NCBI RefSeq assembly: GCF_000382325.1
Contig: NZ_KB908057.1
Span: 1 to 64,000, forward strand
Length of the DNA stretch: 64,000 bases
Source: Woodsholea maritima DSM 17123
GTDB taxonomy: Bacteria > Pseudomonadota > Alphaproteobacteria > Caulobacterales > Maricaulaceae
Direction of reading: 5' to 3'
The position numbers were made by a program, and so were the translations under genes. Shown one piece after another: positions 1-64,000 of the stretch (positions within the stretch are counted from its first letter, which is position 1; every line of letters begins with the position of its first letter). The notes under the pieces are model-generated. The model was given only the letters and a program-made list of their open reading frames with translations. It was not told where the DNA came from and searched no databases.

Positions 1-1
1 C

Positions 2-391
2 GCCTCGCCGCAGCTTGCTCGCCGGATCGAGGTCAGCTGTTGCCTGCCGGGCGTGGGCAAGCGCACCGCCATCACCCTCGCCGCAACCATGCCGGAACTG
101 GGAAGCATGGACCGGCGCCAGGCCGCAAGCCTCGCCGGGCTCGCCCCTCATCCCAAGGACAGCGGGACCCTCAAGGGATATCGCCGGATGCATGGCGGAC
201 GCTCGGGCGTCAAGCCAGCTCTCTTCATGGCAGCCTTGTCCGCAAGCCGCGCTAACGGGCCATTAAAAGAGGTCTATCAAAGACTTATCAACAACGGAAA
301 GAAGCCCATCCTCGCAATCGCTGCCCTCATGCGAAAGATCATCGTCATCCTCAACGCAAGAATCAGGGACGACAGAAAATATCAGAGTTGA
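2..391 (+). CDS. IS110-family transposase, C-terminal fragment cut by the window edge
   Basis: The reading frame is open from the first bases of the window and ends at a TGA at 389-391, so only the last ~129 codons are visible. The translation carries the Transposase_20 signature of the IS110 family: a PGVGKRTA helix-hairpin-helix-like motif, then PELGSMDRRQAASLAGLAP, an SG pair, GGR and FMAALSA, ending in a basic tail. In IS110 enzymes the C-terminal domain supplies the catalytic serine, and the conserved SG here may be that position. The N-terminal DEDD/RuvC-like half must lie outside the window. Whether the element is intact cannot be judged. No terminal repeat is recognisable after the stop. 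Confidence 0.85.
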   Translation, partial: ASPQLARRIEVSCCLPGVGKRTAITLAATMPELGSMDRRQAASLAGLAPHPKDSGTLKGYRRMHGGRSGVKPALFMAALSASRANGPLKEVYQRLINNGKKPILAIAALMRKIIVILNARIRDDRKYQS

Positions 392-417
392 TGACAGGAT
401 AAAACTCTAATCACGTC

Positions 418-445
418 ATCCCCGACACCATAGGTGTCTGGGGAT
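418..445. repeat. Palindrome downstream of the IS110 fragment
   Basis: ATCCCC-GACACC (418-429) pairs with GGTGTC and GGGGAT (433-445), with one unpaired T and a 3-base loop. The outer arms and flanks (cgtcatcccc ... ggggatccat) resemble the palindromes of the repeat island at 52.6-53.3 kb, so this is probably another member of that family. It could also be part of the IS110 right end or act as a terminator. Confidence 0.55.
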
Positions 446-492
446 CCATGTTTCACATCTTACCGTCAGTGTAGGCGGCGTATATTAAACCG

Positions 493-2958
493 TTAAGCGC
501 GCAATTGTTCTTGTGCCTGGATCAGGACGGGCGCGTCAAGGCTGTGGGCTGGGCGGGGAAAGTGACAGGTCACCCGCGTGCCCTCCCCGGGCACGCTTTC
601 CAGATCAACCCAGCCATTATGGAGCTTTACCATATCATTCACGAGGGAGAGGCCGAGGCCCGCCCCGCCGCCTTCGCCCGATTGGAAGCGCTCAAACACC
701 CGCGCCTGGGCGTCTTCGCTGATGCCTTCGCCATCATCGGCCACCCACAGGCGCGCGCCATCGCCATCGACGTCCGCGCCGATTTCGATCTTGCCGCCGG
801 GCTCAACATGATCGAGCGCATTGGTGAGCAGATTATAGAGGATCTGCTTGATCCGCTTAGGATCGGCTTGAATGGCGCGCGTGGCCCCTTCGGTATCAAG
901 CGCGATTTTAATCCCGCCATGTTCAGCGCGGCTGGCGATCAAATCCATCGCTTCTGCGGCGGTTTGCGCCAGTGATGTCTCTTCGATGTCCAATTCCAGC
1001 TGACCGGCATCAATCGCGGCAATGTCCAGAATATCGTCGATCAACTTGGCCAGTTGTTCAGACGCGGTCTGAATTGCGCCCATATGATCTTTCTGGCGAT
1101 CATTCAGCTCCCCGGCAAAGCCGTGGGCCAATAGATCGGCATAGCCGCCAATCGTGGTCAGCGGCGTGCGCAGCTGATAGCTCACATGCTCAACGAATTC
1201 GGTCTTGATACGGTCAGAGGCGGCCAGCGCTTCTGCCCGTTCGCGCAGCGCCGTTTCGATCCGGCGGGAGTCCGAAACATCATCCCAGGCAATCAAGGTC
1301 GCGCCATCGGGCAGCGGACGGGTGACGAAGGTCAAGATGCGATCATCGGCGCGGCGCACCTCCCCGGTGGTGGGTTGGCGCGAATCCGGACTGGGATCGG
1401 TAATGCGAGCTTTAAGATCGGCCCAGGCCTGACTGTTGGGGTAAAGGCCATGGCTACGATGGGCGATGTCATCAAAGGCCACACCATCGAGGGCTTCAGG
1501 ATCGAGCTGCCACAGGCTTTCAAAGGCGGCATTGTGCAGGCGCAGACGCCCGTCAGAGCCAAAGACCGCCACCGCTTCATGCAGACGGTCCAAGGTCGCG
1601 CGCTGCACATTGATCAAGGTGTTATAGCGCGCCTGCAGGGCCAGCTCATCAGTCATGTCCTGGAAGATCAACAATAATCCGCCCATGGGGTGGCGCTGGC
1701 GCGCAACGCGTAGGGTCTGCCCATTGGGCAGGGGCCACAGCTCATCGGGCGTTTCCTGATTGGGGGCCTGCTCATAATGGGCGAGCTCGCCCGATTTCCA
1801 GCGCGCATAATCGGCTTGTTCAGGGATCAGGCGCTTTTCACGCAACCGATCCAAGAGGGCCCCATGGGTGGGCCGCTCGGTCAAGGTGGCGTCATCGAGC
1901 TTGAAGAGTTTGGAGAAGGCCTGGTTGGAGAATACGAGGCGCCGTCCACGATCAAAAATCGCCACGGCCTCAACCATCTGGTTCAGCGTGTCGTCATGGG
2001 ATTGACGGAAATGGCGCAATTGCGATTTCGCATCTTCGCCTTCGGTAATGTCAAAGGCAAAACCGGCCGCACCGCCAGAGACGGGGAAGATGGAAATTTC
2101 CATCGTGCGCCGTTCACCATCCACGATCACATTCCGGGTCTCGCGCGCAGGGTGACCGGTGCGCAGGGCCTCGGCGGCCAGCTCCGTGACGGAGTGATCA
2201 ATCAGGATCTGGTCTTCCAGGACTTCACTGGCGCTGCGCGCTTCCACGGTGCGGGCATAGGCCGGATTGACCCATTCCAGCTTGCCATGAGCATTGATGC
2301 GCCAGGCGGGAATGGGCGCACGGCCCAACATGTCCAGGAAGGCCAGCGGATCTTCAGACACGGTCTGGCGCGCCGCTTCCAGGCGCACGCGGGCATTGGC
2401 TTCTTCCAGGCCGCGAATGGTAGAATCCGTCAGCCAGATTACCACCTGATGGGCGGCAGTGCGGCCATCGGCTTCGATAAAGCGCCCCGATGGCCCCGAG
2501 ATCGAGAGGGAGAAGGGCGTACCATCTTCGACCAGCTGAGACATTTTCTGGCGGAGCGATGTGTCATCGCCATTGGTGCTGCGCGCTTCGAAATCACCAA
2601 TACTGTTGAGGAGGTCGCCAGCCGGGTTGGAGCGTGGGTCATTGGAGTTCAAATCGGCAAAGCGCAACATGGTCGCGAGCGCCGTGGGCGAGCCATAAAC
2701 GCGCGGTGCGCCCCAATCATGGGCGTTGGGGGCATGGGCGGCATCCCAGACCAGGACCAGGCCGGGGTGAACGCCAAACAGGCTATCGGCGTGGGAGACT
2801 TTTTCTTCCAACTTGGCCACACGCTCGCGCCAGGCCTTCTGTGCCGCGCGCGCGCCCGTGGTCAGGCGATAGGCCCATAAACTGGTTGCGACCCCGAAGG
2901 CGACCGCGCCGCCGGTAATGGCCAAGGTTGCGAGATGAACCGGTTCGCCGATGATCAT
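493..2958 (-). CDS. divL: DivL-type sensor kinase with Tyr in place of the phospho-acceptor His
   Basis: About 821 aa from the ATG at 2958; a GTG at 3015 would add 19 residues, and neither start has a strong ribosome site. An N-terminal membrane segment (residues ~5-30) is followed by a coil, about three PAS-like repeats (~210-575), a HisKA dimerisation domain and a HATPase_c domain with N box (NLLTNALDHV), G1 (DDGEGI) and G2 (GGGAGLGLSL). The H box reads FVEHVSYQLRTPL: the usual SHELRTP histidine is Tyr594 (codon 1177-1179). This is the hallmark of DivL, the essential Caulobacter protein that binds DivK and controls CckA-CtrA signalling. Its place ahead of tsaE and the amgK-addA run also fits divL in other alphaproteobacteria. 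A CtrA-like box lies upstream. Confidence 0.85.
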   Translation of the reverse strand: MIIGEPVHLATLAITGGAVAFGVATSLWAYRLTTGARAAQKAWRERVAKLEEKVSHADSLFGVHPGLVLVWDAAHAPNAHDWGAPRVYGSPTALATMLRFADLNSNDPRSNPAGDLLNSIGDFEARSTNGDDTSLRQKMSQLVEDGTPFSLSISGPSGRFIEADGRTAAHQVVIWLTDSTIRGLEEANARVRLEAARQTVSEDPLAFLDMLGRAPIPAWRINAHGKLEWVNPAYARTVEARSASEVLEDQILIDHSVTELAAEALRTGHPARETRNVIVDGERRTMEISIFPVSGGAAGFAFDITEGEDAKSQLRHFRQSHDDTLNQMVEAVAIFDRGRRLVFSNQAFSKLFKLDDATLTERPTHGALLDRLREKRLIPEQADYARWKSGELAHYEQAPNQETPDELWPLPNGQTLRVARQRHPMGGLLLIFQDMTDELALQARYNTLINVQRATLDRLHEAVAVFGSDGRLRLHNAAFESLWQLDPEALDGVAFDDIAHRSHGLYPNSQAWADLKARITDPSPDSRQPTTGEVRRADDRILTFVTRPLPDGATLIAWDDVSDSRRIETALRERAEALAASDRIKTEFVEHVSYQLRTPLTTIGGYADLLAHGFAGELNDRQKDHMGAIQTASEQLAKLIDDILDIAAIDAGQLELDIEETSLAQTAAEAMDLIASRAEHGGIKIALDTEGATRAIQADPKRIKQILYNLLTNALDHVEPGGKIEIGADVDGDGARLWVADDGEGISEDAQARVFERFQSGEGGGAGLGLSLVNDMVKLHNGWVDLESVPGEGTRVTCHFPRPAHSLDAPVLIQAQEQLRA

Positions 2959-3047
2959 AAGCTTAGCGCGCCTTTCGCCTTTTGCCCGTGGAGCCTCTTG
3001 GATAACTCGATTCACTCGAGTGTAACTGAGCCTCGCGAATCAGGATT

Positions 3048-3063
3048 TTAACCAAATCCTAAC
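3048..3063 (-). promoter_or_regulatory. Candidate CtrA box upstream of divL (one mismatch)
   Basis: TTAA, seven bases, then CTAAC matches the CtrA consensus TTAA-N7-TTAAC except at one position. It lies about 90 bp upstream of the ATG chosen for divL and about 33 bp upstream of the GTG alternative. This is pattern matching only. A one-mismatch site of this length can arise by chance. Confidence 0.35.
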
Positions 3064-3118
3064 ACTAAAGCGATGGGGCTGGCTTTATTCATTAAGTCTT
3101 TCCACAAGCGATCGTGGA

Positions 3119-3568
3119 TTAACGCACGCGTACCTCACCCATGCGGAACTCAAACAAGACCACACAGCCGCGCAAGGGTATCTCGCTGATGAGCGGCTTA
3201 AACTGCCAATTTTCAAGGGCTTTACGTGCTTCACGGTCGAAAGATCCGCCGGGAATGCCATTGGCAATACGCGCATTCACGACCTGGCCAGAGCGCTCCA
3301 CATCGAACTGCACAATTGACCAGCCCTGCAGGCCGCGCGACCATCCACGGGCCGGATAATCCGGCATCGGTGCGCGTAAGGCGTGCAGAGGCTCGCCCAC
3401 ACAGCCCTCAGCATTGGTCATGCGATCCACATGGGGCAGGTGGGGGAAGTCTGAGGTCGCGCGAAAGATCGCGCGCTCACGCGGATGACTGAAGGGCGTT
3501 GTGGCGCAGGCGCTTAAGGTGAGGCTAGCGGCAAGGACAAAAAGGCTCACGAGAAGGCGCTGGATCAT
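3119..3568 (-). CDS. Small lipoprotein with a TonB C-terminal-like domain
   Basis: 149 aa from the ATG at 3568; the frame extends to a TTG at 3592, but the ATG directly precedes a good signal sequence. Residues 1-20 form a lipoprotein signal peptide ending in the lipobox LSAC (Cys21). The C-terminal ~75 residues (YPARGW...SIVQFDVERSGQVVNARI...FDREARKALENWQFKP) have the pattern of the TonB_C fold found in energy transducers and many small periplasmic proteins. It lacks the proline-rich linker and N-terminal transmembrane anchor of a true TonB, so it is unlikely to energise transport. No ExbB/ExbD genes are nearby. Function unknown. Confidence 0.7.
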   Translation of the reverse strand: MIQRLLVSLFVLAASLTLSACATTPFSHPRERAIFRATSDFPHLPHVDRMTNAEGCVGEPLHALRAPMPDYPARGWSRGLQGWSIVQFDVERSGQVVNARIANGIPGGSFDREARKALENWQFKPLISEIPLRGCVVLFEFRMGEVRVR

Positions 3569-3631
3569 AATCACACTCAGTTTAGGTCTCAAGATAAGCC
3601 CCTAGGCGGGCTTTGGGGCCAAACTAAGACC

Positions 3632-4240
3632 TTAATAGCGATCTGAATAGATCATGCGCCGGTTTAAAAGCCCTTGTGTGCAGGTGGCATAGCTGCGCTC
3701 AACCTCCACCAGGCGCCCTTCTTCGGCTTGGCCGGTCATCACTGCATAAACGCCAAAATCAGGGCGATACCAGACCCGGCTGGACCAGCCTTCGTCATTG
3801 CTGCCTTCAATCAGATAGGTTTTGCGCGTGCGGCCACAAAAATCGCGGTTGGTTTCGCTGATAATCTCAAAATGATAGCCCGCATGGTCCCAGCCATTAC
3901 TGCTGGGCGTGCCACGCTTGGGGAAGGCAAAGAGAAACGGCCATTCCAGACAGATATAGCGCTCATCCGAGCACCCGATCAGACGTAAGGGACGCCCAAA
4001 TTCGCTATAGGTGCCGTCTTCCAGGGAAATGAAGAGATCATAATGGGGATCGCTAAGATCATGCAAAGGGTGGAGCGTGATATGGCCACCATAGGATTTA
4101 TTATTGCTGCTGATCAGAACCGGGCGTTGATCTAAGGCAAAATTCCAGATGAGAAGGCCGATCGCCACAAGAACAAGCGCGATAAGGGACACCATCAGCG
4201 TCCCGCTCAGGATTGGTCGGCTTTCAAATGCATCGCGCAT
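3632..4240 (-). CDS. Single-pass membrane protein of unknown function
   Basis: 202 aa. A short basic N-terminus is followed by one strong hydrophobic helix (residues ~12-34), probably an uncleaved anchor with the rest outside the cytoplasm. The soluble part is rich in aromatic residues and has five cysteines, including the CSDERYIC stretch near residue 90, which could form disulfides in the periplasm. No family is recognised. It lies between the TonB_C-like lipoprotein and the ferredoxin on the same strand, separated by ordinary gaps, so an operon is not evident. Confidence 0.6.
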   Translation of the reverse strand: MRDAFESRPILSGTLMVSLIALVLVAIGLLIWNFALDQRPVLISSNNKSYGGHITLHPLHDLSDPHYDLFISLEDGTYSEFGRPLRLIGCSDERYICLEWPFLFAFPKRGTPSSNGWDHAGYHFEIISETNRDFCGRTRKTYLIEGSNDEGWSSRVWYRPDFGVYAVMTGQAEEGRLVEVERSYATCTQGLLNRRMIYSDRY

Positions 4241-4295
4241 GGCTTTCCCCTCTGGCCCTTCAGCATACCCAGGATCAAGCTCACCCCGTTTGAGC

Positions 4296-4664
<369 letters not shown>

Positions 4665-5903
4665 TTAAGCCAAGAAGGTTTTCATCGCTACTGTGACATC
4701 CCGTAACGCTTCGGGGTCGGGGCGCTTATCCTGGGCAATCATGCGCTGGGCGGCGATATATTCCTGCGGGGCATTGACCGCTTCGCACGCGATTAAGCGG
4801 CCGTCTTTAAAGTGGAAGAGGGCAAAGCGCCCTTCCTCGGGATCACCGCGGCGCACCCTCTGATCGGCACCCTCAATCAGGCCGGTAATCTGCAGTTTCA
4901 GCTCATATTGATCTGACCAGAACCAGGGCACGGGATCATAGTTGACCGCCTCGCCCATAATGCTGGCGGCGGCGGCCTTACCCTGTTCGATGGCATTATG
5001 AACCGATTCCAGGCGCAGCGATCGGCCATAGCGCGCACTGGGCAGGTTCGCCACATCGCCGATGGCATAGATCAAGGGATCATCGGTGCGCGCGCTATCA
5101 TCGACCTCAATCCCGTCATTGCAAGAGAGCCCTGCGCTTTCAGCCAGCTGCGTATTGGGCGTCAGCCCCGTGGCCATTAAGACCAGATCGGCCGTGATCA
5201 CTTCACCGCCCGCAATTCTGACGCCCTCGGCCTTATCGTCCCCGACAATGGCCTCGACGGGCGTGTTCACACGCAGATCCACGCCATAGCCGCGATGGAT
5301 GGCACCGAACCAGCCGCCCAGCAGGGCGCTGGCCGTGCGGGCCATGGGGCGCTCAGCCGCTTCGATCACTGTGACATCAAGCCCGCGTTTGCGCGCAGAG
5401 GCGGCGACTTCCAGCCCGATATAGCCCGCGCCAATGATCGCGACATGGCGTGCTTGGTCTAGGGCGGCGGACAAGCCATCGGCTTCGATCAAATCGCGCA
5501 GCACATGGACACCCATAAGATCCGCGCCGGGAATGGGAATGCGCCGGGCTGTGCCTCCGGTGGCCAAGATCAGATAATCATAGGCGATTTCACGACCGTC
5601 TTTCGTGATTACCAATTGGCGTGCCCGGTCCAGCGTGGTGACACGGGTATTCGTGAGAACCTCAATCTGGGATTTCTCATAAAAGGCTTCAGGCTTCAGC
5701 CACAACCGGTCCAGCGTTAAATCCCCGCTGAGATAGGCTTTGGACAAGGGCGGGCGCTGATAAGGAAGGCTCGCCTCATCCCCGATCAAGGTGATGGGAT
5801 CTTGATAGCCGCGTTTTCTGAGCTCTGTCGCCGCGCTGAGCCCGGCCTGGCCAGCGCCAATGATCACAGTGCCGAACGGCCCGGATAAGGGGGATTGGGT
5901 CAT
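4665..5903 (-). CDS. FAD-dependent ferredoxin reductase (putidaredoxin/rhodocoxin reductase family)
   Basis: 412 aa from the ATG at 5903 (a TTG at 5915 is less likely). Two Rossmann dinucleotide motifs are visible: IIGAGQAGLSAA near the N-terminus for FAD and IIGAGYIGLEVAA near residue 150 for NAD(P)H. The YAIGDVAN motif that contacts FAD is near residue 290, and the PYQRPPLSK stretch typical of the family near residue 50. It takes electrons from NAD(P)H and passes them to a [2Fe-2S] ferredoxin, almost certainly the product of the next gene. The C-terminal reductase domain (from ~320) is complete. Confidence 0.9.
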   Translation of the reverse strand: MTQSPLSGPFGTVIIGAGQAGLSAATELRKRGYQDPITLIGDEASLPYQRPPLSKAYLSGDLTLDRLWLKPEAFYEKSQIEVLTNTRVTTLDRARQLVITKDGREIAYDYLILATGGTARRIPIPGADLMGVHVLRDLIEADGLSAALDQARHVAIIGAGYIGLEVAASARKRGLDVTVIEAAERPMARTASALLGGWFGAIHRGYGVDLRVNTPVEAIVGDDKAEGVRIAGGEVITADLVLMATGLTPNTQLAESAGLSCNDGIEVDDSARTDDPLIYAIGDVANLPSARYGRSLRLESVHNAIEQGKAAAASIMGEAVNYDPVPWFWSDQYELKLQITGLIEGADQRVRRGDPEEGRFALFHFKDGRLIACEAVNAPQEYIAAQRMIAQDKRPDPEALRDVTVAMKTFLA

Positions 5904-6091
5904 GAAAAGGCTCAATTCTTATCAAAGTCGCATGGGTGTATCAGGTTGGTCTTCGCCTGACAAAGTCAAGGTGAAGGCGCTGTGGCCAACTGTCTGTGCC
6001 CAGAAAAAAGGCCAAGCGGTGCCCAAGAAAGTTTCGCTGCGCTGGCGTTACCATCTTGCCCTCTCTCCTAGGGCTTATTAATCACATAATA

Positions 6092-6562
6092 ATGGCTCAG
6101 TTTGAACATATCCTCACTGATGAAGCTGCGACCTTGCAGGCGGGTGCGCGTTTGGCGCAGCTTGTGCGCGCGGGCGATACGCTGTTGTTAGAGGGCGATT
6201 TGGGCATGGGTAAGACCACCTTCGCGCGCGGTTTCATCACCGAATATGGCGATGTGGATGACGTGCCCAGTCCCACATTTACCCTGATGCAGATCTATGA
6301 CGGGCGCGAAGGCCCCCTGATGCATTGCGATCTCTATCGGGTCGAGGAAGAAGACGAGCTAGAAGAATTGGGATTTGATGATCTGATCGGCGATCATGTG
6401 GCCTTGATCGAATGGCCAGATCGTCTGGGCCGGTATTGTCCGCCAGATTATCTCACCGTGACATTAACCCCTTATGGCGATGGGCGAAAACTAACGTTCA
6501 CGGCTCAGGGGGATTGGGGGCGCCGCATCGGCGACATTGAACATGCATTCCAGCAAGATTGA
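6092..6562 (+). CDS. tsaE: tRNA t6A-biosynthesis ATPase TsaE
   Basis: 156 aa from the ATG at 6092; the open frame extends further upstream but has no family similarity there. Residues 35-43 (GDLGMGKTT) form the Walker A loop, followed by the typical VPSPTFTLMQIY and CDLYRVE stretches and ALIEWPDRL. TsaE is the ATPase that works with TsaB and TsaD to make threonylcarbamoyl-adenosine at position 37 of ANN-decoding tRNAs. It overlaps the following kinase gene by 20 bp, so they are translationally coupled. The partner tsaD lies in this window at about 55-56 kb. Confidence 0.93.
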   Translation: MAQFEHILTDEAATLQAGARLAQLVRAGDTLLLEGDLGMGKTTFARGFITEYGDVDDVPSPTFTLMQIYDGREGPLMHCDLYRVEEEDELEELGFDDLIGDHVALIEWPDRLGRYCPPDYLTVTLTPYGDGRKLTFTAQGDWGRRIGDIEHAFQQD

Positions 6563-7658
6563 ACCGCAAAGCCGCGATCAGGCCCGTTTAGAGTTTGTCG
6601 CCGCCGGCGATTGGGCGGGGTGTGAGATCATCGCCTTTCCCGGTGATGCCTCCACGCGCTCTTACTATCGCTTGGTTAAGGATGGGAAGACCGCGATCTT
6701 GATGGATGCGCCCTCAGGGGCTGAAGCGCCCGCCTGTCCGCCTGATGCGGATTGGGATATGCGCGCCAAGCTGGGCTACAATGCCGAAGCGCGCTTGTCG
6801 GCTTGCAACACCGGGGCCTTTTGCGGATTGGCCCAAGGCTTGACCCAGCGCGGCTTCTCCGCGCCGCGCATCTGGCAGGCGGATCTGGGTCAAGGCTTTT
6901 TGATCCTTGAGGATTTAGGCGATAATCTGTTCGCGCGTGATATTGAGGCCGGGGCCCATGAAGGGGCCTATTATGCCGGCGCTATTGATGTTTTGGGCGC
7001 GCTTTATCGGTCCAGCTTCTTAGAGTATTTCGATTTTCAGGACCATCGCTGGTGGGTCGGGGCCTATGATCATCAGGCCTTACGTGCGGAGACCCACCTC
7101 TTCACCAATTGGTATATCAAGTTTCAGGCGGAACAGAATTTAAGCGCGGATGAGCTGCATGAATGGGATGCGATCTGGGATCAGCTCTGGCCCGCCCTTG
7201 AGGCCCATGCGCCGGGCCTCATTCTGCGCGATTTTCATGCGGAAAACTTGCTCTGGCTGCCCCAGCGTGAAGGCCAGGCCCGTGTTGGGCTTTTAGATTT
7301 CCAGGACGCATTATTTGGCCATCCGGCCTATGATCTGGTCTCCTTATTGGAGGATGCACGCCGCGATGTTTCGGCGGATCTGGTGGAGCCCTTGAAAGAT
7401 CGCTTCTTCGAGGCGGCGAAGTTGAAAGATCGCGAAGCCTTTGAAGCCGCTTATGCGATTTTGGGTGCGCAAAGGAATGCCAAGATTTTGGGTATTTTCG
7501 TGCGCCTGGCCGTGCGTGATAAAAAGGGGAAGTATCTTGATCTTATCCCGCGTGTCGCGCGTCATTTTGTCAAAAATATCAATCATCCCCTGTTGAAAGA
7601 TCTCAAAGCCTTTGTCACAAAGCATGCCGAGATTGTGATGAAGGATGCTCAGCGATGA
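6543..7658 (+). CDS. amgK: Sugar kinase of the aminoglycoside-phosphotransferase fold (AmgK-like)
   Basis: 371 aa from the ATG at 6543. The fold is APH-like: a nucleotide-binding N lobe (GDASTRSYYRL), the catalytic motif ILRDFHAENLLWL (Asp and Asn near residues 236-241) and the metal-binding LLDFQDALFGHPAYDL. AmgK phosphorylates N-acetylmuramate or N-acetylglucosamine at the anomeric carbon, the first step of the MurNAc recycling shunt that bypasses de novo UDP-MurNAc synthesis. The assignment rests on the next gene, a MurU-like uridylyltransferase that overlaps it by 4 bp (ATGA). Gene order tsaE-amgK-murU is common in alphaproteobacteria. The substrate is inferred from this pairing. Confidence 0.82.
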   Translation: MHSSKIEPQSRDQARLEFVAAGDWAGCEIIAFPGDASTRSYYRLVKDGKTAILMDAPSGAEAPACPPDADWDMRAKLGYNAEARLSACNTGAFCGLAQGLTQRGFSAPRIWQADLGQGFLILEDLGDNLFARDIEAGAHEGAYYAGAIDVLGALYRSSFLEYFDFQDHRWWVGAYDHQALRAETHLFTNWYIKFQAEQNLSADELHEWDAIWDQLWPALEAHAPGLILRDFHAENLLWLPQREGQARVGLLDFQDALFGHPAYDLVSLLEDARRDVSADLVEPLKDRFFEAAKLKDREAFEAAYAILGAQRNAKILGIFVRLAVRDKKGKYLDLIPRVARHFVKNINHPLLKDLKAFVTKHAEIVMKDAQR

Positions 7659-8365
7659 TCCCAAAGCGCGCCATGGCGCTGGCCGCCGGTCTTGGCACCC
7701 GTATGCGCCCGCTGACCAATGATCGCTGTAAAGCGCTGGTGGAGCTGGGCGGGCAGACCTTGATGGATTATGCCCTCGATCGGTTTGCTAGTGTTGGCCT
7801 CGATCAGGTCGTGGTCAATGTTCACCACTTCGCCGATGCCCTGGAAGCCCATCTGAAATCACGCCAAGATCATAACACTATTATTATTTCTGATGAGCGG
7901 GACGCTTTGCTGGAAACCGGGGGCGGTTTGGTGAAGGCTGCGCCCCTGTTGGGTGATGATCCGATCTATGTCTCAAACATAGATGCGGTCTGGGTCGATC
8001 CCGATGGGGAAGCGCTGAAAAGCCTCGCCGCCGCCTATGACCCAGACGCTCATGATTTCTGCCTGCTGCTGGCCCCTCTGGCAAATACGCTGGGCTATGA
8101 TGGGGCGGGGGATTTCTATCTGTTGGATGATGGGCGTTTGGAACGGCGCGGCGCGCGCACCCAGGCTCCTTATGTCTATGCCGGGGCGCAAATCCTTCAT
8201 CCGCGGGTCTTGAAAGACCAACCCCTTGAAGCCTTCTCGCTTAATCGTTTGTGGGATCGGGCTTTGGCCGAGGGCCGGATGATCGGTGTCGAAATGGCTC
8301 CGTTCTGGATGCATGTTGGCGATCCCAAAGCGCGGGACGAAGCCGAAGCGCGCCTACGGTCTTAA
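7655..8365 (+). CDS. murU: MurNAc-1-phosphate uridylyltransferase MurU-like
   Basis: 236 aa, the normal size. The N-terminus has the sugar-nucleotidyltransferase signature AMALAAGLGTRMRPLT followed by KALVELGG. A VSNIDAVW stretch near residue 108 carries the metal-binding Asp. The enzyme would transfer UMP to the alpha-1-phosphate made by AmgK to give UDP-MurNAc, feeding recycled peptidoglycan sugar back to MurC. The ATG overlaps the amgK stop, so the two are translated together. Mannose-1-phosphate guanylyltransferase is the main alternative for the sequence alone; the context favours MurU. Confidence 0.85.
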   Translation: MIPKRAMALAAGLGTRMRPLTNDRCKALVELGGQTLMDYALDRFASVGLDQVVVNVHHFADALEAHLKSRQDHNTIIISDERDALLETGGGLVKAAPLLGDDPIYVSNIDAVWVDPDGEALKSLAAAYDPDAHDFCLLLAPLANTLGYDGAGDFYLLDDGRLERRGARTQAPYVYAGAQILHPRVLKDQPLEAFSLNRLWDRALAEGRMIGVEMAPFWMHVGDPKARDEAEARLRS

Positions 8366-8461
8366 TCGCGTCTAAGGTCTTGTATCTGGTTTATCTTCGC
8401 GTCTTGGGTTAGGCCAAAGCCCAGGGGCTGAGATTAGGTGATTCTTTAGAAGGGTAGGGCG

Positions 8462-11400
8462 ATGGATTGTGATCCGCAGAAACTGTGGGGGCCGGGGCCA
8501 AAGCTTTATACCCTGCCGCCTTCCGTACCTTTCCTCACCGAATTGGCGCGTACGATAAAGGCGGTCTGTGCCCAGCCTGAGGATTTGGCCGATATCACGG
8601 TTCTGGTGCCCACGCGCCGGGCGGGCCGGGCGCTGGCCGATGCCTTTGCCGATCTGGGCGGGGTGGATATGCCCGCGGCCCTTTTGCCCATGATCCGCCC
8701 GATTGGCGATGTCGATGCCGATGATAAGCCCTTTGAACCGGGTGAATTGTCTGACATTGCCCCGCCTGCGATCTCCTCGGCGCGCCGCCGGTTTGAGCTG
8801 GCGCGCCTGATCATTGCGCGCGAAACCGCGGTGGGCCGATCCATGGGTCCGGGTGCGGCGCTCGCCCTGAGTGAAGATCTCGCACGCTTGCTGGATGATT
8901 TGGCCACGGAAGACCGGGCCGATCTCAGCCGCCTGGATGAGGTTGTGCGCGCGCATCTGCCGGCGCACATGCAAGAAGCCGCGCTGTTCCTCGACATTAT
9001 TCTCAGCCTGTGGCCCGAACGGTTAAAGGAATTGGGCTGTGTGGATCCGGCCTTTCGCCGCTCGGCACTGTTGAAAGCTTTGGCCGATAAATGGCGCACC
9101 ACCCCGCCGCCAGGCCCGGTTGTGATCGCGGGCTCCACCGGGTCTATCCCGGCGGCGGCGGACTTAATGGGTGTGGTTGCGCGTCTCGATCAGGGCTGTG
9201 TGGTCTTTCCCGGCTTTGATTGTGATCTGGATGAGGCCAGCTGGAGCGATCTTGATGAAAGCCATCCCCAGTTTGCCATGAAAGAGGCGCTGGCGCGCAT
9301 GGGCCTGACGCGCCGCGATGTCAGCCTGTGGCCCGGCATTGAAGAAGATCACAGCGCCAAGGCGCGCCGTCATGTCCTGGCTGAGGCTTTACGTCCCGCC
9401 AAAGCCACCGGCGATTGGCTGAAATGTGTGGCCCGCCTGAAAGCGGATTTTGGGGAGGATGTCTTTACCCAGGCGCTGGACGGATTGTCCCTCATCGAAG
9501 CGGCCACACCGGGCGAGGAGGCGCGTATTATCGCGCTGCACCTACGCCAAACGCTTGAAAGTCCAGACGCGCGGGCCATCCTTGTCACACCGGATCGCGC
9601 TTTGGCGCGCCGGGTCATCGTGGAGATGCGCCGCTTTGGCGTCGATATGGATGACACCGCGGGGGAGGCGTTAAGCGATACGCCCAGCGGGTCTTATCTG
9701 ATGCGGTTAATGGATGTGGCGCTGGATCCGGGCTCGGCCTTGGCGTTCGCGGGGCTTTATGCCTCGCCCTTATTTGCGCTGGGTGAAGACCGTGCGCGCC
9801 TTCGTCCCATATTTGGCGCGATGGAGCGTTTGAGCTTGCGCGGACGCCGTCCCGGGCGCAGTTTTGGCGCGCTCAAAGCTCATATTCTCAAAACCGTCGC
9901 CGATAAAGAGGATGCCCCGGTTTGGCAGGAGGTTTTGGAGCGGTTTGAGGCAGGGCTCGCCCCGCTGATGCAGCTGCAGGGCGCACATTCGGCGAGCGCC
10001 TGGGCGCGGGGCTTGGTGGAGGCTGGGGAAGCTTTGGCCGAAACCGCGCGCCAATCGGGCGCAGAACGGCTATGGGCCGGATCAGGGGGCGAAATGGCAA
10101 CCCTGATGCGTGAATTTATTGAGGAATCCGGTGCGCTGGCCCCGATGACGGGCGCAGATTTCCAACGCAGCTTGATCGAGCTGGCCCGCTCGCGCCGGGT
10201 GCGTCCGCTCTTTGGTCAGCATCCTCGCTTGCAGATTTTCGGCCCGATGGAGGCGCGTCTCGCCAAGGCCGATATGGTCATCCTGGCCGGTTTGAATGAA
10301 GGCGTGTGGCCTGCCAAGCCGAAGATTGATCCCTTTGTCTCGCGCGGTATGCGCTTGGCGGCGGGCCTGTCGGCACCCGAACTGCGCTTTGGCCTGGCGG
10401 CCCATGATTTTGCCGAAATGGCCGCTTCGCCGCGCGTGGTGATGACCCGCGCGCAAAAGGTGGATGGCACACCGGCGGTGGCCTCGCGCTGGATCTGGCG
10501 GTTGCAAACCCTGGCGCGCGGCGCGCTGGGTGAGGGTGCGGCCAAGGCCGCCTTTGCGCCCGCGCTTGATTATCGACATGTCGCCAGTGTGCTGGATGCG
10601 CCCGCACGCCGGGTGCGTCTGGCCCCGCCCAATCCGTGTCCACCAGTCTCCAAACGTCCGCGCCAGCTGTCCGTCACGCAGATCGAAACCTGGGTGCGCG
10701 ATCCTTATGCGATTTTTGCCCGTAAGATCTTGCGCTTGGAAAAGCTGGAGCCTTTGGATCGCGAACCGGGCGCGGCTGAACGCGGCACGGCCCTTCATAA
10801 TGTGCTGGAGGGGTTCTTAAAATCTCTGCCCGTAGGCGCCTCCTTGCCACTGGATAGTGAAGCCCAGCTGATGGAGCGCGCGCAAGGCGCACTCTTAGAG
10901 GCCGGGTTCGATCCCAATGATCTGGGCTATGAATTACCGCGCTTTCGCCGGGCCATGGCCTGGTTTTTGGACTTTGAAGCCGCGCGGCGACGCCAAAACA
11001 CCTTCCCGCTGGCCCTAGAAACCAAGGGACGGCTGTCGATTGAGGCACCCGGCGGCCTTTTCACCCTCACTGCGCGGGCCGACCGGATTGATCTACGCGC
11101 CGATGGGGCATTGGAACTTCTCGATTACAAAACCGGTGGTGTGCCAACCACTAAGGAGGTCGCGGCCGGATTTGCACCTCAGCTGGCGTTAGAGGCGATC
11201 ATCGCGGCCCAGGGCGGGTTTAGCGATGTGCCGCCCCATGAAAGTGCCGCGCTGGTGTATGTGCAATTGACTGGCGGGCGCACGCCCGGGATCAAAAAAT
11301 CGGCCACGGGCAAGGATGATGACGTCATGGAGGTGTCCGAGCGGGTCTATGCCCTGTTAAAAGCGCGTATTGCGCATTTTGATCAGGCCGAGACCCCTTA

Positions 11401-11512
11401 TAAAAGCCAGCCACGCGCCAAATGGGTTAATAGCTGGGGTGATTATGATCATTTGGCACGGCGTAAAGAATGGGGCGTCACCGGTGAAGAGGGCGAGGGG
11501 GATGAAGCATGA
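8462..11512 (+). CDS. addB: Double-strand break repair protein AddB (alphaproteobacterial type)
   Basis: 1016 aa. The protein starts with the typical GPKLYTLPP...FL region and a helicase-like fold without a working Walker A (VLVPTRRAGRAL). It carries the inactive UvrD-like middle part with ILAGLNEGVWPAKP and DPFVSR. The C-terminal ~270 residues form a PD-(D/E)XK nuclease domain with GTALHNVLEGFL and ELLDYKTGG (catalytic Asp and Lys). With AddA it makes the RecBCD-equivalent that resects broken ends up to a Chi-like site for RecA loading. It overlaps addA by 4 bp (ATGA), so production is coupled. Confidence 0.95.
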   Translation: MDCDPQKLWGPGPKLYTLPPSVPFLTELARTIKAVCAQPEDLADITVLVPTRRAGRALADAFADLGGVDMPAALLPMIRPIGDVDADDKPFEPGELSDIAPPAISSARRRFELARLIIARETAVGRSMGPGAALALSEDLARLLDDLATEDRADLSRLDEVVRAHLPAHMQEAALFLDIILSLWPERLKELGCVDPAFRRSALLKALADKWRTTPPPGPVVIAGSTGSIPAAADLMGVVARLDQGCVVFPGFDCDLDEASWSDLDESHPQFAMKEALARMGLTRRDVSLWPGIEEDHSAKARRHVLAEALRPAKATGDWLKCVARLKADFGEDVFTQALDGLSLIEAATPGEEARIIALHLRQTLESPDARAILVTPDRALARRVIVEMRRFGVDMDDTAGEALSDTPSGSYLMRLMDVALDPGSALAFAGLYASPLFALGEDRARLRPIFGAMERLSLRGRRPGRSFGALKAHILKTVADKEDAPVWQEVLERFEAGLAPLMQLQGAHSASAWARGLVEAGEALAETARQSGAERLWAGSGGEMATLMREFIEESGALAPMTGADFQRSLIELARSRRVRPLFGQHPRLQIFGPMEARLAKADMVILAGLNEGVWPAKPKIDPFVSRGMRLAAGLSAPELRFGLAAHDFAEMAASPRVVMTRAQKVDGTPAVASRWIWRLQTLARGALGEGAAKAAFAPALDYRHVASVLDAPARRVRLAPPNPCPPVSKRPRQLSVTQIETWVRDPYAIFARKILRLEKLEPLDREPGAAERGTALHNVLEGFLKSLPVGASLPLDSEAQLMERAQGALLEAGFDPNDLGYELPRFRRAMAWFLDFEAARRRQNTFPLALETKGRLSIEAPGGLFTLTARADRIDLRADGALELLDYKTGGVPTTKEVAAGFAPQLALEAIIAAQGGFSDVPPHESAALVYVQLTGGRTPGIKKSATGKDDDVMEVSERVYALLKARIAHFDQAETPYKSQPRAKWVNSWGDYDHLARRKEWGVTGEEGEGDEA

Positions 11513-14500
11513 GTTTTGATCCCACCATTATTGAGGCCGCCAGTGCGGCGCAAAATCTCGCCGCTGATCCGCGCTATAATGTCTTTGTCGAGGCCAATGC
11601 CGGTTCGGGTAAAACCCGCGTTCTGGTTGACCGCGTGGCGCGCCTTTTGCTGGATGGGGCCAGGCCCGATCATATCTTGTGCGTGACCTTTACCAAGGCC
11701 GCCGCGGGTGAGATGCAGACACGTCTTTTCAAGAAGTTAGGTGAATGGTCAACGGCCTCTGACGAGAGACTGACCGATCAGTTAGCCAAGTTGAGTGGCA
11801 AGACCCCTGATGGCGAAGAATTGGCTCAGGCCCGGCGTCTGTTTGCCAGCGCGTTGGAAACACCGGGCGGGTTGAAAATCCAAACCCTGCACGCCTATTG
11901 CGAAGGGCTGTTGCGACGCTTTCCCTTGGAAGCGGGCTTGCCGCCGGGCTTTGCCACCCAGGAAGATCGTGAAAGCGCGATCCAGCGCGGCCATGCCCTG
12001 CGCTGGGTGTTGGGCCAAGCCTTGGAGGCTCCCGACGGTCCCATTGCATCCGCGATTTCTCTGATTATTGAGCAAGTTGGCTCTACAGGTCTGGAACAGA
12101 TCATTTCTGCAGCCCAGTTCAAACGCCATGCCTTGCGCAAGGCCCTGCACCAGGCGGGTGACTTAGCGGGCTTGCATGATGCGTTGGCCGAGGCGCTGGG
12201 GGTGGCACCCGATGCGACCCCGGTTGGGATTAAGCGCACGGCGATGGAGGCCTTGGACCGCGATCTGATCGAAGCGGGCTATTCGGCGGCGCTTACAGGG
12301 ACCAAGCCGACGGATAAGAAATTTGCTGAAAGCCTGGGCCATATCCTCGCCCATCTGCGCGCGGGGCAATGGCAGGAGGCGTTTGCCGTCTACACGTCTA
12401 TCTTTCTAACGGCCAAGGGGGAACCGGGCAAGAAAGCGCCCTTCACCAAAGATATCGCTAAGGCCTTTCCCCATATTGATGACGCCTTTGGGCTGGACGG
12501 GTCTTTGCGCGCGGATCTGATCACCCAGATCATGCCGCGCATCGCCAGTGCCAGTGTGCGTGAATTAAGTGCGGCCGGTTTGACCCTGGCCCATGCCTTT
12601 CTGGATGCCTATGAACAACGCCTGAAGCAGGCGCGCGCGGTGGATTTCTCCGATCTTGTCGAGCGCGCGCGGGCCCTGTTGGAAGATTCAGAGGCGCGCG
12701 ATTGGGCGCGTTACAAGCTGGATGCGGGTCTTCAGCATGTTCTGGTGGATGAGGCCCAGGATACTGCGCCCGAACAATGGGCCGTGGTGCGCGCATTGAG
12801 CGAGGATTTCTTCTCCGGCGAAGGTGCGCAGAGCGATACAATCCGCACCGTCTTTTGTGTGGGTGATGAGAAGCAGTCGATCTATTCATTCCAGAACGCT
12901 GATCCCAAACGCTTTATTGCCGAGCGTGAGAGCCTTGCGGCGCGCTCAGAGGCCGCCGAGCTGGCCTTCACTCAGCCGCCCTTGACGGCGTCCTTTCGCT
13001 CAGCGCCTGAGGTTTTACAAGCGGTCGATTGGGCCTTCGCCCTGGAGGCTCAGCAGCTCAGCGTAAGGGCTAATTTTGCGGCCCCGGAAGTGAAATTCGC
13101 GCCTACGCCTGGCCTGGCTTTTCAGGCCTATAAAGGTCATCAGGCCGCACGCCTCAACACCCCCGGCACCATCGAAATCTGGCCCTCGATTCCTCAACCG
13201 GAAAGTCCTGAGGAAGAAGACTTTAACGCCGATCTGGAGGCCAAGCCCGTGGATCAGGCGCGCGGGGATTCCGCACGCAATCAACTCGCTGAAGCGGTCG
13301 CGCGCGCCATTCGCGATATGATTGCGCGCGGCGATGGGGTCTGGGATGAAGGCCCTGAGGGCTGGGTTCAGCGCGCGGTTGAGCCGGGTGATATCTTGAT
13401 CCTGGTGCGTCAACGCTCCAGCCTGTTTGAAGAAATGATCCGCCGGTTAAAGCTCTATGGCGTTCCCGTCGCCGGGGCGGACCGGATGAAATTGCCTCAG
13501 CAATTGGTGGTCGAGGATTTATTGGCGCTGGCGCGCTTTGCCTTGCTGCCTGAAGATGATTTATCGCTGGCAATCATCTTGAAAAGCCCAGCTTTTCATC
13601 CCATTGCGCTCGATCAGCCCCCGATTGATGATGATGCGCTGTTTGATCTCAGCCTCTCCAAGCACAAACGCCTGTGGGATAAGCTGCGCGCGAGCGAAGA
13701 TCCGCGTTTTATGGAGGCGAAAGCCGCGCTGGAGGCCGCGCGCGCGCGCGTCGACGCCGATGGGCCTTATGCCTTCTTTGCGACTTTCTTGAACGAGATC
13801 ACGACCACAGGGGAAAGCTGCATGGCGCGGTTTTATGCCCGCCTGGGCGAGGAGGCGCGCGATCCGTGTGAAGAATTTTTAAGCCGCGCCTTGGCGTTTG
13901 AGCGCGATGGCGCGCCCAGCCTGGTGCGCTTTGTCCATGCCCTTGATCATGATGACAGCGATATCAAGCGCGAGATGGAGGGCGGGCGCAATGAAGTGCG
14001 GGTGATGACGGTCCATGCCTCCAAAGGCTTGGAGGCGCCGGTGGTCTTCCTGCCCGATACCACAAAGACCCCGAATGCGCCCAAGCAGGGTCTCTTTGCC
14101 CATCCCGATCTGGGTGTTATCTGGGCCAATGAAGCCGGGGCCAAAGCGCCCTTGGTAGAAAGCCTGCGCGATGAAACGCACAGCGATATGATGGCCGAAT
14201 ATAATCGCTTGCTCTATGTGGCGCTGACCCGCGCGCGCGATCGCCTGATCGTGTGCGGCGCACGCCATGGCCGCGCGCCAGGCAAGGTTAGTGAGGGGGC
14301 TTGGCATGATCGCCTGATGAAGGCCTGGCCCGGCGCGCATGACGCGCACTGGCGCGGGGTGGAAAGCCCGTTAGATACGCTCGCCGTGGACAATGGCTGG
14401 ACGGGCGAGCCAAGCTATCGCTATGGCGTCGATCCGGTGGCCTGTGCGCCGCGTTTGGAGCGCCAGACGGACAAGGCCGTGCCCGACTGGCTAACACGGC

Positions 14501-15126
14501 CCGTGCCTGTGGAAGGGGCGGCCTTGCGCAATATCGCGCCCTCGCGCTTATTCGCCGATGAGGATGAGTTTGAGCCCGCGAGCCTTTCGCCTTTGGCCCA
14601 GGGCGGTATGCAGCGTTTCCGGCGCGGCTCGCTGATCCATAAACTCTTGCAAGTTCTTCCTGATCTCGATGAAAGCCGCTGGGCGACGGCCGCGGCGCGC
14701 TTTTTGGATCAGCATGCCGATCTCAGTGCGGATCAGCGCGATGAAATCGCGCGCGAGACATTGAAGGTGTTAAACGATCCGCACTTTAAACCGATTTTCG
14801 GGCCGGGATCGCGCGCTGAAGTGGCTCTGGCGGGCCGGGCACCGGGATTACCCGATCATGTGCGGGTCAACGGACAGATTGACCGCCTGATTATTCGTGA
14901 TCACGAGATTCTGATCATCGACTATAAAACCAATCGTCCCCCCCCGATGGAGGTGGAGGGGGTTGCGCGGGTCTATCTGGGCCAAATGGCGGCGTATAAA
15001 GCGCTTTTAAGCGCGCTTCACCCGTCGAAAACCGTCCGCTGTGCCCTTCTTTGGACCGATGGGCCACGTTTGATGGAGCTACCCAGCGCGCTGCTCGATA
15101 CGCTCTTCGAACAGGGATCATCTTGA
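11509..15126 (+). CDS. addA: Double-strand break repair helicase-nuclease AddA
   Basis: 1205 aa, full length. The UvrD/Rep superfamily 1 helicase motifs are clear: motif I EANAGSGKTRVLVDRV near residue 30, motif II LVDEAQDTAPEQW near 410, GDEKQSIYSFQNADP near 455, VMTVHASKGLEAPVV and LLYVALTRARDRL near 835-915. The C-terminal PD-(D/E)XK nuclease includes HKLLQVLPD and LIIDYKTNRPP. AddA is the ATP-driven motor of the AddAB end-resection complex. The order addB-addA-trxA is conserved in many alphaproteobacteria. The stop lies 94 bp before the trxA start. Confidence 0.96.
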   Translation: MSFDPTIIEAASAAQNLAADPRYNVFVEANAGSGKTRVLVDRVARLLLDGARPDHILCVTFTKAAAGEMQTRLFKKLGEWSTASDERLTDQLAKLSGKTPDGEELAQARRLFASALETPGGLKIQTLHAYCEGLLRRFPLEAGLPPGFATQEDRESAIQRGHALRWVLGQALEAPDGPIASAISLIIEQVGSTGLEQIISAAQFKRHALRKALHQAGDLAGLHDALAEALGVAPDATPVGIKRTAMEALDRDLIEAGYSAALTGTKPTDKKFAESLGHILAHLRAGQWQEAFAVYTSIFLTAKGEPGKKAPFTKDIAKAFPHIDDAFGLDGSLRADLITQIMPRIASASVRELSAAGLTLAHAFLDAYEQRLKQARAVDFSDLVERARALLEDSEARDWARYKLDAGLQHVLVDEAQDTAPEQWAVVRALSEDFFSGEGAQSDTIRTVFCVGDEKQSIYSFQNADPKRFIAERESLAARSEAAELAFTQPPLTASFRSAPEVLQAVDWAFALEAQQLSVRANFAAPEVKFAPTPGLAFQAYKGHQAARLNTPGTIEIWPSIPQPESPEEEDFNADLEAKPVDQARGDSARNQLAEAVARAIRDMIARGDGVWDEGPEGWVQRAVEPGDILILVRQRSSLFEEMIRRLKLYGVPVAGADRMKLPQQLVVEDLLALARFALLPEDDLSLAIILKSPAFHPIALDQPPIDDDALFDLSLSKHKRLWDKLRASEDPRFMEAKAALEAARARVDADGPYAFFATFLNEITTTGESCMARFYARLGEEARDPCEEFLSRALAFERDGAPSLVRFVHALDHDDSDIKREMEGGRNEVRVMTVHASKGLEAPVVFLPDTTKTPNAPKQGLFAHPDLGVIWANEAGAKAPLVESLRDETHSDMMAEYNRLLYVALTRARDRLIVCGARHGRAPGKVSEGAWHDRLMKAWPGAHDAHWRGVESPLDTLAVDNGWTGEPSYRYGVDPVACAPRLERQTDKAVPDWLTRPVPVEGAALRNIAPSRLFADEDEFEPASLSPLAQGGMQRFRRGSLIHKLLQVLPDLDESRWATAAARFLDQHADLSADQRDEIARETLKVLNDPHFKPIFGPGSRAEVALAGRAPGLPDHVRVNGQIDRLIIRDHEILIIDYKTNRPPPMEVEGVARVYLGQMAAYKALLSALHPSKTVRCALLWTDGPRLMELPSALLDTLFEQGSS

Positions 15127-15220
15127 CCCGGCGCGCGGGGCTTCTTAGGTGTTCATCAAATGATTGCGCCTAAAAGTGTGCGACTGGCTCACGGGCTGCA
15201 TTATGCGAAGGAGAAATGAA

Positions 15221-15544
15221 ATGGCGATCAAGACTGTGTCTGATGATACGTTTGACAGCGATGTGTTGAAGGCCGATGGCCCCATCTTGGTAGATTTCTG
15301 GGCAGAATGGTGCGGACCGTGTAAGCAGATTGCGCCTGCGCTCGATAACATCGCCTCGGACATGGAAGGCAAGCTGACGATCGCCAAGGTCAATATTGAT
15401 GATAATCCGATGACCCCCGGCAAGTATGGCGTGCGTGGCATCCCCACCATGATCATCTTCAACAAGGGCGAAATTGTTGACACTAAGGTCGGCGCGATGG
15501 CTCAGGGTAAAATCCAGGAATGGATCAATACCCACGTCGCTTAA
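15221..15544 (+). CDS. trxA: Thioredoxin
   Basis: 107 aa from the ATG at 15221, which has a good AAGGAG site nine bases upstream; the longer frame starting at 15164 is not thioredoxin-like. The active site is the classical WCGPC at residues ~30-34, with the cis-proline motif GIPTM near residue 74. It is the cytoplasmic dithiol carrier that reduces ribonucleotide reductase, PAPS reductase and methionine sulfoxide reductases, recycled by thioredoxin reductase. A strong terminator follows at 15563-15598, closing the addBA-trxA run. Confidence 0.97.
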
Positions 15545-15562
15545 GACGACTTGGATTTGCTT

Positions 15563-15598
15563 AAAAAAACCGGCTCCCTAAAGGAGGCCGGTTTTTTT
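15563..15598 (+). terminator. Rho-independent terminator after trxA
   Basis: AACCGGCTCC pairs with GGAGGCCGGTT around a short CTAAA loop with one bulge, followed by a run of seven T. A-run and T-run on both sides could make it work in both directions, but only trxA ends here. Confidence 0.9.
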
Positions 15599-15624
15599 GC
15601 GAAGGAATAGCCTTCGAAATATGA

Positions 15625-15640
15625 TTAATTCGCCTTTAAC
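15625..15640 (+). promoter_or_regulatory. Perfect-match CtrA box upstream of the thioredoxin-like gene
   Basis: TTAA at 15625-15628, seven bases, then TTAAC at 15636-15640 fits the CtrA consensus TTAA-N7-TTAAC without mismatch. It lies 45 bp before the ATG of the next gene and just after the trxA terminator, the expected place for a promoter element. A functional CtrA is assumed from the presence of divL; CtrA itself is not encoded here. Confidence 0.55.
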
Positions 15641-15684
15641 GCGAGCTTGGTGAGACTTGTCTAGACCAGAGCGGAGCCTGAGAC

Positions 15685-16038
15685 ATGTCCTTACCCCTGA
15701 TCATGGATGCGACCTTTTATGAGGAAGTGCTCGTTTCGAAAAAGACGATCGCCGTGGCCTTTGTCGCCAATTGGTGCGAGGCTTCACGCGTGCTTTGTAA
15801 ACTTCTGGAAGAGTTGGGGATAGACAGTGAGCGCCTTACGGTCATGACCATGGATATGGATATGACCCGTCATGCCAAGGTGATCTTTGATGTAACATCG
15901 CTGCCCACGGTTCTGGTGTTTCGCAGCGGGCGGTTGATTGGGCGGCGTTCGGGCCCTCAGGCCAGCGACACGCTTGGGCCTTGGCTCCTCTCCCATGCCG
16001 CAAAGCCAAAGGTTTTAAGGAGCGTAGCAAGCGCTTAA
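15685..16038 (+). CDS. Thioredoxin-fold protein lacking the CXXC redox pair
   Basis: 117 aa. The order of elements matches thioredoxin: a strand (IAVAFVANWCEASRVLCKLL), a strand with MDMD, then the cis-proline segment SLPTVLVFRSGRLIGRRSG. At the active site the usual WCGPC is WCEASRV: the first cysteine (Cys32) is present, the resolving one is not, though another cysteine follows at residue 39. It therefore cannot act as a classical dithiol oxidoreductase. It may be monothiol, a binding module, or use Cys32-Cys39. It starts behind its own terminator-isolated promoter region with a perfect CtrA-like box, so it could be cell-cycle controlled. Its 3' end overlaps the convergent folC by four bases. 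Confidence 0.75.
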   Translation: MSLPLIMDATFYEEVLVSKKTIAVAFVANWCEASRVLCKLLEELGIDSERLTVMTMDMDMTRHAKVIFDVTSLPTVLVFRSGRLIGRRSGPQASDTLGPWLLSHAAKPKVLRSVASA

Positions 16039-17366
16039 CCCACGCTCGACTGGACGCTTTCACCCGCACCGGCATTGAGCGCGAGCACTTGCCCGGCCAG
16101 ATACAGCGAGCCGCAAATCACCACGCGCGGGGCCAGATCATCATCACAGGCATCATGAAGGGCGCTGATCAAATCGGCGCTGGTTTGCGCAGGAAGGCCC
16201 GCGCGCCGGGCCGCCTCAGCGGTGTCATGGGCGCTGGCCGCGCCGTCACGCCCACCCTGGAAGGTGGTGGTGATGACTTTGGCGGCCATGCCGACGAAAT
16301 AGCGAAAATAGGCCTCGCTATCTTTATTCTTTGAGAACGCGCTCACAAGGACCAGCGGGCGCTCTTCACGCTCTTCCAGCTCTCCCAAAGCGCTCGACAG
16401 CGCATGACCGGCGGCTTCATTATGTCCGCCATCCAGCCATAAATCCCCGCCCAGATCTTGCACCAGCTCGGCCAGATCGCCCTGGGTCAGACGTTGTAGA
16501 CGCGCGGGCCAGGATACGGTTTTCAGGCCCTGACTGATCGCTTGATCAGGCAGCTGAAGATAGCGCGCGGCGGCAATGGCGCTGGCCGCATTGGTGATTT
16601 GATGGGCCCCGATCAGGGCCGGCAAAGGCAGGTCCAGAAGGGCGCTATCTTCTTCAAACACCAGGCGATCATGTTCGCGATGGGCGAAGAAATCGCGATC
16701 GGCGACACTCAAAGGCGCACCCACGACATTGGCCACGGCTTCGATCATGTGCTGGGCCTCGGGGGCCTGGGGCGCGATAATGGCGCGCACGCCGCGTTTC
16801 AAAATCCCGGCTTTTTCGCGCGCAATCTGCGTGATGTCATCACCTAAAAAGTCCTGATGATCCAGGCTTACGGGCGTGATCACGCACACCGCTGGGGCCT
16901 CGATGACATTGGTGGCATCGACAATTCCGCCCAGGCCGACTTCTAAAATCACCCGATCTGCGGGCGTTTCAGAGAAGAGCAGGAAGGCGGCCGCTGTCGT
17001 AATCTCAAAAAACGTGATGGGATTGTCGCCATTGGCCGCTTCACAGCGCGCGAAGGCCTCGCGTAGGCGCGCATCATCGACCATGTCCCCGCCCAGCACG
17101 ATCCGCTCGTTAAAGCGCACTAGATGGGGGGAGGTATAGACATGAACCCGCTCGCCGGCGGCTTCACACATGGCCTTGAGAAAGGCCACCGTAGAGCCCT
17201 TGCCATTGGTCCCCGCGACATGGATTACAGGTGGTAAACGCTTATGGGGATCGCCCAAAGCCGCCAACAGGCGCTCGATCCGCTCTAAGGAGAGGTCGAT
17301 TTTCTTTGGGTGATAGCGCGCCAGGCGAGCCAGCGCGTCCTCAATCGTCTCAGGCGCGCTGGTCAT
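16035..17366 (-). CDS. folC: Bifunctional folylpolyglutamate/dihydrofolate synthase
   Basis: 443 aa. The Mur-ligase-like fold is shown by the P-loop HVAGTNGKGSTVAFL near residue 48, the TSPHLVRFNERI segment and EVGLGGIVDATNVI. FolC adds glutamate to dihydropteroate to make dihydrofolate and then lengthens the polyglutamate tail of folates. It is the last gene of the minus-strand run trpF-trpB-trpA-accD-folC, seven bases after the accD stop. The accD-folC pairing is widespread in bacteria. Confidence 0.95.
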   Translation of the reverse strand: MTSAPETIEDALARLARYHPKKIDLSLERIERLLAALGDPHKRLPPVIHVAGTNGKGSTVAFLKAMCEAAGERVHVYTSPHLVRFNERIVLGGDMVDDARLREAFARCEAANGDNPITFFEITTAAAFLLFSETPADRVILEVGLGGIVDATNVIEAPAVCVITPVSLDHQDFLGDDITQIAREKAGILKRGVRAIIAPQAPEAQHMIEAVANVVGAPLSVADRDFFAHREHDRLVFEEDSALLDLPLPALIGAHQITNAASAIAAARYLQLPDQAISQGLKTVSWPARLQRLTQGDLAELVQDLGGDLWLDGGHNEAAGHALSSALGELEEREERPLVLVSAFSKNKDSEAYFRYFVGMAAKVITTTFQGGRDGAASAHDTAEAARRAGLPAQTSADLISALHDACDDDLAPRVVICGSLYLAGQVLALNAGAGESVQSSVG

Positions 17367-17373
17367 TTAGGAC

Positions 17374-18261
17374 TTACGCCTCGCTGGGTTCAGCGGTCTT
17401 GACCGCGATATTGGCTTTGGGGCGTTTGAGCATCACACGCAGGATATTGCCCAAGGTTTTCGGCAGATCCTTACGATGGACCACCTTATCCACCATGCCT
17501 TTGTCCAGAAGGTATTCAGAGCGCTGGAAGCCTTCAGGCAGTTTTTCGCGAATGGTCTGTTCAATCACGCGCGGACCGGCAAAGCCAATCAGCGCGCCCG
17601 GTTCCGCAATATGGACATCGCCCAACATGGCATAAGACGCGGTCACCCCGCCCGTGGTTGGGTCGGTCAAAACCACGATATAGGGTAGTTTATGATCGCG
17701 CAGGCTTTGAATGCCCAAGGTGGTGCGCGGCATCTGCATCAGGGACAAGGCCCCTTCCTGCATCCGTGCGCCGCCCGCTGCGGTAAAGACCACGAGGGGG
17801 GTGCGACGCTCTACGGCTTCATCACAGGCCTTGATGAAGGCTTCACCGGCCGCCATACCCAAAGAGCCACCCATGAAGGCGAAGTCCTGGACCAGAACGG
17901 TCGTCTCAACGCCTTGGATTTGACCGACAGCAATGGCCATGGCATCCTCACGCCCGGTTTTCTTGCGGGCCGCCGCCAAACGGTGGGGATAAGGCTTATC
18001 GTCCTTGAATTTCAACGGATCTTTGGCAACTTCTGGAATGGCAATCTCGCTCCATTCCTTGTCAAAGGTGTATTTGAACCGGGCATCGGGACCGATGCGC
18101 ATATGGTGACCGGCCGGGGTCACATGCTGACCGGCTTCTAAGTCTTTGTGAAAGACCATTTCGCCGGAAATCGGACATTTGATCCACAAATTTTCTGGGG
18201 TATCGCGTTTGTCGAACATACGCGCCACACCCGGTGTGGTCAGTCGAGACAGCCAGTTCAT
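17374..18261 (-). CDS. accD: Acetyl-CoA carboxylase carboxyltransferase subunit beta
   Basis: 295 aa. The crotonase-like carboxyltransferase core is complete, with [26 protein letters not shown] and [16 protein letters not shown]. With AccA it transfers the carboxyl group from carboxybiotin to acetyl-CoA, the committed step of fatty-acid synthesis. The N-terminal zinc ribbon (C-X2-C...C-X2-C in E. coli) is degraded: the four positions read Cys-Ser-Thr-Ala (KCPISG and VTPAGHH), so zinc is probably not bound. It follows trpA by 12 bp in the same operon. Confidence 0.96.
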
Positions 18262-18273
18262 GTTGCGCTCCTC

Positions 18274-19068
18274 TTATCCGCGCGCGCTATGCGCGGCTTG
18301 GGCCAGGTCCGCGGCCAGATGCAAGGCTTGGTCCACTCCGCCGGTGTGGAGAGCCTCCACAATCGCAGAGCCCACGACCACCGCGTCTGCACTCTGGGCG
18401 ATATCGCGTGCCCGTTCGCTGGTTTTCACTCCAAACCCGACCGCGACCGGTAAATCGCAGGCGGCTTTGACCCGGGCGACTGCCTCGTTGACCGCTTGGC
18501 TCTCGCCAGTCTTCGCGCCAGTGACCCCTGTTGTCGATACGTAATAAACAAAGCCGGACGTATTGGCGACCACGCGCGGCAGTCGCGCCTCATCCGTGGT
18601 GGGCGTCGCTAAACGAATGAGGCTAAGCCCGGTGCTTTCCAGGGCCGTGCGCAAGTCTTCATCCTCTTCAGGGGGGATGTCCACACAGATCAGGCCATCA
18701 ATCCCGACCCGGGCGGCGTCTTTGGCAAAGGCGTCAAAGCCATAGATGAAGATCGGATTGGCATAGCCCATCGCCACCACCGGTGTATCAGGATGGGTCT
18801 GGCGAAAGTCTTCGACCAGTTTCAAGACACCCTTGACGCTCATCCCGCTGGCCAGCGCGCGCAAGGCTGCGCCCTGAATGGTGGGGCCATCGGCCATGGG
18901 ATCGGTGAAGGGAAGGCCCAGCTCGATCACATCCGCGCCCTTATCGGCCAGACCCTTCATCATGGCCAGGGTGGTGCCCGCATCGGGATCGCCCGCCATC
19001 ACATAGGCGATGAAGGCCGCTTTGTTTTGCGCTTTTAAGGCGCTGAAGGTTTGGTCTAGACGGTTCAC
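18274..19068 (-). CDS. trpA: Tryptophan synthase alpha chain
   Basis: 264 aa from a GTG that overlaps the trpB stop (GTGA). Catalytic residues are visible in [14 protein letters not shown] (Glu near 48) and ICVDIPPEE (Asp near 60 in E. coli numbering falls in the first of these). It cleaves indole-3-glycerol phosphate to indole, which is channelled to TrpB. The overlapping start couples its translation to trpB and keeps the two subunits equimolar. Confidence 0.97.
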
Positions 19069-20285
19069 AGCTTTACCCCCAGGGCTTCGGCGACGGAGAA
19101 GACGTCTTTATCGCCGCGCCCACACATATTCATCAAAATCACACCCTCTGGGCCGAGCTCCTTGGCGAGATCCTTGACCCGGGCCAGGGCATGGGCGGGC
19201 TCAAGCGCAGGAATAATGCCTTCCTGACGCGCGCACAGCTGGAACATTTCCAGCGCTTCGGCATCGGTGGCGGAGCGATATTCGGCCCGGCCAATATCAT
19301 GCAAATAGGCATGCTCTGGCCCGATACCGGGATAATCAAGCCCGGCTGAAATCGAATGGGCATCGGTGATCTGGCCGTCTTCATTCTGTAAGAGATAGGT
19401 GCGATTGCCGTGCAAAATTCCGGGCTTACCCCCGCTTAGCGATGCGGCATGCTTACCCGTTTCAATGCCTTCACCGGCCGCTTCCACGCCGATCAAACGC
19501 ACATCTTCATCTTCCAAGAAGGGGTGGAACAGCCCCATTGCGTTTGACCCGCCCCCGATACAGGCCACCGCCGCATCGGGAAGACGCCCCGCCTGGTCCA
19601 GCATTTGTTGGCGCGCTTCACGGCCAATCACGCTTTGGAAATCACGCACCATCTGGGGATAGGGATGGGGGCCTGCGACTGTGCCGATGACGTAAAAAGT
19701 CTCTTCGGGATAGGTCACCCAATCGCGAAGCGCTTCATTCATGGCATCTTTCAAAGTGCCCGTGCCAGAGGTGACAGGAATGACTTCCGCGCCGAGCAGT
19801 TTCATACGGAAAACATTGGGCTTTTGACGCTCCACATCTGTCGCGCCCATGAAGACGGTACACGGCAGGTTAAAGCGCGCGGCCACGGTCGCGGTCGCCA
19901 CGCCGTGCTGACCGGCACCGGTTTCGGCGATGATGCGCGTCTTGCCCATGCGCTTGGCCAGCAGAACCTGGCCCAGGCAGTTATTGATCTTGTGCGATCC
20001 GGTATGGTTCAGCTCATCGCGCTTGAACCAGATCTTCGCCCCGCCAAAGGCCTCCGTGATCCGTTCTGCGAAATACAGCGCGCTGGGTTTACCGACATAA
20101 TCGCGCATGAAGCCTTCATACTCAGCCATAAAGGCCGGGTCGGCTTTGGCCGCGTTATAGGCCGCTTCCAGGGCCAGAATATTGGGCATCAAGGTTTCAG
20201 CGACGAAGCGACCGCCATAGGGGCCAAAGCGGCCTTGGGCATCGGGTTGAGCGCTTAAACGGTTCGGGCGGGGATCTTGGCTCAT
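19065..20285 (-). CDS. trpB: Tryptophan synthase beta chain
   Basis: 406 aa. The PLP-binding lysine lies in HTGSHKINN near residue 99, and the phosphate-binding glycine loop is GGGSNAMG near 245. The N-terminus [28 protein letters not shown] is typical of TrpB1. It condenses indole with serine to tryptophan. It sits 18 bp after trpF and overlaps trpA. Confidence 0.98.
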
Positions 20286-20303
20286 ACTACACTCACGAAG
20301 GAT

Positions 20304-20948
20304 TTAAAGGGGGCCCAGTCGGGCTGCGTCGATAAAGGCTTGAATACGATTTGGGTCTTTAACCCCCGGCGCAGATTCCACGCCCGAGGACACATCAACG
20401 GCGCTGGCCCCGGACAGGGCCAAGGCCTCGCGCACTGTGTCGACATCCAGCCCACCCGACAAGAGCCAGGGGGGGCTTTGGGGGTAATCTTTTAAAATCG
20501 TGCCATCAAAACGCTCACCCCAGCCACCGGGACGATCAGCGCCTTGGGGCGGTTTGGCATCAAAGACGAAACCATCGACATAATCGCGATAGGCGCTCGC
20601 GCGCGCTAAATCCTCGTGCGTGCGAAGGCCAAAGGCTTTCCACACGCCTTCGCGCGCATAGGCGCGCACATCCCCGCAGCGCGCCGGGCTTTCACTGCCA
20701 TGCAGTTGAATGATGTCCGGTTTGACGATACTGGCCAGTTTGGCAAGCGTTGGATCATCAGGATCGACCACAACGACAACGGTTTTCGCGCGATCCCGGG
20801 TCTGGCGGACCAGCTCTGCGGCGATTTCAAAATCAACATGGCGCGGGCTTTTTTCAAATATGACAAAGCCCACCCACTCAGCACCGGCTTTCAAGGCTGT
20901 TTCAAGGGCTTGGTTATTTTTAATTCCGCAGATTTTGACCTGTGCCAT
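20304..20948 (-). CDS. trpF: Phosphoribosylanthranilate isomerase
   Basis: 214 aa. The (beta/alpha)8 enzyme carries the catalytic cysteine in VKICGI at the N-terminus and the general-acid Asp near residue 135 (FVFDAKPPQGADRPGG), followed by the phosphate-binding LLSGGLD and VSSGVES. It converts N-phosphoribosylanthranilate to CdRP. It is the first gene of the trpF-trpB-trpA-accD-folC run. No trp leader peptide or attenuator is seen in the 42 bp upstream. Confidence 0.97.
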   Translation of the reverse strand: MAQVKICGIKNNQALETALKAGAEWVGFVIFEKSPRHVDFEIAAELVRQTRDRAKTVVVVVDPDDPTLAKLASIVKPDIIQLHGSESPARCGDVRAYAREGVWKAFGLRTHEDLARASAYRDYVDGFVFDAKPPQGADRPGGWGERFDGTILKDYPQSPPWLLSGGLDVDTVREALALSGASAVDVSSGVESAPGVKDPNRIQAFIDAARLGPL

Positions 20949-20990
20949 AATGTTTGTTGAGTTAGGCCAGAATGAGGGCTTTGGGAAGAC

Positions 20991-21911
20991 TTAAGACTGC
21001 GCAGAAGGCATGCGGCCTAAACAAAAGGCATTCGGGTCAAACAAGATCCAATCGCGAAAGGCTTTGATCTTGGATAGATGCGCCTTGCTTTCATCATAGG
21101 TTAGCCAATGGGTCAGGCCATCAAGCTCGGTTTGAAAGGGCGCGACCAAGATTTTCTGCTCTAATTCACGCGCGAAATAAGCCGGGGTTGCCATCACCAC
21201 ACCATCGGGGGTGCCTAAAGTGGCGGCAACCTCCATGGTTTGGCTTTCCAGCTCCAACACGCTGTGATCGGGAAGCGGTGCATCAGGGTCGCCGGCCAGT
21301 TTGAACCATTCGCGCCACCACCACATATCACCAATAATACGGAGCTTGAGAAGATCACGCGGGGTTTCAAACGGTCCGTAGGTTTCATACGCGGCGCGCG
21401 ACATCAGCGGGGATGCGGTGGCGGTGAAAAGAAAGTGTGCGGCCAGACCTGGCCAATTGCCCGCTCCGGTCCGAATACCAATATCGGCTGAGCCCGCAAA
21501 CAGATCCGCGACCTTCGGCGTGGACTCGACCCGGACCGCCAGATCAGGATGAAGCGCTTGAAAATTATGAAGACGCGGCACCAGCCAATTGGTGCAGAAG
21601 GTCGGTAGCACGCTCAGCGTTAGGATCTGGGCGCTATCTTGGCGCACTTCATCAAAGGCGCGCTTAAGAAGGGTGAAGGCCTGACTGGTTGATTGGGAGA
21701 GTTTTCGCCCCTCTACGGTCAATTCCACTTGGCGCGCTTTTCGCACAAAAAGCTTCACCCCCAAGCGTTCCTCCAGAATTTTGATCTGATAGCTGACGGC
21801 CGCCTGGGTCATGCCCAGCTCCTCACCGGCCTTGGTGAAATTGCCCAGGCGCGCAGCACATTCGAAGACGCGGATCGCGGCGATGGGGGGGAGATTCATA
21901 GGGCTATGCAT
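20991..21911 (-). CDS. LysR-family transcriptional regulator, GcvA-like
   Basis: 306 aa. The N-terminal winged helix-turn-helix (LPPIAAIRVFECAARLGNFTKAGEELGMTQAAVSYQIKILEE) is of the GcvA/AmpR subgroup, marked by the PPIAAIRVFE start. The remaining ~210 residues form the periplasmic-binding-like effector domain. The gene lies 42 bp upstream of trpF on the same strand and could be co-transcribed with it, but GcvA-like regulators usually control a divergent gene. Here the divergent transcript would be the small ORF at 22009. The effector and targets are unknown. Confidence 0.88.
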   Translation of the reverse strand: MHSPMNLPPIAAIRVFECAARLGNFTKAGEELGMTQAAVSYQIKILEERLGVKLFVRKARQVELTVEGRKLSQSTSQAFTLLKRAFDEVRQDSAQILTLSVLPTFCTNWLVPRLHNFQALHPDLAVRVESTPKVADLFAGSADIGIRTGAGNWPGLAAHFLFTATASPLMSRAAYETYGPFETPRDLLKLRIIGDMWWWREWFKLAGDPDAPLPDHSVLELESQTMEVAATLGTPDGVVMATPAYFARELEQKILVAPFQTELDGLTHWLTYDESKAHLSKIKAFRDWILFDPNAFCLGRMPSAQS

Positions 21912-22008
21912 AAGCTGTCTTTATGAGAGGCCATTGAGCTTTCATTGGTCAATATCCGGACTTTACCCCATTGTGTCCAGCATAAAAGGTCAATCAATGG
22001 AGGTCGCA

Positions 22009-22155
22009 ATGACGACGTATTCACACCGCTATGGCTTAGGCAAAGCCTCCCTTATGAGTGGGAGAAAGCTTCCAATCACATTTTTGTTTTTCGAATGGCT
22101 GGAAAAATTACTGAGAGGGGCTGGACGTCATGCCGATTATAACCGAAAGGTCTGA
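22009..22155 (+). CDS. Possible 48-aa protein divergent from the LysR gene
   Basis: The ATG at 22009 follows a good GGAGG site (six bases away), and the frame ends at a TGA, 37 bp before a plus-strand terminator hairpin. That terminator is otherwise unexplained, which supports a real plus-strand transcript. The product is small and basic with a hydrophobic-basic middle (FLFFEWLEKLLRGAGRHADYN). Small arginine-rich DUF1127 proteins are often found divergent from GcvA-like LysR genes in alphaproteobacteria, and this may be a short relative, but the match is not convincing. Confidence 0.45.
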   Translation: MTTYSHRYGLGKASLMSGRKLPITFLFFEWLEKLLRGAGRHADYNRKV

Positions 22156-22192
22156 TCACGCATCTGTCCCTCCAATGACTGATGCTAGCCTA

Positions 22193-22228
22193 GCCGGATC
22201 AAGCCCTTAGCTTGGTCCGGCCTTTTTT
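22193..22228 (+). terminator. Rho-independent terminator on the plus strand
   Basis: GCCGGATCAAGC (22193-22204) pairs with GCTTGGTCCGGC (22210-22221) apart from one G-T pair, loop CCTTA, followed by six T. It points away from the LysR gene and would end the transcript carrying the small ORF at 22009. It touches the end of the convergent gene. Confidence 0.85.
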
Positions 22229-23282
22229 AGGCTGTGGCCACCAGGGTTGAGCCGACACGGTTGGCTTCAGATCGGGTAAAGGCCCCATATTGCTCGATCG
22301 CGCGTTCATATTCGGGGCGGGTGGCGCGCGAAATATCATTCTCGGTCTCGCCATTTTCGCGCTCGACACGGGCATCGCGGGACTGGATTTGAGTGGCTTC
22401 ATCATCACGGCCAGAGGAAGTGGCGCTGGCGAAGCCGCGATCATCTCCATCATTATCGCCATCACCGCGCCCGTTCGCGGGCGTATTTGTATTGGCCGTC
22501 GCTGAATTCGCGTCAGGTGCGGGCGTATTGCCATCGGCGGGCACCCCCTCAGAGGCGGCATTGGGGTCTTCGCCATTTTGGATCGCTTCACGCTCAGTGG
22601 CAGATTGCTCGCGCAGATCAGCCTGAGCTTGCGCGGCGAGCGCATCGGCCTGGGCTGCGACCGAACGGTCCTGACCAGAGGGTTCCGCCGGGGCCGTAGC
22701 GGAGGCTTTGATTTTGCGTGCTTTTTCTAAAGTGGCTTCGGGATCACCTTTAACCGGACTGACATCAATGGACACCTCCCCGCCCACCGCATAGCGCTTG
22801 CCATCGGGGCCTTTTTCATAGGTGTAGCTGGCCGCGCCGGCTAATCCACCACTGGCGGCCTGGTGGGCTTGCTCATGGGCGCGCACCTCACGATCACGCG
22901 CTTGCAATTCGGCAACGAGTTTTTGCTCCTCCTCGCTCAGCGCATTGGGGTCGGAGCTATCCTCGCCTTCAGGGGCTTGATCCAGGCGCGCAGGATCCCC
23001 CTTGGGCTTGCTGGGATCATTTTGCGCTTCAAGGCCGCGCTTATAGGCTTCGCTGGCCGCATCACTAATGGTGACGCTGTCTTCTAAAGTCTGCGGCGTG
23101 CGTAGGCTGGGAGTTTGCTCATTTTGGGGAAGTGCAAGCGGGGCACGCGGCTCATCTCGAACCGGCTCACCGCTGGCGCTTTGTGAAATCGGCGGCGTTT
23201 CCGGCAGGCGCGCAGGGGCAGATCCTGCGCTGGCGCTGGAGGTATAAAGGCGAGAATATGTGGCGGTGTCCAAGCCATTCAT
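22227..23282 (-). CDS. Putative metalloprotease, CJM1_0395/SprA-related family
   Basis: 351 aa. The N-terminal ~140 residues and C-terminal ~120 are low-complexity (Ala, Ser, Pro, Glu, Asn, Asp). The conserved core lies around residues 120-190: EEQKLVAELQARDREVRAHEQAHQAA followed by SYTYEKGPDGKRYAVGGEVSID. The HEQAH in it is an HExxH-like zinc site, the basis for the family name. The enzyme activity of this family is not established as far as I know. No signal peptide is seen. It stands alone between terminators. Confidence 0.78.
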   Translation of the reverse strand: MNGLDTATYSRLYTSSASAGSAPARLPETPPISQSASGEPVRDEPRAPLALPQNEQTPSLRTPQTLEDSVTISDAASEAYKRGLEAQNDPSKPKGDPARLDQAPEGEDSSDPNALSEEEQKLVAELQARDREVRAHEQAHQAASGGLAGAASYTYEKGPDGKRYAVGGEVSIDVSPVKGDPEATLEKARKIKASATAPAEPSGQDRSVAAQADALAAQAQADLREQSATEREAIQNGEDPNAASEGVPADGNTPAPDANSATANTNTPANGRGDGDNDGDDRGFASATSSGRDDEATQIQSRDARVERENGETENDISRATRPEYERAIEQYGAFTRSEANRVGSTLVATA

Positions 23283-23370
23283 GGCGGCACGCTAACCCAT
23301 GACCACGGTCTTTTGACCGAGCAGATAAGGCAAGCCTAGCGCGGCGAGGGTAAAAAGGGGTTAAAGCCCA

Positions 23371-23412
23371 AGAAAAAATAAAAAAAGGTCTGTTCAGGGT
23401 GAACAGACCTTT
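23371..23412 (-). terminator. Terminator of ihfB
   Basis: A perfect 13-bp inverted repeat, AAAGGTCTGTTCA and TGAACAGACCTTT around GGG (23384-23412). On the minus strand it is followed by a T-rich run. It ends the transcript of ihfB. Confidence 0.9.
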
Positions 23413-23438
23413 AAAATTACGAATCGCGTGGAGGCGAT

Positions 23439-23726
23439 TTAGCTGTTGATCGCGTCGACGCGTTCACGCAATTCCTTACCGGTTTTGAAGAAAGGCACAT
23501 GCTTTTCTTTCACGGCCACTGAGTCTCCGGTGCGCGGATTGCGGCCCTGACGGGCGGGGCGGTTGCGAACAGAAAAGGCACCAAAGCCGCGTAATTCCAC
23601 GCGATTTCCCTGTTCCAGGGCGACGGTAACTTCTTCAAGAATGGTGTTCACAACCCGCTCAACATCACGTTGATAGAGGTGTGGATGATCTTCGGCGAGT
23701 TTTTCTATGAGTTCTGACTTAATCAT
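23439..23726 (-). CDS. ihfB: Integration host factor subunit beta
   Basis: 95 aa, the standard size of an HU/IHF subunit. The sequence begins [17 protein letters not shown] and has the DNA-bending arm motif [21 protein letters not shown], including the conserved proline that intercalates in DNA. The beta-type assignment follows from the N-terminus and from its place after cmk-rpsA, as in many proteobacteria. IHF bends DNA in recombination, transcription and, in some CRISPR types, spacer acquisition. Terminators on both sides make it a separate unit. Confidence 0.95.
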
Positions 23727-23816
23727 GTGAGGGGGTCCTAGTCAGTGAAGCTTGTGGAAACATTAGGAAACTTCACCCCCATCCGTCAATCGCAATCACC
23801 GAATACGACATAAAAA

Positions 23817-23856
23817 ATAAATAAAAAAATAGCCGGGGTTGTTTCACCCCGGCTAT
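23817..23856 (-). terminator. Terminator of rpsA
   Basis: ATAGCCGGGGT pairs with ACCCCGGCTAT around a short loop (23829-23856). On the minus strand a T-rich run follows. It lies 27 bp after the rpsA stop. Confidence 0.9.
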
Positions 23857-23882
23857 TCGTGATTGTCGCAGACGCGAAAATC

Positions 23883-25583
23883 TTAGTCGTTCTTGTCACC
23901 GGCTTGCAGTGCGGCACCCAAGATGTCGCCCAGCGATGCGCCAGAATCAGAAGACCCGTACTGTTCAACCGCTTCTTTCTCTTCAGCGACTTCCAGAGCC
24001 TTGATCGAGACAGAGACACGGCGAGCCGCCTTGTCGATATTGGTGACGCGCGCGTCGAGCTTATCGCCAACGGCGAAACGCTCTGGGCGCTGTTCAGCAC
24101 GGTCACGAGACAGGTCAGACTTACGGATGAAGGACTTCATCGCGCCGTCCTGGCCCAGAGACACTTCGATACCACCGGTGGTGATTTCGGTCACGGTGCA
24201 GGTGATGATGTCACCACGCTTGAAGCTACCTTCGTCCATCGGATCGCCGCTGAGTTGTTTGATGCCCAAAGAGACGCGCTCTTTCTCGACGTCAACGTCA
24301 AGAACTTTGGCTTCAACAACATCACCTTTGGAGAAGCCTTGAATGGCTTCTTCGCCGGCACGTTCCCAATCGAGATCGGACAGGTGAACCATGCCGTCGA
24401 TTTCTTCGTCCACACCGATGAACAGACCGAATTCGGTGATGTTTTTAACTTCACCTTTAACGGTTGAGCCCACAGGGTGGCTTTCTGCGAAGACTTCCCA
24501 AGGATTGCGCTGGGTCTGTTTGATGCCCAAAGAGATACGGCGCTTGTCGGCGTCGACATCCAGGACCATGACCTGAACTTCTTGAGAGGTAGAGACGATT
24601 TTGCCGGGGTGTACGTTTTTCTTGGTCCAAGACATCTCAGAGACGTGCACCAGACCTTCAACGCCCGATTCCAGCTCAACAAAGGCACCATATTCAGCGA
24701 TATTGGTGACGCGGCCTTCAAAGGTCGCACCCACTGGATATTTCGCGCCAACGCCATCCCATGGGTCAGACTGCAGCTGCTTCATGCCCAAAGAGATACG
24801 CTGGGTGTCTTTGTTGATCTTGATGATCTGAACGTGAACGGCTTGACCGACTTCGACGACTTCGCTCGGGTGACCGACGCGAGACCAAGACATGTCGGTG
24901 ACGTGCAACAGACCGTCAATGCCGCCCAGATCCACGAACGCACCGTAATCGGTGATGTTTTTAACAACACCTTCGCGTGCTTCGCCTTCAGCCAACTGGC
25001 CGACCAGTTCAGCACGTTGTTCAGCGCGAGATTCTTCAAGAACCGCACGGCGAGAGACAACGATATTGCCCCGTGGGCGATCCATTTTCAGGATGGAGAA
25101 AGGCTGTTCTTTGTTCATCAAAGGACCGACATCGCGCACAGGGCGAATGTCAACCTGTGAGCCTGGCAAGAAGGCCGAAGCCCCGCCCAGATCCACAGTG
25201 AAGCCACCTTTAACACGGCCCACGATGGCCCCGTTAACAGGCTCTTTCTTCTCGAACAATTGTTCCAGACGATCCCAGGCTTCTTCGCGGCGGGCTTTGT
25301 CGCGCGACAGAATGGCATCGCCCAAAGCGTTCTCGATACGCTCCAGGAAGACTTCAACGTCATCACCGACAGCTGGGGCTTTAGAGCCGGGACCGGTAAA
25401 CTCGCGCACAGGAATACGGCCTTCGGTTTTCAAACCGACGTCAACGACAACTGCGTCGTTCTCAATGGCCGTCACGCGGCCCGTTACTACAGAGCCTTCA
25501 ATCAGATCGCGGCCAGCAAGGCTCGCTTCCAGCATTTCGGCGAAATCGTCACGGCTTGGTGCCGCGGTTGAAGAATGCGTCAT
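23883..25583 (-). CDS. rpsA: 30S ribosomal protein S1
   Basis: 566 aa with six S1 (OB-fold) repeats, seen as the recurrent pattern G..V.G.V..I..YGAFV.L...GLVH.S..SW, e.g. GVVKNITDYGAFVDLGGIDGLLH, GRVTNIAEYGAFVELESGVEGLVH and GEVKNITEFGLFIGVDEEIDGMVH. S1 binds mRNA upstream of the start codon and helps the ribosome load structured or weak leaders. The gene follows cmk with a 193-bp gap, which holds a hairpin and probably its own promoter or leader. S1 genes are autoregulated in E. coli; nothing direct shows it here. Confidence 0.97.
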   Translation of the reverse strand: MTHSSTAAPSRDDFAEMLEASLAGRDLIEGSVVTGRVTAIENDAVVVDVGLKTEGRIPVREFTGPGSKAPAVGDDVEVFLERIENALGDAILSRDKARREEAWDRLEQLFEKKEPVNGAIVGRVKGGFTVDLGGASAFLPGSQVDIRPVRDVGPLMNKEQPFSILKMDRPRGNIVVSRRAVLEESRAEQRAELVGQLAEGEAREGVVKNITDYGAFVDLGGIDGLLHVTDMSWSRVGHPSEVVEVGQAVHVQIIKINKDTQRISLGMKQLQSDPWDGVGAKYPVGATFEGRVTNIAEYGAFVELESGVEGLVHVSEMSWTKKNVHPGKIVSTSQEVQVMVLDVDADKRRISLGIKQTQRNPWEVFAESHPVGSTVKGEVKNITEFGLFIGVDEEIDGMVHLSDLDWERAGEEAIQGFSKGDVVEAKVLDVDVEKERVSLGIKQLSGDPMDEGSFKRGDIITCTVTEITTGGIEVSLGQDGAMKSFIRKSDLSRDRAEQRPERFAVGDKLDARVTNIDKAARRVSVSIKALEVAEEKEAVEQYGSSDSGASLGDILGAALQAGDKND

Positions 25584-25721
25584 AAGAGGGAGAACTCCAG
25601 GGGTGCATCATTAAAATGAGCAAGGCTCAAGCCTTTGAAACTCTTTAATGGGCCGCGTTTCTAACCCCGGGCGGCCTAGGGTAAGGTTGATACGATGAGC
25701 GCTTTGGGCCCTAGCGCCAAA

Positions 25722-25749
25722 CACCGCACTCCCCTTTCGGGAGACGGTG
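25722..25749 (-). other. Hairpin in the cmk-rpsA intergenic region
   Basis: CACCG (25722-25726) pairs with CGGTG (25745-25749), with an inner CTCCC/GGGAG stem closed by a short loop. No T-run follows, so it is a weak terminator at best; a leader structure of the rpsA mRNA or an RNA-processing site is also possible. The rest of the 193-bp gap shows nothing clear. Confidence 0.5.
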
Positions 25750-25776
25750 GCGACAGGCCAAACGCGCTCGGCTCAC

Positions 25777-26412
25777 TCAGTCTGGCGCTTGCCCGGTTCG
25801 TATCTGAACCAGACGTACAGCCTCGCTGACGGCACCGTCTATACTCAAATTAGACGTGTCTAGCAAGATCGCATCGTCGGCTTGACGCATAGGGCTGTCT
25901 TTGCGGGCTGCATCACGTCCATCGCGCTCTTTGAGTTGGGTCAAAACTTGCTCGAAGGTGATCTCTTCGCCGCGATTGATCAGCTCGGCATGGCGCCGGC
26001 CTGCGCGGATTTCCGGATCGGCGGTGACGAAGAGTTTGACATCAGCGTGGGGCGCGATGACCGTGCCGATATCACGCCCATCCAGCACCGCTCCGCCGGG
26101 ACGGGCGGCAAAGTCTTGCTGAAGATGGAACAGCGCCTCGCGCACACCGGGATGAACCGACAGCACTGAGGCTGCGGCCCCAACGCTGGCGCTGCGGATA
26201 CGGCGTTCATCAATATTCGCAGGATCGACCAACTTGGCCGCTTGTGTCGCCGCGTCCGCATCATGCGGGCTCTCACCCGCATCCAGCATCAACACGGCCG
26301 TCGCGCGATACAACGACCCCGTGTCGAGATGGGGCAATCCAAAACGCGCGGCAATTGCGCGCGCAATCGTCCCTTTGCCAGAGGCCAAAGGACCATCCAC
26401 AGCGATTAACAT
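25777..26412 (-). CDS. cmk: Cytidylate kinase
   Basis: 211 aa. The P-loop is GPLASGKGTIARAIA at residues ~6-20, and the CMP-binding LDTGSLYRATAVL and DGRDIGTVI motifs are present. It phosphorylates CMP and dCMP with ATP. It starts six bases after the aroA stop, so aroA-cmk are co-transcribed, with rpsA and ihfB downstream, an order shared with many proteobacteria. Confidence 0.96.
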   Translation of the reverse strand: MLIAVDGPLASGKGTIARAIAARFGLPHLDTGSLYRATAVLMLDAGESPHDADAATQAAKLVDPANIDERRIRSASVGAAASVLSVHPGVREALFHLQQDFAARPGGAVLDGRDIGTVIAPHADVKLFVTADPEIRAGRRHAELINRGEEITFEQVLTQLKERDGRDAARKDSPMRQADDAILLDTSNLSIDGAVSEAVRLVQIRTGQAPD

Positions 26413-26418
26413 AGCGAT

Positions 26419-27780
26419 TTACTCACTCTCTATCCGGGCCCCGATCTGGGCCATATCGTCGAAAAAGGTCGGATAGCTGGTGGCAATCATGGCCACATCG
26501 TCAACCTTGGATGGCAGCTTGCTGCTCAATCCGAGAATTAGACCACTCATCGCCAGGCGGTGATCATGGTGGGTTTCGGTGAGCCCCCCGCCCGGCACGC
26601 TGCCCAGGCCCTGGCCATGAACGGTCAAGGTGTCGGGGCCTAATTCGAATTTAACGCCATTGGCTTGCAACATGGCCGCCGAGGCCGCCAGGCGATCGCT
26701 CTCCTTGGCGCGCAGCTCGCCCAGGCCTTCCATTTTGGTCGTGCCTTCGGCATTGGCGGCAATGACGGACAAAATCGGATATTCATCAATCATGGAGGCG
26801 GCGCGGCTGGCCGGAACCTTGACGCCTTTCAGCGTGGAGGTGCGCGCGGTAATATGGACGAGCTCCTCGCCTGCGCGCTCACCTGCAGGTGTGAATGTCA
26901 GATCCGCACCCATGGTTTTAAGCACCTCATAAAGGCCAAAGCGCGCCGGATTGGTCAGCACATCACACACGGTGATCTCGCTATCTGGGGTGATCAAAGC
27001 CGCAGCGATCAGAAAAGCCGCCGAAGATGGATCGCCGGGCACATGGACATGATCTGCGCTCTGCAGCGTGATCGGGCCAGCAATGCGCACAGTCCGACCG
27101 GGTTTGTGATGCTCGGTGACGATTGGGCAACCAAACAGGGGGGCCATGCGCTCGCTATGGTCGCGCGTTGAAATTCGCTCTTCCACGGTCGTCACGCCCT
27201 CCGCGCCCAGACCGGCCAGTAAGATCGCGCTTTTGACCTGGGCCGAGGCAATCGGGGGCGCATAAGAAATCGGATGCAAGGGGCTGGCCCCGGTCAGGCG
27301 CACCGGCAGGCGTCCACCCTCTTGCGCTTCGGCCTCAACACCCATCGTGCGTAACGGCCCCAGGACGCGCTCCATCGGGCGTTTGGAGAGGCTTTCATCA
27401 CCCACGAAAGTCACTGTCAGGGCAAAACGTGATGCGGCCCCCATCAACAGGCGCACCGCTGTGCCTGAATTTCCAAGGTCAACGGGCTGTTTAGGGCTTT
27501 TCCAGATCGGGCAGCCGGTCACGGACCATTCGCCGGGTCCTACATGCTCGACATTCGCGCCAAATTGCGCCACCGCTTTGGCCGTGGCCAGCACATCGCC
27601 ACTTTCCAACAGGTTTTCGATGCGTGTGGTGCCATTGGCAAGTGCAGAAAATATTAACGCTCTATGTGAGATGGATTTATCAGGCGCAGCAGCGAGACGT
27701 CCTTTTAAGCCTTGACTGGCAAAGCTTTTTCTGGAGCCTTGTTGAGCTTGCGGTGCGGAAGATGATGCGTTGTGTGACAT
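26419..27780 (-). CDS. aroA: 3-phosphoshikimate 1-carboxyvinyltransferase (EPSP synthase), class II-like
   Basis: 453 aa. The enzyme joins PEP to shikimate-3-phosphate in aromatic amino-acid synthesis. Motifs: PDKSISHRALIFSALA (substrate lysine), LGNSGTAVRLLMG (PEP site), MASAQVKSAILLAGL-like stretch near 185, and SMIDEYPILSVIAANAEG with the catalytic Asp. Overall sequence follows the class II (CP4-like) enzymes. At the PEP loop it has Gly where the glyphosate-tolerant CP4 enzyme has Ala (GNSGT against GNAAT), so natural tolerance of that kind is not expected. It lies directly before cmk. Confidence 0.95.
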   Translation of the reverse strand: MSHNASSSAPQAQQGSRKSFASQGLKGRLAAAPDKSISHRALIFSALANGTTRIENLLESGDVLATAKAVAQFGANVEHVGPGEWSVTGCPIWKSPKQPVDLGNSGTAVRLLMGAASRFALTVTFVGDESLSKRPMERVLGPLRTMGVEAEAQEGGRLPVRLTGASPLHPISYAPPIASAQVKSAILLAGLGAEGVTTVEERISTRDHSERMAPLFGCPIVTEHHKPGRTVRIAGPITLQSADHVHVPGDPSSAAFLIAAALITPDSEITVCDVLTNPARFGLYEVLKTMGADLTFTPAGERAGEELVHITARTSTLKGVKVPASRAASMIDEYPILSVIAANAEGTTKMEGLGELRAKESDRLAASAAMLQANGVKFELGPDTLTVHGQGLGSVPGGGLTETHHDHRLAMSGLILGLSSKLPSKVDDVAMIATSYPTFFDDMAQIGARIESE

Positions 27781-27895
27781 GGGTGCTGTGCCGTTAACTG
27801 GAAGTTTTGCGAAATGGGGTTTTGACAGGCTGGCGCGAACGTGACAATAGGCGCGCCGATTTAGCTGGTCAAAAACGACAGATGGGGATTAGTCC

Positions 27896-28345
27896 GTGCC
27901 CAAACCTGACCTTGGTGAGAAACGCGTCTGCGGTGAATGTAGCGCGAAATTTTATGACTTAAATAAGGATCCTATCATTTGCCCGAAATGTGGCACTGAG
28001 TATGATCCGACCTCGGCGGTTATCAAAGCCAAATCCTCACGTCATGCCCCTCAGGATGATGAAGACGAGGATGAGGACGATACCGGGCGTGATCGCAAAG
28101 ATCGTGATCATGAAGATGACGAGGATGATGCGCCGGAAATCGACGAAGCGCCTTTGGAAATGGGCGATGAGGATGACGATGAAATCGCCGTGACCAAGGG
28201 TGGGGACGATGATCTCACCGAAGGTTTCGAAGATGATGACGACACCACCGCCGATGACGATGATGACGTTCTGCTCGACGATGATGACGATGATTTCAGC
28301 GACGATATCGAGCTGGGCGATGAAGACGAGGAAGATCGTCTTTAA
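27896..28345 (+). CDS. FYDLN-acid family protein (TIGR02300)
   Basis: 149 aa from a GTG start. The N-terminal ~45 residues are a small zinc ribbon with two CXXC pairs (CGEC and CPKC) around the family name motif KFYDLNKDP. The rest is extremely acidic, with long Asp/Glu runs. The family is restricted largely to alphaproteobacteria and its function is unknown. The acidic tail could mimic nucleic acid or bind basic proteins or metal; that is only a guess. It precedes tRNA-Ala. Confidence 0.88.
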
Positions 28346-28477
28346 GCCTTGATCGCCGCATGTGCGCAAAAGTGTATATGATGTGAAAAAGGCACTTGAT
28401 CCCGGGGCGCGGGGCTCTTAGGTTCCGCGCTCCCAATCGCGCTTGGTTTTAACGCCTGGCGCGAACCGTCTTGGTAC

Positions 28478-28553
<76 letters not shown>

Positions 28554-28658
28554 TTACTTATGATCTCGCGGCAGTCCGCTTCGCACACGCCTCAGATAAG
28601 ACGCCGCTGACCGGCCGACGCGCGGTTGCGATGGTGTTGAAGGCCCCGAACGTCTGGC

Positions 28659-29057
28659 TTAGTCCCAGATCAGATAGGCCAGCGCTTCTTGGAGATTGGT
28701 GAAGAGGGCGGCCTTGTGTCCGCTCATCACATGAGCGGTCAGGCTGATGACGCCGACTTTTTCACTGTCTTCTGAGACGAGAAACGCCACTTTGGTCGCG
28801 GGAAGTGCGCGCGCGCAGGCATGTCCGCGCCGGATCAAGTCTTCAATTGTATAGGGATAGCGCGCATCGCGCATATCAAAGAGTAATTTGCGCGCTGGAT
28901 TGTCACGGTAGAAGGCCATCAAATCCGCAAACGCGATTTGACCGGCTTCAGGGGTGCGTATGCCACCAATCTTGAAGGCAATCGCCTTGCCCTGATTGAT
29001 TTTGATAATGTGGTGGCGCGGCGCATCGTCCGCGTGACATTCTGATAACTTGTTCAT
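28659..29057 (-). CDS. Small protein of unknown function, possible STAS/SpoIIAA-like fold
   Basis: 132 aa from the ATG at 29057 (a TTG at 29069 is possible). The alternation of strands and helices (HIIKINQGKAIAFKIGG, ADLMAFYRDNPARKLLFDMRDA, LPATKVAFLVSEDS, GHKAALFTNLQEALAYL) resembles the SpoIIAA/STAS-like proteins common in alphaproteobacteria, but no signature motif secures this. No signal peptide or membrane segment. It stands alone upstream of tRNA-Ala on the opposite strand. Confidence 0.6.
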   Translation of the reverse strand: MNKLSECHADDAPRHHIIKINQGKAIAFKIGGIRTPEAGQIAFADLMAFYRDNPARKLLFDMRDARYPYTIEDLIRRGHACARALPATKVAFLVSEDSEKVGVISLTAHVMSGHKAALFTNLQEALAYLIWD

Positions 29058-29152
29058 CCAGAGACCCAAAGGAGGGAAGAATGAACGCTTCTTATTCAGG
29101 TCTGGACAAATTAACTATCTCTGTTCAGTCAAAGCGGCTATGCGATTTAGCC

Positions 29153-29845
29153 TTAATGGCCTGTGCTGGCCATTTCTTGTAGAATGGATTCAGCGGCTTG
29201 GCGTGGATTTTCGGCCTGATTGATCGGGCGTCCGATCACCAGATGGGATGAGCCCGCTTCCAGCGCATCTTTGGGTGTAACCACGCGTTTTTGATCGCCC
29301 GCATCAGCGCCCAAGGGACGGATGCCCGGCGTGACGATCATGAAGTCGTGGCCAAAGCGTTGGCGGATTTCTGCCGCTTCCTGGGCGCTGGCCACAACAC
29401 CGTCCATGCCACACTCTAAGGCTTGCTCGACCCGGCGCAGCACCAGATCGCGCGCGCCCATGCCATAGCCGATTTCGGCCAGGATCGCATCGTCATAGGC
29501 CGTCAGCACCGTAACGCCCAGCAGTTTGAGGGTGGAGCCGGCCCGGCCTTCAACGGCGGCGCGCATGACGGGCGGTTCGGCATGCACGGTCAACAGGTCT
29601 GCATCCACACTGGCGAGCGAGCGCGTGGCCTTCTCAACCGTGGCGGGAATATCGTGAAGCTTATAATCGAGGAATACTTTTTTATCGCGCGACTTTAAGG
29701 CGTGGGCGAGGGCCATGCCGCCGACGGGCAGCAATTGCAGGCCGATTTTATAATGCTCACACACATCCCCGATGGCATCGACCAAGTCTTCCGCTTCGGA
29801 AATTGATGGCACATCTAATGCCGTGATTAAGCGCTCATCCGCCAT
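29153..29845 (-). CDS. pyrF: Orotidine 5'-phosphate decarboxylase
   Basis: 230 aa. The catalytic D-X-K-X-X-D motif is FLDYKLHDIPATV near residue 60, with ITALDVPS at the N-terminus and the phosphate-binding TPGIRP near 180 and IGRPI near 205. It makes UMP, the last step of de novo pyrimidine synthesis. It stands alone in this genome stretch. Confidence 0.96.
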   Translation of the reverse strand: MADERLITALDVPSISEAEDLVDAIGDVCEHYKIGLQLLPVGGMALAHALKSRDKKVFLDYKLHDIPATVEKATRSLASVDADLLTVHAEPPVMRAAVEGRAGSTLKLLGVTVLTAYDDAILAEIGYGMGARDLVLRRVEQALECGMDGVVASAQEAAEIRQRFGHDFMIVTPGIRPLGADAGDQKRVVTPKDALEAGSSHLVIGRPINQAENPRQAAESILQEMASTGH

Positions 29846-29932
29846 GATTACACCCCCAGACCGATACGTCGCATGAAAACCTAGGTTGCACGATTCGTTT
29901 GCCCTGTCTGGTTATATTGGATGAGACCAGAC

Positions 29933-30760
29933 TTAGCCCTGCGTGTGACCTTTGGCCGATCCCTCGCTAGAGCGCACCGAAGCGCTTCCTTTCTTCATAA
30001 GGGCCATTCCCACGCTGTCAGGCAAGATCTTATTCAGCGCGACCAGGAATTTATACCAAGTCCCGGGCACGGTTATGTATTTATTGCGCTCCACCGCGTC
30101 ATATCCGGCTTTGACCACCTCTTCTGCCGTGAGCCACCAATAGGCGGGCAGTTGAGAAACAATGTCGCGGGTTTCATTGACATCGTGGAATTCCGAATAG
30201 GTAAAGCCCGGACATAGAGCCGTAACATGGACGCCCGTGCCTTCCATTTCCAAATGCAAAGACTGCGAGAATTTGATCAGCAACGATTTGGCCCCGCCAT
30301 ATAGCGTATGGCCCTTTGCGCCGGGCATTAAACCGGCCACCGAGGCGACATTGATCACGCGGCCAAAACCGCGCTCCACCATGCCGGGCAAGGTCAGGTG
30401 AGTAAGGTGAGCATAACTTGTCACCATCAGTTGTAAGAAAGCGGCGTGATCGTCCCACTCAGAATTGAGATAAGCCCCTGGCAGGCCATAGCCCGCATTA
30501 TTCACCAGGCCATCGACCTGTCGCCCGGATTCCAAGACGGCGCTATAAATGCCTTCGGGCGCATCGGGATCGGCGAGATTAGCCGGGATGACCAGGCTGT
30601 CGACGCCAAACTGGGCCTTCATCTCTTCGGCCAGCGCCTCCAAGCGCTCTTCACGGCGCGCGCTCAGGGCTAGATCCCAGCCCTTGGCGGCAAAATGGCG
30701 GGCAAAGGCCGCACCAATTCCAGATGAGGCACCGGTAATCAGAACAAGTGGCCGGGTCAT
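29933..30760 (-). CDS. Short-chain dehydrogenase/reductase
   Basis: 275 aa. The classical SDR marks are present: cofactor loop TGASSGIG near residue 10, NNAGYG near 88, catalytic Ser in INVASVAG near 138 and the YGGAK catalytic Tyr/Lys near 153-157. A basic residue pair after strand two (SARREERL) suggests NADP(H). The C-terminal ~60 residues (EEVVKAGYDAVERNKYITVPGTWYKFLVAL) match the DltE/YqjQ-like oxidoreductases. The substrate is not predictable. Confidence 0.85.
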   Translation of the reverse strand: MTRPLVLITGASSGIGAAFARHFAAKGWDLALSARREERLEALAEEMKAQFGVDSLVIPANLADPDAPEGIYSAVLESGRQVDGLVNNAGYGLPGAYLNSEWDDHAAFLQLMVTSYAHLTHLTLPGMVERGFGRVINVASVAGLMPGAKGHTLYGGAKSLLIKFSQSLHLEMEGTGVHVTALCPGFTYSEFHDVNETRDIVSQLPAYWWLTAEEVVKAGYDAVERNKYITVPGTWYKFLVALNKILPDSVGMALMKKGSASVRSSEGSAKGHTQG

Positions 30761-30838
30761 GATCAGCTCCTAAGTCGTAGGCGATATGAACATAGATTAG
30801 GCAGCTTCTGTTCACGCGCCAAGGGGGATGCGTTGGCC

Positions 30839-32134
30839 CTAACTCAAGGGCGTTTGCACCACGGGCGCATAGACATGCCAGGGGAAGGTTTCCACCAAAC
30901 GCTTTGAAAAGGCGATCCCGCGCGAGGGATTGCCGTGATGATCCAAGCGTGGACTATAAAGCGCGATCCCGCACACCCCGGGCACGACGATATAAAGCGC
31001 GCCAGAAACCCCCGACTTGGCAGGAAGGCCGACGCTGAAGGCATATTCGCCGGAAAAATCATACATGCCACAGCTGAGCATCAGCGAGAGCACATGGCGC
31101 ACCGTGCGCCCTTGGAATACGCGGCGCTCCGTCAACGGACAAACTCCGCCATTGGCCAGGCTCGCCGCCCATAGGCTCAGCGCGCCGACATCGCTTTTCA
31201 GCGCGCAACAGCGAAAATAAAGCTCCAACGTGTCATGAAGGTCGGCCTCGGGCGGGAAGGCCTTATGTTCGCGCATGAAATAAGCCAGCGCGAAATTACG
31301 GTCTGCCGTGGCCTTCTCGCTTTCATATGTGGCGTGATCCAGCTCAGGTTCTTGGCCAGCACAGGCCGAGCCCCAGACCCGGCGAATATAGTCAAAACGC
31401 GCATCCACATTCTGGGTCGGCCGGATCAGGGCGCAGGTCATGATCGCCCCGGCATTGATCATGGGATTATGCGGGCGATGGCGGCGGTCCAGTGTGATCT
31501 CGTTAAAGCCTTGGCCTGAAGGCTCACGCCCGACATAGCGATGGACCAGATCCTCGCCCAACAGCTCCAAGGCCAAGGCATAATTCAAGGGCTTACAGGT
31601 CGATTGAATGCAGAATTGCGCCGCCTCATCACCTTCGCGCAAACCCATGGAGAAGTTCTGGCCATCAATAGTGCACACCGACAGGGCGAAGGCTTCAGGA
31701 TCAGCGCGGCGAAGTTCAGGAATGTAATGGGCAATCTCACCTTGGTGATCATCGGCGGCGAAGGCGAAAACATTTGATAGGCGCTGTTTGAAACTGCCAA
31801 AATGTCCGCTGACTAACTGGTTGGTCAGGGCGCGGCTGATCAAGTGGCGCTCATCCAGGGCCAAGGCTTTTTTGAAATCGGCAAAGCTCAATGCGCGGGT
31901 TTGATCCTCCCCCCAGGCCGACAGACAGGCCCCCAGGCGCGGATCGGTTTCGCTCAAGCCCTGGGCGCGCAAGGCCTGGGCCAGGCGAAGGCGCGTAACC
32001 GGGCCTTGGCTTTCAAGGCTTTGATAGGCCCCGTGCAGGCTTTTTTCATCCAGCGCACAAACCTCGCCCTCAAATTGGGCGGGGCGGGTGGAAAAATGGG
32101 TGCCATCAGAGGGTGGAAAATTCGACGCGGGCAT
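30839..32134 (-). CDS. glsA: Glutaminase with an animal-type N-terminal extension
   Basis: 431 aa, against about 310 for ordinary bacterial GlsA. The catalytic domain (from ~130) has the Ser-X-X-Lys dyad in CIQSTCKPLNYAL (Ser178, Lys181), HRYVGREPSG, PHNPMINAGAI and SCGMYDFSG...GLPAKSGVSG. In all of these it is closer to animal kidney-type glutaminase as I remember it than to E. coli YbaS/YneH. The extra ~115 N-terminal residues also follow the EF-hand-like helical domain of the animal enzyme: DPRLGACL, then FADFKKAL and SFKQRL before the catalytic domain. It hydrolyses glutamine to glutamate and ammonia. It is monocistronic. Confidence 0.92.
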   Translation of the reverse strand: MPASNFPPSDGTHFSTRPAQFEGEVCALDEKSLHGAYQSLESQGPVTRLRLAQALRAQGLSETDPRLGACLSAWGEDQTRALSFADFKKALALDERHLISRALTNQLVSGHFGSFKQRLSNVFAFAADDHQGEIAHYIPELRRADPEAFALSVCTIDGQNFSMGLREGDEAAQFCIQSTCKPLNYALALELLGEDLVHRYVGREPSGQGFNEITLDRRHRPHNPMINAGAIMTCALIRPTQNVDARFDYIRRVWGSACAGQEPELDHATYESEKATADRNFALAYFMREHKAFPPEADLHDTLELYFRCCALKSDVGALSLWAASLANGGVCPLTERRVFQGRTVRHVLSLMLSCGMYDFSGEYAFSVGLPAKSGVSGALYIVVPGVCGIALYSPRLDHHGNPSRGIAFSKRLVETFPWHVYAPVVQTPLS

Positions 32135-32381
32135 GAAAAACGGCCTTAGGTCTTGGGGATGCTGGAGAAATTATTCCCCAAAAGGGTTTCTCTATCCATA
32201 GCGCGCCTTTATGCAGTGTGTACAGTTATGCATGCTTTTGTATAAGGGGGGGACGTCTTATTGTTGTGCCTTGCAACAAAATTTACCGGGGCCTGCAGAC
32301 AGCCCTTTAACAGACCGCCTTGGCCGCTGCCTTTCGTGGGCCAAAAATCATAAGTGCGGATCAGACAAAGGATTTTATGCG

Positions 32382-33608
32382 ATGGCAAAGCCCATTAAAA
32401 AAATCGTTCTGGCCTATTCCGGGGGCCTTGATACCTCTGTCATCTTGAAATGGTTGCAAGATGCCTATGACGCGGAAGTCGTGACCTTCACGGCGGATCT
32501 AGGTCAGGGCGAGGAATTGGCCCCTGCGCGCGCCAAAGCCGAAGCCGCCGGTGTCAAAGACATTTATATCGATGATCTGCGCGAAGAATTCGTGCGCGAT
32601 TATGTCTTCCCCATGGTGCGCGCCAATGCAGTTTATGAGGGCCTTTATCTGTTGGGGACATCCATTGCGCGCCCGCTGATTTCCAAGCGTCTGGTTGAGA
32701 TTGCGCATGAAACCGGTGCGGATGCCGTGGCCCACGGGGCAACCGGTAAGGGCAATGACCAGGTCCGTTTCGAGCTGGCCGTCGCCGCGCTGGATCCCAA
32801 TCTGAAAGTTATCGCGCCGTGGCGTGAATGGGATCTGACCAGCCGGACCAAGCTGATTGAATACGCTGAAACCCATGGCATTCAAGTGCCTAAGGATAAG
32901 CGCGGCGAAGCCCCGTTCAGCGTGGATGCCAATCTGTGGCACACCTCGTCTGAAGGCAAAATGCTCGAAGACCCCTCTGAAGAGGCGTTTAACGAGGTTT
33001 GCCTGCGCACCACTCACCCCGAAGATGCCCCAGATCAGCCTGAATATGTCACCATCGGCTTTGAAAAAGGCGATGCGGTCAGCGTCAATGGCGCGGCGTT
33101 GAGCCCGGCAAGCCTCTTGACCCAGCTTAATGAGCTGGGCTCCAAGCATGGGATTGGCCGTCTGGATCTGGTGGAAAACCGCTTTGTTGGGATGAAATCG
33201 CGCGGCATTTATGAGACCCCGGGCGGGGCGATCTTGATGGCCGCCCACCGCGGGATTGAACAATTGACGCTCGATCGCGGCGCGATGCATCTCAAAGAAG
33301 AGCTGATGCCGAAATATGCCAAGCTGGTCTATGAAGGTTTCTGGTTCAGCCCTGAGCGTGAAATGCTGCAGGCCGCCATTGATCACTCGCAGAAATACGT
33401 CACCGGTGATGTCCGCTTGAAGCTTTACAAGGGCAATGTTGCCGTTGTGGGCCGTACATCAGCTTATTCGCTCTATTCGCTGGAGCACGTCACCTTTGAA
33501 GATGATGATGTTTATGACCAAAAAGACGCTGAAGGCTTTATTCGCCTGAATGCGCTGCGTTTACAACTAATGGCGCATAGAAAACGCCGTATAGGCGAAA
33601 ACGACTAA
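32382..33608 (+). CDS. argG: Argininosuccinate synthase
   Basis: 408 aa from the ATG at 32382; the upstream in-frame extension is not part of the family. The PP-loop is [17 protein letters not shown] at residues ~8-24, followed by [15 protein letters not shown] near 115 and APWREWD near 146, all typical of the enzyme. It joins citrulline and aspartate with ATP. The ~250 bp upstream, divergent from glsA, hold no recognisable operator. Confidence 0.97.
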
Positions 33609-33620
33609 GAAGTACCTGTC

Positions 33621-33658
33621 CCCGCTCTGGAAATTTAATCTTTAAACGCCAGAGCGGG
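33621..33658 (+). terminator. Hairpin terminator after argG
   Basis: CCCGCTCTGG pairs perfectly with CCAGAGCGGG across an 18-base loop, 12 bp after the argG stop. Only a weak T-rich stretch follows, so termination may be partial. Confidence 0.6.
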
Positions 33659-33720
33659 GCTTGTCTCCTTTACGCTGTCCGGGCAATCTGCCCCAAAGAG
33701 AGTTGATCGGGGACATATAT

Positions 33721-35022
33721 ATGAGTGCTGGCGCTATTCTCGCCGCTTTAGCCGTCTTAACGCTGCAGGCCCAGGGGGCCGCCTCGCAAGAGGGTGAAGA
33801 CAGCCTGTTGAATGGCTATCAAGAAGCCCGTGCGCTGCGCGATGCGGCCGGTACGGCCTATCAGATGAGTGATTTTGAAAGCGCGCGCCGTTTGATGGTC
33901 GCGGCTGAGGCCTTGCAGCCCGGTCATGCGGGCATTTTGCGCGGTCAGTATCAAATTGCGATGCGCGATGAAGATTATGGTGCCGCGATCTCGGCCTTGC
34001 GTGCTATTGTGGATGCGGGCCTGATCTATGATCTCTCTGACCCTGATCGCGAGCATCTCATCGCGGACCATGCCTCCGCGTTGAGCGAGATTGAAGCCGC
34101 CCTTCAAGCGAATGCCGCCCCCGTGGGCCGTGCGCAAATTACCGCAACCCTTCCCGATACCGATGCGCTGATCGAGTCGGTGGCTGTCGATATTGAAACA
34201 GAACGCCTCTATGTCGGCTCGGTCAAATCGCGCACAATTTATATGATTGAGCCTTTTGCGCGCGATACGCCGGAGCTGTTCGCCGATGCGCAATCGGGTC
34301 TTCAATCTGTGTTCGGCATGGCCGTTGATCGGCGCAATCGTTTGCTGTTTGTGACGACAGGGGCTGTTCCTTTGACCCCGCTTGCTGAAGGTGAGCAGGC
34401 CACAACCGCCTTGATGGCCTTCGATCTCAGCACCGGCCAGCTGTATCGCCGCTATGATATGCCCGATGCCGGCCAGATGGGCGATCTGACCGTGCGCGAT
34501 GGCATTGTCTATGTCACCGATGCCCAGCGCCCGCGTATCTATCGCCTGGAAAACCCTGAAAGCCAGCTGGAAGTCTATATCGATGATCCGCGCTTTGCGT
34601 CTTTGCAAGGGATTGCCCATGCCCAAGGCGCGCTGTGGGTGGCCGATTATGCCCAAGGGCTTTGGCATATTGATCCGCTTTCGCGCCAGGCCAGCTTGAC
34701 GCGCTCGCCCGGTGAAAGCCTAATCGGCCTTGATGGTCTCAGCGCCAGCCGCAATGGTGTGCTTTATGCGGTGCGCAATGGCGGGGTGCCGCATAGTGTA
34801 CTGCGCCTGGATGTGAGTTATGAAGGCGATATTGAGCGCATTGTCCCGGTGTTGCGCGGCCATAGCGCCTTTATGGAGCCGACACTCATTCGCATCGCGG
34901 ATGAGCGTGCCTTCCTGGTTGCCAATTCGCAATGGCCACGCTTTTCCGGCGAAGGTGATGATGGCGTCGCGCCAGAACCCACCCGGATTTTAACCTGGAC
35001 CTTGGATGAAGGCGTTGATTAA
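33721..35022 (+). CDS. Secreted beta-propeller-like protein with helical N-terminal region
   Basis: 433 aa from the ATG at 33721. Residues 1-22 are a signal peptide (ILAALAVLTLQAQGAAS). Residues ~30-125 look like TPR-type helices (DFESARRLMVAAEALQPGHAGILRGQYQIA). From ~135 on, repeated strands with IESVAVDIETERLYVGSV, FGMAVDRRNRLLFVTTG, VRDGIVYVTDAQRPRIYRL and GIAHAQGALWVADYAQGLWHID follow an NHL/SMP-30-like propeller. Function unknown. A second, smaller propeller protein lies on the other side of ftsK. Confidence 0.72.
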   Translation: MSAGAILAALAVLTLQAQGAASQEGEDSLLNGYQEARALRDAAGTAYQMSDFESARRLMVAAEALQPGHAGILRGQYQIAMRDEDYGAAISALRAIVDAGLIYDLSDPDREHLIADHASALSEIEAALQANAAPVGRAQITATLPDTDALIESVAVDIETERLYVGSVKSRTIYMIEPFARDTPELFADAQSGLQSVFGMAVDRRNRLLFVTTGAVPLTPLAEGEQATTALMAFDLSTGQLYRRYDMPDAGQMGDLTVRDGIVYVTDAQRPRIYRLENPESQLEVYIDDPRFASLQGIAHAQGALWVADYAQGLWHIDPLSRQASLTRSPGESLIGLDGLSASRNGVLYAVRNGGVPHSVLRLDVSYEGDIERIVPVLRGHSAFMEPTLIRIADERAFLVANSQWPRFSGEGDDGVAPEPTRILTWTLDEGVD

Positions 35023-35087
35023 CCCTTAAAGGCTCGCGCTTTGGCCCTAAATGTCTTATACTCAAGGCGTGGGGACAGTGTTGACGG

Positions 35088-35102
35088 TTAAGCGCGCGTT
35101 TA
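35088..35102 (+). promoter_or_regulatory. Candidate CtrA box upstream of ftsK (one mismatch)
   Basis: TTAA, seven bases, TTTA (then C) fits TTAA-N7-TTAAC with one mismatch, 34 bp before the ftsK start. Weak on its own. Confidence 0.3.
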
Positions 35103-35136
35103 CGCCCTATGAAGGCTTTTGCGCGAAAGTGCGCCC

Positions 35137-37665
35137 ATGAGCAAAGCCAAAACGACATCATCGTCTGAGACGACTTCGCGCGAAGACACCCAGCTGGTCT
35201 ATCGCCCCAGCTGGATTGCGCGTATTTGGGCGCGCCTTGCGGGCCTTCTTATGATCGCGCTGGGCGCGGCCTGGTTGGGCGCGCTATTAAGCCATGACCC
35301 CTTGGATCCCAGCTGGAATACCGCCTCGGTTCAGGTGGTGACGAATTGGCTGGGGGGCTATGGCGCGATTGTAAGTGATCTCAGCTTACAGATTTTCGGC
35401 TGGGCGGCGGGCGGTTTTGCCCTGGCGGCTTTGGGCTGGGGATTGATCCTGATTTATAACGGCCCCAAGCCCCGTTCCGGCGGGCTGATTACACTGCGCT
35501 TTTCGGCTATGGTACTGGGCGTGCTCGGTTTCGCCCTGATGGTATCGAGCCTGCCTATCCCGGCCAATTGGCCCTTTGCCACCGGGCTGGGCGGGATTGT
35601 TGGCGATGGGCTGTATCTGGGTGGGCAAGGCCTGTTAACCCAGATCGGTGTGCCCGGCGGCGTGTTTATTCTGGCCGGACTGGGTCTGCTGGCGAGCCTG
35701 GGCGGGTTTCTATTTACCTTTGGTTTGCGCGCGCGTGATTTGGCGGCGATGGCGGATGCGGCCGGACGGGTCTGGGCGACTTTGCGGGTTTGGTTCGATC
35801 ATCTGATGGGCTTGCTGCCCGCGTCCTGGCATAAGGGCGAGATGGTAGAGCGTAAACCTGCCCCCGATGGGCGTGCGGAAACCGCGCCCGCGTTTTTGCG
35901 CGGCGAAGGCCGCGCGGCCCCCGCCATGCGCACCCTTGGGCGGGCCGAACCCAGCCCGGATCAAAAAATTGCACCGCAATTCTCCTCCAAATTCTCCATC
36001 GCGCGCGGCGATGTCCCTGATGAAGATGAGGACGCGTATGAGGATGATGCGCGGGTCGCTGAGACCATCAAGCCGGCCGTAGCTGCGCCCAAGAAAGTCA
36101 AACCCTCTGATCGCGAAGCGCGTGAAGCCCAGCCGGGCCTGCCGTTTGAGCCTACGGGCGAGGGTTTTGAAATGCCGCGCCTGGATTTGCTGGCCCCGGC
36201 CCAGGCGCGCGCCGATGCCTTTGATGAAGACGCCTTGACCCAAAATGCCCAGCTGTTGCAATCGGTTTTGAGTGATTTCGGCGTTAAGGGTGAGATTGTT
36301 CAGGTCCGCCCCGGCCCTGTTGTTACGCTGTATGAACTGGAACCCGCGCCGGGCGTTAAAACCAGCCGGGTCATCAATCTGGCCGATGATATTGCCCGCT
36401 CCATGGCGGCGGTGGCGTGCCGGGTCTCGGTCGTGCCGGGGCGTAATGCCATCGGGATTGAGCTTCCCAATCAAAGCCGTGAGACGGTCTTCTTGCGCGC
36501 GCTTCTGTCCTCCAACGCGTTTGATCATGCCAAGGCGGCATTGCCCTTGGCGCTGGGTGAAACCATTGGCGGGGAACCCTTCTGCGCCGATCTGGCGCGC
36601 ATGCCGCACCTGTTGATTGCCGGTACGACGGGTTCGGGTAAGTCGGTGGGGATCAATGCCATGATCCTTTCCCTGCTGTATCGGTTGTCGCCTGAAGAAT
36701 GCCGCATGATCATGATCGACCCCAAAATGTTGGAATTGTCGGTCTATGATGGCATCCCGCACTTGCTCTCGCCGGTCGTGGTGGATCCGAAGAAGGCCGT
36801 GGCGGCGCTGAAATGGACCGTGCGCGAGATGGAATCGCGCTATTTGAAAATGTCCAAAGTCGGCGTGCGCAATATGACCGGCTTTAATGAGAAAGCCGCC
36901 CTCGCGCGTGAAAACGGCGATGTGCTGGAGCGCACCGTGCAAACCGGCTTTGACAAAGAAACCGGCCAGCCGATTTACGAGACCGAGATTATCGAGCCCG
37001 ATCCCATGCCCTATATCGTCGTGGTGATCGACGAAATGGCCGATCTGATGATGGTCGCGGGTAAAGATATTGAAGGCGCAGTGCAGCGTCTGGCCCAGAT
37101 GGCGCGCGCGGCGGGCATTCACTTGATCATGGCGACCCAGCGCCCGTCGGTCGATGTCATCACCGGGACGATCAAAGCCAACTTCCCAACCCGGATTTCC
37201 TATCAGGTGACGTCTAAAATCGACAGCCGGACGATTTTGGGGGAGCAGGGCGCGGAGCAATTGCTCGGCATGGGCGATCTTCTATACATGGCGGGCGGTG
37301 GACGCATTCGCCGCCTGCATGGCCCCTTTGTCTCTGACCGCGAGGTAGAGGACGTCGCCGCCTTCTTGAAGGCGCAGGGCACGCCGGAATATCTTGATGA
37401 TGTCACGCTGGATAATGATGAAGACAGCCTGGAGGCCCTCACGGGCGTGACCGATGAGACGGTGGGCAATGATCTCTTCGATCAGGCCGTTGCCATCGTG
37501 GCGCGCGACCGCAAAGCCTCGACCAGCTATATCCAGCGTCGCTTGCAAATCGGCTATAACCGCGCCGCCAGCCTGATTGAGCGTATGGAAGATGAAGGCA
37601 TGATCGGCCCGGCCAACCATGCCGGGAAGCGTGAAATTTTCCTGCCCGAACGGGAAATGAATTAG
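35137..37665 (+). CDS. ftsK: DNA translocase FtsK
   Basis: 842 aa from the ATG at 35137. Four to five membrane helices occupy residues ~20-200 and anchor the protein at the septum. An acidic, proline-poor linker follows, then the RecA-like motor with Walker [15 protein letters not shown], Walker [15 protein letters not shown] and the [12 protein letters not shown] stretch. The C-terminal gamma winged helix ([30 protein letters not shown]) reads KOPS. FtsK pumps chromosome ends apart at division and activates XerCD at dif. Confidence 0.96.
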
Positions 37666-37771
37666 GCGCGTATACAATCATAAGTCTAAATTCTTGGTAA
37701 GCTCACACCCTTGTCATCCCGCGTGATCACGCGCTCATGCCATACTTGGCCGACATTGGTCAGGGGAGAGC

Positions 37772-38683
37772 ATGACGATGATCGTGGGCGTTTTACTTGC
37801 AACGACTTTATTGACGAGCGGCACCCATAGCGCCGGGATGAAAGATGAGATGGGTCTGGCGCGTCTTGAAGTGGTGCAAAGCTGGACCCTGCATCATCAT
37901 CCCGAAGCCGTTTATAGCCCTGAGGGGGGCGGCTATGCCTATATTTCCGACATGGACCGGCTTGAAGAGGGTGAAGCGCGCGCGATGGAACACGCCCTTC
38001 ACCGCGTCAATCTGGACACCGGCGAGGTGGATTGGAATTGGGCCGAAGCGGGTGTTGAGCGTCCGTTGGGTATTATCGCGTATGGCACCACGCTTTATGT
38101 TGTTGAAGGCACGAATTCGATTGCGCTTTATGACATCGACACCGGCGCGCGCCTGAACCGTTATCGCGTTGGTGACATCGTTGAGGGCGAAACGCCGTCC
38201 TTCTTCAATGACCTGGCCGTATCGCCCGAGGGGCAGATTTTTGTCACCGATATGCGCCGCTCGCGTATTTATGCGCTTAATGCTGATGGCAGCTATCGTC
38301 TCTTGGCTGAAGATCCAGAGCTTTTGCATGCCGTGAATGGCCTGGATTGGTATCAGGGGCGCTTGCTGGCCGTGACCTCACGCGATGAAGGCCGTGTACT
38401 GAGCCTGGATCCCATGACCGGAGAGATTACCCAGCTGGCGCAGATCGAGGGTGAAAGCTTTGATGGCATTTACCAAGATGGCCGCGGCGGGGTCTTCATC
38501 AGCGCCATTCCCGGTAAGATCTACCATATGAATGACGCGCATGAGATGCGTGTTGTCGAAGATTTCGTCGATCAAAACATTATGGCGAATTCCATCGGCG
38601 GTTTTGATCACGGCAATCATCTGCTGGTGCCGCATTATGAGGGCGGCACAGTCACCCATTACGCAGTCAGCTACCGCGAATAG
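37772..38683 (+). CDS. Secreted SMP-30/NHL-like beta-propeller protein
   Basis: 303 aa. The ATG follows a strong AGGGGAGAG site. A signal peptide of about 20 residues (IVGVLLATTLLTSGTHSAG) leads into a propeller-like repeat series: GGYAYISDMDR, PLGIIAYGTTLYVVEGTNSIALYDIDTG, FNDLAVSPEGQIFVTDMRRSRIYAL, AVNGLDWYQGRLLAVTSRDEGRVLSLDP and SFDGIYQDGRGGVFISAIPGKIYHM. This fits the SMP-30/gluconolactonase-like or NHL class, without an assignable substrate. It is probably a distant paralogue of the propeller gene before ftsK. Confidence 0.72.
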   Translation: MTMIVGVLLATTLLTSGTHSAGMKDEMGLARLEVVQSWTLHHHPEAVYSPEGGGYAYISDMDRLEEGEARAMEHALHRVNLDTGEVDWNWAEAGVERPLGIIAYGTTLYVVEGTNSIALYDIDTGARLNRYRVGDIVEGETPSFFNDLAVSPEGQIFVTDMRRSRIYALNADGSYRLLAEDPELLHAVNGLDWYQGRLLAVTSRDEGRVLSLDPMTGEITQLAQIEGESFDGIYQDGRGGVFISAIPGKIYHMNDAHEMRVVEDFVDQNIMANSIGGFDHGNHLLVPHYEGGTVTHYAVSYRE

Positions 38684-38734
38684 GCTCTGCGCGCGATCTT
38701 GTCTTCTGGGCGGGGCGGAGCTAAACCCCCGCCT

Positions 38735-39445
38735 ATGACCCAGCCCATAGCTAAACCCCCCAAGTCCAAAGCCAAACGCCTCAGCCCTGGTCTTAAGAGC
38801 GAGCAGGCCGAGGAGCTGTATGCCCGTTTGGCGCAAGTGCGCCCCGATCCGCAGACGGAGCTGGAGTATACCTCGCCCTTCACCCTTTTAGTGGCTGTCG
38901 CCCTTTCGGCCCAGGCCACCGATATTGGGGTGAATAAGGCGACGGCGCGTCTATTTCCCGCGGCCGATACACCGGAAAAAATGATCGCGCTGGGTGAAGA
39001 GGGCGTGCGCGATTATATCAAAACCATTGGGCTCTATCGCAATAAAGCCAAGAATGTCATCGCGATGAGCGAGATCTTATTGCGTGAGCATGGCGGCGAA
39101 GTCCCTAAGGACCGCGCGGCGCTGGAGGCTTTACCCGGCGTGGGGCGCAAAACCGCCAATGTTGTTTTGAACGAAGCCTTTGGTGAGCCGACGATCGCGG
39201 TCGATACGCATATCTTTCGGGTGGGTAATCGCACAAAGCTCGCGCCGGGTAAAACCCCCGATGAGGTTGAAGCGCGGTTGGAGCGGATCACCCCGCCTGC
39301 CTATAAAAAGGGGGCCCATCATTGGCTGATCTTACACGGTCGCTATGTCTGTAAAGCGCGTAAGCCCGAATGCTGGCATTGCGCCATCGCTGACATCTGC
39401 AAGTTCAAGGAAAAAACGCCCGCACCAAAATCCGCAAAAGCTTAG
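38735..39445 (+). CDS. nth: Endonuclease III
   Basis: 236 aa from the ATG at 38735 (an upstream in-frame start at 38699 is possible). The helix-hairpin-helix ALPGVGRKTANVVL carries the catalytic lysine, the catalytic Asp is in AVDTHIFRV, and the C-terminal [4Fe-4S] loop is C-X6-C-X2-C-X5-C (CKARKPECWHCAIADIC). It removes oxidised pyrimidines from DNA and nicks the abasic site. Confidence 0.96.
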   Translation: MTQPIAKPPKSKAKRLSPGLKSEQAEELYARLAQVRPDPQTELEYTSPFTLLVAVALSAQATDIGVNKATARLFPAADTPEKMIALGEEGVRDYIKTIGLYRNKAKNVIAMSEILLREHGGEVPKDRAALEALPGVGRKTANVVLNEAFGEPTIAVDTHIFRVGNRTKLAPGKTPDEVEARLERITPPAYKKGAHHWLILHGRYVCKARKPECWHCAIADICKFKEKTPAPKSAKA

Positions 39446-39447
39446 CT

Positions 39448-39942
39448 CTATTTCTGCGGGGCTTGGACCAGGCCGTTATAATCGAACCCGTCATGCAGGT
39501 TCATGATAAGCCGCTCCATACGGGCATGACCGCAGCCATAATAATAGGTGACGCTATGGCTTGTCCCATCGCTACGGCTGACCGTCACGATGGCGCTGGG
39601 CATGTCGGTAGGGGCCATGGGGCATTCGCGCCGATTAAAGGGATTGATGTCAGCGGGCAGGGTGAAGAAATCAGCTTCACGAACGGCGTCTTCAACGGCT
39701 TGCCATTGGTCCTGGCGCACAGTGCCAACCTTACGGCTTTTAATCTGGGTGTAATCACGCGGCCGGAAATCATAGCTAAGATCAGGTTTTAAGGTGATCG
39801 TATAGATCGGGCAGAAGCCAAAACATGGCCCCTGTTCCAGCTGAACCTCTGTAATGTGCGGGGCAGGGGGTGGCGAAGTGTGGGCACAGGCGCTGATCAG
39901 CGCGGCGAGGGCGGCCAAAAGACTGAAACTCAAAACGCGCAT
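39448..39942 (-). CDS. DUF6438-type lipoprotein
   Basis: 164 aa. A lipoprotein signal peptide ends at LISAC (Cys19). The mature part opens with the DUF6438 pattern EVQLEQGPCFGFCPIYTITLKPDLSYDF, where two cysteines four residues apart probably form a disulfide, and later cysteines lie in RRECPM and YYGCGH. Function unknown. Two related secreted proteins occur at 43.2-44.1 kb. Tail-to-tail with nth. Confidence 0.72.
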   Translation of the reverse strand: MRVLSFSLLAALAALISACAHTSPPPAPHITEVQLEQGPCFGFCPIYTITLKPDLSYDFRPRDYTQIKSRKVGTVRQDQWQAVEDAVREADFFTLPADINPFNRRECPMAPTDMPSAIVTVSRSDGTSHSVTYYYGCGHARMERLIMNLHDGFDYNGLVQAPQK

Positions 39943-40077
39943 GATGATGTCTCCCCTGAAGATGCCTCTCAGCGTAGCGCATACTTGTGCGCGGTGGGAG
40001 GGGTAAAGCCATGCAGCGCGCGATTAAACTTCGCGCGAAACCTGCGACCATTTGGGCGATGGGCAAAAACGCGACCC

Positions 40078-40083
40078 TATAAT
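40078..40083 (+). promoter_or_regulatory. Probable -10 box of the NO-response operon
   Basis: TATAAT at 40078-40083 is a perfect -10 hexamer and overlaps the first bases of the NsrR-type operator. A convincing -35 hexamer at 16-18 bp spacing is not seen (TTGGGC lies 20 bp away). Confidence 0.5.
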
Positions 40084-40103
40084 ATGTATATAAAATGCAT
40101 CTT
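40081..40103 (+). promoter_or_regulatory. NsrR-type operator upstream of the cupin-hemoglobin-nsrR operon
   Basis: Left half AATATGTATAT, one base, right half AAATGCATCTT. Known NsrR sites are inverted repeats of AANATGYATTT with one base between; only one of the 22 half-site positions deviates here. It overlaps the -10 box and ends 11 bp before the ATG of the cupin gene, a place suited to repression released by NO. Confidence 0.8.
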
Positions 40104-40114
40104 AGGAGATCGCT

Positions 40115-40435
40115 ATGTCGACCATGCCGCAAGGGGCTGAATGCTATGCCAGATCGCCCCAATTCACGCACGAAAATGTCCCCGCTAAGCTGACCGGAGT
40201 GCACACCACTAAGGCCGGGGTTTGGGCGCGATTGATCGTAGAGGACGGTGAGATCGTCTACACCTCCATCCGCGATAACTATGCTCTACGCCTTCAACCC
40301 GGTGAGCCGCATCTGATTGAGCCTCAGGAAGAGCATTTCGTGGAATTCGCCAAACCTGGAGCCTTCCATTTGGAGTTTTATAAACTGCCCGTGTTGGAAA
40401 ATCTGGAATGGCTTGAGACAAGCCAGGATGAATAG
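40115..40435 (+). CDS. DUF1971 (TehB-like) cupin protein
   Basis: 106 aa; the ATG has an AGGAG site seven bases upstream. The pattern YARSPQFTHENVPAKLTGVHTTKAGVWARLIVEDGEIVYT followed by LQPGEPHLIEPQEEHFVEF is that of the DUF1971 small cupins, related to the N-terminal domain of some TehB proteins. DUF1971 genes are often found in predicted NsrR regulons next to hemoglobin-like genes, which is the case here. Possible roles are metal-dependent handling of a reactive nitrogen product or sensing; the reaction is not known. First gene of the operon behind the NsrR-type operator. Confidence 0.82.
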   Translation: MSTMPQGAECYARSPQFTHENVPAKLTGVHTTKAGVWARLIVEDGEIVYTSIRDNYALRLQPGEPHLIEPQEEHFVEFAKPGAFHLEFYKLPVLENLEWLETSQDE

Positions 40436-40444
40436 GGGGCCAAG

Positions 40445-40831
40445 ATGACGAATATCTTTGAAGACTTCGAAACTGGCGTCACGCAAGAGATCATCCAGAC
40501 CCAGGTTCATACCTTTTATGGCCGAATCCAAGATCATGAGGTGCTGGGCCCGATTTTTAACGCTGTCATTCAGGATCGCTGGCCAGAGCACCTTAACAAA
40601 ATGTGTGATTTTTGGTCTTCGATTACTTTGGGTTCGCGCCGGTTTGAAGGCAATCCCGCTGTCGCGCACATGCGTCATAAAACAATTCGGCCAGAGCATT
40701 TCGTGATGTGGCTCGCCCTATGGGAAGCAACCGCGAAAGAGCTATTTGCCGAGGATATCGCCCAATGCTTTATCCAGCCGGCCCATCGTATGGGGCGTAA
40801 TCTCAGTCAGATGCTGTTTGCGCAGCCTTGA
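40445..40831 (+). CDS. Group III truncated hemoglobin
   Basis: 128 aa, nine bases after the cupin gene. Alignment by eye to Campylobacter Ctb places the B10 tyrosine at Tyr25, the E7 histidine at His49 (DRWPEHLNKMCDFW), the proximal F8 histidine at His75 and the G8 tryptophan at Trp89 (HFVMWLALWE). These are the residues that set oxygen and NO chemistry in the class. Group III truncated globins lower NO toxicity and are induced by it in Campylobacter. The operon context with NsrR strongly supports an NO role here. Confidence 0.9.
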   Translation: MTNIFEDFETGVTQEIIQTQVHTFYGRIQDHEVLGPIFNAVIQDRWPEHLNKMCDFWSSITLGSRRFEGNPAVAHMRHKTIRPEHFVMWLALWEATAKELFAEDIAQCFIQPAHRMGRNLSQMLFAQP

Positions 40832-40921
40832 TCGGGTGCGGCGCGCAGCGGATGATTTGACAAATGCGTGCGGGGTCTTTCAATGCGAAAGGTGGACATC
40901 GGCCAAAGGATATGAGGCGAT

Positions 40922-41401
40922 ATGCGCTTAACCCGTTATACTGATTACGCTCTTCGAGTGTTGATCTATTTGGCCGTCCATGACGAGACCCTGCACACGA
41001 TCCAGGAATTGGCTGATATTTATGGCGTTTCCAAGAATCACTTGATGAAGATCGTCCATAATTTGTCGAGCGCAAACTATATCGACAGTGTGCGCGGACG
41101 CACCGGCGGTATCCGCCTGGCCAAAGCCCCTGAAGAGATCAATTTGGGGATTTTAATCCGTCACACCGAAGACGATTTGGCGATTGTTGAATGCTTCAGC
41201 GCGCCGACCAATCATTGTGTTTTGACCCCGCAATGCCATCTGCAAAGCGTGGTGAGTGAAGCGTTAAGTGCGTTTCTGGCGGTTTTTGATCGCTATACCT
41301 TGGCGGATCTGGTGGCGAACCGATCCTGTTTGAAATCCCTCTTTTCCCAATTGGGGCTGGACGAGACCGGCCATGTTTATACAAGTCCAAACCACACCTA
41401 A
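40922..41401 (+). CDS. nsrR: Rrf2-family NO-sensing repressor NsrR
   Basis: 159 aa. The N-terminal winged helix starts MRLTRYTDYALRVLIYLA, as in NsrR, and continues with YGVSKNHLMKIVHNLSSANYIDSVRGRTGGIRLA. Three cysteines in VECFS...NHCVLTPQC (Cys91, Cys99, Cys105) are placed to hold an Fe-S cluster, as in known NsrR. NO attack on the cluster abolishes DNA binding and lifts repression. The gene lies in the operon it would control, 90 bp after the hemoglobin, so it is probably autoregulated. IscR and RirA differ in these motifs. Confidence 0.9.
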   Translation: MRLTRYTDYALRVLIYLAVHDETLHTIQELADIYGVSKNHLMKIVHNLSSANYIDSVRGRTGGIRLAKAPEEINLGILIRHTEDDLAIVECFSAPTNHCVLTPQCHLQSVVSEALSAFLAVFDRYTLADLVANRSCLKSLFSQLGLDETGHVYTSPNHT

Positions 41402-42050
41402 TCCTGCGGCCTTGCAATTTGTCTTTATGGAGGCTTTGGCCCTGAAAGGCACGCATCGCTATGTGCGCGGCGAAGGGTGCGCGCGCGCGCCTTTTATGGC
41501 GCGGGTTTTTGCCCTGGGTGGTGTTGAAGAAGTTCTGCTCAATCGTGAATTCGTCAGTGTGCGTATCGCGGATCCTCACGCGTGGGGCCTGATGAAGATC
41601 GAGGTCTTGGGCCTCATCTCAGACTTTATCGAGGACGGCCTTGATTTTGTCTATGAGGATGGCGAGGGCGAGCGTCCAACATCGCATAGCGCCAAGGACG
41701 CTGAAATTATTGCCGTCATTGATCATTATGTGCGTCCCGTGGTGGCGCGTGATGGCGGCGACATCGTGTTCAGCGCTTTCGATCCCGTCTCTAGAACGGT
41801 GTTCATTGAAATGCGCGGCGCCTGCGGGGGCTGTCCGTCTTCTCAGCTGACCTTGAAGCAAGGCATTGAGCGGATCTTGAAAGAGCAATGCGAAGGTGTT
41901 GAGCATGTGCGCGAGGTGGAGAGCGAGGCCTATGACGACGAAGATCGCGGTAAGCCCATCATTGATAAATGGAAAGAGCGCGCACAATCCTCAATCCAGA
42001 AAATCCGGCCGCGCTTCTTGCATGCCGGTAAACCCATCGCAAAAGACTAG
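41373..42050 (+). CDS. Nfu-type Fe-S cluster scaffold/carrier protein
   Basis: 225 aa. The N-terminal ~90 residues form an Nfu_N domain (MFIQVQTTPNPAALQFVF), and the C-terminal NifU-like domain holds the cluster motif CGGC (Cys151 and Cys154 in GACGGCPSSQLTLKQGIERIL). A charged tail of ~45 residues follows. Nfu proteins receive [4Fe-4S] clusters and deliver them to targets and are important under stress. The ATG lies 29 bp inside nsrR, so the two are translationally coupled. This suggests a role in rebuilding clusters damaged by NO, including perhaps that of NsrR. Confidence 0.9.
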   Translation: MFIQVQTTPNPAALQFVFMEALALKGTHRYVRGEGCARAPFMARVFALGGVEEVLLNREFVSVRIADPHAWGLMKIEVLGLISDFIEDGLDFVYEDGEGERPTSHSAKDAEIIAVIDHYVRPVVARDGGDIVFSAFDPVSRTVFIEMRGACGGCPSSQLTLKQGIERILKEQCEGVEHVREVESEAYDDEDRGKPIIDKWKERAQSSIQKIRPRFLHAGKPIAKD

Positions 42051-42081
42051 ATAAAAAAGCACCGGTGGCAGGGCCGGTGCT
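42051..42081 (-). terminator. Terminator between nfu and the AOX gene
   Basis: AGCACCGG (42058-42065) pairs with CCGGTGCT (42074-42081). The T-run (TTTTTTAT) is on the minus strand, so it would stop transcription coming from the AOX gene; the plus side has no T-run. Confidence 0.7.
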
Positions 42082-42100
42082 AGGTGTAGGTTGGAGAGTG

Positions 42101-42212
42101 CCAAGGTTGAACCTTGGCGGTGTTGGGGTTTGTTCGGGGCAAACCCAAAAGTGTTTGAAAAGTGTAGGCCCCAGTCGAGCACAAATGTCCATGGGTCTGA
42201 CTGGGGCCCTAC
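42101..42212. other. Cluster of three further hairpins in a gene-free stretch
   Basis: CCAAGGTTGAACCTTGG (42101-42117) is a perfect palindrome. GGGTTTG/CAAACCC follows at about 42127-42145, and a long stem pairs GTAGGCCCCAGTC (42164-42176) with GACTGGGGCCCTAC (42199-42212) with one bulged base. With the terminator at 42051-42081 this gives four stems in about 160 bp. No convincing gene is present from 42051 to 42395. It could be a small RNA or a long structured 3' UTR of the AOX message. Confidence 0.5.
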
Positions 42213-42395
42213 CCCGCCTTTTCGAGTTAGCGCCAATACTCCATCAGAGCGGTCACTTCCCCGATAGGGCCCCAACGCTCGGCTTCGTCCTGGGACATGC
42301 GCCAGTTCAGAAGGGACGGATCACCCTGGCGTGGCGGACGCGGCAAAGACGTTGGGGGTTGGGGGCGGATCCGGGCTGTCGCCCGAAAGGGGGTG

Positions 42396-43103
42396 TTAGG
42401 GGGTGTCATTTTTGGCCCCTTGATGGGCAGGCGCGGTGAAGGGGCGCTCGGCCAAAATGTTGGCGAAGTCGTGATTGCGATCGCGGTGCCCGGCTTCATC
42501 GTCTCGTACGGCAATAACCACATCACGAAGGCGCGCGGTTCGTGGTAAATTCCAATAGGCAATGGCCAGATCAGGCGCGGGCAGATTGGGAAGAGCGCCT
42601 TTATCAATCTCAGCGAGATATTGGGTATAGCTCCAGACCGCTTCTTCTTCGAAATAGCCCACAATGCGGTGCGCGGTCTTGGGCGCAAACAGATAGATGA
42701 AGAAGTAGACATTATAGAAGATGGCCTGCGCGATCATGATCAAAAGGCGCTCAAACAGGTTGGGCTTGGCCACCTCAATGAAAGTCATCAAATGCATGCG
42801 CTCGTTTTCGGCTTCATCCAATAATTCGCGGATCCAGCCCTGATCATCGCGGATATGGCGCAGCGCCTTGAGATGCTGCAATAGGCCGCCAACCATGCCG
42901 GGTACGGCCGCCACCGTTTCTAAAACCACGGCGCGGTGGCCATAGCGTTTGCGAAAAAACAGATCCGCGATCGTGCGCAGGGATTTCACAAACCCAAAGG
43001 CGATCTTATCGCTAAAAGATTTGGGCACGTGATGCTCAACCCGGCGAGGCTTGGGCATAGAAGTAAAGACAGGCTCTTTACGCAGGTCAGCGGTGTTGGC
43101 CAT
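42396..43103 (-). CDS. aox: Alternative oxidase (cyanide- and NO-resistant ubiquinol oxidase)
   Basis: 235 aa. All six di-iron ligands fit the spacing of trypanosome AOX: Glu62 ([10 protein letters not shown]), Glu101 and His104 (NERMHLMTF), Glu152 in the EEEA motif, and Glu203 and His206 ([11 protein letters not shown]). Hydrophobic helices around residues 60-80 and 115-140 allow monotopic binding to the inner face of the membrane. AOX oxidises ubiquinol and reduces O2 to water without pumping protons, and it is insensitive to NO and cyanide, unlike heme-copper oxidases. An NsrR-type operator upstream puts it under NO control. Confidence 0.94.
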
Positions 43104-43130
43104 TGTCGGACCCTTTCATGGACGATCAAT

Positions 43131-43153
43131 AACATATATTTAAAATACATATT
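43131..43153 (-). promoter_or_regulatory. NsrR-type operator upstream of the alternative oxidase gene
   Basis: On the plus strand the halves are AACATATATTT and AAATACATATT with one base between. One half-site position deviates from AANATGYATTT; the other half is exact. It lies 28 bp upstream of the AOX start. On the minus strand TTGAAG (43176-43171) and TAATAT (43154-43149), 16 bases apart, make a plausible promoter overlapped by the operator. Confidence 0.78.
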
Positions 43154-43216
43154 ATCGAATTTAAGCGGTCCTTCAAGGTGTGGATTGTCGCACCCTATGG
43201 GCTTGATCTAATGAAC

Positions 43217-43684
43217 TTACTGAGGTGTTTCATCCAGACCCGGCAGGGTATTAATCCCAGGCAGAATATCCCCGACTGCGCCGATCAAGATGTCGAGCGG
43301 CGCGTAATGGCAATTTTGAACATAGAAGATGCCATAAGTGTCGTCCGGTGTCTCAACCTGGATAGTGAATGTGCGTTCCGTCATGACCAGGCCAGGACAA
43401 TGCTGGGGGCTATCTATGGAGATGTCTTCCGGCAGGCTCGCAATATTCGCAGCCCCTAAAGCATGGCTTAGACGATCCCATTGCGCTCGTCTGATGTGAT
43501 CCCTGTCTTCAGTGCGAATGTCAGGGCTGACCCGTACGGTTTCGCGCGTCAGATCCGCATAAATTTCTGTCTGACGGTGATGGCATCCGCGTGGACAGGC
43601 ATCCACGCTCCAGCTGACCGATTGAATGTCCAGCGCGCTGGGCGCACTCAGCGCCCCTACAAGTAGTAAAGTGCTTAACATCAT
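43217..43684 (-). CDS. Secreted Cys-containing protein, DUF6438-like
   Basis: 155 aa with a signal peptide (MMLSTLLLVGALSAPSA). The mature start IQSVSWSVDACPRGCHHRQTEIYADL follows the same plan as the DUF6438 lipoprotein at 39.4 kb (a C-X3-C pair followed by strands), and WDRLSHALGAANIASLPEDISIDSPQHCPG and YVQNCHYAPLDILI match its later parts. Its ATG overlaps the stop of the upstream gene (43681-44136), a tandem relative. Function unknown. Confidence 0.65.
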   Translation of the reverse strand: MMLSTLLLVGALSAPSALDIQSVSWSVDACPRGCHHRQTEIYADLTRETVRVSPDIRTEDRDHIRRAQWDRLSHALGAANIASLPEDISIDSPQHCPGLVMTERTFTIQVETPDDTYGIFYVQNCHYAPLDILIGAVGDILPGINTLPGLDETPQ

Positions 43685-44136
43685 TGGGTTGACTGCGAAA
43701 GTTGAGGGGCAATGGTTTCGATCTGCGCGATGAGGGCATCCATCTGGCTATGGCCGCAAGCTTCAACATAGCTTACCCCATGGCTGACATGGCCTGCGCG
43801 TACTTCCAGGGCATAGAAGGGGCCGGAAAAATCAAAGCTGTCACAGCCCTCTGACCCCGGGGCTATCGCGCCCGGAAAGGTGAAAAAATCCGCGGCCGCG
43901 ATGGCTTGGGTGATCTCATCCCATTCTTCGCGCGTGATGGAAATGCCGATGTCTTCACCGGCAAGGCCGCGATGAACCTCTAAATCGCGTGTCACGACTT
44001 TAGGCTCCTGCAGGCAGCCCAGATAGCATTCGCTCGCAGCCCAGATGATCTTTTCGATGTCTTGGGCGCGCGGTGTTGGGGCATCGCTTTGGATCATTAA
44101 GGCGGCGCTGAGCGATAGAAGGGCAGTAACAGACAT
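43681..44136 (-). CDS. Secreted Cys-containing protein, DUF6438-like (tandem relative)
   Basis: 151 aa with a probable signal peptide of ~17-24 residues. IEKIIWAASECYLGCLQEPKVVTRDLEV holds the paired cysteines, and WDEITQAIAAADFFTFPG and SYVEACGHSQMDALIAQI parallel the lipoprotein at 39.4 kb (AVEDAVREADFFTLPA and YYYGCGHARMERLIMNL). It overlaps the next gene by four bases. The pair probably arose by duplication and then diverged strongly. Confidence 0.65.
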   Translation of the reverse strand: MSVTALLSLSAALMIQSDAPTPRAQDIEKIIWAASECYLGCLQEPKVVTRDLEVHRGLAGEDIGISITREEWDEITQAIAAADFFTFPGAIAPGSEGCDSFDFSGPFYALEVRAGHVSHGVSYVEACGHSQMDALIAQIETIAPQLSQSTQ

Positions 44137-44182
44137 TATATTTCCTATAGAGCTAAGTTCGATTTTGGCTCTTATAGGGGTT

Positions 44183-44226
44183 GAGGGTGAGTGAGAAAAG
44201 TAAATTCTCTTTTCAAACTCACCCTC
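44183..44226. other. Long hairpin between the ATP-grasp gene and the DUF6438-like pair
   Basis: GAGGGTGAGT (44183-44192) pairs with ACTCACCCTC (44217-44226), with further pairing of GAGAAAAG and CTCTTTTC inside. No T-run follows, so it is an imperfect terminator for the ATP-grasp gene or an mRNA-stabilising 3' structure. Confidence 0.55.
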
Positions 44227-44234
44227 GTTGTGGC

Positions 44235-45155
44235 TTAGGCGTTCGTCAGAGCCTCATCGAGAAGGCGGGCTAAGGCGCGCGCAAAAATCACGCCCATGCC
44301 GGGGCCTTCTAACGGGTAGAGATAGGGCTCGATCATTTCCAGCTCCATCAAGGCCAGCTCCCCATCCAGACCGCGCGCCAGATCGACGCGGGCATAAAGA
44401 ATGCTGGAGAGGCCTAAATGGGTGCAGGCCGCATCCAGGGCTTTCTTGGCGACGGCGAGATCGTCCGTTGATGGCTCAATTTTTTCTTCTTGGCCGCCAT
44501 GTTCGCCTTGAACCCGGTAATCCCCGGCCTTGGGGCGCTTGACCAAAGCGTGTGAGAATTCACCGCCAAAATAAAGATAAGTATATTCACCTTCTGTGGC
44601 GATGGCGGGCAGGAAGGGTTGGATCATGCATTGTGCCGGGGGCAGAGCCTCGGGTGCGGGCAGGGCCTCGCCGCGCTTGATTTTGGCTTGACGCCAAGCC
44701 CCAGCTCCGACGCGCGGTTTCACCACCAAAGTGTCACTGCCCAGCGTGTTAAAGGCCGCTGAAATCGTCGCTTCATCGGCGTGATCGGCCCATAGGGTCG
44801 GTACGGTCTTGACCCCGCGCTCGGCCAGATCTTGTAAATAATATTTATCGAGGTTCCAACGCACCAGTTTTGCCGGGTTGAACACAGGACAATGACGCTC
44901 AAAGCGCGCAAGCGTCTCTAAGAACAAGTCCTGCTTTAAAGGATAATCCCAGGTTGGCCCCACGATCATGGCCGCATACTCATCCGGGTTGAGCGCAGGG
45001 TCGTCCCACACAACGGCCTTCAGGATAAAGCCTGCCTCTTTACATGGTCCCTCTAGGGCCTCGAATTCACGGGTGAACTCAAGGGCATAATGTCCTGCAT
45101 CGGGATGGCCGGGGCAAACATTGGAAGAGATCAAAAACGCGATTGTCTGTGTCAT
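44235..45155 (-). CDS. ATP-grasp ligase of unknown substrate
   Basis: 306 aa. The N-terminal part (VWDDPALNPDEYAAMIVGPTWDYP, FNPAKLVRWNLDKYYLQDLAERGVKTVPTLW) and the ATP-grasp motifs (LVVKPRVGAGAW, GEYTYLYFGGEFSHALVKRP, LMELEMIEPYLY) match the glutathione-synthetase/RimK-like group. The cycloserine-pathway ligase DcsG has a similar layout, but no other gene of that pathway is here. It should form an amide or related bond using ATP and a carboxylate. The acceptor is unknown. It stands alone with a hairpin after its stop. Confidence 0.75.
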   Translation of the reverse strand: MTQTIAFLISSNVCPGHPDAGHYALEFTREFEALEGPCKEAGFILKAVVWDDPALNPDEYAAMIVGPTWDYPLKQDLFLETLARFERHCPVFNPAKLVRWNLDKYYLQDLAERGVKTVPTLWADHADEATISAAFNTLGSDTLVVKPRVGAGAWRQAKIKRGEALPAPEALPPAQCMIQPFLPAIATEGEYTYLYFGGEFSHALVKRPKAGDYRVQGEHGGQEEKIEPSTDDLAVAKKALDAACTHLGLSSILYARVDLARGLDGELALMELEMIEPYLYPLEGPGMGVIFARALARLLDEALTNA

Positions 45156-45279
45156 TGTAGGAGTCCTGACCGTAAGGCGTAGAAAAAGGCGGTGTGCTTA
45201 TCAAAACTTGCGTGTTTTTCTTAGTCACGCTAGGGGAGGGCTAACCCTTCTCGTGATTGTATACAAATAGGATATTCAT

Positions 45280-46290
45280 ATGAGCGCGACCCGCTTTGAC
45301 GTCACTGGCGTCGGCAATGCCATCGTCGATGTCTTTGCCCAGGTAGACGACCAATTCTTGACCCAGAACAAGATTGAAAAAGCGGCAATGAATTTGATCG
45401 ACGAAGATCGTGCGGAAATTCTCTATAATCTGATGCCGTCGGGGCGTGAAATCTCTGGCGGATCTGCGGCGAATACTTTGGCGGGCATCGCCAGCCTGGG
45501 CGGGCGCGGCGCTTATATCGGTAAAGTTGCCGATGATCAGCTGGGAAAAATCTTTGCCCATGATATGCGCGCCATTGGTGTTGATTACCAAACGGCAGCG
45601 TTGCGCGGCGGGCCTGCCACTGCGCGCTCGCTGATCATGATTACGCCGGACGCTCAACGCTCCATGAATACCTTCTTGGGTGCCTCGGTGATGTTTGATG
45701 AGATTGATGTCGATGTGGAGCGGATCCAGGCCGCGACCGTCACCTATCTTGAAGGCTATCTTTTTGACCGTGAAGAAGCCAAGGCGGCTTTCGTCAAAGC
45801 CTCAGAAGCGGCGAAGGCCGCCGGGCGTAAAGTGTCTTTGACCCTATCAGACACATTTTGCGTGGATCGTCACCGCACATCCTTCCTGCAATTGGTCAAA
45901 AACCATATTGATCTTTTGTTCGCCAATGAAGCAGAGCTGATGGCGCTTTATGAAACGGATGATTTTGATACGGCCTTAGAAAAAGTGCGCGCCGATACCC
46001 AGGTTGCGGCGGTGACCAGATCTGAAAAAGGGGCCGTTGTTATCTCCAAAGATGAGACGGTCGTGACACCGGCAGCGCCAGTTTCTGCAGTTCTTGACAC
46101 AACCGGTGCAGGTGATCTTTTCGCTTCCGGCTTCCTTTTGGGCTATGCGCGCGGGGCGTCATGGGACATTTGCGCGCGTTTGGGCGCAGTTGCGGCGGCT
46201 GAGATCATTTCTCATATTGGTGCGCGCCCGGAGCAATCCCTTGAAAAGCTTGCTCATTCGGCCGGGATTGAATGGTCTGATCAGGCCTAA
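45280..46290 (+). CDS. Adenosine kinase, PfkB/ribokinase family
   Basis: 336 aa. PfkB signature 1 is GGSAANTLAGIASLGGRGAYIGKV, and signature 2 with the catalytic Asp is DTTGAGDLFASGFLLGY near residue 275. The N-terminal DVTGVGNAIVDV and the NEAELMALY segment are typical of alphaproteobacterial proteins annotated as adenosine kinase. It phosphorylates adenosine to AMP in purine salvage; another sugar or nucleoside substrate is possible. Confidence 0.88.
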   Translation: MSATRFDVTGVGNAIVDVFAQVDDQFLTQNKIEKAAMNLIDEDRAEILYNLMPSGREISGGSAANTLAGIASLGGRGAYIGKVADDQLGKIFAHDMRAIGVDYQTAALRGGPATARSLIMITPDAQRSMNTFLGASVMFDEIDVDVERIQAATVTYLEGYLFDREEAKAAFVKASEAAKAAGRKVSLTLSDTFCVDRHRTSFLQLVKNHIDLLFANEAELMALYETDDFDTALEKVRADTQVAAVTRSEKGAVVISKDETVVTPAAPVSAVLDTTGAGDLFASGFLLGYARGASWDICARLGAVAAAEIISHIGARPEQSLEKLAHSAGIEWSDQA

Positions 46291-46457
46291 ATCCTTTTCT
46301 TAAGGCTTCTTCATTGGTCTTATGGGGCGATTTACTAAACGTTAGAAGGCATTAACGGGATCTCTCTTCGGCTTTAACGTGATTTTTAGCTCATTTGGTC
46401 ATACTCGGGTCTAATAGCGCACCAGAAGATGTGCGTGCAGACCTTGGTGGGGGCCGA

Positions 46458-48566
46458 ATGGCGCCGATACAACATGCCGTTTCACGTGTGATGCGTTCGC
46501 TCGTGATGAAATTTACCTTGCTGTGCGCGGGCGTCTTGATTGCCGCGATCGCACTGCTGACCGGTATCGATTATCAAACGACCTCTGTTGAGAACCGGCG
46601 ACGGTCCCTGGAGCATTCAGAGCTTATTGCTCACTTGCTCGCGGGCGATACCGCCGCCTATCTGGCGCGGGGCAATGTCGAAGAGGTCTCACGGCGTATC
46701 GACAGCTTTGTCAGCCGCGATGATGTGGAGGGGATCTATATCGTGGATCCTCTGCGCTCGGTCATTACCAAGGCGGGCGAGACGGAGTTTGCTGATAGTG
46801 CGCGTGCGGCCGATCCTCTGGTGATCATGGCGCTGGGTGCCGCCGAAGCGCGTATTGAAGTGCGTGAGAATATCATCCGCGTCGCCAAGCCGATTTTTTA
46901 TGATGGGCGCATCATTGGCGCGGTGGTGGTCAATGTGCCGACCTCAGCGGTGACCCGTCCGGCGGGCGAATTACTGCGCCGCCAATTGATGATTGCGATC
47001 GCGGCGCTGGCCATTTTCTTGCCACTGGCGGCCTTTGCTGTGCGAAAATCTCTGGGGCCTGTTCGCAAATTGACGGAGGCGGCGCGCTTGGCCTCCTCTC
47101 GCAAGCTGGATCTGCGCATTGATGTAAATACGGGCGATGAGCTGGAAGTGCTGGCCAATGCCTTTAACCGCATGTTCGCGCGTCTGGATGCTTCGGTGAA
47201 GCGCATCCATCGCCTGGCCTATGTCGATATGGTGACGGAACTGCCGAACCGCGAGCGTTTCCGTAAGGAATTAGAGCATGTGACCCGGCGTGCCGTGGAA
47301 GAAGATGATGAAGGCGCGGTGCTCTTCCTCGATCTTGACCGGTTTAAGCGCGTCAATGACTCCCTGGGGATCGGCGAAGGTGACCGCTTATTGGAGGCTG
47401 TGGCGCGTCGTCTGCGCGAAGCCGCGCGCGGCTGGGACTTGTCACATGGCGGTGAAGGCGGCGAGCCTTCTATGGTGGCGCGTCTGGGTGGGGATGAGTT
47501 CACCTTGCTGCTGCCTCGCCTGCGTGATCCCTCGGATGCGGCCCGTGTGGCGCGCCGGATTGTCGATGCAATCCGCCGTCCGTTTGAAATTTCTGGCCAC
47601 CAAGTCTTCCTGGGCGTGTCTGTTGGGGTCGCGATTTTCCCTAAAGATGGCGCGGATCCAGAGACTTTATTGCGTCATGCTGACCTGGCGATGGCTGCAG
47701 CCAAGCGCAATGGCGGCAATTCCTATGAATTCTTCGAAGCGTCGATGAACCAAGGGGCTTTCGAGCGTCTGGTTCTGGAAAACGAGCTGCGTGAAGCCGT
47801 CAAAGATGACCAGCTGGTGGTCTATTATCAGCCGAAAATCCGTATGGCGGATGGCAGCCTGGCCGGGTCTGAGGCGCTGGTGCGCTGGCGCCACCCCTCT
47901 GCCGGCTTGTTATCGCCGGGGGCCTTTATTCAGGCGGCTGAAGAATGCGGCTTGATCGGTGATATTGGCGATGTGGTTTTGCGTAAAGCCTGTCACGAGA
48001 TTGCGGGACTGCGCGAGTTGGGTATCGAAATCCCGGTCGCGGTCAATGTCTCCGCCATGCAGTTTGAGCGCGAAGGCTTTGCAGACAGTGTTCTGGAAGC
48101 CCTGGAAGATGCCAAATTGCCGCCGCACCTGCTGGAATTGGAACTGACTGAGTCTGTTGCCATGCGCGATCCAGAGCGGGTGCTCAATTCTATCGAGCCT
48201 TTGCAGGCGCGTGGGGTCAGCTTTGCGATCGATGATTTCGGCACCGGTCACTCCTCGCTTTCCTATCTGACGCGGATGCCCTTCGATGTCTTCAAGATCG
48301 ATCAGAGCTTTGTGCGCGACATGTCGGATGATCCTCATGCGCGCATCGTGGTCGAGACGATTTTGGCGATGGCCAAGGCCTTGAAGCTGAAAACCGTGGC
48401 CGAAGGCGTGGAAACGACCGAGCAGCTGGCCTTCTTGAAGGCGCAAGGCGCGACCTTGGCCCAGGGCTATCTCTTTGGCCGTCCGATGCCTCTGGAAGAT
48501 CTGATGCGCTTTGCGCAACCGGTCTCTGATGAAGCCGCGGCGCGTGCCGCTGCGGCGGGTATCTAA
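46458..48566 (+). CDS. Membrane-bound GGDEF-EAL cyclic-di-GMP protein
   Basis: 702 aa from the ATG at 46458 (a TTG at 46395 is less likely). Two membrane helices (~18-38 and ~175-195) flank a periplasmic sensor region, followed by a HAMP domain (~195-255), a GGDEF domain with intact ARLGGDEFTLLL, and an EAL domain with EALVRW, DDFGTGHSSLSYL, KIDQSF and AEGVE. The inhibitory RXXD site before GGDEF is absent. The EAL residues needed to hydrolyse c-di-GMP appear complete, so it may be a phosphodiesterase, a dual enzyme, or a GTP-activated EAL. A terminator follows. Confidence 0.93.
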   Translation: MAPIQHAVSRVMRSLVMKFTLLCAGVLIAAIALLTGIDYQTTSVENRRRSLEHSELIAHLLAGDTAAYLARGNVEEVSRRIDSFVSRDDVEGIYIVDPLRSVITKAGETEFADSARAADPLVIMALGAAEARIEVRENIIRVAKPIFYDGRIIGAVVVNVPTSAVTRPAGELLRRQLMIAIAALAIFLPLAAFAVRKSLGPVRKLTEAARLASSRKLDLRIDVNTGDELEVLANAFNRMFARLDASVKRIHRLAYVDMVTELPNRERFRKELEHVTRRAVEEDDEGAVLFLDLDRFKRVNDSLGIGEGDRLLEAVARRLREAARGWDLSHGGEGGEPSMVARLGGDEFTLLLPRLRDPSDAARVARRIVDAIRRPFEISGHQVFLGVSVGVAIFPKDGADPETLLRHADLAMAAAKRNGGNSYEFFEASMNQGAFERLVLENELREAVKDDQLVVYYQPKIRMADGSLAGSEALVRWRHPSAGLLSPGAFIQAAEECGLIGDIGDVVLRKACHEIAGLRELGIEIPVAVNVSAMQFEREGFADSVLEALEDAKLPPHLLELELTESVAMRDPERVLNSIEPLQARGVSFAIDDFGTGHSSLSYLTRMPFDVFKIDQSFVRDMSDDPHARIVVETILAMAKALKLKTVAEGVETTEQLAFLKAQGATLAQGYLFGRPMPLEDLMRFAQPVSDEAAARAAAAGI

Positions 48567-48596
48567 TCGTCCCCGATTAAGATTTACGATGCGAAC

Positions 48597-48632
48597 AAAG
48601 CCTGCCTCTTTCGAGGCAGGCTTTTGTTTTTT
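48597..48632 (+). terminator. Terminator after the GGDEF-EAL gene
   Basis: AAAGCCTGCCTC pairs perfectly with GAGGCAGGCTTT around a TTTC loop, followed by TGTTTTTT. Confidence 0.93.
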
Positions 48633-48758
48633 ATGTCCCCTCAGGCGAAAAACCATCTCACCGCCTCATCTGGCGCTAGCTAAGTGTTAACGAAAAGTGC
48701 TAAGCTGAAACTTGGTGGGACATTTTAACGCAAACCTAGCGTGGGGAAGGGGGATGCG

Positions 48759-50093
48759 ATGACGAATACCCTATTCGCAATTATTCTTTTAGGCTGTCTG
48801 GGCTTGGCCATGGGGCTGATCCTGGCCCGTAAAGCGCCCTTCCAATGGTTGGGGCGCCTGTTCAAGCTGATCACTTTCCCTATTCGCTATTGTCTGCGTC
48901 TGATTGGCATTATTCCCAAAGCCGGGCGTCGCCAGATGGGCGATCTCGGCCCGAGTGCCTTGGCCGTGACCGAGCGCGCCTTTCGCGAGGATACCGATCT
49001 TGAAAAAGCCCTGGGCCCGCAAGCCGATTATGAGCATGAGCGCAGCTTTATCAGCCAATATGGCTTCTTGTTTCGCTGGGTGAATATCCGCGTGGGCTTT
49101 ATGCGCGTGCCTGAAGAACTGAGCGATGAGGTGGCAGAGGCCTATAATCGCCAAGGTCAGGCCTTTATGACCCATAAGGTGGACATCACCGCCAACCCGT
49201 CCTCGCTCTATGAAGACGCTGAAGCTGCGGTCATCGTTGACATGTTTAAAGAAGCCGATAGCGGGGTCTTCTTCCTGATCAACGAAATGCGCAAGATGAT
49301 GAATGCCAATGTCCGTAAGCTGACGGTTTGGTTTTCGGCCATTCTTTCGGCGACCCTGGTGATCAATATCATGTATAATGATGGTCATTCGCTGGATATT
49401 TATGGGGCTTTACAAGGCGTTGAAGCGCTGCCGATTTCCCAGCACGCGTTTAACTCGGTGATTTTTGCCCTGGCTTCAACCCTGCTGGCGGCCTTGATCA
49501 TGTGGATCTTATTCTTCGTTGAATATTCGCCCTATCAGCGCAGTAATGCGCGCGAGCTGTCCAATTTCCTGACGCGTTATCTCGCGCGCTTGAACGATCA
49601 TTATCGTACCGCAGCCGGTAAAGCCAAGTCTGTGACCGTGGGGCAGGAACGCGATGTTCACGTGATCGCGCGCAATGCCCAGCTGTGGCATACCAATATC
49701 ATCTGGATCGGGATGCGGGTTTTCTTCATTGAAAGCTTTGTGCGTAACGGCATTTATCAGATCCGGCGCAACTCATCTTATTATTTGCTTTTGGTGCCTT
49801 TGGCCTTCTTATGCATGGTGTTTGGGGCCTCGGGCCTTCTCTCCAGCTTTACCGATTTTGACCTGACCACGCGCCTGGTCGACCTGGGATGGGTCTTTGC
49901 GCTGCTTTTCATCCTGCTTATCGTCATTTATGGTCTGTTCTTGAAAAACTCCATGAGCTGTATGGAGGAAATCGATCAGGGCGAATGGATCAGTTATCAC
50001 TCGATGCAATTGAACGCCGTTCTGGGCGAAGTTGTGGGTAAATACGCTGAAGATGTCGGGTATTGGAAAAACCGCGTTGGCGGCGGGATGTAG
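48759..50093 (+). CDS. Multi-pass membrane protein of unknown function
   Basis: 444 aa from the ATG at 48759, preceded by a GGAAGGGGG purine tract; a GTG at 48741 is also in frame. Hydrophobic helices lie at the N-terminus (~3-22), near 195-210, 235-260, 345-370 and 380-405. The cytoplasmic stretch between the first helix and ~190 has a Glu/Asp-rich part (TERAFREDTDLEKALGPQADYEHERSF). I recognise no family. Its 15-bp gap to the following acetyltransferase suggests co-transcription. Confidence 0.75.
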   Translation: MTNTLFAIILLGCLGLAMGLILARKAPFQWLGRLFKLITFPIRYCLRLIGIIPKAGRRQMGDLGPSALAVTERAFREDTDLEKALGPQADYEHERSFISQYGFLFRWVNIRVGFMRVPEELSDEVAEAYNRQGQAFMTHKVDITANPSSLYEDAEAAVIVDMFKEADSGVFFLINEMRKMMNANVRKLTVWFSAILSATLVINIMYNDGHSLDIYGALQGVEALPISQHAFNSVIFALASTLLAALIMWILFFVEYSPYQRSNARELSNFLTRYLARLNDHYRTAAGKAKSVTVGQERDVHVIARNAQLWHTNIIWIGMRVFFIESFVRNGIYQIRRNSSYYLLLVPLAFLCMVFGASGLLSSFTDFDLTTRLVDLGWVFALLFILLIVIYGLFLKNSMSCMEEIDQGEWISYHSMQLNAVLGEVVGKYAEDVGYWKNRVGGGM

Positions 50094-50108
50094 AGGCGTT
50101 TTTCACGC

Positions 50109-50666
50109 GTGAGTGTCACTATTCGTACCGCCCGCGAGGGCGATTATAATGAGATTGATCAGCTATTACGCGCGGCCTTTCCTGGTCCGCAAGAGGCGCA
50201 GATCGTGCGTATTCTTCGCGCCGCCGATGCCGATAGTCTGGAGCTGGTCGGCGCTCACGCCCATGGCGATCATGAGCATGTGCTCGCCCATATCCTGTTT
50301 TCGCCGGTGACGGCCAAGACCGCGGCGGGTGTGGAATTGTTTGGTCTGGGGCTAGGGCCTTTGGCGGTTGATGGCAGCGTACGCCGCCAAGGTTTGGGCG
50401 CGGCGATGGTCGCGGCCGGGCTGGAACATTTGAAATGGCTGCCCGTGCCCTTTGTCGTCGTCCTGGGGAGCCCGAAATATTACGCTCAGTTCGGTTTTGT
50501 CCCAGCCTCCGCGCGCGGCTGGCGCTGGGACAAAGATCGCGGCGATGATCCAGACCTGACGGCGGCGTTTCAGGTTCTGATCCGCGATGAAGATCGCTGC
50601 CCCCTGGGCTCTCATGATGCGCCGGTTACGCTGAGCTATCATCCCGCTTTTGATATGGCAGAATAA
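50109..50666 (+). CDS. GNAT-family N-acetyltransferase (YhbS-like)
   Basis: 185 aa from a GTG start. The acetyl-CoA-binding motif A is VDGSVRRQGLGAAMVAAGLEHL near residue 90, preceded by LGLGPLAV, and PKYYAQFGFVPA is the C-terminal GNAT signature. The overall arrangement is that of the YhbS/COG3153 group. The substrate is unknown. A strong terminator follows immediately. Confidence 0.87.
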   Translation: MSVTIRTAREGDYNEIDQLLRAAFPGPQEAQIVRILRAADADSLELVGAHAHGDHEHVLAHILFSPVTAKTAAGVELFGLGLGPLAVDGSVRRQGLGAAMVAAGLEHLKWLPVPFVVVLGSPKYYAQFGFVPASARGWRWDKDRGDDPDLTAAFQVLIRDEDRCPLGSHDAPVTLSYHPAFDMAE

Positions 50667-50704
50667 AATAAACCCCGAAGCCAGTTCTGGCTTCGGGGTT
50701 TATT
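50667..50704. terminator. Bidirectional terminator between the GNAT gene and the convergent lipoprotein gene
   Basis: AATAAACCCCGAAGCCAG pairs perfectly with CTGGCTTCGGGGTTTATT around a TT loop (50667-50704). A- and T-rich ends on both sides let it serve both convergent genes. Confidence 0.9.
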
Positions 50705-50720
50705 GATTGATATGTCAGTT

Positions 50721-51263
50721 TTAACGTGTAGACGGCTGGCGGACCCGCGGTCCTAAATTTTCCACGACTGATCGCGCATCATAGGCGTTGGGATCATTGG
50801 GTTTGGCCCCATGGCCCATCACGATCTCGCCAAAGGCTTCATAACGGCTGATCTCGCGCATATTGATGTCATCCCAGAACGGGTCGCGCCAGCCATACCA
50901 GCCATAGGCGGGATGGTAATAGCGATAATGCATGCCGTAATGGCTGTCATAGGCATTCCCGCGATAGCGCGTTTCCTCATCCGTATCGCGATTGACGACA
51001 TGGAAGAAATCATAGCCCTGGGTCAGGGTGAGCTCCGCCGCGCGATAGAGGAGGAAGGTTTCCACCGTTTCGCGATCGGTCAGGGAATTGCCCGCAAAGC
51101 GCACTTGATAGCGATCGCCTTCGATGCGTTGCTCGCTATAGCCATAGCGGCTGGTGTCGGAGATGGCCTGATAGGGGGTGGAGTTCGCCGAACAGGCGCT
51201 TAAGGTCAGCCCCATCGCGGCTAATCCCAAAAACGCATATTTTCCAAAAACCGAGTATTTCAT
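50721..51263 (-). CDS. CC0125/CC1285-family lipoprotein
   Basis: 180 aa with a lipoprotein signal ending in TLSAC (Cys24). The conserved block YGYSEQRIEGDRYQVRFAGNS and RETVETFLLYRAAELTLTQGYDFF defines a family named after Caulobacter proteins. A Tyr/His/Trp-rich stretch (YYHPAYGWYGW) follows. It is likely anchored in the outer membrane facing the periplasm. Function unknown. Confidence 0.85.
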   Translation of the reverse strand: MKYSVFGKYAFLGLAAMGLTLSACSANSTPYQAISDTSRYGYSEQRIEGDRYQVRFAGNSLTDRETVETFLLYRAAELTLTQGYDFFHVVNRDTDEETRYRGNAYDSHYGMHYRYYHPAYGWYGWRDPFWDDINMREISRYEAFGEIVMGHGAKPNDPNAYDARSVVENLGPRVRQPSTR

Positions 51264-51444
51264 CGTGAACCCTCCTTCGTTTTGGCCCGTTAACCTGATA
51301 CTATGGTATTAACCCCGTCTCGGACAAGGCCATATAGGTTGCTCATGATCTTTATATAGGGTGATTTCGGGATAAATTAAGGCTTGGCGAAATGGGGGCG
51401 TTTGGGCCATAGCCTATGGGGATGAACGAGAAGAGGGGTCGGGC

Positions 51445-52080
51445 ATGTCAGGTGATGGTATCTATCGCGCGGTTGGGATCGCTGTTGTTGTGGTGGTCGT
51501 TATCATCGCGGGCGCGCTGATCTGGGTGTTAGGTCAAAACCGTACCGCTTCGGTGGATCGCCCTGAACGCCCCAGCCTCTCGCAATTGGATGATACCCCG
51601 CGCGGTTTGGACCCGGAAAACCCCTCAGGGCGTTTTGCTGATACCCCGGCGCAAACCGGCCAAGCGGTAAGCGCGCCCGAGCAGGACGGCCCGCGCTGGA
51701 TCACCCGTGATGAGCCTTCCGCTCAACCCTCCTCTGGCGGTGCGATCTTCGCCGATCAAGCACCCGCTGCGCCCTCTCAGGCCGGTTCAGACAAGGGTGA
51801 GGGCTTTGATCTTGATACCCCGCGCGAGCGTTTGGAGTATTTCTGCTATGAGCGCCTGCGCGAAACGCGCGATCATTGCACCTGTCTGTATCTCAACGCG
51901 CAATATTGGTTTGAGCGTGATGAGCTGGATTTCTTCTCACGCTTTGATGATGCGGCGAGCCCCGCGACCAGCCTTCGCGCCAGCGGTTTTGATCTTGCGG
52001 ACCTGCCGCAGCTATCGGGCAAGATTTTGCTGTTTGAGCGGCGCCTGCCCGAGGCTTGCGGCTTTTCCTTGGCGCGCTAG
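51445..52080 (+). CDS. Membrane-anchored protein of unknown function
   Basis: 211 aa. One N-terminal membrane helix (~9-30, very valine-rich) is followed by a disordered Pro/Ser/Ala/Asp-rich linker to ~125, then a small folded part with four cysteines (EYFCYERLRETRDHCTCLYLNAQYWFERDEL and EACGFSL). The cysteines may form disulfides in the periplasm. No family recognised. Convergent with usg, with a three-base gap. Confidence 0.65.
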   Translation: MSGDGIYRAVGIAVVVVVVIIAGALIWVLGQNRTASVDRPERPSLSQLDDTPRGLDPENPSGRFADTPAQTGQAVSAPEQDGPRWITRDEPSAQPSSGGAIFADQAPAAPSQAGSDKGEGFDLDTPRERLEYFCYERLRETRDHCTCLYLNAQYWFERDELDFFSRFDDAASPATSLRASGFDLADLPQLSGKILLFERRLPEACGFSLAR

Positions 52081-52083
52081 CGA

Positions 52084-52389
52084 TTAATTGAGCCGTCCGA
52101 GGAAGGCAATATCGCGCCATTGGCTGGGGGCAATCCGGTCTTGATGGGCCAGATTGACCGAGTGGATCACGGCAATAATTTCGCGCCGCCAGAAATCCAG
52201 AAATCGCGACATGCGCGGGAATTTCGGCGCTAAATCATAGGCCTGCCACATAAAGCTTTGTAACAGCGATGGATGGTCGGGCAGATAATATAAAATCTCG
52301 CAGGTCGTCAGGCGATACCCCTTTAATTGCAGGGCCATATCGCTGTCTTGATCCTGGGCTGGGCTGTAGGCAAAGTCCTTTGCGTCCAT
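52084..52389 (-). CDS. usg: Usg family protein
   Basis: 101 aa. The alphaproteobacterial Usg pattern is plain: YRLTTCEILYYLPDHPSLLQSFMWQAYDLAPKFPRMSRFLDFWRREI. The family name comes from an ORF near tryptophan or his genes in some species, and its function is unknown. No membrane segment. It faces the repeat island on its upstream side. Confidence 0.9.
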   Translation of the reverse strand: MDAKDFAYSPAQDQDSDMALQLKGYRLTTCEILYYLPDHPSLLQSFMWQAYDLAPKFPRMSRFLDFWRREIIAVIHSVNLAHQDRIAPSQWRDIAFLGRLN

Positions 52390-52584
52390 TTTTATCTCCG
52401 TCTCAACATAAAAGGCTTGACCTTTTTGTGGGTAAGAGGATAAGTCTGGCGCTTAATTTGTAAATAAATTCTGTATGTTAGCAGTATGCGCGGCCTGCTG
52501 CTGCCAATGGTCTTAGAGCTTGGGCCCTCGCACTGCAGTAGGGATAAAGTCCCATAGCTGTCATTCCGGCTCTCACTGACCTTC

Positions 52585-52680
52585 GTCCGCGATGGCTGGT
52601 ATTGACTTAAGGCTTCGCAGCAGTGCGAAGAGAGATTGTGAACTATGGGTCCCGGCTCAAGGCCGGGAACCGGGTTGGCG
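52585..52680 (+). repeat. 96-bp exact direct repeat, copy 1
   Basis: These 96 bases are identical to 52859-52954. Similarity continues on both sides (about 52574-52719 against 52848-52994) with a few changes. Each copy contains a CCCGGC-TCAAG-GCCGGG palindrome. Confidence 0.95.
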
Positions 52681-52752
52681 TTTATCTCAAACGCGGCCCC
52701 GGACTTGATCCGGGGTCCATCGACCCTAAAGGGGTCGCAAGCGCGAACGCGC

Positions 52753-52794
52753 GCCCGCAGCGTCAGCGAGGAATAAAAAAACCTGTCATCCCGG
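52753..52794 (+). repeat. Short direct repeat, copy 1
   Basis: GCCCGCAGCGTCAG, one variable base, GAGGAATAAAAA..., then CCTGT and ATCCCGG recurs at 53207-53247 with two substitutions and two A fewer. It forms the leading edge of a palindrome unit. Confidence 0.9.
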
Positions 52795-52858
52795 CCTTGA
52801 GCCGGGATCCATTGTGTTTCATGGCAAGGGTTTTAGATCCCGGACCTCACTGACACTT

Positions 52859-52954
52859 GTCCGCGATGGCTGGTATTGACTTAAGGCTTCGCAGCAGTGC
52901 GAAGAGAGATTGTGAACTATGGGTCCCGGCTCAAGGCCGGGAACCGGGTTGGCG
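52859..52954 (+). repeat. 96-bp exact direct repeat, copy 2
   Basis: Identical to 52585-52680, 274 bp downstream in the same orientation. The exact identity suggests a recent duplication or gene conversion. Confidence 0.95.
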
Positions 52955-53206
52955 TGTTATCTATAACGCGGCCCCGGACTTGATCCGAGGTCCAAAACTG
53001 CCCCCTCCGGTCCTACGGACCACCTCCCCCGCTTTGCAGGGGAGGATAAGTCTAACACCTGTCTCCCCAAACTCGATTTGGGGTCCATGCCGGACGGGTT
53101 GAGCTTGGTTCTGGTCGATCAGAATGTGAGGCCCGCTCACGGCATGGATGCCAGATCAAGTCTGGCAGGACAAGGTCGGCGCGAAGGGTCGCAAGGACGA
53201 CCGTCC

Positions 53207-53247
53207 GCCCGCAGCGTCAGTGAGGAATAAAAAACCTGTTATCCCGG
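53207..53247 (+). repeat. Short direct repeat, copy 2
   Basis: Second copy of the 52753-52794 unit, with T for C in two places and a shorter A-run. Confidence 0.9.
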
Positions 53248-53293
53248 ACTTGATTCGCGATGACACACCACAGCCTTTAAATGGCGTGAAGCC

Positions 53294-53632
53294 TTAGGCT
53301 ACGACAACTTGATCGTTTTCAACACGCACGGGAATGGGTTTTAGGCCCGCATTGCCCGCCGGGCCGCCGGTGCAGGCCCCGGTTTCCACCGCGAAGCTTG
53401 CCCCGTGGAAAGGGCAGACAATGTGCTCGCCTTTGGAGATCAGCATCTTGCCGGAGGGCAGGCTCAAAGGCCGTCCAGCATGCGGGCAGACATTGATATA
53501 GGCGCGCACGATATCGGCGCTGCGCACCACAATGATCGGCAAATCCTCAAATTCGGTGGGATAGCCGCCGGGGTCCTGGATCGCGTCCAGGCTGGCCAGA
53601 ACCGTGCCTTTCGGCGGTAAGGGCGTAGTCAT
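53294..53632 (-). CDS. Rieske [2Fe-2S] protein
   Basis: 112 aa. The two cluster-binding boxes are CPHAGRPL (C-X-H) and CPFHGASF (C-X2-H), the pattern of soluble Rieske ferredoxins and the NirD-like group. Without membrane anchor or oxygenase partner it is likely a small electron carrier. It starts three bases after the YciI gene, so the two are co-transcribed. The ferredoxin reductase at 4.7-5.9 kb is far away and not clearly linked. Confidence 0.88.
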   Translation of the reverse strand: MTTPLPPKGTVLASLDAIQDPGGYPTEFEDLPIIVVRSADIVRAYINVCPHAGRPLSLPSGKMLISKGEHIVCPFHGASFAVETGACTGGPAGNAGLKPIPVRVENDQVVVA

Positions 53633-53635
53633 GGC

Positions 53636-53929
53636 TTAAAGACCCTCAGCCGGTGGGTTGATCGTCCAGCGGAAGGGCACAAAGGTCACTTGTTCAAACA
53701 CGCCGGCCTGGGCATAGGGGTCTTGTTCCAGATAGGTACGTAAGGCTTCAGGATTGGCCGCTTCAACCAGCAGCAATGACCCGATGGCATGGCCGTCCTG
53801 ATCCAATAATGGCCCGCCCGCTTTGATCTGGCTATCCGCGCGATCGGCCCATTCCAGATGGGCCGGACGGTTGGCCAGCCGGGTGTCGAGCATGTTGGGT
53901 TTATCTTGGCAGGTGACAGCATAGAGCAT
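53636..53929 (-). CDS. YciI family protein
   Basis: 97 aa. The fold is ferredoxin-like, with LYAVTCQDKPNMLDTRLANRPAHLEWAD (the catalytic-type His in AHLEW) and AGGPLLDQDGHAIGSLLLVEAANPEAL and DPYAQAGVF, typical of YciI. Some relatives dehalogenate chlorinated muconate derivatives, but for most the role is unknown. Lies between gpsA and the Rieske gene. Confidence 0.9.
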   Translation of the reverse strand: MLYAVTCQDKPNMLDTRLANRPAHLEWADRADSQIKAGGPLLDQDGHAIGSLLLVEAANPEALRTYLEQDPYAQAGVFEQVTFVPFRWTINPPAEGL

Positions 53930-53964
53930 GGTCTGATCCTTTATGCGGTTGGAAGGCGGGGGGC

Positions 53965-54966
53965 CTAATGGCCTTCTTCGGTCAAGGGGCGAGAGAGAAG
54001 CGCCGTGATCATCTCCTCCACCCCGGCCCCACCGGATAGGATGTGATGCACGCCCTGGCAGATCGGCATATCAACCCCGTGCTTGGCGGCCAGCTCTACA
54101 ATAGCTGGTGCACTGGCGACACCCTCCGTGACAGCGCGCCGCTCACCCATGATCGCGTCCAGGCTTTGACCCTGACCCAGCGCCAGGCCGCACGACATAT
54201 TGCGTGATTGCGGCGAGGAACACGTCAGCACCAGATCGCCCAGCCCGCATAGGCCGCTTAGGGTTTCGCGCTTGGCCCCCATCGCGATGGCCAGGCGCGT
54301 CAGTTCCGCAAATCCGCGCGAAATGAGGGCCGCATGGGCAGATTTACCCAGGCCCTTGCCTTCAGAAATCCCGCAGGCAATGGCGAGCACGTTTTTCACC
54401 GCCCCGCCAATTTCCGCGCCGATCAGATCATCGGCATAATAGGGCCGGAAGGTTGGCGCGCTGATCGCCTGCATCAGGGCTTTACCCAGGGTTTCATCGG
54501 CACAGGCAAGGGTGACCGCGGTGGGAAGGCCTTTGGCGACATCAATGGCAAAGCTGGGTCCAGATAACACGGCGGCGCGGGCCTTGGGATTGGTCTCGGC
54601 CAGGACCTCACTCATCATCATCAGGCTGCCGCGCTCAATGCCTTTGGAACAGAGCACGATGGGAAGGCCGTCGCGGGTATGGGGCACAAATTGCGTCATG
54701 ACTGCGCGCATATGTTGGGCGGGGGTCACGGACAGGATGGCGTCACAGGCGGCGAGATCACTTAAAGTCTGCGTGGCGCGTAAAGCGGGATCGAGCGTGA
54801 CGCCGGGCAGAAATACCGTGTTCTCATGGGCGCTATTGATGGCCTCGACCACATCGCCTTCATAGGCCCAAAGCGTAACCTGGCGACCGGCTTTGGCGGC
54901 GGTCTGCGCCAGGGCAGTGCCCCAGGCCCCCGCCCCAATCACACCAATATGTTTGATCTCGCTCAT
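53965..54966 (-). CDS. gpsA: Glycerol-3-phosphate dehydrogenase [NAD(P)+]
   Basis: 333 aa from the ATG at 54966. The nucleotide-binding loop is [14 protein letters not shown] at residues ~7-20; the catalytic lysine lies in [15 protein letters not shown] near 190, with [10 protein letters not shown] and VLSGPSFA also typical. It reduces dihydroxyacetone phosphate to sn-glycerol-3-phosphate for phospholipids. It follows tsaD by 26 bp. Confidence 0.96.
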
Positions 54967-54992
54967 TGTTTGTCTCCAAGGCAAGGGATGGC

Positions 54993-56102
54993 TCAGGCTT
55001 TGGGGCCTTTACGCCCAGCCCCGGTTTTTGGCGTGGCCAGCGCAGCGGCTTCATCAAGGGGCCAGCGCGCACGCGCCGGGGCAGTCAAAGGATCGGTCAA
55101 GCCGCGCTTCAATCGCTCCGCACCGGCCAGAGCGATCATCGCGGCATTATCAGTACAGTATTCGTGCGGCGGGGCAATCAGGGTGAAGCCTTCTTCGCGG
55201 GCCAAATCGGTGAGACGGGTGCGAATGGCGCTGTTGGCCGCAACCCCGCCGGCCACGATCAGGGGTAAAGGCTCGGTTAGGTTTGGGAAGCGGTCTTTGA
55301 AGATCGCCATGGCGCGCGCGGTGCGCTGGGCCAGATGGCGTGCAATGGCGTTTTGGGTGGCTGCGGCGAGATCGGCTTTATCGGCGTCGCTGGGATTTTC
55401 AAGCGCGTCATAGGCGCGCTTGACCGCCGTTTTCAGGCCCGCAAAAGAAAAATCGCAACTTTTATCCTTGGCGAGCATCACCGGAAGCGTGAAGCGTTCG
55501 GGCGCGCTGGCCTGGCGGGCCAGGCGCTCTACCGCGGGGCCGCCCGGAAATCCAAGTCCCATGATTTTTGCAGTTTTATCAAAGGCTTCCCCGGCGGCAT
55601 CATCAAGGGTGGAGCCAAGCCGGGTGATCTGGCCAATATCTTCCACGATCAATAATTGGGTATGACCGCCCGAAACGAGGAGCAGCAGATAGGGAAAGGC
55701 CACAGGCGCGCTCAAACGCGCGGACAGGGCATGGCCCTCTAAATGATTGACGGCAATCAAGGGCTTACCGGTGCCCAGCGCTAAACCTTTGGCGGTCATC
55801 AGGGCGGCCATCACCCCACCGATCAGACCCGGCCCGGCGGTTGCGGCAATGGCATCCAAGGCGTCGAATCGCAGATCCGCGGCCTCCATCACCTGGGCGA
55901 CCAGCCCATCCATACGCTCGGCATGGGCGCGTGCGGCAATTTCCGGGACAACCCCGCCAAAGGGGGCGTGGGCGGCGTTTTGGCTTTGTACGGCATTGGC
56001 CAAAACCTCAACTTTTCCCGTGGCATATAGGCGCACTATGGCTGCGGCTGTATCGTCACAGCTCGATTCCAGGCCCAAAACAGTCCAAGATACCGCTTCC
56101 AT
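54993..56102 (-). CDS. tsaD: tRNA N6-adenosine threonylcarbamoyltransferase TsaD
   Basis: 369 aa from the ATG at 56102; a GTG at 56135 would add 11 residues. The ASKHA-fold protein has [14 protein letters not shown] at the N-terminus, metal-binding histidines in [19 protein letters not shown] and the C-terminal [13 protein letters not shown]. It transfers the threonylcarbamoyl group to A37 of ANN-reading tRNAs. TsaE is encoded at 6.1-6.6 kb. It is divergent from hemC. Confidence 0.96.
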
Positions 56103-56227
56103 TTGGGCGGCGTGATTAACAGGAAAATCAGACACTTTGGTTTTGTTAGTCCACGAAATTGAGTAACACCTAGGTCTTCGTTAGCGCCCCGCCCGCCAAA
56201 ACACAAGAAATCGAGACGTTAAAGCCC

Positions 56228-57187
56228 GTGACCCCCTTACCGATTGCCACCCGCACATCCCCTTTAGCTATGGCGCAAACGCGCATGGTGCAAGCCGCAC
56301 TGGGCGCTGCCCAAGGTTTTGACAGTGTGGAGACCGATCGCGCCTTTCCCATTGTGGGGATGAGCACAACGGGGGATCAGATCCAGGACCGCGCCTTATT
56401 GGCGGCGGGCGGCAAGGGGCTGTTCACCCAAGAGCTGGAAGCGGCCTTGATGGACGGCCGGGTCGCCTTCGCCGTACACTCGATGAAAGATGTGCCCACG
56501 CGCTTGCCGGACGGTTTGGTCATCGCCGCGATGATGGAACGTGAAGACCCCAGCGATGTGTTGCTGACCCGCGATGGCGCGGCGACTTTGGCCGACCTGC
56601 CCCAGGGCGCAAAACTGGGCACAGCCTCGATCCGGCGCCAGGCCCAGGCGCTCCATCAGCGCCCCGATCTGCAAATCTCGCTTCTACGCGGCAATGTCGA
56701 TACGCGCTTGGCGAAGTTGGAAAGCGGCGCAGTGGATGCGACCTTCCTTGCGAAGGCGGGCTTAAAGCGTTTGGGCCGCCCGCAAGGGGCGTTACCGGGC
56801 ATGGATCTGTCCGCGATGTTGCCCGCCGTGGGTCAAGGCGCGGTAGGGATTGAATTGAAGGCGGATAATGGCGCAGCGGTTGCAGCTCTGGCCCCGCTTA
56901 ATCATCTTGATACGCAATTGGCGGTCACGGCCGAGCGCGCGTTTTTAGATGCGCTGGATGGATCGTGCCGCACGCCGATTGCCGCTTATGGCCAGCGCGA
57001 GGATGATGATCATTTCCTCTTGAAGGGTGAGGTTTATTCGCCCGATGGAGCGCGGGCCTGGTCACGCTCCATACGGATTATTTTGGGCCAAGATCCCCTA
57101 GCAAGTGTGCGTGAGGCCGGGTATGCTATGGGCAGAGACCTTAAAGCAGAGGGCGGAGCCGCCCTTATTCAGGCCTTGGCACCATGA
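56228..57187 (+). CDS. hemC: Hydroxymethylbilane synthase
   Basis: 319 aa from a GTG. ATRTSPLAMAQT at the N-terminus, HSMKDVPT near residue 80, ASIRRQAQ near 130 and the cofactor cysteine in LDGSCRTPIAAYG near 245, to which the dipyrromethane primer is attached, define the enzyme. It links four porphobilinogens into hydroxymethylbilane. It overlaps hemD by four bases. Confidence 0.96.
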   Translation: MTPLPIATRTSPLAMAQTRMVQAALGAAQGFDSVETDRAFPIVGMSTTGDQIQDRALLAAGGKGLFTQELEAALMDGRVAFAVHSMKDVPTRLPDGLVIAAMMEREDPSDVLLTRDGAATLADLPQGAKLGTASIRRQAQALHQRPDLQISLLRGNVDTRLAKLESGAVDATFLAKAGLKRLGRPQGALPGMDLSAMLPAVGQGAVGIELKADNGAAVAALAPLNHLDTQLAVTAERAFLDALDGSCRTPIAAYGQREDDDHFLLKGEVYSPDGARAWSRSIRIILGQDPLASVREAGYAMGRDLKAEGGAALIQALAP

Positions 57188-57906
57188 GCGGACCGCGCAT
57201 CCTCATCACGCGCACCCAGCCGGGTGCAGCCCGCACGGCCCTGAAGGTCAAAGATGCGGGCTATACCCCCATGATGAGCCCGGTTTCCAGCGTTGCGATT
57301 ACCGGGGTTCAGCCTCATCTCGACGGGGTCAGCGATCTTGCGTTTACCAGCGCCAATGGCGTGCGTGCGTTTGCGGTGATGACGGAGATGGGCCGCGATC
57401 TGCCGGTCCATTGCGTGGGCTCGGTCACGGCGGAAACCGCTGCGAGTGCAGGCTTCACGCATGTTCACTCCGCTGATGGCGATATCAGCGATCTCTTGGC
57501 TGAGATTATTGCGGCCAAGCCTGAAGGTGTGGTTTTGCATGGGCGCGGGGCGGATCAGGCCGGGGATTTGACCGGCTCTCTTCGCAGTGCCGGGTTCAAG
57601 GCCAATGATTGCATTTTATACTGCGCTGAACAGGTGGATGGCCTGACGCAAAATGCCCGCGATTGCCTCACCAAGGGGTGTCTCGATGGTGTGATGATCC
57701 ATTCGGAAAAAGGCGCGATCCGGTTTTTACGCCTGGTCGCGGATGCGGGCCTTAGCGCCTATATCGACCGCTTGGTCTTTGTCAGTATTTCACGCGCGGC
57801 GGGCTCTCCGCTGGCGGATGCGGGGCTTTTGAACCTGCATGTGGCAAAGCGTCCTGACGATCTTTCCATGTTAATGACGCTAAAAGAGGTTCTGCCGGTA
57901 GATTGA
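57184..57906 (+). CDS. hemD: Uroporphyrinogen-III synthase
   Basis: 240 aa. The family is poorly conserved, but ILITRTQPGAARTALKVKDAGYTPMMSPV at the start, FTSANGVRAFA near residue 58 and the place directly after hemC (ATGA overlap) identify it. It closes and inverts ring D of hydroxymethylbilane. It leads into the Mic60-hemY pair, 55 bp downstream. Confidence 0.9.
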   Translation: MSGPRILITRTQPGAARTALKVKDAGYTPMMSPVSSVAITGVQPHLDGVSDLAFTSANGVRAFAVMTEMGRDLPVHCVGSVTAETAASAGFTHVHSADGDISDLLAEIIAAKPEGVVLHGRGADQAGDLTGSLRSAGFKANDCILYCAEQVDGLTQNARDCLTKGCLDGVMIHSEKGAIRFLRLVADAGLSAYIDRLVFVSISRAAGSPLADAGLLNLHVAKRPDDLSMLMTLKEVLPVD

Positions 57907-57961
57907 GCGCGCGCGCCGCATTAAGATGGGTTAACGCGCGATTTGCTTAAAGGACCGGTCC

Positions 57962-59272
57962 ATGTCTGCTTCATCCTCCCCACCCCCTGGTGAGCCTGAA
58001 CCCGTTGATGCGGAATTTGAACCGGCTGCGCCTGACGGTGCGCCGGATCAGCCGCGCCCAGAGACACCCGTTAAACCCATAAAAGCGGGGCTGGGCCTGG
58101 GCGGGGCCTTGAGTGTTATCGTGCTGTCTGGACTGGTCAGTGGCGCGGTTGCTTACGCGGTGATCAGTTTTATGCCGTCTGCGGGGCCAGCGTCGGATGC
58201 GCCGGACCTGTCGGCGTTCGAGCGCCGCATCGCCGCGCTGGAAACTTCACCTCAGCCGAGCGGTTTTGATCCCTCGCCTTTGGAAGAGCGTCTGGGTGCC
58301 CTTGAAGCAGATCAGGCCCGCATGACTGCGCTGACTGATCGGTTAGACAGTTTAGAGGCCAGCTTAGAAACCGGCGGTATTCCCACCTCTGAAGCCGGGG
58401 CGGTGAGCGCGCCTGAGGGCTATGCTCAGCTCACCCAGGATGTGGCGGATTTGCGCGCCCGCCTCGATCAGAATGAGGCAGCGGATGCCCAGCTTTTGTC
58501 ACAGATTCAGGCCCTCGCCACGGCTACACCGCAAGACGCTGCCAATACGGATGACCAAGCGGCATTCAGCCGTCAATTGGCCGATCTCTCTGATCGTTTG
58601 ACCATCATTCGCGAGGATCTGGAGCGTCAGGCTCAAGCGTTGGATGCGTTGAGCGCCGGACAAAGCGCGCCTTTCGATCCTTCGGGTTTAGAAGCCGCGC
58701 TCGCCAGCCTGTCTGAGCGTTTGGACGAGACCGATGGGCGTTTGGGTCAGCTTTCTCAATCAAGCCAGAGCGCAGATCTGCAAACGCTTTCGGCGCGGGC
58801 CTTGGCCCTGTCGGCGCTGGGCGATGCGGCCTCGCGCGCAACGCCTTTTGAGGCGGAACGTGCCGCCCTGGCGCGGGTCTGGCGCGGGCAAGAGGATGTG
58901 ATCGCGCTGGAAGGTCCCGCACGTTCAGGCGTACCCACATTAAATGATCTCGCCCGGCAATTTCCGGGCAATGAGATCCGTTCCGCCGCGGGTACAGGCG
59001 CGCTCTTGTTCGGGCTGATCAAAACCCGGCCCAGTGAAGATCAGGCCGGTGAAGGGCCAGCGGCTCTAACCACGCAGGCGGAACGCCGCCTCGCCGCCAA
59101 TGATCTCGCCGGAGCGATTGGCCTGGTGGAGCGTTTAGAAGGCGAGCCCGCTCAAGCGGCCCAGGCCTGGTTGATCGCCGCGCGTGAACGCCAGCGGGTC
59201 AATGCTCATCTCGATCGTCTTCGTACGGATTTAACCGCGCTCAGCGCCAGCCAAGGGGTTGATCCCACATGA
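57962..59272 (+). CDS. Mitofilin/Mic60-like inner-membrane protein
   Basis: 436 aa. A ~40-residue acidic, proline-rich N-terminus is followed by one membrane helix (~45-68) and a long coiled-coil region (~80-280) rich in Leu heptads (SLEASLETGG, LTQDVADLRARLDQNEAADAQLL). The C-terminal part (FEAERAALARVWRGQEDVIALEGPARSGVPTLNDLARQFP) is the mitofilin-type signature. Alphaproteobacterial Mic60 relatives, the ancestors of the crista-junction protein, sit between hemD and hemY, as here. It probably shapes or tethers the inner membrane from the periplasmic side. Confidence 0.85.
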   Translation: MSASSSPPPGEPEPVDAEFEPAAPDGAPDQPRPETPVKPIKAGLGLGGALSVIVLSGLVSGAVAYAVISFMPSAGPASDAPDLSAFERRIAALETSPQPSGFDPSPLEERLGALEADQARMTALTDRLDSLEASLETGGIPTSEAGAVSAPEGYAQLTQDVADLRARLDQNEAADAQLLSQIQALATATPQDAANTDDQAAFSRQLADLSDRLTIIREDLERQAQALDALSAGQSAPFDPSGLEAALASLSERLDETDGRLGQLSQSSQSADLQTLSARALALSALGDAASRATPFEAERAALARVWRGQEDVIALEGPARSGVPTLNDLARQFPGNEIRSAAGTGALLFGLIKTRPSEDQAGEGPAALTTQAERRLAANDLAGAIGLVERLEGEPAQAAQAWLIAARERQRVNAHLDRLRTDLTALSASQGVDPT

Positions 59273-60714
59273 TCCGCCTGATTCTGACAGTTATTTTATG
59301 CGTTTTAACCGCGGCGGCGTCGGTCTGGTTGACCCTTAACCCCGGCACGGTTGCGATTGATTTTCTGGGCCAGCATTATGAAGGCCCTTTTGCATTAGGT
59401 GTGGGCCTCTTACTGGTCGCGACCTTTATCCTGGTTCTGATTTGGCGCGGTGTGGCGCTCGCCTGGACCGCGCCGGATGCATGGCGACGCTTTCGCACCC
59501 GTCGTCGGCGTGAACAGGGTTTTGATGCGTTAGAGCGCGCCTTGATCGCGGCGGCGGCCGGGGAAGGTGAGCTGGCCGTGCGCCAGGCCGCACGCGCCGA
59601 TGCCTTGCTGGATCGGCCGGCTCTCTCGCGCTTATTGGCCGCACGTGCGGCAGAGGCTGCGGGTGATCTTGCCTCCGCTCAAACCCATTATGAAGCCCTT
59701 TTGGAGGCCCCAAAAACCCGCCTCGTTGCGCAGCGCGGTCTGGCGCAATTGGCGTTAGAACAGAATGATGCGGCCAGCACGGTGCGTCATGCCGGGGATG
59801 CCTTTGCCAATTCACCTCAGGCGCGCTGGGCCTTTGAAGCGCTGTTCAATGCCCAGGTCGCTGAAGCGCGCTGGAGCGATGCGGTCGATACCTTGGTAGA
59901 GGGCGAACGGCGCAAACATATCGCGCCAGATCGTGCCAAACGTCGGCGCGCGGTTTTATTGACGGCGCAGGCCCATGCCTGTGCCCAATCCGATCCCGAT
60001 CAGGCGATGGATCTGGCCGAACGCGCCTGTTCGGCTTCTCCGGGCTTTGCCCCGGCGGCGGATCTCGCCGGGACGCTGCTCTCAGAGCGTCGTCGCCATA
60101 AGCGCGCCTGTGATGTCATCGAGGCGGCCTGGACGATTACGCCGCACCCGGCGCTGGCGCGCACCTATGGGGCTTTGCGCAAATCCGACACCAAGCCCAA
60201 GCGTGCAGAGCGTTTGCGCGCCTTGGCCGATTTGCGTCCTGAGCATCGCGAATCGCAACTCTTGCGCGCTGAAATCGCGCTCGATAATGCCAATCCGGAA
60301 GGTGCGCGTGAGGCCTTAGGGCCGATCCTGGCCCAAGAACGCCCAACGGCGCGGCTCTATGCCCTGGGCGCACGCCTGGCGCATTTAGAGGGCCGTGAGG
60401 ATGAAGCGCGCCGCTTTATGGCGCGCGCCGCCCATGCCCCCGGTGAAGCCGATTGGTCGGATATTGATGGTGAGGGCCAGGCCTTTCGCTATGGCGCAGA
60501 AGACTGGAAGCGTATGGTCTACACCTATGGTGATGAGAACCGCTTGATCCATCCGCGCTATGAGCGGTTTGAAATTGCAGCCGAAGCTGCGCCAGAGACC
60601 TTGCTGCTCGATGCGCCCAAAGCCACAAGAGCGCAGACAGATGTTAAGACTCAGGCGGTTTATTTCGAACCTGGAAAAGCCCCCGATGATCCCGGCATCA
60701 TGGATGGCGATTAA
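59269..60714 (+). CDS. hemY: HemY-like TPR membrane protein
   Basis: 481 aa, ATGA-overlapping the Mic60 gene. Two N-terminal membrane helices (~3-22 and ~38-62) are followed by the HemY_N signature (AWRRFRTRRRREQGFDALERALIAAAAGEGELAVRQAARAD) and a long series of TPR-like helices. This HemY is the proteobacterial TPR protein tied to heme genes, not the protoporphyrinogen oxidase of the same name. Its exact role is unresolved. The C-terminal tail is acidic. Confidence 0.9.
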   Translation: MIRLILTVILCVLTAAASVWLTLNPGTVAIDFLGQHYEGPFALGVGLLLVATFILVLIWRGVALAWTAPDAWRRFRTRRRREQGFDALERALIAAAAGEGELAVRQAARADALLDRPALSRLLAARAAEAAGDLASAQTHYEALLEAPKTRLVAQRGLAQLALEQNDAASTVRHAGDAFANSPQARWAFEALFNAQVAEARWSDAVDTLVEGERRKHIAPDRAKRRRAVLLTAQAHACAQSDPDQAMDLAERACSASPGFAPAADLAGTLLSERRRHKRACDVIEAAWTITPHPALARTYGALRKSDTKPKRAERLRALADLRPEHRESQLLRAEIALDNANPEGAREALGPILAQERPTARLYALGARLAHLEGREDEARRFMARAAHAPGEADWSDIDGEGQAFRYGAEDWKRMVYTYGDENRLIHPRYERFEIAAEAAPETLLLDAPKATRAQTDVKTQAVYFEPGKAPDDPGIMDGD

Positions 60715-60752
60715 GTCTTAACGGGAAATGATACTGGGTAATAGGATCAGAT

Positions 60753-61427
60753 ATGGCACGCGCAATCATTGGGGTATGTGGCGGTTCAGCCTCGGGTAAG
60801 ACCACTTTGGCCCATGCGGTGGCCGAAAGCCTCGCCCCGTCGCGCGCTCTGGTCATCTCCGAAGATGATTATTATTTCGATCATGGTTCAACGCCGGGCT
60901 TCAACCCGATGAAGTTCAATTTCGATGATTTGGCCGCCCATGATCATGGCTTGCTGATGGAGCATCTCAAAGCCTTGAAAGCGGGTGAGGTTGTCAACGC
61001 GCCCTCTTATGATTTCAATCTGCATCGGCGCACCCAGGACACCCATCCGCTGGAGCCCCATGACGCCTATGTCGTCGAAGGCATTCATCTCTTTGCTAAT
61101 GAAGAGCTGTGTCAGCTGTTTGATCTACGCGTCTATGTCGATGCGCCTAGCGATATTCGCCTGGCGCGCCGCCTCTTGCGTGATATGAATGAGCGTGGTC
61201 GCAGTGCGCAATCGGTGATCTCGCAATATCTCAAAACCGTGCGCCCTATGCATTTGAAATATACCGAAGCCTTCAAATCGCGCGCTCATATCGTCATCGA
61301 AAATGGCTCGGCCGCGGCTGAGGAAGCGGAAAAACTGGTCAATGTGTTCGACGGCATGGCCCAGGATGTGATCACGCGCCTACGCACCATGATCGCCAGC
61401 CACCCGATCGCCAAACCGGCGGGCTGA
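60753..61427 (+). CDS. udk: Uridine kinase
   Basis: 224 aa. The P-loop is GVCGGSASGKTTLAHA at residues ~7-22, with EDDYYFDHG near 38 and PSYDFNLHRRT near 86, which bind the nucleoside. RRLLRDMNERGRSAQSVISQYLKTVRPMHLKY is the lid region. It makes UMP or CMP from the nucleosides with GTP or ATP. It stands between hemY and tRNA-Thr. Confidence 0.92.
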   Translation: MARAIIGVCGGSASGKTTLAHAVAESLAPSRALVISEDDYYFDHGSTPGFNPMKFNFDDLAAHDHGLLMEHLKALKAGEVVNAPSYDFNLHRRTQDTHPLEPHDAYVVEGIHLFANEELCQLFDLRVYVDAPSDIRLARRLLRDMNERGRSAQSVISQYLKTVRPMHLKYTEAFKSRAHIVIENGSAAAEEAEKLVNVFDGMAQDVITRLRTMIASHPIAKPAG

Positions 61428-61517
61428 AAATTGATGCGCGCACGCCCTTGCGCCACAGAATAATCGGGGGTAATTTCCGCGGCCTGAAACGCGGATGGCT
61501 TGCCTCCGCCTCCATGG

Positions 61518-61593
<76 letters not shown>

Positions 61594-61696
61594 TTTTTCT
61601 GAAAAAATTTTATATATTGTTAGTCTGTTTTTATGTTGAGGCCTTTGCTCCTAAAGAGCGACTCTTAGGTCAGCCCTTTTTTCATTCGCCTTTTCA

Positions 61697-62712
61697 GTTT
61701 CGATCCACGCCCCCGTGAGGGGGCGACATCTCGCCATTGCGATCAACACGAACCAAGTAACGTTTCGATCCACGCCCCCGTGAGGGGGCGACCGCGCAAG
61801 GACCGCACCCGCCCGGTGAGGGTGACAGAGTTTCGATCCACGCCCCCGTGAGGGGGCGACACCATTCTCCCCCCTCAAGCGCGCGCGAAACTCAGTTTCG
61901 ATCCACGCCCCCGTGAGGGGGCGACGGTAATCCGCAGGGCGTGCGGCTATCCAAGCGATGTTTCGATCCACGCCCCCGTGAGGGGGCGACGAGTAGGGTT
62001 GCAGGCTGTCGCTCTCATAGAAGGTTTCGATCCACGCCCCCGTGAGGGGGCGACTCAAACAGCATCGAGCCCAATTGCTCGAATAAATCGTTTCGATCCA
62101 CGCCCCCGTGAGGGGGCGACCGCGCGTGGCTCGCCTCAGCCATTGCCTGCATCGGTGTTTCGATCCACGCCCCCGTGAGGGGGCGACCGTTGTCTGGCAG
62201 TTGACGCAAAGCATAGATTGCCGTTTCGATCCACGCCCCCGTGAGGGGGCGACCTCCAAAGCTGAGCTAACAAAAGTCAATCAGCTTGTTTCGATCCACG
62301 CCCCCGTGAGGGGGCGACAGGCCACGGCTGCATTTAGGCCGCTGTCGATTGGTTTCGATCCACGCCCCCGTGAGGGGGCGACGATGCGGGCGATCACGCT
62401 TTGGCGGAGTTTCTCGTGTTTCGATCCACGCCCCCGTGAGGGGGCGACACTGTCACGGATATTGTGGTCAGATCACACTTGATGTTTCGATCCACGCCCC
62501 CGTGAGGGGGCGACGATGGTAAAAAAGCGCTATACTTTGATGAGGACGATGTTTCGATCCACGCCCCCGTGAGGGGGCGACTTGTTGCGTTCTGGGGATC
62601 GAGTTTTGCGCCAAAGGTTTCGATCCACGCCCCCGTGAGGGGGCGACATTAGACACGGAGGCGAGCCGCGCACGTGGCGTGGTTTCGATCCACGCCCCCG
62701 TGAGGGGGCGAC
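61697..62712 (-). CRISPR. CRISPR array, subtype I-C type, 16 repeats and 15 spacers
   Basis: Sixteen copies of a 31-bp repeat, all identical, begin at 61697, 61762, 61830, 61895, 61960, 62024, 62090, 62157, 62223, 62288, 62352, 62418, 62484, 62551, 62617 and 62682. Spacers are 33-37 bp and all different. Read on the minus strand the repeat starts GTCGCCCCC, holds the GC-rich palindrome CGCCCCCTCACGGGGGCG and ends TGGATCGAAAC, as in subtype I-C repeats. Cas2 and Cas1 lie upstream on the same strand, so the leader is at the right end and the newest spacers should be those near 62.7 kb. The first (leader-distal) repeat shows no decay. Confidence 0.98.
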
Positions 62713-62897
62713 CCGGTAGAGTGTAATAGATTGTTTTTAAGTTTGAAAAACTGATAAATTCGCGAATGTTGATTTTATGGGGGGGCTTGCAACCTGTCGA
62801 GAGCGAGGGGGCGATCAAAAAGTATAAACTTTTCAGCCTAATGTGGTCCGCGCGAAAGTATCAGGATTATCAGCCATGCTTCAGGTTCGCGTGAGGG
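62713..62897 (-). promoter_or_regulatory. CRISPR leader between cas2 and the array
   Basis: 185 bp with an AT-rich part next to the first repeat (about 62723-62780), as usual for leaders. A G-rich block follows, then the short hairpin AAAAGT/AACTTTT (about 62817-62835). GAGGGGGCGA at 62805-62814 copies ten bases of the repeat. A clear promoter cannot be fixed by eye. Confidence 0.75.
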
Positions 62898-63188
62898 CTA
62901 AAGGATAAGCGGGCCGTTTAAATCTGTGGCGGGCTTGGCTCCAACATGCTCAACGCGGCGCGTCCAATTCGATCCTAAATTATAATACCGTAAGCTATCT
63001 GTTTCAGGCTCGATTATGGCTTCAAGACGTGTTTTCAATTTCACCCACAATGCCGGATCGAGTTCAATTTCAAAAACAGAATATTGGACACGTTGACCAT
63101 AATCGCGGCAGGTTTTGGCAATTTGGCGCAGGCGGCGGCGACCTTCAGGCGTATCGGTTCTGACGTCATAAGTGACCAAGATCATCAT
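62898..63188 (-). CDS. cas2: CRISPR-associated endoribonuclease/integrase subunit Cas2
   Basis: 96 aa from the ATG at 63188 (further in-frame starts upstream lie inside cas1). MMILVTYDV gives the first strand with the conserved Asp, followed by RRLRQIAKTCRDYGQRVQYSVFEIEL, the typical Cas2 core, and SLRYYNLGSNW. Cas2 dimers bridge Cas1 pairs in spacer capture. A GGAG site inside cas1 serves it, six bases after the cas1 stop. Confidence 0.96.
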   Translation of the reverse strand: MMILVTYDVRTDTPEGRRRLRQIAKTCRDYGQRVQYSVFEIELDPALWVKLKTRLEAIIEPETDSLRYYNLGSNWTRRVEHVGAKPATDLNGPLIL

Positions 63189-63193
63189 GGCGT

Positions 63194-64000
63194 TTATCTC
63201 CAAAACCAAGGGGGATAGGCGTCGATATCGCCTCTGAGATGACGAGAGAGCATTTGCGCTTGGAGAAAAGGTACAAGTCCGAGCGCCGCTTTCTCATTCA
63301 GAAAGGGGTGGAGACGTTCATCGCGTTTACGCTCTTGCCAAGCGGTAAGAACCGTTTTCCGCGCATCGTCAACCAGGCTAATCGCACCATTATCGTGGAG
63401 CTTGAAATCGCCGCTTCGTAATTGGCGGCGGTTGACCAAGGATAAGGCCAATCTGTCGCACAGGACGGGTCGCAATTCTTCCATGAGATCCAGCGCTAGG
63501 CTAGGGCGTCCAGGGCGATCGCGATGTAAAAATCCAACCGCTGGGTCAAGCCCTACACTTTCGGCGGCGCTGCGACACTCATGGGTCAGCAAGGTATATA
63601 AAAATGAAAGTAAGGCGTTAAAGCGATCTAATGGCGGGCGGCGTGATCTGCCGTGCCACTGCAATTCTGGATCCGGAGATCGAATGAGGATCGGGAACGC
63701 GCTGAAATATATCCGGCTGGCCTCGCCTTCTAATCCACGCATGATGTCGATAGCGCTTTCTTGTTCAAGGGCATGCAGAATATGGGCCAATCTTTGTGCG
63801 ATATCGCTTAAGGTTGATTGCGCGGTGTTATCATCGGTTTCTAAATCTCTACGTGCGCGCAGGATGACTTGGCGTTGATTGGATATTTTACCAAGTAGAA
63901 AAGCGCGAACAATATCGCTCATTTGATCTGGGCTGTCGGCGCAACGATATTGTGCCCGTCGCAATAAGACATTCCCGCTGAGCGGGCCTTCAATACGTGT
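63194..64000 (-). CDS. cas1: CRISPR-associated integrase Cas1, 5' end beyond the window
   Basis: At least 268 codons are visible and the frame is still open at the window edge (TRIEGPLSGNVLLRRAQYR comes before the first candidate start inside the window, a TTG), so the gene is partial. The C-terminal domain has FNALLSFLYTLLTHECRSAAESVGLDPAVGFLHRDRPGRPSLALDLMEELRP, with the metal-binding Glu and His residues of the integrase, and it ends DAYPPWFWR as in subtype I-C proteins. The rest of the operon (cas3, cas5, cas8c, cas7, cas4) would lie to the right. Confidence 0.95.
   Translation of the reverse strand, partial: TRIEGPLSGNVLLRRAQYRCADSPDQMSDIVRAFLLGKISNQRQVILRARRDLETDDNTAQSTLSDIAQRLAHILHALEQESAIDIMRGLEGEASRIYFSAFPILIRSPDPELQWHGRSRRPPLDRFNALLSFLYTLLTHECRSAAESVGLDPAVGFLHRDRPGRPSLALDLMEELRPVLCDRLALSLVNRRQLRSGDFKLHDNGAISLVDDARKTVLTAWQERKRDERLHPFLNEKAALGLVPFLQAQMLSRHLRGDIDAYPPWFWR

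Follow-up and report, generated by a model that had tools for sequence, protein, structure and literature searches.

A KGA-type glutaminase in Woodsholea maritima that shares the core of human KGA and GAC and differs at the phosphate and filament sites

The DNA analysed here (the window) comprises 64,000 nucleotides of Woodsholea maritima DSM 17123, contig NZ_KB908057.1. On its minus strand, positions 30839..32134 hold an open reading frame of 431 aa that codes for a KGA-type glutaminase; a reading of 30839-32134 on the plus strand was ruled out, as that frame is closed by stops. This is the sole glutaminase gene that we found in the genome (3.1 Mb, 100% complete). Its divergent neighbour is argG (argininosuccinate synthase, 32211..33608, plus strand), whose true start, judging by the sequence, is likely to lie near 32382. 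Immediately downstream there is a short-chain dehydrogenase gene (29933..30760, minus strand), and beyond it pyrF (orotidine 5'-phosphate decarboxylase, 29153..29845, minus strand). The synteny with argG is conserved in the Maricaulaceae and pyrF is kept in most of their loci, that is, in most cases the glutaminase gene lies between argG and pyrF, with the dehydrogenase in between in part of the family. This conserved context suggests that the gene is a stable resident, and it speaks against a recent transfer. On the other side of argG, the plus-strand region 33661-35022 matches the Major royal jelly protein family with 25.2 bits, above the cut-off, and a gene of this family is kept beside argG in one relative (L016) as well.

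The catalytic domain of the protein spans residues 132-422 (30869..31741, minus strand; PF04960, 342 bits). The general model for glutaminase A (TIGR03814) accepts the protein with 277.1 bits at a cut-off of 255.4 and thus does not separate the long from the short types. Residues 28-115 (31790..32053, minus strand) make up an EF-hand-like four-helix domain that is homologous to residues ~135-221 of human GLS. The Pfam model EF-hand_14 (PF17959, cut-off 23.7 bits) matches residues 41-108 (31811-32014); the score is 22.4 bits in the whole protein, just below the cut-off, and 26.8 bits, above it, when residues 1-115 are scanned alone. So as to be independent of a possible bias of the Pfam model towards animals, we built our own profile; its source was the N-terminal extension of 54 further bacterial proteins, leaving out both the window protein and the human sequences. 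This independent profile matches the window protein (46.6 bits), human KGA (38.1 bits) and human GLS2 (35.4 bits); among 119 other glutaminase frames that lack an extension it has no match. In a phmmer search against the PDB, human and mouse KGA, GAC and GLS2 align from residue 40-41 onwards (the human enzyme up to residue 422) with ~315 bits, whereas E. coli YbaS (160 bits) and B. subtilis YbgJ (149 bits) align only from residue 130.

Structure prediction leads to the same assignment. The AlphaFold2 model of the whole protein (pLDDT 91.7) superposes with residues 30-430 on residues 136-544 of human and mouse GAC (383-396 residues, 1.8-1.9 A, Z ~52), and the structural match with the short bacterial enzymes begins only at residue 110. 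When the extension was folded alone (pLDDT 82) and compared using VIA-align, all 22 of the listed glutaminase entries ranked first (Z 9.0-10.5) and other EF-hand proteins came after them with Z of 6.2 or less. Foldseek also placed glutaminases at the top of its list for the short extension model, with no match under an E value of 0.001. An earlier note on this DNA had proposed, from a few motifs, that the extension corresponds to the N-terminal domain of animal KGA. All of the quoted motifs are present in the reading frame, and Pfam on the extension alone, the independent profile and the predicted fold agree with the proposal.

The canonical EF loop pattern (D-x-[DNS]-x-[DNS]-G...E/D) is absent from the extension of the window protein, in which the EF loops are degenerate, and calcium regulation was therefore rejected; the domain would rather be a structural and oligomerisation module than a calcium sensor. 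The loop pattern does occur in two relatives, and only in one of them (L084, protein from 2965; DLNGDGFIIKSD in the N-terminal extension) does it look canonical.

Relatives were sought among ~85,000 species representatives, and 564 were found. Since PF17959 is too strict as a census tool (2/398 Pseudomonadota matched, with most bacterial relatives missed), a home-made profile was used for the census. The fractions given below refer to the 80 proteins nearest to the window protein (best 80 of 564) and are not a census. These best 80 of 564 include Pseudomonadota, Bacteroidota, Actinomycetota, Melainabacteria/Cyanobacteria and Myxococcota, and also Planctomycetota, Acidobacteriota, Bdellovibrionota and Margulisiibacteriota. 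Bacterial multidomain glutaminases are thus widespread, occurring in at least eight phyla. Such enzymes were reportedly described by Pasquali et al. in 2017 (J Biol Chem 292:11572), and the window protein belongs to this already known group. Most glutaminases of the sampled Alphaproteobacteria and Bacteroidota are short, and in some Bacteroidota (G679, G672) a short glutaminase occurs alongside a long one of the KGA type within the same genome. In a myxococcal genome (G1084, contig C73; L185-L187) we saw a frame of 696 aa with a KGA-type extension, where the match to the glutaminase domain is split into three separate parts; this could reflect either insertions or a divergent paralogue.

In a tree built on the catalytic domain only, a branch of 1.4-1.5 changes per site (support 100) stands between the short enzymes on one side and the extension-bearing bacterial and human enzymes on the other. 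The window protein is found inside the Maricaulaceae (100/99), and these branch from within a clade (99/99) made up of Parvularculaceae and sphingomonads, which carry ankyrin repeats. That the catalytic part is nearer to KGA than to the E. coli type, as the earlier note had it, is therefore borne out by the tree and by the phmmer scores, and the phylogeny that it had called for places the enzyme outside the short bacterial glutaminases. In a small number of long-clade members, namely Maricaulis sequences, L078 and L216, no extension was detected. The extensions of the four Maricaulis sequences labelled as short have diverged but are of normal length, so they are not truly absent. L216 (G1198) and L078 combine a KGA-clade catalytic domain and an intact filament motif (FFNYLEQ and FFNYLDQ) with no detectable N-terminal extension, possibly a secondary loss.

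The "complete kidney-type architecture" that had been suggested for the protein does not hold at its C-terminus: no ankyrin match was found in the window protein, which ends 9 residues past the catalytic domain, so that the C-terminal repeats of KGA are missing. Its architecture is limited to what KGA and GAC have in common and is not that of the full KGA. A relative from the same order (L008) does have the N-terminal domain, the catalytic domain and ankyrin repeats; among the window protein and its nearest relatives (best 80 of 564), EF-hand_14 matches 58/80 and ankyrin models match 57/80 (~70%). With most relatives carrying the repeats, one could think of a truncated or misassembled gene. 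This is very improbable, because all 18 Maricaulaceae long forms end in the same way, 6-11 residues beyond the catalytic domain, and the next gene downstream, which has the same orientation, starts after only 78 bases. On the tree, three separate changes account for the loss of the repeats: one on the stem of the Maricaulaceae, one in a group of Melainabacteria and one in L075. In one other sequence (L180, contig G1162:C775) the absence of the ankyrin part is probably artefactual, as the frame ends in CLLYTSDAAD, which resembles sequencing-adapter read-through.

The protein resembles KGA closely, in its N-terminal domain too, which might also suggest that a eukaryote was the source of the gene. 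There is hardly any room for this explanation: the protein is nested in a bacterial family of at least eight phyla, inside which the human enzymes form one branch, the argG-pyrF synteny is stable in the Maricaulaceae, and the identity to the nearest relatives, which are Maricaulaceae (Marinicauda, Oceanicaulis), is 60-62% compared with about 39-40% to human glutaminase. In the opposite direction, an alphaproteobacterial relative of the window protein could have given rise to the mitochondrial enzyme through the endosymbiont, which we consider rather unlikely. Eukaryotes were represented by the two human paralogues. With these two sequences only, the AU test gives p-AU 0.43 for joining human with the main alphaproteobacterial clade and 0.098 for joining human with the Maricaulaceae, so that neither grouping is rejected; this is in favour of an endosymbiont origin, as is the early gain of ankyrin repeats for which a 2026 review cites a phylogeny from 2017 (PMC13142944). 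In the free tree, however, the human branch lies inside the bacterial long clade but not within the alphaproteobacterial one (99/99); it sits in a poorly resolved part that contains many phyla. Furthermore, sequences from Rickettsiales MAGs fall at two different places of the tree, and the family moves widely among phyla, so that finding it in Alphaproteobacteria says little in favour of vertical descent.

The catalytic residues were located by alignment to human GLS; the human residue numbering and roles were taken from PMC10770349, PMC10912226 and PMC13218152. The catalytic Ser178 and Lys181 (human S286 and K289) lie in the motif QSTCKPLNYA (31592..31603, minus strand), and the catalytic Tyr358 (human Y466) is encoded at 31061-31063 (minus strand). 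The equivalents of S286, K289, Y466, Y249, Y414, N335, E381 and N388 are all identical in the window protein, and the catalytic residues are common to it, to its long relatives and to the short types.

The phosphate site has changed. In the activation loop QGFNEIT (31493..31513, minus strand; human LRFNKLF, 316-322), F318 is kept, R317 is replaced by Gly and K320 by Glu. Taken together, the human site R317/K320/R387/Y394/K398 reads G/E/R/F/H in the window protein, with 1/5 residues kept. In the bacterial long forms (all counts for the best 80 of 564), position 320 is Glu in 71/80 and Lys in 0/80, position 394 is Phe in 62/80, and R387 and E397 are each kept in 79/80. In the short types position 397 is Ser, Ala or Asn, and the position of K320 is Ser in 27/27 of the short forms tabulated. 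The earlier note had raised the possibility of phosphate activation in bacteria. With four of the five ligands replaced (R317 by Gly, K320 by Glu, Y394 by Phe, K398 by His), activation of the human type is unlikely for the window enzyme, as far as can be judged from its residues. In human GAC, exchanging K320 for Ala gives phosphate-independent activity (PMC10912226, PMC8130709, PMC13218152). Since this change frees the human enzymes from phosphate, phosphate independence is the best prediction for the window enzyme, with the proviso that the effect of Ala may not carry over to Glu. The pair R387-E397 is part of the human dimer-dimer activation switch (PMC10770349, PMC10912226, PMC13218152), and as it is kept in the window protein, some response to anions via another site would be possible. 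As a conjecture, Glu320 could contact Arg387 directly in place of the anion.

Next to phosphate, the note had brought up filament formation. The region equivalent to the human filament interface (interface residues from PMC10912226 and PMC10770349) was found by alignment at 31211..31396 on the minus strand, with F247 (human F355), L265 (F373), H267 (N375), Y270 (F378), E271 (Q379), E304 (D412) and R308 (Q416), that is, with 1/7 residues identical. Across 55 bacterial proteins with ankyrin repeats, F355, N375 and Q416 are identical to human in 100% and F373 in 98%, position 378 is Tyr or Phe, 379 is mostly Leu and 412 is Glu or Asp. Against a background of 187 catalytic positions that are not shared with the short types, the seven sites are more conserved than random sets of seven sites (0.91, p 0.003), also in their identity to human (0.65, p 0.03), bearing in mind that the test ignores relatedness and that filament contacts are not distinguishable from other packing. 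In the Maricaulaceae the seven sites are no better conserved than the background (p 0.75): N375 is replaced by Glu, Gln, His, Arg or Ala, and position 416 is always Arg (18/18 and the window protein). The loss of the ankyrin repeats does not entail the loss of the interface as a rule, since the interface reads FFNYLEQ in Melainabacteria without the repeats, and Ser375 occurs in a lineage that has them (L115).

The 2026 review states that bacterial glutaminases have no conserved filamentation interface and no need for phosphate, with B. subtilis as the example in a figure (PMC13142944). At the level of sequence the long bacterial family does not fit the first part of this statement. Filament formation is plausible for the family and less so for the window protein, where the loss of N375 and Q416 does not prove that filaments are lost. 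Potentially, the window enzyme could still form substrate-induced filaments via a swapped interface, in which Arg416 of one tetramer faces an acidic residue (position 375 or 379) of the neighbouring tetramer and so replaces the human network of Gln416 with Asn375/Gln379. The invariant Arg416, the kept aromatic Y/F378 and D/E412, and the acid at 375 or 379 in 18/19 Maricaulaceae sequences are in line with this. Exactly one of the two positions is acidic in 17/19 (Fisher p 0.001, or 0.009 without close copies), a p value that overstates the significance since the sequences are related. All the same we find the idea unlikely: 375 and 379 are separated by a single turn of the helix and may be engaged in ordinary salt bridging within the helix, F355 and F373 drift in the sister Maricaulis group as well, and the human Q416A enzyme forms no filaments (PMC10770349).

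The picture that we favour, and to which we give a probability of roughly 80%, is that of a KGA-type Ser-Lys-Tyr glutaminase with a helical N-terminal module, in which the ankyrin part and the filament surface have changed and which works as a phosphate-independent tetramer. The gene product would be an intracellular, serine-dependent enzyme that converts glutamine to glutamate and ammonia, as expected from its family and from the complete set of catalytic residues. According to the tree and the alignment, the ancestor of the Maricaulaceae lost the C-terminal ankyrin repeats and remodelled the human-type filament surface; as the human phosphate site is absent and Glu has replaced the gating Lys320, the tetramer would be active without phosphate. 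For the bacterial family as a whole we tentatively propose, at somewhat less than even odds, that KGA-type enzymes form substrate-driven filaments via the human-type interface with no need for phosphate, that filamentation is thus older than the animal and perhaps the mitochondrial enzyme, that phosphate control came later, and that the Maricaulaceae, the lineage in which the repeats were lost too, rebuilt or lost the interface. The combination of filament residues kept throughout the family with an absent phosphate site, together with the Maricaulaceae exception, appears to be new with respect to the literature examined. Interface residues that are nearly invariant where the phosphate site is absent would separate two properties that are coupled in human GAC. 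Bacterial filaments are then a testable prediction, given that most bacterial relatives keep the human filament surface, and the Maricaulaceae are natural controls for whether this interface is used. The family also supplies relatives for comparison as regards the origin of the mitochondrial enzyme.

Among the known systems, human GAC resembles the window protein in having the EF-hand-like and the catalytic domain without ankyrin repeats, in its fold (396 residues at 1.9 A in the predicted structure), in its catalytic residues, in the R387-E397 pair and in F318. It differs in that the window protein lacks R317, K320, Y394 and K398, has replacements of N375, Q416, F373 and Q379, and has no mitochondrial presequence, which is not expected in a bacterium. 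The absence of the repeats arose independently, by splicing in GAC and by lineage loss in the window protein. Human KGA and GLS2 share both domains and, unlike the window protein, have the C-terminal repeats. The short glutaminases (E. coli YbaS, B. subtilis YbgJ, Micrococcus Mglu) have the same catalytic fold and residues, but they have no N-terminal domain, belong to a distant clade and carry Ser at the position of K320. The ankyrin-bearing bacterial glutaminases (for example at the Saonia, Micromonospora, Nannocystis and Parvularcula loci) share the clade, both domains and Glu at the position of K320 with the window protein; most of them keep the repeats together with F355, F373, N375 and Q416, whereas the window protein keeps F355 alone of these four residues.
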